From assembly GCA_948466395.1 (NCBI GenBank), contig CAOKAG010000011.1:1-34566 (forward strand): 34,566 bases of DNA. The letters run 5' to 3'. The DNA is from an uncultured Mycoplasmatota bacterium (GTDB lineage: Bacteria > Bacillota_I > Bacilli_A > RF39 > UBA660). The notes beneath the pieces were generated by a model. It searched no databases, was not told the origin of the DNA, and saw nothing but the letters and a program-made list of their open reading frames with translations. A program made the position numbers and the translations under genes. Below are positions 1 to 34,566 of the stretch, piece by piece; position 1 is the stretch's first letter; each line of letters starts with the position of its first letter.

Positions 1-52
1 CTACGTGTGTATTGGACTTTCACCAACTAGATATATGCCATGCACGGCACAC
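1..52 (-). mobile_element. Group II intron, class C-like, 5' end (partial, runs off the left edge)
   Basis: Read on the minus strand, the sequence starts GTGTGCCGTGCATGGC at position 52 and continues with a TTGGTGAAAGTCCAA block at about 34-20. From knowledge of the family, class C introns such as that of Oceanobacillus iheyensis start GTGTGCCCGGCATGGG and have a GGTGAGAGTCC block at the same distance. The intron would begin directly after an intrinsic terminator, which is the usual target of class C introns. Only about 52 nt are visible, so neither domains II-VI nor the reverse transcriptase can be checked. A start at 54 (GTGTGTG) is also possible. Confidence 0.7.
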
Positions 53-56
53 ACAG

Positions 57-81
57 AAAAAAACCAATCTTTCGATTGATT
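57..81 (-). terminator. Intrinsic terminator downstream of the C5 methyltransferase operon
   Basis: On the minus strand, AATCAATC and GATTGGTT form an 8-bp stem (one G-T pair) with a GAAA tetraloop. A T-rich tract follows and runs into the group II intron boundary. It lies about 140 nt beyond the methyltransferase stop. Confidence 0.75.
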
Positions 82-128
82 CTATATATCAAAGTTCGAA
101 TAGTTCGAACAGATTCGTCAATGGTGCG

Positions 129-160
129 TTTACTGATGGGGTTTTGCACTCGTCAGTAAA
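129..160. repeat. Inverted repeat downstream of the methyltransferase gene
   Basis: TTTACTGA (129-136) and TCAGTAAA (153-160) are perfect 8-bp arms around a 16-nt loop. There is no U-tract on the minus strand, so this is not an obvious terminator for the methyltransferase. It could stabilise the 3' end of the transcript. Nearby, AGTTCGAA occurs twice with a 10-bp period at about 93-110. Confidence 0.4.
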
Positions 161-222
161 AAAATAAGCTCATTCGTATTTAATAAATAAATTATAACGC
201 AAATGGTTATTTTATACAATGT

Positions 223-1467
223 TTAGTTTTGATAAAAATTATCATTAATAAAATTTATTTGCTTAAAAATTTCTTCTAGTACATTTACTACTATACTATT
301 ACCAGCCATCTTTATAAGTTTCGCATCTGAAAAAAATTTACCATTTTTCTTATTATTAAAGTTGTTATCTAAAAGAATTTGAAAGTCTTGTTCATCAAAC
401 CCCATTAACATAAAGCATTCTCTAGGGGTTAAGTATCTAAAATCGCATTTGCCTAATTTTTTATTTTTATATTTTATAACGCCTGAATTTGGATGTCTAT
501 CTTGTTTAGTTGTTATTGTAGGAACTAAATCAATAAAATTAGTATAATCATATAAAAGAGCATTATTTTTACAAATATCTCTTCTTGATTTTGTATCATT
601 TATTTGATTTGCATCTGCCTCATATTTATATAATGAATTCGAGTAATCAGTTCGTAAAATATCAGCTACATTTTTTGAATCTAATTTTAGTTTTGCTAAA
701 TCATTATTGTGAATAAATTCAAGAATTGTATTTTTTAAATCTTCATCATCATCAACTAAAAAACTTATCATATATACTCTAACCCGATTTTGTGGTATAC
801 CAAAATTTTTAGCATTTAATTTATAAACATAGTTAAAATATCCTAGTTTTTCCAAAGAATTTTGCCATTCTATAAAATTTGCTTCATGTTCTTTAGAAGC
901 AATGTTTCTAACATTCTCCATTAAAAGAAATCTGGGCATAATTTTATTAGCTTCTTTTCTTTCTTTTAATATTCTTTCTATTTGCCACAACATACTTGAT
1001 CTATTATTTGCATTTCTATCAATTCCTCCAGAAGATCCATGCCAAGCTCTAGCTATAGACAAATCTTGACAGGGGAATGAGTAAGTTAATATATTCATAT
1101 CATCTGGTAAATCACAACCATTAATATCAGTAACACTTATTAAATTTTTACTTCTATCAATTGCACAACAAAGTCTTCTCAAAACGTCGATGTTAAGTCT
1201 TTTTAATGCCTCTTTCGTAGCAGGCTTCTTACCATCTGTACTTAAAGTTAATGGTAAAATTTTTTCTAACAAAGCTTCTTTAGACATTTTTTCATATAAG
1301 GTAAGGTTTTGTTTTTTATTATGAATTATATCATAAGCAATTATAGCACTAATATCCCAATCGGCAGTATTTAATATATCAAAATCATAATTATACTTTT
1401 GATTTAAATTTAATAGTGCTTTGGCTTGAGCACCTATTCCACTAAATGTTTCAACCATTTTTAGCAT
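223..1467 (-). CDS. DNA (cytosine-5-)-methyltransferase
   Basis: A C5-cytosine methyltransferase of 414 residues, transferring a methyl group from S-adenosylmethionine to C5 of cytosine in a target that cannot be read from the sequence. All key motifs are present in order: FSGIGA (motif I, SAM site, near residue 8), PCQ in SFPCQDLS (motif IV, catalytic Cys, about residue 133), ENV (motif VI), QNRVRVY (motif VIII), a region of about 90 residues acting as target-recognition domain, LTPRECFMLMGF (motif IX) and AGNSIVV (motif X). The start is set at the ATG at 1467 because AAGGAG lies 9 nt upstream; a TTG at 1476 sits against that ribosome binding site and is unlikely. It is the last gene of the defence operon but is separated from AIPR by an 86-nt gap with its own promoter, fitting the need to methylate host DNA before nuclease functions appear. 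Confidence 0.93.
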   Translation of the reverse strand: MLKMVETFSGIGAQAKALLNLNQKYNYDFDILNTADWDISAIIAYDIIHNKKQNLTLYEKMSKEALLEKILPLTLSTDGKKPATKEALKRLNIDVLRRLCCAIDRSKNLISVTDINGCDLPDDMNILTYSFPCQDLSIARAWHGSSGGIDRNANNRSSMLWQIERILKERKEANKIMPRFLLMENVRNIASKEHEANFIEWQNSLEKLGYFNYVYKLNAKNFGIPQNRVRVYMISFLVDDDEDLKNTILEFIHNNDLAKLKLDSKNVADILRTDYSNSLYKYEADANQINDTKSRRDICKNNALLYDYTNFIDLVPTITTKQDRHPNSGVIKYKNKKLGKCDFRYLTPRECFMLMGFDEQDFQILLDNNFNNKKNGKFFSDAKLIKMAGNSIVVNVLEEIFKQINFINDNFYQN

Positions 1468-1493
1468 GATATACAACTCCTTACAATATATAT

Positions 1494-1528
1494 ATTATAT
1501 TTTACCAGGTTTTAAACTTTTTTACCAG
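1494..1528 (-). promoter_or_regulatory. Promoter with two direct-repeat operators upstream of the methyltransferase
   Basis: A TATAAT-like -10 lies at 1499-1494 on the minus strand. The 9-mer TTTTACCAG (plus strand) occurs at 1500-1508, touching the -10, and again at 1520-1528, over the expected -35. The period is 20 bp, about two helical turns. A related TATACCAG lies upstream of the operon's first gene (8743-8750). This layout suggests repression by one protein; the regulator is not identified. Confidence 0.45.
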
Positions 1529-1553
1529 CATCTAATAAAAAGTTTTTAAATTT

Positions 1554-3662
1554 TTAATTTTTAGACAAACCTTCTTCTAATAATTTTTCTCTTATTTCCA
1601 AAATAATACTTGATTGTTTAGTAGAAGGAATTCTGTTATTTTTGGTAATATTTGCAGCTATTTTTAGCAAATCCTCTTCCATTGGGGTTAATAATTTATT
1701 TGCTAAACCGAAATCTAATGCATTTTTCCAATAATCTTCTCCTAAAGTTATTACTTCTATTTCAGAATTTAATTGATTAATTACTTTTCTTTCTTTTTTT
1801 GCATTTGCTTCATCAGACTTTTCATCAAATACATCTACCAAACTACTTATAAATTCATCTAACAAAGTGAAATTTTCATTTTTTGCTCGTTCCCAACAAG
1901 TCTCCTTTTTACACCATTCAGTTACATTTAATGTTAATCTATCATCTCTATTTATAAAATCAAAAGTTTCTCTTGTAGTGATTAGTAATTGTTTTTCTAA
2001 AGCATCATTAATCTTTTGATTATTCCAAATATATTTAAAATCTATCGTTTTATTTAAATCTCTTTTTTTTATTTCGTTGAAAATTATAGAAATTGAATAC
2101 GTAACTATATTTGCACGATAAGCATGTATTTCTTTGTACCATTGCTGATTAGTCACTAATGATTCTGTTGATTTGAATATAATTGCTAGTGAAATTACTT
2201 TTTTAAAATAATATTCGTTGAAAATAGTATTATTTGACTCCCAAGTTTTTGATATTTTTTCAGCAAAATATCTCATATTAGCTTGCGATCCTCTACTTAC
2301 AATGTAAGGAACACATTCATAAGTATTTATATACTTTGCAACATCTACTTTTTTTAATAATTGATTTTTAGGATTTTTAAGTTGAAACTTCTTTTTTTCA
2401 GCTAAAGTTAATTTCATTTGCTCTTGAACATATTGACCTCTTGCTCGTTCATAAAACCACACTGTTTGATATTGGTTGCCATTTACCGTTGGTGCGTATA
2501 TTTTTCTCGAATACTCTTCCAAACGAATGTGATATGGATGATTGGAGAAAAAATCTGCTTCATCTACTTTGTTTTGACTATTAGCACATCTTGATATTAT
2601 TGGAATCATTTCTTTTGCTTTTTCATTGTCTACAACGGATAGTTTCATAGGTACATATATATTTTTTAAATTAACTTTATCTTGCAATTGTGCATTGGCA
2701 ATAGATGCCGTTGTTTGTCCTCCATTGATAATTTGTAAGTCTTTGATGTTTTTTATAAATAAGCCATTATTATTTTCTATTAAGACTTCAGTAGCTGTAG
2801 CTGCAATTCCATTATTATAAGCAAAAAACATTTCTGGCTCATTTAGTATAGTACTTCTAATTCCTTTGTTAACTTTTCCTTTTACGCTTAAAAAAGATCT
2901 TACATTTCCTTCTAATAATCTTGAACCATATTCAAGATATAATTGTGCCAAAACATCTCCTGGAATTACTGCTAAATAGGAAGAATAATTTTCATTTTCA
3001 GTAGCTTTCACACATGATAATCCTTTATCTAACATTTGCGAAAAATCAATTTCAATGCTCTCTTTTCCTAAACTAGATGTATAAATACTATAAAGTCTTG
3101 AAATATCCCAAACATTTAATTCTACAGGTTTATTGGCTAAATTTTCCTTTTTTATATTTTTAACTCTTGTACTTAATTGTTTATTTGTTATAATATAAAA
3201 TCTAAATTTTACTATATTTTGAATTCTATTTTCAATTTCTTTTGCAAAAGCATATCCATAACTACTTTCTTCAAAACCTTTAGATGTGATATAACCATTG
3301 ATACTTGCTTCAACTAAATATCTCATATTATCGTATAATTTATTTATTTCAGTAGCTGTTAGTGTAGCAATTTCTGGAGAATCATTAAAATTACTTAATA
3401 AAATTACACACGATTTATCAAATGGATCAAAATAATAACCATCCATCATGATTTTTCTATTTCTTTCGCCAATTCCTTCGAAATAACCTTGTTCAAAGTC
3501 ATCAAACTCTTCTGCTTCAATTAAAATGTTTACAACATGATTCACAAATTCATCATGAATATCACTTAAATTATAATTTGCAGATATTTTTAAATCTTCT
3601 AAAATTTCATTACTAAATTCTTTTAAATCCACTCTAATCACCGTCAACTTTAAATGTTTCAA
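1554..3662 (-). CDS. AIPR-family (abortive infection phage resistance) protein
   Basis: About 700 residues. The central part (about residues 240-400) carries the AIPR-family (PF10592) hallmarks: FLSVKGKVNKGI, a Phe-rich stretch leading to YNNGIAATA, QIINGGQTTASIANAQ and CANSQNKVDEADFFS. AIPR proteins are found in phage-defence islands; their biochemical role is poorly known and a nuclease or effector function is inference. The open frame overlaps the preceding PD-(D/E)XK gene by 29 nt and starts with TTG at 3662. In-frame GTG codons at 3641 and 3632 are alternatives, the latter with GGTGAT upstream, so the start is uncertain by about 10 residues. No start has a strong ribosome binding site, which suggests coupling to the upstream gene. 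It is the fourth of five genes of the defence operon. Confidence 0.85.
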   Translation of the reverse strand: MKHLKLTVIRVDLKEFSNEILEDLKISANYNLSDIHDEFVNHVVNILIEAEEFDDFEQGYFEGIGERNRKIMMDGYYFDPFDKSCVILLSNFNDSPEIATLTATEINKLYDNMRYLVEASINGYITSKGFEESSYGYAFAKEIENRIQNIVKFRFYIITNKQLSTRVKNIKKENLANKPVELNVWDISRLYSIYTSSLGKESIEIDFSQMLDKGLSCVKATENENYSSYLAVIPGDVLAQLYLEYGSRLLEGNVRSFLSVKGKVNKGIRSTILNEPEMFFAYNNGIAATATEVLIENNNGLFIKNIKDLQIINGGQTTASIANAQLQDKVNLKNIYVPMKLSVVDNEKAKEMIPIISRCANSQNKVDEADFFSNHPYHIRLEEYSRKIYAPTVNGNQYQTVWFYERARGQYVQEQMKLTLAEKKKFQLKNPKNQLLKKVDVAKYINTYECVPYIVSRGSQANMRYFAEKISKTWESNNTIFNEYYFKKVISLAIIFKSTESLVTNQQWYKEIHAYRANIVTYSISIIFNEIKKRDLNKTIDFKYIWNNQKINDALEKQLLITTRETFDFINRDDRLTLNVTEWCKKETCWERAKNENFTLLDEFISSLVDVFDEKSDEANAKKERKVINQLNSEIEVITLGEDYWKNALDFGLANKLLTPMEEDLLKIAANITKNNRIPSTKQSSIILEIREKLLEEGLSKN

Positions 3663-4557
3663 GACTTTCTAATAATAATTCATAATTTGTTTTTATAATT
3701 CCAATTGGTAACATATCTTTTTTAATTCTTGGAAATCTATTGTTCACTATATAATGATTCTCATTTTTTAATGAATAAACATATTGATCATAATCCTTCT
3801 CGTATTTGTATTTAGCTTGAGCTAATTTTATATCAAATAATGGCTGCAAATTTTGAGGAAGTTCTTTTTTTATTTCTTTAATATAACTATTTAAAGTAAT
3901 GCTATCAGAGACCTCTACATTACTACGTTCTAAAAATAATACTACCAATTCACCATCAACATTTGAATCTAATTGTTCAATAGAACTGATTTTTACAGCA
4001 ATCCCATTTTGATTAATAGTTTTTATTTCATACCAAGTATCATTTATTTCAAAATCTTTATGTGCTAAAGTTGGTCCCATCCATGCATTTAAAGATTTTT
4101 CATATCCATATTTTTTGAACATAATATTCTTCAAAAATATTAGTTCACCCAATAATCCTTTAACTTCTAACTCGTTTAATATTGTATTTAATTGATTTTT
4201 AAATAGTAAAATCCAGTCCTTCCATCTTTGAATAGTAAAATGAATAATATCTTTAGGTAAAATTAGTTCAGAACTTTCAATTATATCTGCACAAAATCTA
4301 TAAAATAAATCACTCATTTCTTCTTCTAATAAATCAAATGAAATAGTAATCTTGTTATCTTCTCTTTGATAAATATTAACTCGTATCATTCTGCTTGATT
4401 CAATTTCTTCTATATTGCCATTTGCAATAATACTCAGCGATTTTTTATTTTCCTCATTTAATCCCAAATAAATATTAAATGGATGCGTTGAATTAATTCT
4501 CTGATAAGAATCTGATATGCAACATGTATTAAATTTTTCTTTTATTTCATCATACAT
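3634..4557 (-). CDS. PD-(D/E)XK nuclease-like protein (DUF4420-type)
   Basis: A 307-residue protein. A GLLGELIFLKNIM helix (about residues 138-150) is followed by NAWMGPTLAHKDFEIND and TWYEIKTI (about residues 156-184). The Asp of KDFEI and the E-I-K of YEIKT match a PD-(D/E)XK metal-binding core, and the W-x-GP...DF layout fits the DUF4420 family (PF14390). It is therefore the probable DNA-cleaving component of the system, although catalysis is inferred from the motif only. Its ATG overlaps the Z1 gene's stop by one base (TAATG), a sign of translational coupling, and its 3' end overlaps the AIPR frame. Confidence 0.78.
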   Translation of the reverse strand: MYDEIKEKFNTCCISDSYQRINSTHPFNIYLGLNEENKKSLSIIANGNIEEIESSRMIRVNIYQREDNKITISFDLLEEEMSDLFYRFCADIIESSELILPKDIIHFTIQRWKDWILLFKNQLNTILNELEVKGLLGELIFLKNIMFKKYGYEKSLNAWMGPTLAHKDFEINDTWYEIKTINQNGIAVKISSIEQLDSNVDGELVVLFLERSNVEVSDSITLNSYIKEIKKELPQNLQPLFDIKLAQAKYKYEKDYDQYVYSLKNENHYIVNNRFPRIKKDMLPIGIIKTNYELLLESLETFKVDGD

Positions 4558-7241
4558 TATTCTTCACCATCTTCAACATCGATTTGCCCTAAAGCAGAAA
4601 ATATTTTATTTATTTTATAAGTTGCATATTTAGTTTTTTCATCTTGCAATTCAGGTATTCCTATTTCTAATCCTACCAATGGAGTACTAATATTCGTAGG
4701 ATAATCAGGATTTATATTAAGTTCAATTAAATAAATTAGCAATAGAGGATTTCTTTTTATTTGCTGTATAAAATACGATTTATCACTTACAGTTTTTGCA
4801 CCCTCATGATACTTAAAATATTCATTTTTAGCAAACTCGATTTGTTCTTTTAATAAACCAAATTTTGTATCACCAAGACTTCCTAACCTTATTTTTGATT
4901 TACTAATTCTAATAAGTTCTTGTGAACTATTGACAATATCGTAACTTCTTTGACTATATTGTATTTTTATATCATCAAATAGTGTGTTATTATCACTACC
5001 ATCCCCACTCGGAAAGGCAATATCCCAATAATCCAATTCACTTCCTGCATAGTTTTCAATAAATTTTGCAATTGCTTCTCCATCAAAATGAGAATTCGCA
5101 TATGGAAAATCACATTTTTTCAAGAAATCAATCACATACTTCTTCTCAATTTGAAAATAACCGTATTTATTAGTTGCTAAATCTTTAGTTGGATATTTAT
5201 TTTGACTTTTTAACTCTTGAATTAATATTTTTACATTGTCATAATTTAGGTTGTTTTTATTTTGATTATTGAAAATATAAGGGGTTTCAACTACTTCACC
5301 ACTCAAAGAAATATTTTGTTTTATTTCTTTGGAAGTTCTCATTTTGTTTCTAGCAGTAACCAATAAAGTATCTATGTCACTTCTAACTCGAAAACCAAAA
5401 TCAAGTGGAGTAAGTCCTAAATCTCGCATTCTTCGAACATCTCTTCTTAGTTCATCAGTAGCTTCACTTATATATTCATACCAATTTATATTTTCTTCAC
5501 TCATCCAAATTCTACATAAATCTTCATAGTTTGTCCTATACCCAAACCATCGTCCCATTTGCATTAATGTATCATACATTTTTGAATTTCTATAGAAGTA
5601 ACTTACAACTAAACCTTCCAATGTTAAACCACGAGATAAACTTAATCCACCAACAGCTATAATTCTTAAACCATTTTCTTCATTTTCTTCATAGTTTAAT
5701 GTACCAGAATTATTTCTGTTTACAATAGTCACTTGTACACTAACAATCGATTCGTATAATTGTTTTTGTATCGTTTCCCACTTAAATCCTACATTAGAAT
5801 ATTCTATATCAAAAGTATTTTTTAAAGTCTCTATATTTTTATTACATAATGCCTCTGTTGGTTGTAAACTTCCAAATGTTTTAACAGAACTCTGTATATC
5901 TTTTAAATAATTATTTATCAAATCATAAATCTGACCTTGACAATTATTAAATCTACTTATATTTACTAACATGGAACGATGAGTAGTAATATCACCGCGC
6001 AAATCTCTAATAACATTTGCTAAAAGAAAAGTATTTATTGCATTGCATAAGCTTGGAGAAAGTTCTGAAAATACCATTTCCTTTTTATGATCAAGTGGAT
6101 AATAGATTTCTCCATCATTTATTATTTTTAACATACTCCTATGTTTTGCACTTTCTGGAAATATATTTCTAGCGCCGATATAATTTGAAGGAGGATTTAA
6201 AGTATAAATATAATTTTTAGGAAATAAATCTTCGTTTGCCATTTCCTCATTTGTTTCTGGATCAATAAAAATATTAGCGAATGGAGTAGCGGTAAATCCA
6301 ACATAACTAGCCCTATTAAACATACTTAACATTTCCCTTATCAAAGCATTAGTTTTAGTAGGATCTCTATCTTCTGAATTCGTATTTATTGAAGCATTAT
6401 CTGATTCATCATCAATCATTAATAAAGATTTATCAATTTTATTATTACCATTTGTATTCAGCCTTTTGAACCAGTCATTTAATTTATTTAAGGCATTCAC
6501 ATTCTTTTTTATAACAAATATTGCAGGATCATTTAAAGAATCTAATGGTAATCCTAAATTATTAGCTTGTTGTGCTTTAAAATCAGATATTTTAGTAGTA
6601 AATGAAACTGCTTTTAGACTTTTATCATATTTACCAACACCAACTTCAACATCTTTTTGTTTCATCATAAAATTACTATCTCTGCCCGTAAATGCCTCAT
6701 CAATTCTTTTTTGGGTTTGCCTTCTTAATCTTTCAATCGTACCTGTTAACAAAACAATTACTTTATATCCTGCATCAGCGGCTTTGCAAATTAATCCACT
6801 ATAATTTGCTGTTTTCCCAGATTGTACATCTCCGATAATTAAACCTCTTCTTTGGAAATTTAATTGATAGGGATCTCCTAGTAAGTCAGTTAATTCATCA
6901 CTAACTAGATCCATTGTATTTACCGTTGGAACTGAAAATCCCTTATCATTTAATAAGTATGTTCTGTATCTTTCCCAGTAACTCATACTTAATTCTTTTT
7001 TTCTATTCATAAACCAAGGTTTATATGGTAAAATTATTCCAATACCTTTATCTAAAGTAATTAAATATTCAGCATGAATTTCTTTTCTAATTAGCGATAT
7101 ATCACTTTCAGTAATATCTTTAAATAATGGACTCAATCTTAATTCTCGAATTATTCTATCTATTTCTTTTTCATCATAAACTTCATTACTTGCTAAATAA
7201 CTTTTAATCATATTTTTAAAATTAGAAATTTGTTTGTTCAT
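4557..7241 (-). CDS. Z1-domain superfamily-2 ATPase/helicase-like protein
   Basis: An 894-residue ATPase of the Z1 family (PF10593). Walker A is GDVQSGKT at residues 137-144, the Walker B/DEAD-like box is IDDESD at 276-281, and motif III is FTATPFAN at 316-323. The Z1 signature follows near residue 535 as GGLSLSRGLTLEGL, with QMGRWFGYR as the motif VI arginine region. Z1 proteins occur with MORC-type ATPases and DNA methyltransferases in restriction-like operons described computationally by Iyer, Abhiman and Aravind (2008). The likely role is ATP-driven movement or remodelling on DNA coupled to the nuclease partner. The ATG follows the ATPase stop with no gap, and GAGGTGG within the end of the upstream gene serves as ribosome binding site. 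Confidence 0.92.
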   Translation of the reverse strand: MNKQISNFKNMIKSYLASNEVYDEKEIDRIIRELRLSPLFKDITESDISLIRKEIHAEYLITLDKGIGIILPYKPWFMNRKKELSMSYWERYRTYLLNDKGFSVPTVNTMDLVSDELTDLLGDPYQLNFQRRGLIIGDVQSGKTANYSGLICKAADAGYKVIVLLTGTIERLRRQTQKRIDEAFTGRDSNFMMKQKDVEVGVGKYDKSLKAVSFTTKISDFKAQQANNLGLPLDSLNDPAIFVIKKNVNALNKLNDWFKRLNTNGNNKIDKSLLMIDDESDNASINTNSEDRDPTKTNALIREMLSMFNRASYVGFTATPFANIFIDPETNEEMANEDLFPKNYIYTLNPPSNYIGARNIFPESAKHRSMLKIINDGEIYYPLDHKKEMVFSELSPSLCNAINTFLLANVIRDLRGDITTHRSMLVNISRFNNCQGQIYDLINNYLKDIQSSVKTFGSLQPTEALCNKNIETLKNTFDIEYSNVGFKWETIQKQLYESIVSVQVTIVNRNNSGTLNYEENEENGLRIIAVGGLSLSRGLTLEGLVVSYFYRNSKMYDTLMQMGRWFGYRTNYEDLCRIWMSEENINWYEYISEATDELRRDVRRMRDLGLTPLDFGFRVRSDIDTLLVTARNKMRTSKEIKQNISLSGEVVETPYIFNNQNKNNLNYDNVKILIQELKSQNKYPTKDLATNKYGYFQIEKKYVIDFLKKCDFPYANSHFDGEAIAKFIENYAGSELDYWDIAFPSGDGSDNNTLFDDIKIQYSQRSYDIVNSSQELIRISKSKIRLGSLGDTKFGLLKEQIEFAKNEYFKYHEGAKTVSDKSYFIQQIKRNPLLLIYLIELNINPDYPTNISTPLVGLEIGIPELQDEKTKYATYKINKIFSALGQIDVEDGEE

Positions 7242-8687
7242 TTATACCACCTCATATTCAAACATTTCTTTTAGCTTTTCATATTTACAATAGGGTTCAG
7301 TTTTTAATAACTCTTTTAGCACAATTTGCGAATCTAATCCATGCTCTTCACAAAATTTCAACTGAATTTTAATTTCATTAAAAAGATTGTCTATATCTTC
7401 TTTTGTATCTAAATTAATATCTCCCTTTGCTCCATCTAAATATATTGAATGTATAGGAAAATAATTTTCAATATTTTCAATAATTACTGATAATAATTTT
7501 AATTGTTTGTCATTTAAACTTGTTTCAAGCATTTTTAATTGAGGCATTTCGCGGTTTATTTTATATTCATAACAATTGTCTCTCATTTCTATTCTATCCC
7601 AAATATAATTCACATTATTATTTATTTTTCTTCCTCTATACTCATGAACATTTTTACTTTTAATAACAGAACCTACAATAGCACTGTATAAATTTTGTTT
7701 TATTAAATCTGGTAAATTAACAGAGCTTTTTTTTATATCAATTCCCCACATATAATCTAAAGAGCTAGGAATATCGACTTGTATTCTAGCTAATTTTCCT
7801 AATTCTTCTTTCCTAGCTAACCTAAACCATGTTCCATGGATTATTAATCTTTTATTTCTATAAATGTAAAAACCTTGATTATTTTTTAAATCATCTTTTC
7901 CCCCAACTTTTTTTATGTCTTCAGGAGTCAACTTATTGAAAAATGGTAAAATATATGGTTGTAATGTAATAGTAGATTTATCAATAGTAAATGATTGTTC
8001 TCTCATAATTTGAGTAGCTTTATGATTAGTTAAAAAAGGATCAACAGGTTCAATTTTTTTATTATTAACATAAATACTAACTTTATCCTCTAAAAATCTA
8101 TGAAAAACTAATGCTAAATGATCCATTGTTGTAGACATATAATTAGTAATTGTATTTTCTAAATTGCTAGTTGAGGATGATATTCTATCAAAATTTTGTA
8201 ATAAAACATAAGTTCCAGAATCAACATTATTAAATAAATTTATCATAGGTAATTTGTTTATTTCTTCTTTAATATATTCGACTATAACCCAACCTTTTTT
8301 TTCATATACTAAATCTATATCCCATGAAAAACAAGATATTTTTTCATTTTTTTTACTAGCAACCACTAATTTTCTACACTGAGATAACGAAGCAGATTTA
8401 AGTCCTAATCCAAAGCGTCCTAAATCAACATCATTTCTCTCATCAATCGGATTTTTACTACCATATCTTAATGCTTCTTCTAATTCTTTTTCATCCATGC
8501 CACACCCATTATCAAATATAATTAATTTTGGGTTTGATCCAGGAGTTAAAAATATATCTATTTTTTTTGCATTTGCACTAATACTATTATCTACTAAATC
8601 TGCTATTGCTGTTTCAAAAGAATAACCTATAGATCTCATCGATTCAATTAGTTGAGGAGCAAATGGAATACTTTCTTTTTCTATCAT
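7242..8687 (-). CDS. MORC/MutL-type GHKL ATPase of a restriction-like system
   Basis: A 481-residue protein with a Bergerat-fold ATP site. Motif I is DLVDNSISANA near residue 30, motif II is FDNGCGMDEKE near 60, and motif III is GRFGLGLKSASLS near 95. This spacing is typical of HSP90/MutL/MORC ATPases, and neighbours with Z1 and C5-methyltransferase domains are the ones in which bacterial MORC homologues were described. It probably forms an ATP-dependent clamp or switch controlling the nuclease. The start is the ATG at 8687, with AAGGAG 8 nt upstream; a GTG at 8696 overlaps that site and is unlikely. It is the first gene of the defence operon, and the next gene begins directly after its stop. 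Confidence 0.9.
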   Translation of the reverse strand: MIEKESIPFAPQLIESMRSIGYSFETAIADLVDNSISANAKKIDIFLTPGSNPKLIIFDNGCGMDEKELEEALRYGSKNPIDERNDVDLGRFGLGLKSASLSQCRKLVVASKKNEKISCFSWDIDLVYEKKGWVIVEYIKEEINKLPMINLFNNVDSGTYVLLQNFDRISSSTSNLENTITNYMSTTMDHLALVFHRFLEDKVSIYVNNKKIEPVDPFLTNHKATQIMREQSFTIDKSTITLQPYILPFFNKLTPEDIKKVGGKDDLKNNQGFYIYRNKRLIIHGTWFRLARKEELGKLARIQVDIPSSLDYMWGIDIKKSSVNLPDLIKQNLYSAIVGSVIKSKNVHEYRGRKINNNVNYIWDRIEMRDNCYEYKINREMPQLKMLETSLNDKQLKLLSVIIENIENYFPIHSIYLDGAKGDINLDTKEDIDNLFNEIKIQLKFCEEHGLDSQIVLKELLKTEPYCKYEKLKEMFEYEVV

Positions 8688-8710
8688 AGTTAACACTCCT
8701 TCGCAACCTA

Positions 8711-8750
8711 ATTATATCAAATAATTGTAAATATATATAGGTTATACCAG
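8711..8750 (-). promoter_or_regulatory. Probable promoter of the defence operon
   Basis: On the minus strand there is an extended -10, TGATATAAT (hexamer at 8716-8711). No clear -35 is seen. TATACCAG at 8743-8750 resembles the TTTTACCAG repeats in front of the methyltransferase, suggesting shared control of the nuclease and methylase ends of the operon. Confidence 0.45.
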
Positions 8751-8794
8751 TAAATATATTATTTAAATTTTAACAACAGGATATGAGAAAACAC

Positions 8795-8845
8795 CACGAA
8801 ATCTTAGAAGCCTTATAAATAAAGGCTTTCTAATGATTTTCCGTG
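8795..8845. repeat. Long imperfect inverted repeat
   Basis: Arms at 8795-8814 (CACGAAATCTTAGAAGCCTT) and 8822-8845 pair over about 20 bp with small bulges around a short AT-rich loop. It lies beyond the last gene of the recombinase operon and before the defence operon. A short T-tract on the minus strand (GTGTTTTC) makes a terminator for the recombinase operon possible. A recombination site is an alternative. Confidence 0.45.
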
Positions 8846-8856
8846 CACCAATACCT

Positions 8857-8874
8857 ATTTCGCACTTGCGAAAT
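8857..8874. repeat. 18-bp palindrome
   Basis: ATTTCGCA-CT-TGCGAAAT is a perfect 8-bp inverted repeat with a 2-nt centre, directly beside the longer hairpin. Its function is unknown. Confidence 0.45.
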
Positions 8875-8894
8875 GTATGTACAAGTTTAACTTT

Positions 8895-8961
8895 TTGTAT
8901 ATACAAATACCTTTTTTCTAACCTAAATTCCTTATTTTAAAAGAAAAACTTGTATATACAA
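8895..8961. repeat. Two identical 12-bp palindromes (TTGTATATACAA)
   Basis: TTGTATATACAA occurs at 8895-8906 and again at 8950-8961, with a partial copy (TATGTACAAG) at about 8876-8885. Identical palindromes in a gene-free stretch suggest binding sites for a dimeric regulator. They lie just past the 3' end of the 77-residue gene and about 210-270 nt upstream of the defence operon. Confidence 0.45.
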
Positions 8962-8985
8962 TTGTAAATACAACCTATTTTTTAT

Positions 8986-9219
8986 CTAAAGATTAAGTTC
9001 TAATTCTTCTTCTATAAATAACACTTCTTTTTTATCAGTGCTGTATCTAAAATAGGCTTGTTTATCATCACAATCAATTACTTTAATAGTATCTTTATCA
9101 TACAAAAATATTTTAAATGAAAATATATTTAGATTCTTTTTAAAATATTGTAATACTCGATATTGATTGATTGTTTCTACGCGATTTTTAATTATTTCAT
9201 CACTTGTTAGTTGTTTCAT
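8986..9219 (-). CDS. Small protein of unknown function (recombinase operon, third gene)
   Basis: A 77-residue protein from the ATG at 9219, chosen because AAAGGA lies about 9 nt upstream. An N-terminal extension is open but lacks a better ribosome binding site. The sequence is Lys/Asp/Glu-rich with a beta-rich second half (FSFKIFLYDKDTIKVID, KEVLFIEEELEL) and no motif I recognise. It overlaps the upstream 57-residue gene by 20 nt, so the two are probably translated together. Its position behind a large serine recombinase allows a recombination directionality factor, but nothing in the sequence proves this. Confidence 0.6.
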   Translation of the reverse strand: MKQLTSDEIIKNRVETINQYRVLQYFKKNLNIFSFKIFLYDKDTIKVIDCDDKQAYFRYSTDKKEVLFIEEELELNL

Positions 9220-9373
9220 TTTTAGTTTCCTTTCTTTCATTTTCTTTTGTATATTCAATCAATAGATTTTTATATTGTTGTTCTATTGATTTTGGGATAA
9301 ACTCTAATACTTTTGTTTCATCTTTAAAATATTCAAATAATTGTGGTATTAATAGCTTAAAAAATTCATTCAT
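9200..9373 (-). CDS. Small helical protein of unknown function (recombinase operon, second gene)
   Basis: A 57-residue protein starting MNEFFKLLIPQLFEYF at 9373, with a very strong ribosome binding site (AAAGGAGGTG) 4 nt upstream. The first half is hydrophobic and helical and the C-terminus is rich in Lys, Glu and Asn. It begins 38 nt after the recombinase stop and overlaps the next gene. Not recognised. Confidence 0.65.
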   Translation of the reverse strand: MNEFFKLLIPQLFEYFKDETKVLEFIPKSIEQQYKNLLIEYTKENERKETKNETTNK

Positions 9374-9410
9374 GGCACCTCCTTTCTGCAAACAAAAATG
9401 AGATATATTT

Positions 9411-11357
<1,947 letters not shown>

Positions 11358-11651
11358 TTAACAATCTTTATTCATCGTATTTAAGATAGAAATATACTTA
11401 GTGATAGAAATAATAGCACTCTCATTTGGAAGATAAATTTTATCATCATTATCATAAAGTAAAGCAACAAGAGTATTCTTTTTATTACTAACAATAATCT
11501 TATGTGGTTCTTGAACGCTTAGATTTGTTTTATTAAATTTAATCAAATGTCCATTAATAAACTCAACTTTTAAGTTTCCCATACTAACTTTCATTTTTAG
11601 TTTTTTCTTAATTTCACAAGGAAATTCTAATGTTTCTATGGTCGTTTTCAT
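11358..11651 (-). CDS. Conserved hypothetical protein, 97 residues
   Basis: A beta-rich protein starting at the ATG at 11651; AAGGAG lies 14 nt upstream, which is long. The middle (EFINGHLIKFN, KIIVSNKKNTLVALLY, KIYLPNESAII) faintly recalls the C-terminal PUA-like part of TruB pseudouridine synthases, but there is no catalytic domain and the resemblance is weak. It sits between the 11-bp repeat array and tRNA-Leu. No function is assigned. Confidence 0.55.
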   Translation of the reverse strand: MKTTIETLEFPCEIKKKLKMKVSMGNLKVEFINGHLIKFNKTNLSVQEPHKIIVSNKKNTLVALLYDNDDKIYLPNESAIISITKYISILNTMNKDC

Positions 11652-11754
11652 AAAAATTCATCAACTCCTTTACAACAATGAAAAAAGCCCATAATATCAA
11701 ATACTATGAACTTTATATATGTAAAATCGCTTAAAGTGCGACTTTTAACCTCAA

Positions 11755-11839
11755 TGGTGCAGGTAAAGGGACTTGAACCCCCATGGATTGCTCCGCTAGA
11801 TCCTAAGTCTAGTGCGTCTACCAATTTCGCCATACCTGC
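11755..11839 (-). tRNA. tRNA-Leu (anticodon UAG)
   Basis: An 85-nt gene including an encoded CCA. The acceptor arm is GCAGGTA/TACCTGC, the anticodon stem-loop is CTAGA-CTTAGGA-TCTAG with anticodon TAG, and the T-arm is GGGGGTTCAAGTCCC. The long variable arm (CGGAGCAATCCATG region) is typical of a class II tRNA-Leu. It is probably cotranscribed with the upstream CAU tRNA. Confidence 0.95.
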
Positions 11840-11848
11840 ATTATAAAA

Positions 11849-11925
11849 TGGTGGACCTCGAAGGACTCGAACCTTCGACCGCCCGGTTATGAGCCGGATG
11901 CTCTAACCAACTGAGCTAGAGGTCC
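11849..11925 (-). tRNA. tRNA with anticodon CAU, probably tRNA-Ile2 (lysidine-modified)
   Basis: A 77-nt gene including CCA. The acceptor is GGACCTC/GAGGTCC and the anticodon loop is TCATAAC between CCGG-type stems. The opening GGACCTCTAGCTCAGTTGG closely follows the Bacillus tRNA-Ile2 gene (GGACCTTTAGCTCAGTTGG), whereas elongator and initiator tRNA-Met differ in the acceptor. So it most likely reads AUA after TilS modification of C34. Confidence 0.92.
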
Positions 11926-11937
11926 AATTACTAATTT

Positions 11938-11966
11938 ATCATATCACAATAATTGTCGTCTTTCAA
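11938..11966 (-). promoter_or_regulatory. Promoter of the tRNA pair
   Basis: On the minus strand TTGAAA (11966-11961), a 17-nt spacer and TATGAT (11943-11938), ending 12 nt before the first tRNA. Confidence 0.7.
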
Positions 11967-12021
11967 GCTCTTTTAATAAAAATATACAATTATAAAAAAT
12001 TTTATAAAATTACAAATTAAA

Positions 12022-12047
12022 AAGATAAGCATCGCTTTACTTATCTT
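12022..12047 (-). terminator. Intrinsic terminator overlapping the end of the 139-residue gene
   Basis: On the minus strand AAGATAAG and CTTATCTT form a perfect 8-bp stem around a 10-nt loop, followed by TTTAATTT. The stop codon of the upstream gene lies in the first arm. Confidence 0.75.
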
Positions 12048-12456
12048 GTAACATATTTAATAAATCAATTTTAAATTTATCTTTTGAAGCATTCGCTTTA
12101 GAAATCATAACTCCTTTATAAGTAGTAAGTTCAGACATATGTCCTTCCAATAAAATTTCCTTCGGATCAATATAATTTAACATCACAACTTGCTCTTTTT
12201 TATAAACGGTATAATTTAATTTAATCTCACCATGAACTTGAATAAACATTTTATCCCCTGGTAGCTTTAACTCATAAGTCTCTGTACCAGTTTTTTTATT
12301 TTGACTAACTAACTCTCCTAAAAATTTTCCATTCCTTAAAGATGGATAATACTCAAAATTTAACTTTTTAAAAGCTAATGTATTATACTTTTTTAAAGCT
12401 CTTTCTAATTTACGATATTCATTTTCATCAATATAATCTAAAACATAACCCTTCAT
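12037..12456 (-). CDS. Conserved hypothetical protein, 139 residues
   Basis: The chosen start is the ATG at 12456 (MKGYVLDYIDENEY), with a GGGGGAAAA-type ribosome binding site just upstream; the open frame further upstream contains promoter elements. The protein is a mix of helices and beta strands (FIQVHGEIKLNYTVY, KEQVVMLNYIDPKEILLEG) without a signal peptide or membrane segment. It is a single-gene unit with two promoters in front and a terminator at the stop. Not recognised. Confidence 0.75.
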   Translation of the reverse strand: MKGYVLDYIDENEYRKLERALKKYNTLAFKKLNFEYYPSLRNGKFLGELVSQNKKTGTETYELKLPGDKMFIQVHGEIKLNYTVYKKEQVVMLNYIDPKEILLEGHMSELTTYKGVMISKANASKDKFKIDLLNMLQDK

Positions 12457-12486
12457 ATTTTTCCCCCAATTTCTTTTTATGTTCAC

Positions 12487-12515
12487 AGTATAACATAAAA
12501 AATGCAAAATGTCAA
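12487..12515 (-). promoter_or_regulatory. Promoter, proximal, of the 139-residue gene
   Basis: TTGACA (12515-12510), a 17-nt spacer and TATACT (12492-12487) on the minus strand: near-consensus vegetative promoter. Confidence 0.8.
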
Positions 12516-12545
12516 TTTACATACAGTTTTCTTTATTGCACGAAC

Positions 12546-12574
12546 ATTATATCACTATTTTTTTTAAAAGTCAA
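12546..12574 (-). promoter_or_regulatory. Promoter, distal, of the 139-residue gene
   Basis: TTGACT (12574-12569), a 17-nt spacer and TATAAT (12551-12546) on the minus strand, in tandem with the proximal promoter. Confidence 0.7.
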
Positions 12575-12705
12575 TCTTTTTATTTATTACATTTTTTAAA
12601 ATAGGATTAACTAATGATAATGTCTTAATAATTAACTTTTGAAAATGGCTCAAATGGACACACTAGTCACTAGGTGACTTAAACTTGAGAAAGGTAACAT
12701 TAAGA

Positions 12706-12832
12706 ATGAATAAATGAACAAGAAAAATATAATGTAATTAAAGAATTAGTCGATCATAACGGAAATAAAAAAGAAATTAAATTCATTTATATATTCAACA
12801 ATAATAAAAACATAGTAGCATTATTTCTTTAA
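12706..12832 (+). pseudogene. Relic of an insertion-sequence transposase, N-terminal end
   Basis: After GAGAAAGG and an ATG at 12706, a short frame-shifted stretch reads NEQEKYNVIKELVDHNGNKK. From memory this resembles the N-terminal helix-turn-helix of transposases that start with an EKYEVIKKLV...NGNKK pattern. The downstream part (EIKFIYIFNNNKN) no longer fits and a stop follows at 12830-12832. The rest of the 12575-12828 gap holds a small palindrome, AGTCAC-TAG-GTGACT (12665-12679), and nothing else I can name. Confidence 0.4.
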
Positions 12833-13089
12833 ACTTTTAATTGAATTATTGTGACACCATTGTTCCAATAATCCAAATGAAAATTTTTAATATTTTTCAT
12901 TCTACTTAAATAGTAATGAACTTCATTTTTTAAAATTCGACTACTTTTTCCATGAATAACTACTACTATTTCTTGTTTTAAAATTATATTATCCGCTATA
13001 AATTGTTTCAAAAGTGTATAAATCGTATCTCTAGTTTCCCCATGAAGGTCTAAAGTAGGATACCTATTAAGCGATAGCGTTTGAATCAT
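12829..13089 (-). CDS. Stand-alone Smr-domain protein
   Basis: 86 residues forming almost only an Smr (small MutS-related) domain: the LDLHGE motif at about residues 13-18 and the VVVIHGKSSRILKNEV loop at about 44-59 are the two conserved Smr blocks. Smr domains bind or nick nucleic acids; here the second motif is HGKSSRIL and lacks the usual HGKGTG glycines, so nuclease activity is uncertain. The gene overlaps the end of the PfkB-family gene by 23 nt and is translationally coupled to it. This pairing hints at a shared task, which I cannot name. Confidence 0.85.
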   Translation of the reverse strand: MIQTLSLNRYPTLDLHGETRDTIYTLLKQFIADNIILKQEIVVVIHGKSSRILKNEVHYYLSRMKNIKNFHLDYWNNGVTIIQLKV

Positions 13090-14038
13090 TCCCTTGACTT
13101 TCTCCTAAAAAAGTCTCGCCTGAAGTTTCTAACTTTCCAAAATGACTTTCATAAAAACCAACCACATCACTTAATGGCGGAAGTGATATAGTTGCTCCTA
13201 TAGTCTTTTTACATAAATCTTCTGCAATTGTAGCTAAACGAAGAATCTTCTCTAAAGAATAGCGCTGGACCAAACCATAACCTATCATAGCCACAAAAAT
13301 CCCTCTTGCTCCTGTTTCATCCACTATTTCTGAATTCATACTAGCCAATACTTTTATTTCATTATTTAAAGAATAAATACTCCCCTTGTCTTTCACAGAA
13401 ATAATAAGTTGAATATTAGGAAATTTTTCAACAATTTTTTTATAAACATTTACAAGTGTTATTGGATTTTGAAAATCCAATTTCATTCCTGTCATCGATT
13501 CTGCTAAGTTACCATCACAAACAATATATTTAGCATATTTAAATAAATCATAGATATTTTTAGAAGGTTCTTGAGCGTTTAATAAAGTAATACTTTCACT
13601 ATATTTATTAAATGCATGAATAGAAGCATTATACTCTGAACCGTCACTTATAACTAAATCCATCGCCATATCATAATCATACTTTTTTATATTAAAATCA
13701 GTCGTAGCCATTTCAATAGTGGTTCGCATTTTATTTTGTTTATTAAATAAAATATACGATACAGGAGTTTTAATATCATAATTTGTTTCCAAGTAGTTAG
13801 TTTTAACTTGATTTTCTTCCATATTTTTTTTCATCGTATTTCCTATTTCATCATAACCAATTACTCCTGAAACAAAAGATTCAAAATTCCATTTTGCAAG
13901 TGCATAAGAAACAACATTGGCAGAACCCCCACTACAATTAACTTGTTCTTTTGTAACGGTTTTGCTTCCTTCTACTGGATACTGATCCATAAGAATATTT
14001 ATATCATAACTTAAATGTCCAACACTTAATGCTTTCAT
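13067..14038 (-). CDS. PfkB/ribokinase-family protein, catalytic Asp lost
   Basis: 323 residues from the ATG at 14038 (AGGGTG 7 nt upstream; a GTG at 14047 is less likely). The fold is clear: an N-terminal strand and substrate loop, CSGGSANVVSYALAKW (about residues 35-50, PfkB signature 1), and the C-terminal nucleotide region with VDETGARGIFVAMIGYGL (239-256). In active kinases this last motif is DTxGAGD, whose Asp is the catalytic base; here GAGD is GARG, so position 246 is Gly. It may be a sugar- or nucleoside-binding pseudokinase. It is followed by the overlapping Smr gene. A TATAAT at 14067-14062 is the likely -10. Confidence 0.85.
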   Translation of the reverse strand: MKALSVGHLSYDINILMDQYPVEGSKTVTKEQVNCSGGSANVVSYALAKWNFESFVSGVIGYDEIGNTMKKNMEENQVKTNYLETNYDIKTPVSYILFNKQNKMRTTIEMATTDFNIKKYDYDMAMDLVISDGSEYNASIHAFNKYSESITLLNAQEPSKNIYDLFKYAKYIVCDGNLAESMTGMKLDFQNPITLVNVYKKIVEKFPNIQLIISVKDKGSIYSLNNEIKVLASMNSEIVDETGARGIFVAMIGYGLVQRYSLEKILRLATIAEDLCKKTIGATISLPPLSDVVGFYESHFGKLETSGETFLGESQGNDSNAIA

Positions 14039-14227
14039 TACTATCACCCTATTCTTTTTTTATTATAACCTATTTTTTTTAAGAAAAAAAGTCTTTAATG
14101 GAAGAGCTTCCAAATAACTAGTTTTTTATCTTTTTATAATAAACCTTTTTTGTAAAAAATAGACGTTTGGTTGAAAATGTTTATCAAAATAAAATGAAAA
14201 AGAATTGAACATCTTATACATAAACAC
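14039..14227. other. Intergenic region between the PfkB-family and zinc-ribbon genes
   Basis: AT-rich and without a gene. It holds the -10 (14062-14067) for the PfkB-family gene and a small GGAAG-AGC-TTCC hairpin at about 14099-14112. Confidence 0.5.
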
Positions 14228-14593
14228 TTACGGTTGAGATGAATTCTTAGTATAAATGTTTGAGCAAGCTTTACACGTCACTTTCAATTCATAACAAGCC
14301 ACTTTTTTATCTAATATTGTAATTAAAGGTTCCCTATCATTAGGACAACAAAATCTATTTTTTATAATCACCAAGTCATCAAAACACGCTTGTCCTACAT
14401 GACTATCCACAAAATCTAAAAATACCTTACCCTGACTTCCACAATGACAAGTGTATTTTAAATCGATTTGATCATAAGTAGAATAACATAAATAACCGAT
14501 ATTTTCATTACAGTGATCACAATACATCCACCCACCATAGTTCGTTGCTAACCTTGTATTTTCTAATTCTTTATTTTTTAACACTCTTGACAT
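14228..14593 (-). CDS. Zinc-ribbon-like protein of unknown function
   Basis: 121 residues with several paired cysteines: CDHC near residue 25, CHCG near 49, CC near 82 and CKAC near 110. These can form two zinc ribbons. Between them are hydrophobic beta-strand stretches and no membrane segment or enzyme motif. The ATG at 14593 has GAGAGG 9 nt upstream. It lies 25 nt after the start-distal GrpB-family gene and is probably cotranscribed with it. A nucleic-acid or protein-binding role is plausible but unproven. Confidence 0.75.
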   Translation of the reverse strand: MSRVLKNKELENTRLATNYGGWMYCDHCNENIGYLCYSTYDQIDLKYTCHCGSQGKVFLDFVDSHVGQACFDDLVIIKNRFCCPNDREPLITILDKKVACYELKVTCKACSNIYTKNSSQP

Positions 14594-14618
14594 CCTTCAT
14601 TTCCTCTCTAATTAATAA

Positions 14619-15173
14619 TTAATATCGTCCTTTATATTTTTCTCTCGCTAACTGAACGACTTCTTTAACAAACATAGTTTTGCCTGCTGTATACAAATCT
14701 CGATTTGGTTGATATTGATTAAATAAGCTTAGCTTTAATTTTTCGTATTCTAAAGCTTTAAGTGGCATCTCATTAAGGTAATCTCTAAAATACAATTCAT
14801 CACAATCTCCATATTCTTTTATATGAAGATGAAAGACCGAATCCGCATAACCATCAAGTGTATACCCTTTAACAAAAGAAAGCTCAGTGGGTGTCTCATT
14901 CATTAAAATATAAGGAGGCGTAGCCAATAAAGCTTTCACTTTATCTTTATTGTTAAAATCAATTTCGATTAAAAGATCAACAATAGGTTTGGTTTTTATA
15001 TTTTTAATCGATGTGCTACCAATATGATTAATTCGAATAATCGTTTCACCTAGTAAAGACCTTAAATTTTTTTCCTCTTCTAAATAGACCTTTTTAAAAC
15101 GATCCGTATAACTGACAAAAGTTATTGGAAACAACGCCCACAAAGCTTCTAAGCTCATACTTTCTAAATTCAT
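14619..15173 (-). CDS. GrpB/UPF0157 family protein (nucleotidyltransferase-like)
   Basis: 184 residues. The RINHIGSTSIKNIKTKPIVDLLIEI segment (about residues 44-68) matches the GrpB family hallmark HIGSTSVPG...KPIIDI, a nucleotidyltransferase-like core with D in the second strand. No substrate is known for most members. The start is the ATG at 15173, directly after GAAGGAAAG; upstream ATGs at 15191 and 15212 lack a good site. It is transcribed ahead of the zinc-ribbon gene. Confidence 0.85.
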   Translation of the reverse strand: MNLESMSLEALWALFPITFVSYTDRFKKVYLEEEKNLRSLLGETIIRINHIGSTSIKNIKTKPIVDLLIEIDFNNKDKVKALLATPPYILMNETPTELSFVKGYTLDGYADSVFHLHIKEYGDCDELYFRDYLNEMPLKALEYEKLKLSLFNQYQPNRDLYTAGKTMFVKEVVQLAREKYKGRY

Positions 15174-15241
15174 ACTCTTTCCTTCGTTCATATAAAAACC
15201 ATTATAACACAAGTTTAAAAATAAGGAACCATAGAAAAGAA

Positions 15242-15874
15242 TTATTCTTCATTCTTGGTCCAAAAATCATAAATCCAATCAGAAAGTTCTTCAGGCTGAT
15301 CACGATTAACCTCGTGGGAAGAATGGCTTATTATTTTAAAACAGCTTGTTTTTATTCTCTTATTTAAAAAACGTGCACTTTTCAAGTTCATGTAATCTTT
15401 AGAACCACATAAAATTAAACTTTTACATTTTATATTTTCTAAACCCTTTTCAATATTAAACTTCCTCATTGAACGAACAAGACTAATAAATTCTTTTTTT
15501 GAACAACCCATTTTTTTAAAAGTAAGCTTAGGCATAATATGAAAGACCAACACTTGAAACTTAAAAAGAATTTTTGGAATCTTATGTGGTGTACCAATGA
15601 GTAAAATAGAATGAACTTTTTCTGGAAACGCTTTTGCAAAATCTAATGCTAATATGCCTCCTAAAGAAAGACCACATAAATTAAGTTTTTCATTTTGATT
15701 GTTACAAAAATCTGAAAAAGCATGATACATTCCATTATAATCTTTTGAAAAAAACTTAATCTCCTCAAATAAATTCGGACACAAAACATCTATTCCTTTT
15801 TTCTTTAAATAAGTAATAGTCTTATCCCAACTTTTATTGGTTTGACCTAATCCATGTATAAGAATATTTTTCAT
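15242..15874 (-). CDS. Alpha/beta hydrolase
   Basis: 210 residues. The oxyanion motif HGLGQ (about residues 7-11), nucleophile elbow GLSLGG (about 68-73, Ser catalytic), acid loop ILCGSKDYMN (about 153-162) and the His in SSHEVN (about 186) give the full Ser-Asp-His triad. The protein has no signal peptide and probably acts on a small ester or related molecule in the cytoplasm. Its ATG is 4 nt after the TGA of the disrupted XRE/membrane gene, so before the integration it was the next gene of that operon; now its promoter supply is cut off by the element. Confidence 0.88.
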   Translation of the reverse strand: MKNILIHGLGQTNKSWDKTITYLKKKGIDVLCPNLFEEIKFFSKDYNGMYHAFSDFCNNQNEKLNLCGLSLGGILALDFAKAFPEKVHSILLIGTPHKIPKILFKFQVLVFHIMPKLTFKKMGCSKKEFISLVRSMRKFNIEKGLENIKCKSLILCGSKDYMNLKSARFLNKRIKTSCFKIISHSSHEVNRDQPEELSDWIYDFWTKNEE

Positions 15875-15878
15875 AAAT

Positions 15879-16085
15879 TCAATCCTTTTTAGAAAAAAAT
15901 TGTCTTAATGTCAAAATAAAAGCCAAAACAATCATAAATACAGCACAAAAAACATTAGGGATTGAACTTTCAGTATTTACTATATTTAATACTTTTGCAC
16001 AAAGTGGATTAATAACTACTGTAACAACAGCAAATAAAATTAACCCAATAGAAATTTTATAAGAGTGAGCTAGTTTAGTAAAAGT
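15879..16085 (-). pseudogene. 3' fragment of the host XRE/membrane-protein gene split by the element
   Basis: The frame reads T-F-T-K-L-A-H-S-Y-K-I-S-I-G and continues through two hydrophobic segments (ISIGLILFAVVTVVI and VFCAVFMIVLAFIL) to LRQFFSKKD and TGA. It has no start. Going upstream it is cut by TAG about 20 nt past the element junction. The matching 5' part lies at 25758-26348; joining them at the shared ACTTTT (minus strand) gives one in-frame gene of about 263 codons. Confidence 0.88.
16080..16085. other. Left attachment junction of the integrated element (AAAAGT)
   Basis: AAAAGT occurs at 16080-16085 and 25758-25763, exactly where the two halves of the host gene meet the element. 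A 6-bp shared core is what Tn916-type integrases leave as coupling sequence. Confidence 0.8.
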
Positions 16086-16117
16086 TATATAATTTTTTGA
16101 CTATCTTTTTATAAGTT

Positions 16118-16156
16118 CTTAAATGTCGTTATAACCTTTATTTATAAGCATTTAAG
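16118..16156. repeat. Inverted repeat at the left end of the element
   Basis: CTTAAATG (16118-16125) and CATTTAAG (16149-16156), with inner TTATAA matches, form a hairpin that includes the int stop codon. It may end the int transcript or help form the recombination complex. Confidence 0.5.
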
Positions 16157-17441
16157 ACATTTTTAATTTTGGAAGATGTTCACATATATTTTTATAATTT
16201 CTTATATTTTTGTTTTCAAAAGTAGTAAATTCGTAGTAAAATTGCTTTTGCTTATTTATTTTTTCCATCTCTGTTTTTGCCGACATATAGGTAGGGTGTG
16301 TGTAATAACTTAATGTCATAGAAATATTTTTATGTCCCATAATGTATTGTAGTGTATGAGGGTTTAAACCATCGTTAGCCCAATTCGTGCAAAATGTATG
16401 CCTTAATGTATGAGGTGTCATTTTTTTAGGTAGTTTTTCCTCATGACATTTATTATACTTTTTCACAATTCGATTAAAAATACCATCATACTCTATGTTT
16501 GTTCTTGGGTTACCATTTCTATTTATAAATAAAAAACCACTATAACCATCAATAACAATAGTATTTGTATTTTTACGATTATCTATTATACGCTTAAAAA
16601 TTTCATATGCTTTGTCGCTCATAGGTACTTTTCTTGTTCCGCTATCGGTTTTAGTATCGTCAATATAATAACCTCGTTCACTATTTTTTAAAAGTTGATG
16701 GTCTATATTGATTAGTCTATTTTCAAAATCTAGGTCGGTTTCTATTAGTCCGCAAAATTCCGATATACGAAGTCCCGTTTCTCTTATTAAAATAATTTCG
16801 TCATAATATTTAGAACAAGTTTTATCACTTTCTATAAAAGAGTATAGGCTTTCTTCTTGTTCTAATGTAAGGGGTATATTCTTCTCGGTGTCATTTTCTA
16901 TTACATCGTCAATTTTAAACTCAAAAGGGTTTTTCCTTATATAGTCGTCTTGTATAGCCATTTGAAACGCTGAATATAAAGAACGCTTATCATTTTTTAT
17001 AGTTTGGTAGGCTATTCCTTTTTCTTTCATTCGTATAACCCATTCTTTGGCGTCCGACATCTTAATATTTTCAATAGAACAAGCACCAATTTTATCTTCT
17101 TCTAGGTATCTCATAAGTCTATTGCGTCCTTTTTTTGTTTTATCTTTAACATTTGGTCGTTGATTATTCTTTTTAGCATATAATTGACATACACTTATTT
17201 TTTTGCCTATGGTGTCGATTCCATCGCTAATGTCTTTTAAAATTTCTTGTTCCTTTTCTCTTAAAGACTTGTCGTCGCGTTTTCCGTTTGGTGTTTTATC
17301 GGTTTGCACTAACTTCCAAGCATATATAAATTGTGGTTTTCCGAAACTATCGGTATATTTGTAAACATATCTTCCATCTTTTCTTTGGCTCTCTCCGTTA
17401 TGTAGAATTCTATTTTTTTTATCGCGTCTTTTTTCTATCAT
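16152..17441 (-). CDS. int: Tyrosine recombinase (Tn916 Int family)
   Basis: 429 residues. An N-terminal arm-binding domain (RRDKKNRILHNGESQR to FIYAWKL, about 5-43) has the three-stranded pattern of the Tn916 Int N-domain; a SAM-like core-binding domain covers about 85-180. The catalytic domain holds R225 (ETGLRISE), K264, H344/R347 (HTLRH), H370 (GHKN) and the nucleophile Tyr in SYYTH (379/380). It integrates and excises the element. GAAAGGAGC before the ATG at 17441 sets the start. Oddly, the C-terminus runs about 30 residues past the usual Tn916 end, and the arm-type repeat lies inside this extension (codons about 400-409). Confidence 0.95.
   Translation of the reverse strand: MIEKRRDKKNRILHNGESQRKDGRYVYKYTDSFGKPQFIYAWKLVQTDKTPNGKRDDKSLREKEQEILKDISDGIDTIGKKISVCQLYAKKNNQRPNVKDKTKKGRNRLMRYLEEDKIGACSIENIKMSDAKEWVIRMKEKGIAYQTIKNDKRSLYSAFQMAIQDDYIRKNPFEFKIDDVIENDTEKNIPLTLEQEESLYSFIESDKTCSKYYDEIILIRETGLRISEFCGLIETDLDFENRLINIDHQLLKNSERGYYIDDTKTDSGTRKVPMSDKAYEIFKRIIDNRKNTNTIVIDGYSGFLFINRNGNPRTNIEYDGIFNRIVKKYNKCHEEKLPKKMTPHTLRHTFCTNWANDGLNPHTLQYIMGHKNISMTLSYYTHPTYMSAKTEMEKINKQKQFYYEFTTFENKNIRNYKNICEHLPKLKMS
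16214..16242. repeat. Arm-type Int-binding repeat, left copy
   Basis: A 29-bp sequence repeated in direct orientation at 25663-25691 with one mismatch (c at 16232, a at 25681). It contains two GTAGTAAA units 11 bp apart. In Tn916 such direct repeats near each end bind the Int N-domain. This copy lies inside the int coding region. Confidence 0.7.
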
Positions 17442-17469
17442 ATTTTTTTGCTCCTTTCAATAATAGAAA

Positions 17470-17511
17470 GAGCCTTGATATGCAATAACATTATATCACA
17501 CATTAAGGCTC
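17470..17511 (-). promoter_or_regulatory. Inverted repeat with internal -10 between xis and int
   Basis: GAGCCTTGAT (17470-17479) and ATTAAGGCTC (17502-17511) pair over 9 of 10 positions. On the minus strand the stem is followed by TTTCTATT, and the loop contains GATATAATG, a -10-like hexamer pointing toward int. It can act as a terminator after xis and as a separate promoter region for int. Confidence 0.5.
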
Positions 17512-17519
17512 AATTTTCA

Positions 17520-17744
17520 TTAAATTACATTTAAAGTATCAATAATTTTTTCAAATTGTTTTCTTTTTATTTGAATTCGGTTGCCGTTCATGATAACCCA
17601 ACTTGCGTTTAGGTTTTCTTCTGCTAATTTACGAAGTTTATTTTCGCCAATACGGAAATACTTTGACGCTTCCTCAATAGTGAGTAGGTACTTTTGCCAA
17701 ATAGGAACATCGTTACTATTTAAGTTATAAATTTTGTTCTCCAT
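17520..17744 (-). CDS. xis: Excisionase (Tn916 Xis family)
   Basis: 74 residues. The stretch [35 protein letters not shown] (about 21-55), then [15 protein letters not shown], follows Tn916 Xis nearly residue by residue: a winged-helix MerR-like fold that bends DNA at the element ends and favours excision. It overlaps the ftsK-like gene by 20 nt with AAAGG before its ATG, so it is made together with Rep and the FtsK-like ATPase. Thus replication/transfer and excision appear to be expressed in one run. Confidence 0.95.
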
Positions 17745-19194
17745 CTATAGCCTTTTGTTTATGTAATTTTTCAGTTACTTTTTCTTGGTCTAAATAGTAA
17801 CCTCTAAATAGTTCCCCGTTGTTTGTAACAAATAAACCTTTTTCACCATTGTTAATTAAAGTATTTCCCTCATAATTTCCTTTACCTAGTACAACTTCGG
17901 AAGATGGCTTATCGCTTGTTCTTCCACAAATTCTATTATCTAAATTCGATTTGATTTGACCCTCAATTAGTTTGTGGTCGGGGCGTTGTGCCGATAAAAT
18001 AAGATGTATCCCTAGTGAACGACCTCTTGTTGCTATTGTTGTTAAAATATCAATAATATCTTCTGCTATATCTTTATATTTTTTATTAGAGATTTCTACA
18101 AACTCGTCAAAAACATATATGATACGACTTAATGGGGTATATTTTTTGCCATCAACTTCTTGCCATTTTTTAGACATTATCTTGTTGTATTTATCTATAT
18201 CTCTACATCTAGCGTTTTTAAATTCTACCTCTCTAGCTGCTAATTCTATATCAATTTTTCTTAAATCTTCTAACGCCTTATCTAACGAAGTAGATACTTG
18301 ACATTGTTTATCTTCTAATGATTTTCCAAAGTAATCAAATTCTTTTATTGTAAGTTTGTCCCAACCAACAAACTCGGTTTGTTTTGGATCACAAACTCTT
18401 ACAATATAACCCTTATGTAATGACTGATAGATAAGTAAATCTAGTAAAACCGATTTACCGCTACCCGTTGAACCCGCTACTAAATAATGGGGTGTATCGT
18501 TTATATTTCTAGTAATTTTTTTGAATAAGTTTTCCCCTAAATAATATGTAGGACTATCACAATCTAGGTTTTTGTCGTTCCAATCTATTTTTTTGGGTAT
18601 TTTATTATTAGGGCTTATAGTTGTTATTTTTATTTTGTTTTTGGTGTTTTTGTAAGGCTCTATCTCGACTATGATTTTATTAAGTGCGGTTTCTAAATCT
18701 GCTTTTGTTTCGTCCTCTCGCCATTTATCTATGTTTATACTATTAGCATTAAGTATCATAATAACCATACGCAAATTAACCCATGCTCTTTTTATTTTCA
18801 TTAAATAAGGGTGGTCGCCATTTGCATTTTTAAGCCCTTTAACGCCTTTTATTTGTTTTTGCTTATAGTCTTTTAATTTAAAGTTGTTTCGTAGCCATAA
18901 TATCAATAAAATAAGTCCTACAATTTCTAAAAAATATATAGGTACATATATGTTTTTATAAAATTGATTAAATGTAATCGTTTTTATATAATCATGATTT
19001 AAAAATTTATAAACTATTTCATGTTGAAATATTGTTGAATTAAGTATAAAACATAATATTAGGTATAGAAATGATACAAACCATTTCCATTTATAACATA
19101 ATTCTAAAATAATATAAGCAAATAATTTTACTATAAATTTTAAATACTTTAATACATGATGTATAATTTTATTCAATGTTTTTTTCTTCTTCAT
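17725..19194 (-). CDS. FtsK/SpoIIIE-type DNA translocase (Tn916 Orf21/TcpA-like coupling ATPase)
   Basis: 489 residues. Two to three N-terminal membrane segments (about 21-52 and 83-101) are followed by an FtsK/HerA motor: Walker [10 protein letters not shown] at 240-248, a Walker B of the form [12 protein letters not shown] near 355, and a [16 protein letters not shown] segment typical of the family. In Tn916-like elements the equivalent protein brings nicked DNA to the secretion channel; here it may couple Rep-bound DNA to a helper's system. It overlaps rep by 26 nt and xis by 20 nt; GGAGG lies 9 nt upstream of the ATG within the end of rep. Confidence 0.92.
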
Positions 19195-20170
19195 TTTCTA
19201 ATTCCTCCAATTTTTTAGTCATTTTATGTACTATAATTGAGCCATCACTTTTGTACTCAATTATGTTATGAATTCTACGCAAAAATGCGTTCCAAACCTC
19301 TCTATATTTAAAACTATATTGTAGTTCATAATATTGCTCCTCTAGGGGAACATTTGAGGTTATATAGACATAAGTATAACAAGCCACTTTATCATTGTAT
19401 CTAGCGGGTAGCATAAGGGGGTAGATGTCTAAATAGTTAAGCATATCGCCAATAGGTATTTGGCTATGAAATTCCTCGAAAACGAGCGTACTCATCACGC
19501 TTCTATATGAGTCAAAAAGTATCCCTCTACTGCCCGTATAATTTGTGATACGACATACATTTTTAGCACCATGCCTTTTGTATATATCTCGCGTTTTTCC
19601 GCACCCTGTATGCCCAAAGACATATGTACAAACGATATTTCGGTTTTCTTTCATGTACTTGTCGGCTAGATATGTTTCTCTTATTAGGTCTATATCTCGT
19701 ATTTTTAAAGCCCATTGTGGACTATTTTCTATTATCTCGATGTTTGACTTACCATCTTTTATATCTTCTAATAATTGCCCTATAACGGGGTCTTTTTCTT
19801 GTAATTCCGATGGTATCGTGCCATATTCTACAAAACTGCCCTCAATAGATGTTTCGGCTTTGTCTGTATTTTCAAACTTGCCCGTTTTTCTCACATAATC
19901 AATGTTGTCTTGTATAGTTCCATAGGCTTTTTCTATGTGGGCTATTTTATTAAAGCGGTTTTGTATTGTTGTAAATCGAATAGGCGACTTTGAATAAATA
20001 AAGATATGGATATGTAGCGTTTGTGTTTCGTTGCCGATTTCCTTACACATACAATAGTAGTCAAGAGCGAATTTTTGCAAAGTTTCTTTTATTACTTCAT
20101 CCGTAAAGCCGTGTTCTAGTGGGTTATTTATCGTTAAAGCCCATTTACGACTTTGGCTATTATCTGCCAT
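19169..20170 (-). CDS. rep: CRESS-type replication initiator: HUH endonuclease plus superfamily-3 helicase
   Basis: 333 residues with every expected motif in order. HUH motif I is KWALTINNP (9-17), motif II LHIHIF (52-57, metal-binding His53 and His55), and motif III DYVRKTG (91-97, nicking Tyr92 with Lys95). The superfamily-3 helicase shows Walker A GHTGCGKT (186-193), Walker B LVFEEF (229-234), motif C YITSN (269-273) and Arg residues near 289-299. This is the two-domain layout of circovirus/geminivirus Rep and of bacterial pCRESS plasmid Reps, not of Tn916 Orf20. It should nick and join DNA at the TAGTATTAC origin just upstream and drive rolling-circle replication of the excised circle; it may also act as relaxase. 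ATG at 20170 with AGGAGTG upstream. Confidence 0.93.
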   Translation of the reverse strand: MADNSQSRKWALTINNPLEHGFTDEVIKETLQKFALDYYCMCKEIGNETQTLHIHIFIYSKSPIRFTTIQNRFNKIAHIEKAYGTIQDNIDYVRKTGKFENTDKAETSIEGSFVEYGTIPSELQEKDPVIGQLLEDIKDGKSNIEIIENSPQWALKIRDIDLIRETYLADKYMKENRNIVCTYVFGHTGCGKTRDIYKRHGAKNVCRITNYTGSRGILFDSYRSVMSTLVFEEFHSQIPIGDMLNYLDIYPLMLPARYNDKVACYTYVYITSNVPLEEQYYELQYSFKYREVWNAFLRRIHNIIEYKSDGSIIVHKMTKKLEELENEEEKNIE

Positions 20171-20262
20171 GTTATCACTCCTATTTTTTATAGTTTAGAT
20201 TATTATTAAATTTTCAAAGAACTAATGCGCTAATACATATACTAGTTAATACACGCCCATGA

Positions 20263-20296
20263 GTGGGGCGAGTGGCGTAGCCACTTTAGCCCCCAC
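20263..20296. repeat. Nested GC-rich hairpin next to the CRESS-type origin
   Basis: Outer arms GTGGGG (20263-20268) and CCCCAC (20291-20296) enclose a perfect inner hairpin AGTGGC-GTA-GCCACT (20271-20285). It is markedly GC-rich in a very AT-rich region and ends exactly where the origin stem begins. It may be part of the origin or a signal for the second strand. Confidence 0.7.
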
Positions 20297-20326
20297 CATA
20301 TAAGGGCTAGTATTACCCCTTATATG
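20297..20326 (+). other. CRESS/circovirus-type replication origin stem-loop
   Basis: CATATAAGGG (20297-20306) and CCCTTATATG (20317-20326) form a perfect 10-bp stem; the loop is CTAGTATTAC. It contains TAGTATTAC (20308-20316), a nonanucleotide found at the nick site of circovirus-like genomes, cut by Rep as TAGTATT/AC. The neighbouring gene encodes a Rep with all HUH and superfamily-3 motifs. The loop sequence is on the strand opposite to rep. Confidence 0.93.
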
Positions 20327-20344
20327 TAGCATGTAGCATGTAGC
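20324..20344 (+). repeat. Three tandem 7-bp iterons beside the origin
   Basis: ATGTAGC is repeated three times without a gap (20324-20330, 20331-20337, 20338-20344), with the first copy sharing ATG with the right arm of the origin stem. Short direct repeats touching the stem are the Rep-recognition sites in circoviruses, so these are the likely Rep-binding iterons. Confidence 0.85.
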
Positions 20345-20440
20345 AATAATTTTTATAAATTTACCTTAATGTTAATCTTGCTACTATTTAAAACAATAGC
20401 AAGATGTAACAAATCGGTAGTCAATAAGTCAATTAGTAAC

Positions 20441-20731
20441 TTATTTTTTGCTTGTTTCGGTAGAGTCAACGAATTCTACAAAACTAACATTTTTGTATCT
20501 GTCGTAAAGGAATTCTTCTACATATTTGCCTACAAGACTTTTAATTTCTGATGTAGTTAATTCTTTACCAAAAGTTTTGGTTAAGACATCATATCTTACC
20601 TTAACTACTGAAACCCTAAGTCCTTCGCTTTTATCTTTGTTGTTAAACTCTTCCGCACAATGAAAATTAACATTATGAAATGGCTTATTTTCAAACTCGC
20701 CAATTCTTTCTTCAATACCTATAATTTTCAT
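20441..20731 (-). CDS. Small protein upstream of the origin, unknown (possible DNA-binding accessory)
   Basis: 96 residues, beginning MKIIGIEERIGEFENKPFHN. The N-terminal half is beta-rich and ends in LRVSVVKVRYDVL; the second half is helical. Small proteins of this form sit next to rep genes in several Gram-positive plasmids and elements and may bind single-stranded DNA, but I cannot assign a family. AAAGGAGA lies 10 nt upstream of the ATG. TTGACA occurs 30-35 nt upstream of the ATG, but no matching -10 is seen. It precedes the origin and rep on the same strand. Confidence 0.7.
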   Translation of the reverse strand: MKIIGIEERIGEFENKPFHNVNFHCAEEFNNKDKSEGLRVSVVKVRYDVLTKTFGKELTTSEIKSLVGKYVEEFLYDRYKNVSFVEFVDSTETSKK

Positions 20732-20870
20732 GGTCTTAATTTTCTCCTTTCATTAAATTTTTGTTTTGTCAACGCTCCTTTTTCGCTGACATAATGGTTA
20801 TAGGCGATTAAATTTTCATAGTAAAAAAACACCCTTTAAAATAAAAAGTATTTTTTTACATACATAATAA

Positions 20871-20894
20871 AAAGCCGTATTTTAGTACGACTTT
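20871..20894 (-). terminator. Intrinsic terminator of the sigma-factor gene
   Basis: On the minus strand AAAGTCGTA and TACGGCTTT form a 9-bp stem (one G-T pair) around a 6-nt loop, followed by TTTATT. It lies about 20 nt after the sigma gene's stop. Confidence 0.75.
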
Positions 20895-20912
20895 GTTTAA
20901 ATATAAATATTA

Positions 20913-22169
20913 TTAAATAGTTTTTTTCGTTCTTTTTTTCTTTTCAGTTTGTAAAAAGTCTTTTTCTTCTACACCAAACAATTCTAAAACTTTGTTACAA
21001 TAAGCAATAGGGTATCCTTTTAAATTTTCTAAAATAAATGAATATGCCATGTGTGTTTTATCATTTTCTTTTAAGTAGCACCCACTTAATCTAATAAGTT
21101 TTTCTATTATATTAGTGCTTATCTTAAAATATATACCAAATGCTATTAGCGAAACTAAACTTGGTGATGCTTTACTAGATTTATATGATGAAAAACTGCT
21201 TTTATCTAATTTTGTTGCCCTACAAAACATTGTTTCAGTTATTCCTCTATCTTCACAAATTTTTTTAAAAAATTTACCAAAAGTAGGATACATTGTACTT
21301 TCGCTATAATCACGAAAGAATTTAGTTGAAAGTTCTTTAAAATCTTTTTCTTGTAAATCTTCATAATTTTCATATTCAGATATTTTTTCGCCTTTTACTG
21401 ATACATCAATGTTTTTCTTACATTCTTCAATAATCTCTTTTAATAAATTTATCGTTATTCCATTTTCTATATTATAATATTCTTCTGACTGACGAAATGA
21501 AATATCCTTTAATTCAATATCATTTTCTATTGTATGAATTCTTTGTCTAGTAGAGTTAAGCATTTTGGCTGTGGTAGTGATATTATATTTTTTTCTTAAG
21601 AGATAAACTCTTTTTTCGCCTTTAGTTAAAGTTCTAAAAAATGCTTTATCTATTCTCTCTCTAATTTTCAATTCTTCTTTTGCTATTAACTGTTCTTCGG
21701 GGTTCATGGAATTATCTGCTATAAAATCTGCCATAATAGATTTACTTTCACTATCAATAGAATTTTCCAATGAAACTGTTGGTTGAATAAGTTTTTTAAT
21801 TTCACTCAATTTTTCTAATGGTATTTGCAATTTATCGGCAAGTTCATTATCTGTTGGCTTTCGATTTAATTCTTGGGTTAATTCATTTTCGGCTCGTTTC
21901 ATTTCAATTATTTGATTATTTCTATATCTTGAAAAACCTAATAATTGTGCTATACCTTTTTGAACATTGTATTTTATCCATGGTGTAGCATAAGTTGAAA
22001 ATTTAACTCCTTTGTTATTATCAAATTTTTGTTTTGCTTCTAAAACTCCTATATATCCATATTGCTCTAAATCTTCTATATCTTCTGCTGATAATCCTTT
22101 TGGCGAATTTTTTTTAATAATACTTAATACCAAGCCTCTATTTTCTTCTATTAATTTATTGTCCTCCAT
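20913..22169 (-). CDS. Sigma-70 family factor fused to a C-terminal HTH-like domain
   Basis: 418 residues. Region 2 (about 10-75) has GYIGVLEAKQKFDNNKGVKFSTYATPWIKYNVQKGI, the core-binding and -10 recognition segment; region 3 follows at 80-125 (NRKPTDNELADKL) and region 4 at about 180-218 (LTKGEKRVYLLRKKYNITTTAKMLNSTRQRIHTIE). After a linker, residues 297-365 (FFKKICEDRGITETMFCRATKLDKSSFSSYKS) look like a Cro/CI-type HTH. Sigma factors do not normally carry such a tail. It likely directs RNA polymerase to element promoters, with the tail binding DNA or a signal. GAGGAGGT precedes the ATG; it has its own promoter and terminator. Confidence 0.88.
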   Translation of the reverse strand: MEDNKLIEENRGLVLSIIKKNSPKGLSAEDIEDLEQYGYIGVLEAKQKFDNNKGVKFSTYATPWIKYNVQKGIAQLLGFSRYRNNQIIEMKRAENELTQELNRKPTDNELADKLQIPLEKLSEIKKLIQPTVSLENSIDSESKSIMADFIADNSMNPEEQLIAKEELKIRERIDKAFFRTLTKGEKRVYLLRKKYNITTTAKMLNSTRQRIHTIENDIELKDISFRQSEEYYNIENGITINLLKEIIEECKKNIDVSVKGEKISEYENYEDLQEKDFKELSTKFFRDYSESTMYPTFGKFFKKICEDRGITETMFCRATKLDKSSFSSYKSSKASPSLVSLIAFGIYFKISTNIIEKLIRLSGCYLKENDKTHMAYSFILENLKGYPIAYCNKVLELFGVEEKDFLQTEKKKRTKKTI

Positions 22170-22201
22170 ATAGATACCTCCTCGTATTTAATCATAATAA
22201 A

Positions 22202-22210
22202 ATTATACCA
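22202..22210 (-). promoter_or_regulatory. Extended -10 promoter of the sigma-factor gene
   Basis: TGGTATAAT on the minus strand (hexamer 22207-22202), 33 nt before the ATG. The -35 is weak, as is common for extended -10 promoters. Confidence 0.65.
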
Positions 22211-22241
22211 TTTTTAGCCCATGTAATATATAGCAAAGCAA

Positions 22242-22284
22242 AAAATAATTTTGGATCATAATTTATTTATACCAAAATTATTTT
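22242..22284 (-). terminator. Terminator of the sortase operon
   Basis: AAAATAATTTTGG (22242-22254) and CCAAAATTATTTT (22272-22284) are perfect 13-bp arms around a 17-nt loop. On the minus strand the stem ends in a T-run. It directly follows the small membrane protein gene. Confidence 0.7.
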
Positions 22285-22285
22285 G

Positions 22286-22495
22286 TTAATCATTTAAAAA
22301 ATCATAAAATTCACTTAAAAATATTGAATAGAAAAACCAACCGCCTAATATTATACATAGCCATAAAGGTTTATCACAACTCATATAAGTATAACTTGGT
22401 ATTATAATATTTGGGTCTTTGGGAATTGTAAAGGCTAGTAACACAATAATTATATAACCTAATATTGCCATAATTTTAAATAAATTTTTCTTCAT
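22286..22495 (-). CDS. Small membrane protein, 69 residues
   Basis: Two hydrophobic segments (about 8-24 and 44-60: IMAILGYIIIVLLAF and LWLCIILGGWFFYSIFL) separated by a short loop with a single Cys; very few charges. AAAAAGGAG lies 7 nt upstream of the ATG. It is the last gene of the surface protein/sortase group. Not recognised. Confidence 0.75.
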   Translation of the reverse strand: MKKNLFKIMAILGYIIIVLLAFTIPKDPNIIIPSYTYMSCDKPLWLCIILGGWFFYSIFLSEFYDFLND

Positions 22496-22586
22496 ATAAA
22501 CACTCCTTTTTATCCATTATAAAAGTAGTATCTAAAATCTTTCAAAACTTTATAAATACTACTTCTTATTTTAATTACTTTATAGA

Positions 22587-23336
22587 TTATTCTAAATTTT
22601 CAACTCTTTTTGCGTGTACAACTTTTCTTTTAGATGTTCCACCCGTACCCGAACAAGTAGAGAGTGTAAGTATATTATCACTTGTAGATACTTCTACATC
22701 AAACTTTTTATAACTTCTTCTTGTAATGGTATCAATAAATTTATTGAAATCACTATCACTATTAAATGAAGTAGTTATATAATATTCTTCTTTTTCAATA
22801 ATATAATAACTAAATATTTGATAGGTTAAAAGTTCATTGTCTTTATTGTATATTTGAATATAGTTATTTTCTTTCGTATCAAAGAAATCCTTTTTAAATA
22901 AATCTTGTAGTGAGCCAAACATTGTGTCATCTAGCATAGCATGACCGAATAATACAACATTTCTATCATTAAAAGATGTATTTCGATAGTCCATAAATAT
23001 TGCTCCTGCTTGATTACTTTTCTTTTCAAAGGAGCGTTTTAAATAGTAGGAATTATCACTTGTATGTACAATAGGGTTGTTTACTTTGTCTTGATTAAAT
23101 CTTACCCACCCAATAGTATCATTATTGATAGATAATAGTTTATCAAAGTCAATTTTAAATACTTCTTTTTCTTCTTCTATTTCTATATTGATAACATCTT
23201 TTATCAATTCTTTGGTTTCTTTTTTATTGTTGCGTGAATCGAATAGGAATAATACAATTTTAGTAGTAGAGAATAGGAACACTACTATAAATAAAACTAG
23301 TAGAATGTTTTTTACTTTAAATTTTCTTTTTTTCAT
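22587..23336 (-). CDS. srtB: Class B sortase
   Basis: 249 residues with an N-terminal membrane anchor (10-32). The catalytic triad is visible: His132 in LFGHAML, Cys228 in TLSTCSG and Arg237 in SKRKVVHAKR. The IGWVRFNQDKVNNPIVHTSDNSYYLKRSF segment and the TLSTCS form point to class B. It would attach the surface protein encoded just upstream (23362-24582) to the cell wall or polymerise it. It starts 25 nt after that gene, so both are cotranscribed. Cargo of this type is unusual for such a small element. Confidence 0.93.
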   Translation of the reverse strand: MKKRKFKVKNILLVLFIVVFLFSTTKIVLFLFDSRNNKKETKELIKDVINIEIEEEKEVFKIDFDKLLSINNDTIGWVRFNQDKVNNPIVHTSDNSYYLKRSFEKKSNQAGAIFMDYRNTSFNDRNVVLFGHAMLDDTMFGSLQDLFKKDFFDTKENNYIQIYNKDNELLTYQIFSYYIIEKEEYYITTSFNSDSDFNKFIDTITRRSYKKFDVEVSTSDNILTLSTCSGTGGTSKRKVVHAKRVENLE

Positions 23337-23361
23337 TACCTTAAATAGAAAGAAATAGCAA

Positions 23362-24582
23362 CTAGGCTATTTCCTTTTTCTTCTTACTAACTAGAATATA
23401 AGTAATTCCTACTAAAGAGCCAAGAGCCAATATAGAGTATAGTACAACATCTATTGAAGAAGTTTGAGCATTGTTAGGTGCTTTATTTACATTTTCAGTA
23501 GTAGTATTATTTTCAGTTAAAGCAATCATGAATGGTGAAAACTCATTTACTGTTATTTCTGCTTTTCCATCTGCTACTGTTGTTTTAAAGATTTCATAAG
23601 TATTGTCTTTCTTTTTATGTAGTATTTGTACTTCTTTACCACTGTAATTACTTCCTAGATTAAATGATACTTTCATATTGTCATAAGTTGTTCCATAAGC
23701 CGTTAACTCATAACAACCTAGAATATTTGTAAAGCCTTTACTTTCTAATTCTTTTGCCATTGCTTTGTAAATTTCGTCATCTTGTTCTAATCTTGCCATA
23801 TTTACTGGTGTTCCATTTTCTAATGTTGTTCCATATGCTCCCATATTTTGAACATCTTTTTTTACAAAATATAATATATCATTCTTATAAAAATATAAAT
23901 CGTGTGTTTCTCCCCAAGGAGTTCCACCACCTTGACCACCAAAACTATTTGATTTTTTAATAGTAATAGAGCTATCATTTAATAATTTAGCAAAATCAAA
24001 AGTATCTCTAGTCCATTTACTAGCATTTTCTTCGTCGCCTAAATTATAAATTGTAAATACTGCGTTCATACCCTCGTAATCTGCAAACTTAATACTATCT
24101 ACTTTATTCTTAACATATGTTGCGTCTTGTTCACTATATCCACTTTCTTTTGTATATTTAATAGTGAAATCTTTATGTATTTCTTTACCAATAATTTCAA
24201 TAAAACTTTCTTCCCAATTAGTCGCCATAACTGAAATTGAAAATTCAGAAACATTGATTGTATAACCATTTGCACTAAAAATAGATACTATTTTGTCCTT
24301 TATTGCCACTTCAGAAGGATTTTCTTTATCTGCGTCATTGTAAGTATTAGCAAAATAATTAGCCATATCAGTTTTTGTTGTACTTATTTCTATTTCGTTT
24401 GGAATAATAGTGTTTAATTCCTCTTGTGTTAAATCACTTACAGTTTTTGTAGTATCTTGTGCTACTGTGATATTTTGATTTTCACTTGGTGTTGGTGTTA
24501 ATTCTTCTGCATTAACTGTCATAGTAAAAAACATACTAGATACTGCTAATGCCGATAATAAAATTTTACTTGTCTTTCTCAT
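23362..24582 (-). CDS. Surface protein with signal peptide and NAQTS-type sorting signal
   Basis: 406 residues from the ATG at 24582 (AGAAAGGAAAGG upstream; the frame upstream lacks a signal). A signal peptide (about 1-26, cut near VNAEE) is followed by a Glu/Thr-rich stretch, a mixed alpha/beta domain, a Gly-rich loop (SFGGQGGGTPWG) and a beta domain ending in TVNEFSPFMIALTE. The C-terminus is PNNAQTSS, a hydrophobic segment and KKKKEIA. NAQTS is close to NPQTN, the type recognised by class B sortases, and the neighbour is a class B sortase. Likely an adhesin, receptor or exclusion protein; the function is not shown by the sequence. Confidence 0.85.
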   Translation of the reverse strand: MRKTSKILLSALAVSSMFFTMTVNAEELTPTPSENQNITVAQDTTKTVSDLTQEELNTIIPNEIEISTTKTDMANYFANTYNDADKENPSEVAIKDKIVSIFSANGYTINVSEFSISVMATNWEESFIEIIGKEIHKDFTIKYTKESGYSEQDATYVKNKVDSIKFADYEGMNAVFTIYNLGDEENASKWTRDTFDFAKLLNDSSITIKKSNSFGGQGGGTPWGETHDLYFYKNDILYFVKKDVQNMGAYGTTLENGTPVNMARLEQDDEIYKAMAKELESKGFTNILGCYELTAYGTTYDNMKVSFNLGSNYSGKEVQILHKKKDNTYEIFKTTVADGKAEITVNEFSPFMIALTENNTTTENVNKAPNNAQTSSIDVVLYSILALGSLVGITYILVSKKKKEIA

Positions 24583-24663
24583 TTTATACCTTTCCTTTCT
24601 TACATCTAAAATTTTATTGAATATATAATAAATATTCATAAAGAATATTATTACCATAAATAC

Positions 24664-24757
24664 GGAACACTAAACTACGGCGTTCCATTACTGCTATTGT
24701 TGGCTTAACTGCATACTGCGACCAACAATTACAACATCAGTTATAAGCACTTATAAC
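24664..24757. repeat. Three consecutive hairpins in a gene-free stretch (candidate oriT or single-strand origin)
   Basis: GGAAC (24664-24668)/GTTCC (24682-24686), TTGTTGG (24697-24703)/CCAACAA (24722-24728) and GTTATAAG (24740-24747)/CTTATAAC (24750-24757) follow one another between the divergent surface-protein and RHH genes. The 24583-24900 gap holds no other feature apart from presumed promoters. Confidence 0.6.
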
Positions 24758-24900
24758 CGACAATATAAGTTTACTACTTTGTTTAAATAAAGTCAATTAC
24801 ATTTTTGTAATTACTTATAGAATTAGTTCATAATTCGCACATTGAGCATATGAATAAAGTAGTTAAAGCATTACAATATATAAAGAAAGGGCGTGATGTA

Positions 24901-25107
24901 ATGAAAGATTTTGTACCTTATAAGAAGCCTACATCGGTTGAAAAAGTTGTTGCTACTATTCGTGTTGATTTAAAAACACTTGAAGAAATAGACACACTAG
25001 CAAGTAAAATTGATATAAGTAGAAATGAACTTATTAACCAATGTATAGAGTATGCCCTAGAAAATCTAAAAAATAAGGGAGATATGGACAAAAAAGAAAA
25101 CGATTAG
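24901..25107 (+). CDS. Ribbon-helix-helix DNA-binding protein
   Basis: 68 residues from the ATG at 24901 (AAAGGG 9 nt upstream); an in-frame ATG at 24850 would add 17 residues but lacks a ribosome binding site. Residues about 13-55 (VVATIRVDLKTLEEIDTLASKIDISRNELINQCIEYAL) match the Arc/CopG/MetJ fold: one strand, two helices, with SRNELI as helix-helix turn. It is the only plus-strand gene of the element, divergent from the surface-protein operon and next to the hairpin region. It may be an auxiliary relaxosome protein or a repressor. Confidence 0.82.
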   Translation: MKDFVPYKKPTSVEKVVATIRVDLKTLEEIDTLASKIDISRNELINQCIEYALENLKNKGDMDKKEND

Positions 25108-25127
25108 TATTGTGCTAACCGTTTTTT
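25098..25127. terminator. Bidirectional terminator between convergent genes
   Basis: AAACGATTAG (25098-25107) and CTAACCGTTT (25115-25124) pair in 9 of 10 positions, with a T-run after the stem on both strands. It separates the RHH gene from the convergent 141-residue gene. Confidence 0.75.
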
Positions 25128-25131
25128 ATTC

Positions 25132-25557
25132 TTAAGATGTTCTTATTAGATTACCATCAACAGAATTTACTTTTGCAAAACATAACTCAGGATAATTAGG
25201 GCTACTAAGTTCATAAGTGCGTATATACACTTCATTATTTTCTGATAATCTTTCAATTTCCCAATCTTCTTGATATTGTCCGACATAAAATATATTTAAT
25301 AGTTCTAAATTATAACCCTCAATGTTAATATCAACAATAAAATAATAATAAACTACTGAATTATATTCGTTTTGACATTCTGCTATAATATTAGAAATCA
25401 ATTTGTTCCTATCTTGTATTTTACTATCTTCTACATAATCAAGCCCATAAATTTTTCCATTTTTAAAAAAGTCTAGCATATTTGAATTAAGATTAAATTT
25501 TTTAGTTAATTCTTGTATTCTCAAAATTGCTTCGTTTCTTTGTTCTTCTTTTGTCAT
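25132..25557 (-). CDS. Hypothetical protein at the right end of the element, 141 residues
   Basis: Start at the ATG at 25557 (GAGGTG 6 nt upstream). N-terminal helices (MTKEEQRNEAILRIQELTKKF) are followed by beta-rich, acidic sequence (SVVYYYFIVDINIEGYNLELLNIFYVG) with about 20 acidic residues. No membrane segment or known motif. Acidic proteins at element ends are sometimes anti-defence factors; this is a guess. Confidence 0.7.
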   Translation of the reverse strand: MTKEEQRNEAILRIQELTKKFNLNSNMLDFFKNGKIYGLDYVEDSKIQDRNKLISNIIAECQNEYNSVVYYYFIVDINIEGYNLELLNIFYVGQYQEDWEIERLSENNEVYIRTYELSSPNYPELCFAKVNSVDGNLIRTS

Positions 25558-25662
25558 ACATTGCACCTCACTAATAAATATTATATCATTATTAGGAAAA
25601 TAAAAAAACGACATCTTATCGTTTCTTTAAATTTAACATATCAAGACTCTTTATTAAAACTC

Positions 25663-25691
25663 TTTCAAAAGTAGTAAATTAGTAGTAAAAT
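25663..25691. repeat. Arm-type Int-binding repeat, right copy
   Basis: Matches 16214-16242 in 28 of 29 positions, same orientation, 67 bp inside the right junction. The left copy is 128 bp inside the left junction. Confidence 0.7.
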
Positions 25692-25713
25692 CACTTTAAC
25701 TTCTTGTATTTGT

Positions 25714-25729
25714 GCCTTAAAATAAAGGC
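25714..25729. repeat. Small hairpin at the right end of the element
   Basis: GCCTT (25714-25718)/AAGGC (25725-25729) followed by TTTTAATT on the plus strand. It may block transcription leaving the element. Confidence 0.45.
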
Positions 25730-25754
25730 TTTTAATTAAAAACTAAACTTTTTT

Positions 25755-26348
25755 TTAAAAAGTACCAATTAAAATCGTAGCACATAAAAAAATAAAAACA
25801 AAAGTGGCGATAATAAAACTTCCTATTAACCATTGACCTTTATTAACGTAATGGATAGTAAATAATAATAAATAAACAAGTCCTGTAACGATAAAAGAGA
25901 TTTTTATAAGCCTAAATTTATTATTTTTAAGATAGAAAGGAACACTTGTAATCGAAAAGGAAATAAAAATACCAATTAAAACGATAAAAAACCAAGAGAG
26001 TTCTTTTTCTAAAACTAAATTACAAATAAAGCATACCACAATGCCAATTAAATAACTCAAATTTAAAAGAATAAATAACCACTTTTTAAAAGTTCTATAT
26101 TTTTGAATTTCTCTTTTCTCTTTATTTATTGTCTCATCATCACAAGCGGTAAAAAACTCATGTTCTGATATATTTAATTCTTTGCAAAGACGAGTAATCA
26201 TACTAATATCAGGATACGTTATGCCTCGCTCCCATTTTGATATAGTTGTGGGAATAACATATAATTTATGAGCTAATTCCTCCTGTGTTAAATTCATTTT
26301 CTTTCTTTTTTCAGCAATATATTCCCCAAATCTTTTTTTATCTTGCAT
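25755..26348 (-). pseudogene. 5' part of the host XRE-HTH/membrane-protein gene, interrupted by the element
   Basis: 197 codons. Residues about 8-62 form an XRE HTH (FGEYIAEKRKKMNLTQEELAHKLYVIPTTISKWERG); several membrane segments follow (WLFILLNLSYLIGIVVCF, WFFIVLIGIFISF, ISFIVTGLVYLLLF, IGSFIIATFVFIFL). The frame ends in a stop supplied by the element (TTT TAA at 25755-25760). The lost part, two more membrane segments, lies at 15879-16085. GAAAGGAGAG precedes the ATG at 26348. The truncated product may still be made and could retain DNA binding. Confidence 0.85.
25758..25763. other. Right attachment junction of the integrated element (AAAAGT)
   Basis: The second copy of the AAAAGT core; see the left junction at 16080-16085. 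Confidence 0.8.
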
Positions 26349-26400
26349 AAAGCTTCTCTCCTTTCAAAAACTATTTTATTATTTTCATTTATATATCGCA

Positions 26401-26417
26401 ATGGCTTATTAAGCCAT
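26401..26417. repeat. 17-bp palindrome in the gap upstream of the XRE gene
   Basis: ATGGCTTA-T-TAAGCCAT, 8-bp arms with one central base, 53 nt upstream of the XRE gene start. A possible operator for the XRE protein or remnant terminator of the kinase operon; no T-run on the minus strand. Confidence 0.45.
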
Positions 26418-26518
26418 CCGTTTTAAAATAAAAAAGAAAAGATAATCTAACCTCATTCTTTTTAAAAATCTCTATCTTAAAACCTAAATAATCTTTATTT
26501 TTAAAAAAAATTTCTCTT

Positions 26519-27202
26519 TTAATAATAAGGTACAATACTTATAGCCACTAGATCGTTTATCTCTTCTATTTTTATTTCTAGTCTATTTGTCTTTGATTTA
26601 ATAGAGTTAGTTTCATAGAGCCAATCACTTTTAGAAAACCCTAAATAACTTACATAGTCTTTCATAACCTCTCCTTGAAAATTAACATATTCTTTTGGAA
26701 TTTTTAAGGCAATAATTTTCCCTGTCTTTTGTTCTACTTCAAAAGACATAAAAGCGATACTAAAATCATTTGTAGGAAGAAAAATTCTAATTTTTGAATA
26801 ACTCATATTTTCGCCTTGATATTTATTAATTCTTGCAACCATGGTCTTATTTTTCTCCATATAGGTAAAAAAATGAGCTTGAATCATTCCAATTTTTTCT
26901 AACTCTTGCAATTTTACTAGTTCTTCATTCTCCTTCCTTTTTTCATTTTCTTCATAATAAAGTGTTGAAAACTCATAAACATCATTTATCGAAATACTAT
27001 ACTTTTCCCCATTATATTTAGAATAAATTGTTCTGATCAGAGCATCTTGATCATTTGAATAACTGGCTTTTAGAATAGTGGCATTTGATTGATAATTTTT
27101 ATCTATATGGTGATTTTCTAATAAAAATAAAGCTATTTTAGGTATTATTAATGAAAGGGCAAGTATTAAAAAAAATAACCCTATTATAAATCTATTTTTC
27201 AT
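26519..27202 (-). CDS. Membrane-anchored extracytoplasmic protein of the kinase operon, unknown
   Basis: 227 residues from the ATG at 27202 (GGAGG 6 nt upstream). One N-terminal membrane segment (about 5-27) is followed by an extracytoplasmic domain rich in Tyr, Lys and Glu, without Cys or enzyme motif. It overlaps the histidine kinase gene by 11 nt and is the last gene of the six-gene operon. Proteins in this place often adjust sensor kinases, but I do not recognise its family. Confidence 0.75.
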   Translation of the reverse strand: MKNRFIIGLFFLILALSLIIPKIALFLLENHHIDKNYQSNATILKASYSNDQDALIRTIYSKYNGEKYSISINDVYEFSTLYYEENEKRKENEELVKLQELEKIGMIQAHFFTYMEKNKTMVARINKYQGENMSYSKIRIFLPTNDFSIAFMSFEVEQKTGKIIALKIPKEYVNFQGEVMKDYVSYLGFSKSDWLYETNSIKSKTNRLEIKIEEINDLVAISIVPYY

Positions 27203-28577
27203 TGTCAACCTCCAATTCTAAACTAACCATAGTTCCTTTCCCTAACTGGCTTACAAAATTTAAACTGGTATGATGCAAATTAGCAATCTTTTCACAAAGA
27301 GCAAGTCCAATTCCATACCCCCCCTTACTTTTACTCCTAGATGGATCGATCATGTAAAAACTTTCTGTAATTCTCTCTAACTCTTTTTCTTCAATTCCTT
27401 CTCCATTATCAATCATAAACACTTGATATTTATTTTTAACCTCTTTACCAACTATTTTTATCTCAGACTTTTTATCGCTTGCCTTTATGGCATTTTCTAA
27501 TAAATTGATAAAACAAACATTTAATAACACTTCATCTCCTAGAACTTTTTTGGCTTCTATATCTAATGTTAAATTAATAGGGCCGAATCTTAATAAGGCT
27601 AAATTTTTAAATGAGTTAAAGAAAATTTTAGTCTCTATTGCTTTTAATTCAATCTTCCCACTCGATAACTTAAATAAATCTAACATTTTATGAGATAAAA
27701 CTTCTAATCTCTTCGATTCACTATAAATATAATCAAGAGCCTTTTCTTTATCTTTTTCTTTATACTTCTTTGATTTAAGAACTTTGGTATAACCCATAAT
27801 TGAAGTCATCGGTGTTTTAAGTTCATGAGTAAAATTGGAGACGAAATCATCTCTTCTACGCACAGATAATTCTAATTCAGTTATTTTATTTTTAATGGAA
27901 TCGACCATGATATTAAAAGACTCCGCCAGACTGCCTATTTCGTCATTAGAATACTCACCTATTTCGACATCTAAATTACCATCTGCAACCATTCTAGTAG
28001 TTTCCTCTAATTTATGTAAAGGTTTTGTTAAAATTCTTGTAAACAAAGCAGTAATACATCCGCACAATATTAAAAGTAGAACATCAATGATATAAAATAC
28101 TTGAAGATTTTGATTTCTTACTTTAAATACTCCTGATATATCAAAAACACTTACAACTAAAACATGTTGATTATTAATTGTTGTAGTAGAAGCCATAATA
28201 GAATATTTTTTAGAATCAAATTCATAAGGAATACGATTCGCATTTAACAGATCCTGATCCACCTCAAATGGGACGTTGTTCCAAACTTTTTCACCCTCCA
28301 CATAGATGATTAATTTTCGTGAATTTTCTAAGTAAGAAGTTAAAGTGTATAAATAACTTTCTAAATTCTTAATATCAATGTTTCCATTATCATTTATATT
28401 ATCGTTAATATTACTTTCTATGCTATATTTTTCTAAGTAATGTTCTTCCGTGTTTTGTTTCATTTGTAAATTATAAGAATTCTTGAAATTAGAATGAATA
28501 AGAAAAATGCCTGAAAGAGTAAACATCAAAGCAACAATCATCATTGTCCCAATCAAAATTTTAAGCGAAAATTTCAT
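27192..28577 (-). CDS. Sensor histidine kinase
   Basis: 461 residues from the ATG at 28577 (GAGGTG upstream). A first membrane helix (about 5-25), an extracytoplasmic sensor of about 125 residues, a second membrane helix (about 152-175), HAMP (KPLHKLEETTRMVADGNLDVEI), HisKA with phospho-acceptor His in NFTHELKTPMTSI, N-box LLENAIKAS, G1 DNGEGIEEKE and G2 GGYGIGLAL. It pairs with the response regulator directly upstream (stop and start 1 nt apart). Its signal is likely envelope stress or the substrate of the ABC transporter in the same operon. Confidence 0.95.
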   Translation of the reverse strand: MKFSLKILIGTMMIVALMFTLSGIFLIHSNFKNSYNLQMKQNTEEHYLEKYSIESNINDNINDNGNIDIKNLESYLYTLTSYLENSRKLIIYVEGEKVWNNVPFEVDQDLLNANRIPYEFDSKKYSIMASTTTINNQHVLVVSVFDISGVFKVRNQNLQVFYIIDVLLLILCGCITALFTRILTKPLHKLEETTRMVADGNLDVEIGEYSNDEIGSLAESFNIMVDSIKNKITELELSVRRRDDFVSNFTHELKTPMTSIMGYTKVLKSKKYKEKDKEKALDYIYSESKRLEVLSHKMLDLFKLSSGKIELKAIETKIFFNSFKNLALLRFGPINLTLDIEAKKVLGDEVLLNVCFINLLENAIKASDKKSEIKIVGKEVKNKYQVFMIDNGEGIEEKELERITESFYMIDPSRSKSKGGYGIGLALCEKIANLHHTSLNFVSQLGKGTMVSLELEVDNEK

Positions 28578-28578
28578 G

Positions 28579-29220
28579 TTACACCTCAAAAAGGTAGCCT
28601 ATTTTATAAATGGTTTTAATGACATCCTCTAAGCCTAATTTCTGACGAAGTCTTCCAATATGTAAATCTACTGTTCTAGTTTCATCAAAATCCGCATCCC
28701 AAACATGGAATAAAATCTGTTCTCTTGTTAAAATGGTTCCCCCATTCTCTTCTAAATAAATAAGTAAATCGTATTCTTTAGGAGTTAACTTTATTTCTTT
28801 ATCTTGAACAAAAACTTGTCTTGTTTTAGTATTTATTTTAATATTAGGTAGATTTATAACCGCTTTATATCTTCTAAGTACAGAATTGACTCTTGCTACT
28901 AATTCTTCCATTTCAAAAGGCTTTACAATATAATCATCTGCTCCCATATTCAATCCTTTTACTTTATCTTTTACCTCTCCTTTAGCGGTTATGAAAATAA
29001 CAGGAAAACTTTCTCTTCTAGCATATTCTAAAAGTTCATATCCATCATAGTTTGGAAGCATAATATCAAGTAAAATCAAATCATAATGATGATCCATAAT
29101 ACAATCGGCTCCAACTCCACCATCAAGAGCAAAATCGATTTCATATCCATTTGCTTTAAGTCCCATCGCGATTAAATCAGCGATTGATTTTTCATCTTCA
29201 ACAATTAATATTTTACTCAT
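28579..29220 (-). CDS. OmpR/PhoB-family response regulator
   Basis: 213 residues. The receiver shows the acidic pair ED near residue 8, phospho-acceptor Asp in LLDIMLPNYDGYEL (about residue 51) and Lys in YIVKPF (about 101). The winged-helix effector follows (LTPKEYDLLIYLEENGGTILTREQI, TVDLHIGRLRQKLG). OmpR-type regulators bind tandem direct repeats with a 10-11 bp period; two such repeats are at 33697-33718 before the operon. GGAGTG precedes the ATG. Confidence 0.95.
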   Translation of the reverse strand: MSKILIVEDEKSIADLIAMGLKANGYEIDFALDGGVGADCIMDHHYDLILLDIMLPNYDGYELLEYARRESFPVIFITAKGEVKDKVKGLNMGADDYIVKPFEMEELVARVNSVLRRYKAVINLPNIKINTKTRQVFVQDKEIKLTPKEYDLLIYLEENGGTILTREQILFHVWDADFDETRTVDLHIGRLRQKLGLEDVIKTIYKIGYLFEV

Positions 29221-29226
29221 GAATAC

Positions 29227-31596
29227 TCACTCCAATCCCTTTAAAAGACTATTATACAAGAAAATGGCTATAATTACTACGATAGGAAGACAAAGGATAC
29301 TAGAAAAGTGTGTAACCATCCACGATAAATTCATAAAAGGAAAGAAGCCTATTTTCACAAAATTAAAAGCATTTAATAGTATTGGAATAAATAAAATTAT
29401 GATTGATATAGTAAAAGCATAAGCCAAATTTTTAAGTTTTAAAGTAATAAACTCTATCAATAAAACTAACATAATATAAGAAATATATTTTGTAAGTAAA
29501 AACAAAATTAAATATTCTAATATTGTTATACTTGAAGGTAGGTCATGAAAATAAGTTAAACTAATAATCGAACTAAAAAGATTATCCATACCATACATCT
29601 TAAAAACATTCAATATTTCAAAAACTACACTTAGGAAATAAATAAAAGAACACAAGAGGAGGGATACGATTATTTTTTGGCTTGCTGTTCGCTTTCTTCC
29701 TCTAACCGTTGCATTTAAAATATGGATAAATCCTGTTTTATACTCCATAATAAATAAACTTAATAACGATATAATAGTAACAATCAAAATAGATATATCG
29801 TTTTCATTCACTTTGTTATTTATTCTAAATAGCTTATTGTAGCCAGTATCATAAACAAACTTTGCTTGCGGATTTTCCTTGATATAGTCATATTTTTCTT
29901 CAATCCTTGAAAATAAATTCTTCGTTGCTAAAATATCTTCATAAGGCATTTGAGCGATAGAAGCTTCAGTAAAGGTTACTTCTCCTTTTTCATAGAGTTT
30001 TATTATCTCATTTATTTTTGCTTGTGCTTCATCGTATTCCTTTTTAATATTTAGTATTCTATCCTCTTTTTCTTTTGTTAAATCTCCCTTTAAAACATCC
30101 ATATAGCCTTTGTAAAACATTTCATTATAAGAAAGATTAAAACTTTGATTTTTATAATTAAAACCTAACAAACACAAAAACAATAGACTAATAAGCAGGA
30201 CTTTATTGGTAAATAATAATTTATAAGTTTCAAATGCAAGCACACTCTTAAATCCTAATTTTTTAAATAGTTTAAAATTCCTTATTTTAGAAAAGATTCT
30301 ATTTTCTTTTAAAGTTATACTCATACTTTTTAAATACTTAAATAGAGATAAACTGATGAAAAAAATTATAAAAGTCATTTGGAGAATTAGTAAAATAGAG
30401 CTTTTCTCAAACAGAAGATTTCCAAATTGCAAATTACCATAAATCTGATAAATACTATTTGTATTTACTAAGTAAATTAAGTTAAATGCTCTAAATAAAT
30501 TGATACTAGAATTCACATCAATCGTCTTCAGCAAAAAAAAGTCAATCAATATTAAAGTAGTTATACTTATAAGACAAGTTACAGAATGATTAAAGTGTAT
30601 TGAAAAATAAAACATAATCATTCCAATTAAGAAAAAAATGAGAACTTTAGTTAAAAAAAACAAAAATAAATACTCAAAAATATTGATTTTAAGAGTGGAA
30701 AACATGAATAGCGGTAAACTTTGAAGCGTTGACGACAAATCCCCATAGCCAACGAAAAGAGCATAATAGACAAAATTCATCCCATAAAATATAAAATTTA
30801 CAAGTAGCACACCCAAAAATAAAGCTGTTATTTTGGCAATGATCGTTTTACTTTGTCCATTTTTCGTACTTTTAATAATCGTAAATAAATTTTTTTCTTT
30901 TTCTTCAGTTATAAGAATTGATGAAAATAGAAAAATCATAATTAGGACAAAAAAGTCAGTTAGAGAAAGAGAGGTTACTTTCTCTATTCCTTTTTCAATC
31001 TCAAAATTTATAGGGGTTCCTAACATTTCTTTATAAGCAGTTGCGGTTCTCGTAATCGTTTTTAGGGATAAATTATCATTCGTTTTATTAAATAGGACTA
31101 TACTTTGTAAAATTTCAGCCTCTTCCAAAATAGCATTGATTTCCTTATCATAATGATTTACTTTGTCATAATCATTCTTCATTTTCTCTAAAAATGATTG
31201 TTCTATATATATATCTTTGGTATATTTAAATACCTGATTGCATTTGGACATTTCATAATATTGGTTATAGAGTTCTTTATTTTCTTCTCTTAAAGCTTCT
31301 CCATAGTTACGCATACTAGGATTTTCGCTTTTTAGACTGTTTTGAATGGTGTAAATCAGATAGAGGCCAGATACTCTTTCGTATTCTTTCTTTAAAAATG
31401 CACCTTTTTCTTCATTTGTTTTCCCCTTTAAATCATGCTCTAATAAACGATAGGCTTGATAAGGAATACTGGTCTTACTTTCTCTATAACCACTATAAGT
31501 TAAGAATGCAAAATTGATTCCTAGTAAGAGAAAAAAAGTAATAAGAAAACGTTTACTGGTTACAATCTTTAAAAATTCAAACGTTACAAGCCTCAT
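29227..31596 (-). CDS. ABC transporter permease, tandem two-half protein
   Basis: 789 residues with about twelve hydrophobic segments. The two halves look alike: both begin with a Lys-rich segment and a hydrophobic helix (residues about 10-33, KRFLITFFLLLGINFAFL, and about 445-470, NKVLLISLLFLCLLGF), followed by a large extracytoplasmic helical loop and five membrane helices. This looks like a fusion of two ABC-2 type permeases into one chain. The ATG overlaps the ATPase stop (ATGA). It forms the membrane part of an exporter; the substrate is unknown. Confidence 0.87.
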   Translation of the reverse strand: MRLVTFEFLKIVTSKRFLITFFLLLGINFAFLTYSGYRESKTSIPYQAYRLLEHDLKGKTNEEKGAFLKKEYERVSGLYLIYTIQNSLKSENPSMRNYGEALREENKELYNQYYEMSKCNQVFKYTKDIYIEQSFLEKMKNDYDKVNHYDKEINAILEEAEILQSIVLFNKTNDNLSLKTITRTATAYKEMLGTPINFEIEKGIEKVTSLSLTDFFVLIMIFLFSSILITEEKEKNLFTIIKSTKNGQSKTIIAKITALFLGVLLVNFIFYGMNFVYYALFVGYGDLSSTLQSLPLFMFSTLKINIFEYLFLFFLTKVLIFFLIGMIMFYFSIHFNHSVTCLISITTLILIDFFLLKTIDVNSSINLFRAFNLIYLVNTNSIYQIYGNLQFGNLLFEKSSILLILQMTFIIFFISLSLFKYLKSMSITLKENRIFSKIRNFKLFKKLGFKSVLAFETYKLLFTNKVLLISLLFLCLLGFNYKNQSFNLSYNEMFYKGYMDVLKGDLTKEKEDRILNIKKEYDEAQAKINEIIKLYEKGEVTFTEASIAQMPYEDILATKNLFSRIEEKYDYIKENPQAKFVYDTGYNKLFRINNKVNENDISILIVTIISLLSLFIMEYKTGFIHILNATVRGRKRTASQKIIVSLLLCSFIYFLSVVFEILNVFKMYGMDNLFSSIISLTYFHDLPSSITILEYLILFLLTKYISYIMLVLLIEFITLKLKNLAYAFTISIIILFIPILLNAFNFVKIGFFPFMNLSWMVTHFSSILCLPIVVIIAIFLYNSLLKGLE

Positions 31597-32318
31597 AAAT
31601 CTTCACCACTTGCAAAGATAGCCATATAAACATCTTCAAGATTTCCCCCTATCGCATAATCTTCTATTAGTTTTTCCGCTGATTTTTCAGCAAGTAAAAC
31701 CCCTTCTTTTAAAACCAATATTTCTTTGGCAATATGCTCTATATCTGGCACAATATGGGTTGCCACAATAATAATTTTATCTTGAGCTAATTTCTTGAGC
31801 ATATTTTTTACTCGAACTCTTTCTTTAGGATCTAATCCCGCAGTGGGTTCATCAAATATAATAAGTTCTGGATTACCAATTATAGCACTTGCAATCAATA
31901 GTCTTTGTTTCATCCCCCCTGAATAAGTTCCAATTTTAGAATGAATACACGCCTTTAAATTGACAGAAGTTACGACTCTTTCAATTTCACTTTTAATCTC
32001 CCTTTTGGCAATATCTTTTAAAACGGCTATATAGTTTAAAAACATATATCCAGTAAAACCATTATATAAACCTTGTTGTTGAGGCATGTATCCCAGTATT
32101 TTTAAGTAAGCCTCTCTATTTTCCAAAATATTTTTCCCTTTCCATAAAATCTCACCTGAATCAGACTTTAAATTTGTTGTAATGATATTCATTAAAGTTG
32201 ACTTTCCAGCTCCATTCGGTCCAAGCAATCCATAGATACCATTTTCTAATTTACAAGTAATTCCTTTTAAAACATGTTTCGTTCCATAACTCTTATTGAT
32301 TTCTTTTATTTCTAACAT
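31593..32318 (-). CDS. ABC transporter ATP-binding protein
   Basis: 241 residues: Walker A GPNGAGKS (about 34-41), Q-loop YMPQQQG, signature YSGGMKQR, Walker B LIIFDEPTAGLDPKER, and the H-loop His in VATHIVPDIE. Typical of exporters in the ABC-2 group. A weak ribosome binding site and a 4-nt overlap with the permease suggest coupled translation. It begins 8 nt after the propeller gene's stop. Confidence 0.96.
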   Translation of the reverse strand: MLEIKEINKSYGTKHVLKGITCKLENGIYGLLGPNGAGKSTLMNIITTNLKSDSGEILWKGKNILENREAYLKILGYMPQQQGLYNGFTGYMFLNYIAVLKDIAKREIKSEIERVVTSVNLKACIHSKIGTYSGGMKQRLLIASAIIGNPELIIFDEPTAGLDPKERVRVKNMLKKLAQDKIIIVATHIVPDIEHIAKEILVLKEGVLLAEKSAEKLIEDYAIGGNLEDVYMAIFASGEDL

Positions 32319-32326
32319 AAATTCGC

Positions 32327-33646
32327 CTACTTTGCATTTGTCATTTTAATGTAATTTGGTTGGGAAGCCCAATAGTCAGACTTTTTTATTAACCCATAAT
32401 TGGTTCCAATTATCTCTTGTTGTTTCGTTCCAGCCCATGTTGTATATTCCTTACCCAAAATGGATTCTATTTTAACAAAATAATACTCATCATTGCTTGA
32501 CAGGATCTTTATTAAATAGTCATTTTTATCTTTCAGCGTAAATTCTTTCATATCTTTTGTTTTTAAATCAATAACATAGGCCTCGCCTACATAAGCATTA
32601 CGATCTTTATACCTAGATATTAGTATTTTATCATCGATAATAGTTAATAGTTGATAATCTGTATTTGACAATTCCTTTATTGTTTCTCGGCTCTTTGTTT
32701 TAAAATTAAGATATTCAAGTTTTTTGCTATTTTGCCCTATAAAGTAAATACCATCCTTATAGAATTTTAAAGTTTCAATACTTTTGTAAAGTCCTTCATA
32801 AACAATTTCTTCTTTTTTTGTCTTTGGATCCAATACAATAATTCTCGTTTTTGAATGATAAAGATTATCAATATATCCTTTTGTATCCTCTCCAAAACTA
32901 TCGGGATTCTTTAAATATTCAATTTCTTGTAATACGATTTTATCTTCATACTCGCCAATAAAATCGTTATGAAGCCCATCCCTAATCACTTCATAAGTTC
33001 CAGTATCAAGATTGATGGCAACGAGTTTACTTTCTGTCACAGACGAAACAAAAGCATCACTTTCGTCTTTATTTAGTTTGTATGTTTCTAAAAAGCTATA
33101 TAAAAAGCTTCCTTTTATAATATAGGGCATAAACATTTGTGTACCACTTGGAGCTGTAAATAGTTTTTTCTTATCTGTACCATTTAAATTCATTCTATAA
33201 ATAGTTGCTGGGTTTCCTTCATTTTCTTTACTTGGAGTTCCATCGAAATTGACTGAAATAATATTTCCTGCTGCTTCCGAATTAACAAAGTATAAATAAT
33301 CATTATAATAAAAGAGCTCATTATTTTGTCCAATTTCCAAATAAGCACTACAAGTATTATTATCATGCTTACAATTTGGTTTATTGCAAAGATAAACCTC
33401 TTTTTTGGTGTTATAATCAAAATACATGATTTTACGACTATCTTGCTTGATATAAAAATACCCATTTTTATAGCTACTTGCATTTTCAGTTGATATTAAC
33501 CTCATCTCCTCCTTTACTTCTTTATTTGTTTTAAAACTACCAAATGGAAGTTTTATCTCTTGTAACTTATCTCTTGGTGCAAAAACGAATACCAATAAAC
33601 TTAATACTCCTATGATTCCTAAACCCGTTAAAACACTTTTTTTCAT
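32327..33646 (-). CDS. Membrane-anchored beta-propeller-like protein (DUF5050-like)
   Basis: 439 residues. An N-terminal anchor (about 5-24) is followed by repeated short beta-strand blocks with YFYIKQD, LFYYNDYLYFVN, GIYFIGQN, KILISRY patterns, as in a six-bladed propeller. A CNKPNCKHDNNTC block near residues 82-94 recalls the Cys-rich motif of Clostridia propeller lipoproteins. It is the first gene of the ABC transporter/two-component operon; GGAGGAATAA precedes the ATG. Likely an extracytoplasmic binding or sensing partner of the exporter. Confidence 0.8.
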   Translation of the reverse strand: MKKSVLTGLGIIGVLSLLVFVFAPRDKLQEIKLPFGSFKTNKEVKEEMRLISTENASSYKNGYFYIKQDSRKIMYFDYNTKKEVYLCNKPNCKHDNNTCSAYLEIGQNNELFYYNDYLYFVNSEAAGNIISVNFDGTPSKENEGNPATIYRMNLNGTDKKKLFTAPSGTQMFMPYIIKGSFLYSFLETYKLNKDESDAFVSSVTESKLVAINLDTGTYEVIRDGLHNDFIGEYEDKIVLQEIEYLKNPDSFGEDTKGYIDNLYHSKTRIIVLDPKTKKEEIVYEGLYKSIETLKFYKDGIYFIGQNSKKLEYLNFKTKSRETIKELSNTDYQLLTIIDDKILISRYKDRNAYVGEAYVIDLKTKDMKEFTLKDKNDYLIKILSSNDEYYFVKIESILGKEYTTWAGTKQQEIIGTNYGLIKKSDYWASQPNYIKMTNAK

Positions 33647-33671
33647 TTAATTATTCCTCCCTTTTATGTTT

Positions 33672-33718
33672 AACAATTATAATTTTATAGTAATCTTGTA
33701 TCTAAAATGTATCTAAAA
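33672..33718 (-). promoter_or_regulatory. Operon promoter with tandem 11-bp response-regulator box
   Basis: TGTATCTAAAA is perfectly repeated in tandem at 33697-33707 and 33708-33718. On the minus strand a TATAAT (about 33682-33677) lies so that the proximal repeat overlaps the -35. This is the geometry of an OmpR-type activator site at a weak -35, and the operon encodes such a regulator. Confidence 0.72.
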
Positions 33719-33720
33719 GA

Positions 33721-33745
33721 AAAACAGATCAAATTGATCTGTTTT
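33721..33745 (-). terminator. Intrinsic terminator of the GyrI-like gene
   Basis: AAAACAGATCA (33721-33731) and TGATCTGTTTT (33735-33745) form a perfect 11-bp stem with a 3-nt loop, ending in T-rich sequence on the minus strand and overlapping the stop codon. Confidence 0.85.
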
Positions 33746-34391
33746 AAATAGGTTCCTTCACTTTCTTAACTGGATGTCTTATAACCGTCTTTAATTTAGT
33801 TTCATCACACTTTCTTGGATCACTTAAATAGATTTCATGATGGTATCTTTCACCAGTTATATCTAATTCATATCCGTTCGCTTTTGCATATTGATGCATT
33901 AAATCAATGGTTATCGGCTCATTATCATATGAGCCTAAATGCATACATTGAACACATATTCCTTCATTATAAGTTAAAAATTCAACTCTTGAAAAATCGT
34001 CTTTTTTCTTTTTAGTTGCTTCTTCTATAGCCCAATCAAAATCATTCTTTGTCACAAAATCGGGTAATCGAATAACCGATATAAAGTGCATAGCATCTTT
34101 ATTTTTATAATCAATCGTGCCATTCATACCCTCTTGCCACCAAAAACCCTCGAGAGGTGGAACGACAAACTCAAAAAATCCATCAATTTTATGAGTCCCT
34201 TTATAACTCATTTTTATTGTATAAGCAATACCATATAATAAACCGATGGTCTTTTTATAATCTCCATTTTCTTCATTTGGATTTCCTTGTCCTCTCACAG
34301 CAATATAATTCATTTTAGGAATTTCAACTATACTAGGTTTATTCTTTGGCAGATAGAATTCCTTATATTCTTTCTTATAATCAAATGCCAT
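33744..34391 (-). CDS. GyrI-like small-molecule-binding protein
   Basis: 215 residues from the ATG at 34391 (GAGGTAAAAG upstream). The opening MAFDYKKEYKEFYLPKNKPSIVEIPKMNYIAVRGQG and the GFFEFVVPPLEGFWW and YHHEIYLSDPRKCDETKLKTVIRHPV parts match the two-repeat GyrI-like effector-binding fold (AraC_E_bind superfamily). There is no DNA-binding domain, so it is a stand-alone member; such proteins bind or hydrolyse hydrophobic cationic compounds. It is monocistronic. Confidence 0.85.
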   Translation of the reverse strand: MAFDYKKEYKEFYLPKNKPSIVEIPKMNYIAVRGQGNPNEENGDYKKTIGLLYGIAYTIKMSYKGTHKIDGFFEFVVPPLEGFWWQEGMNGTIDYKNKDAMHFISVIRLPDFVTKNDFDWAIEEATKKKKDDFSRVEFLTYNEGICVQCMHLGSYDNEPITIDLMHQYAKANGYELDITGERYHHEIYLSDPRKCDETKLKTVIRHPVKKVKEPI

Positions 34392-34418
34392 ATCTTTTAC
34401 CTCACTTTTCAAAAATAA

Positions 34419-34487
34419 TAGATCAATTAAAATGTAACTAGGAATTATCGTATATATAATTTTTTAAACTTTTTTACATTTGATCTA
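34419..34487. promoter_or_regulatory. Inverted repeat in the promoter region of the GyrI-like gene
   Basis: TAGATCAA...AATGTAA (34419-34437) and TTACATTTGATCTA (34474-34487) are inverted copies, the left one with a 4-nt insertion. They flank an AT-rich stretch likely to contain the promoter. A possible operator. The remaining bases to 34566 hold no feature I can identify. Confidence 0.4.
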
Positions 34488-34566
34488 TAACTAATTCACA
34501 TTCTTGCGTACAGCAGCTTGTGTCACTGTCTAATATAAGAGGAAGTTTACCCAATTACTTGTACCT

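Follow-up and report, generated by a model that had tools for sequence, protein, structure and literature searches.

The window, a 34,566-nt stretch of DNA that begins at the first base of its contig (genome 1.36 Mb, ~90% complete), carries five long ORFs on its minus strand, identified by ORF calling. They encode a MORC-family GHKL ATPase, a Z1-type SF2 ATPase, a DUF4420 nuclease of the PD-(D/E)XK type, an AIPR protein and a C5-cytosine DNA methyltransferase (Table 1). An earlier note had named these five families, and each is matched in Pfam, with E-values from 1e-34 to 2e-96. Its gene list and coordinates are likewise right, and the end that it gave, 8687, is an internal ATG of the MORC ORF, three codons inside the GTG at 8696; both starts are possible. 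Four of the genes overlap or abut, as had been said: the MORC and Z1 genes abut, the Z1 and nuclease genes overlap by one base, and the nuclease and AIPR genes overlap by 29 nt, given the TTG start at 3662. The end of the AIPR gene lies 77 nt from the start of the methyltransferase gene downstream. A first promoter scan found 78, fewer than the 86.5 expected from shuffles, and is given no weight.

Table 1 Features of the operon and of the element that carries it (positions in the window)
Feature	Position	Strand	Remarks
MORC-family GHKL ATPase, MzaB-like	7242..8696	-	484 aa, GTG start; Pfam HATPase_c_3 1.5e-34
Z1-type SF2 ATPase/translocase, MzaC-like	4557..7241	-	894 aa; Pfam Z1 2.3e-76
DUF4420 PD-(D/E)XK nuclease, MzaD-like	3634..4557	-	307 aa; Pfam DUF4420 3.1e-50
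AIPR protein, MzaE-like	1554..3662	-	702 aa, TTG start; Pfam AIPR 2.4e-96 and AIPR_N 4.2e-35
C5-cytosine DNA methyltransferase	223..1476	-	417 aa; Pfam DNA_methylase 1e-48
Left attachment repeat TCAATGGTGC	118..127		10 bp, exact match to 11751-11760
Small element ORF, kept in copies with other cargo	8986..9258	-	homologues in L102, L103, L104
Large serine recombinase	9411..11291	-	Pfam Resolvase 4.1e-38, Recombinase 1.4e-21
97-aa ORF, adjoins attachment site, common to all element copies	11358..11651	-	homologues in L102, L103, L104, L128
Right attachment repeat TCAATGGTGC	11751..11760		overlaps tRNA-Leu 3′ end (CCA)
tRNA-Leu (TAG), integration site	11755..11839	-	ARAGORN

The operon is cargo of an 11.6-kb large-serine-recombinase element inserted at the 3′ end of a tRNA-Leu gene. 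Five same-genus genomes (G001, G004, G007, G014 and G020) have the same tRNA without the element, and the sequence outside the left repeat resembles one such empty site (L097), including a hairpin at 94-110, now 11.6 kb away from its tRNA. The same element is present in two further same-genus genomes, with a recombinase 87% identical, and there a Mob_Pre relaxase gene, together with a metallo-hydrolase gene or HTH genes, takes the place of the stretch from ~221 to 8997. The Z1 gene itself occurs in none of the 21 same-genus genomes. The borders of the element, the empty sites, the copies with other cargo and this absence therefore identify the operon as recent mobile cargo. Such a compact cassette of five genes, for which the element borders and an empty site are known, offers a clean experimental starting point. 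A Pfam search with the 97-aa ORF beside the attachment site gave no match. Copies of the element with a Mob_Pre (MobV-type) relaxase and varied cargo were seen at L102 (14059-16408), L103 (13355-15561), L104 (5752-6918) and L128; in the window's copy a relaxase ORF is absent, and the defence operon stands where it would be. The host genome has one more copy, which lies at tRNA-Leu(CAA) and differs in its contents. Farther along the window, at 16152-22169, genes for a Tn916-type tyrosine integrase, an FtsK-like ATPase, a Viral_Rep-type replication protein and a sigma-70-domain protein stand in a row and are probably another integrative element, distinct from the first.

With the Z1 protein as query, GTDB genomes yielded 80 loci, spread over Bacillota, Pseudomonadota, Chloroflexota, Planctomycetota, Verrucomicrobiota, Spirochaetota and other phyla. 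The earlier note had proposed looking for the same gene set in other genomes, and the recurrence of the same order at ~80 loci excludes a chance assembly. The one-strand order MORC-Z1-nuclease-AIPR is broken in just three of the 80 (L017, L039 and L041); L039 has no MORC match and L041 is a contig fragment. L017 (7308-14906, Pasteurellaceae) encodes MORC, Z1, AIPR and a methyltransferase of class D (classes are set out below), and its DUF4420 nuclease gene is absent. A genome of the same class as the host (L113) has the five genes in identical order. Wherever at least 3 kb was available on each side of the core, a C5 methyltransferase gene lay within 5.5 kb of it (44 of 44 loci). The arrangement "ATPase first, methylase last" in the earlier description fits the window and roughly half of the relatives, the others having the methylase gene upstream or inverted.

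The mobile setting and the wide distribution bear on the idea of a selfish addiction module, in which the methylase and the nuclease core would stabilise the element and phage defence would be a by-product. The operon is indeed cargo of an integrative element, and at the same place in relatives the element has a relaxase and other cargo. We nevertheless hold such a module to be very unlikely, as four core proteins, two of them ATPases, far exceed its needs and the contexts in which the operon occurs across phyla are of many kinds.

The gene set is already known, and the window's operon is a further example of a described system type. Iyer et al. (2008) described neighbourhoods of MORC, Z1-type helicase and RE-fold genes with AIPR and cytosine methylases (PMC2292703), and the tie to them drawn earlier holds: the MORC, helicase and RE-fold signatures are all present. 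With the MORC operons of that study that contain the SFII helicase type 3, the window's operon shares the patterns GhXhhpXXRhl, DThhQXuRhFG and E-D-ExK, AIPR and a methylase; nothing essential differs, and it belongs to them (PMC2292703). Three points were missing from the earlier note: the serine-recombinase element at tRNA-Leu, the kinship with MzaB-MzaE, and a listing by Miller, Stern and Burstein (2022). In that paper, a putative defence "Type II" consists of Z1, PD-(D/E)XK, cytosine methyltransferase and AIPR with associated MORC, has ~20% identity to MzaBCDE and includes MzaA in few cases only, and mzaABCDE is termed a validated system (PMC9523054). In gene content, the window's operon showed no difference from this type. 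What is new here is the element and its borders, the near-invariant core order, the constant methyltransferase, the exchange of its classes and the Vsr pattern.

The best PADLOC or NCBIfam matches of the four core proteins are MzaB, MzaC, MzaD and MzaE (in PADLOC, 1.2e-72 for the MORC protein with MzaB and 1.4e-74 for the AIPR protein with MzaE), and by these matches the core proteins are distant relatives of MzaB-MzaE. The MZA system (mzaABCDE) reportedly goes back to Gao et al. 2020. Strict membership in it was rejected, because the core proteins fall short of the NCBIfam equivalog cut-offs (MzaB 304 of 850, MzaC 512 of 1500, MzaD 94 of 420 and MzaE 329 of 1050 bits) and MzaA is absent. The element holds no sixth operon gene for MzaA; the genome's matches to the MzaA model cover positions 361-669 only, its sigma-70 part, and resemble ordinary sigma factors; such matches also occur in 10 of 14 control genomes. 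Unlike MZA, the window's operon adds a C5 methyltransferase. In CglI and NgoAVII, cleavage is driven by a Z1-type SF2 ATPase that forms a subunit of its own, in CglI with extensive ATP hydrolysis, and a C5 methyltransferase belongs to the system (PMC4267653). The window's operon likewise sets a separate Z1-type SF2 ATPase alongside a nuclease and a C5 methyltransferase, whereas the nuclease of CglI is of the PLD family and bears a B3 DNA-binding domain, and CglI has neither MORC nor AIPR (PMC4267653).

The MORC protein carries the sequence GFYIYRNKRLI at residue 275, which fits the S5-domain motif GhXhhpXXRhl used by Iyer et al. to define MORCs (PMC2292703); the pattern is present in 77 of 81 relatives. 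When its profile was searched against PDB structures, human MORC2 structures were the top matches, with MORC4 and MORC3 also leading. In eukaryotes, MORC ATPases work together with DNA methylation; the bacterial relatives of these proteins occur in operons of this kind, with a mechanism that is almost unstudied. D33, D36, N37, D62, G66, G93-G98 and K100 are invariant in an alignment of 39 homologues. The catalytic position of the N-box is Asp33 in all 39, none having Glu there. GHKL ATPases normally carry a catalytic Glu at that position, and Asp33 may point to slow or gated ATP hydrolysis. The Z1 protein has the motifs GDVQSGKT, DDESD, FTATP and DTLMQMGRWFG, the cores of which are invariant across 42 homologues; the last, at residue 557, corresponds to the DThhQXuRhFG of Iyer et al. 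and is matched in 80 of 83 relatives. A profile search of PDB sequences with Z1 gave no match.

Motifs I, IV (PCQ), VI (ENV), VIII and X are all present in the methyltransferase. Among solved relatives, 4dkj and 8c56 are the closest to it (5e-55), the former being the CpG enzyme M.MpeI. The catalytic region is 39% identical to that of M.MpeI and the target-recognition region 23%, and the M.MpeI loop ANSRIK is replaced by KQDRHPNSGVI. Because the target-recognition region differs, the CpG target of M.MpeI and M.SssI is not to be assumed and was ruled out as a prediction. The methyltransferases beside the core loci fall into seven classes by BLAST score ratio, of which the window's enzyme belongs to class D; within this class the target-recognition regions are 33-52% identical, suggesting that its members probably share a target of their own. 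The host genome also encodes, at C9:3232-4323, another C5 methyltransferase that is unrelated to the operon. At L002 (14799-16146) the methyltransferase lies in two frames, of 145 and 294 aa, which points to a split enzyme of two subunits or to a frameshift.

These classes and the Z1 tree, a FastTree built on the Z1 protein alone, are approximate, and on this tree 17 changes of methyltransferase class and 15 changes of position or orientation are counted; its well-supported branches alone require five changes for class D. A comparison of L056 with L060 illustrates the exchange: Z1 is 84% identical, MORC 79%, the nuclease 77% and AIPR 70%, while the methyltransferases are 30% identical and of different classes. 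By sequence comparison, then, the core effector genes are conserved and the methyltransferase is exchangeable. No core protein covaries with methyltransferase similarity: partial rank correlations, with the distances of the other core proteins held constant, were 0.00-0.10, none clearly above permutation, and a core protein acting as a specificity subunit that tracks the class was not found by this measure. The survey thus poses a testable question, namely how one conserved core works with seven sequence classes of methyltransferase. Class does not equal target, and different classes may share targets.

A gene for a Vsr endonuclease (PF03852) lies beside 48 loci and follows methyltransferase class, being present at 10/10 class C and 28/35 class A loci and at 0/7 of class D and 0/6 of class E. 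Vsr repairs T:G mismatches that arise from deaminated 5-methylcytosine, and its presence beside these operons speaks for standing methylation of the host's DNA in the relatives that have it. No Vsr gene was found in the host genome of the window.

In the DUF4420 protein, E138, D168, E177, K179 and Q195 are invariant among 54 homologues, and the conserved residues map, in a model with a pLDDT of 92.5, to a helix (129-150) and two strands (169-171 and 174-181) such as are expected of a PD-(D/E)XK core. A fold search with this model gave no significant PDB match, so the assignment as a nuclease rests on Pfam, the invariant residues and the secondary structure. The AIPR protein has 39 invariant columns among 63 homologues, and an AlphaFold model built from these reached a pLDDT of 89.9 and a pTM of 0.59. 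A profile search of PDB sequences with AIPR gave no match, and comparison of the model with the PDB gave nothing below E 0.001; the best weak fold match of the N-terminal part was HamA of Hachiman (E 0.05, probability 0.92), followed by MspJI (E 0.65) and the N-domain of pNOB8 ParB (E 1.2). As leads only, the model suggests a possible restriction-endonuclease-like fold, lacking a conserved ExK, for the N-terminal domain and a possible similarity of the conserved middle (NVRSFL, YNNGI, NGGQT) to ParB-type folds. AIPR as a second PD-(D/E)XK nuclease was considered and rejected: the N-terminal part has no conserved catalytic ExK in the 63 homologues, and comparing its profile with that of the DUF4420 family turned up nothing.

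The presence of MspJI and HamA among these matches would fit a modification-dependent, type IV-like system, in which the core attacks foreign-modified DNA and the methyltransferase is regulatory. We give this reading hardly any credence, as the two matches have E-values above 0.05, type IV systems need no linked methyltransferase, and the linkage of Vsr argues for stable host methylation.

The best reading, drawn from the relatives, is a role in restriction-type defence. More fully, and with a probability of roughly 0.6, the five genes would constitute an ATP-dependent restriction-modification system in which a conserved effector core is paired with an exchangeable, self-marking methylase on a mobile element. 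The C5 methyltransferase would mark a cytosine-containing target in the host chromosome, and the core of MORC, Z1, PD-(D/E)XK nuclease and AIPR would act on incoming unmarked DNA. Z1 is predicted to be the motor by analogy with CglI, where a Z1 ATPase has been shown to serve a separate nuclease (PMC4267653); the MORC dimer could be a DNA clamp gated by ATP, licensing or stalling this motor, DUF4420 would make the cut, and AIPR would be a second effector or a coupling subunit.

Several observations are consistent with restriction-modification. The conserved motifs are intact in all five proteins, a methyltransferase accompanies each of the 44 complete loci, and Vsr at 48 loci fits constant host methylation. 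The core is kin to MzaB-MzaE, and the gene set is listed as a putative defence type by Miller et al. (PMC9523054). Cleavage in CglI and NgoAVII is driven by a Z1 ATPase in a system with a C5 methyltransferase (PMC4267653). The spread of the operon is sporadic, with Z1 in 0/21 same-genus genomes, and it lies within an integrative element. On the other side, no evident sequence-reading domain was found in any core component, and 17 changes of class with no core protein following them are odd if the core reads the site of the methylase. A relative (L017) lacks the nuclease gene, and the MZA equivalog cut-offs are not reached.

The same uncoupling of methyltransferase class from core evolution favors an infection-triggered system, abortive or MZA-like, whose core would sense a DNA structure or a product of the phage. 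AIPR or the nuclease would then damage phage and host DNA or RNA, and the methyltransferase would shield host DNA or silence the core rather than define a restriction site. The nearest relatives of the core proteins, MzaB-E, and the derivation of the AIPR name from abortive infection point in this direction, as do two regions that change far more rapidly than the remainder, a pattern expected of sensor surfaces: in moderately close pairs, residues ~660-870 of Z1 and ~600-690 of AIPR are 43-65% identical and the bulk of each protein 70-95%. We consider this alternative rather unlikely but a serious one, given that every complete locus has a methyltransferase and that CglI, a related system with Z1, is a genuine restriction system (PMC4267653).

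Within restriction-modification, the four-protein core might also do no site reading of its own and be a general DNA-processing effector that pairs with almost any C5 methyltransferase, self being judged by the state or density of methylation or by contact with the methyltransferase. We regard this proposal as unlikely; if true, it would be a restriction logic with specificity solely in the exchangeable methylase. The fast-changing regions of Z1 and AIPR are, from their divergence, candidate contact or sensing surfaces. Within one closely related group, the variable C-terminal part of Z1 showed no agreement with methyltransferase class. In L057, L081, L064, L073 and L079, the C-terminal third of Z1 occurs in two strongly different versions on a nearly identical remainder, as if swapped by recombination.
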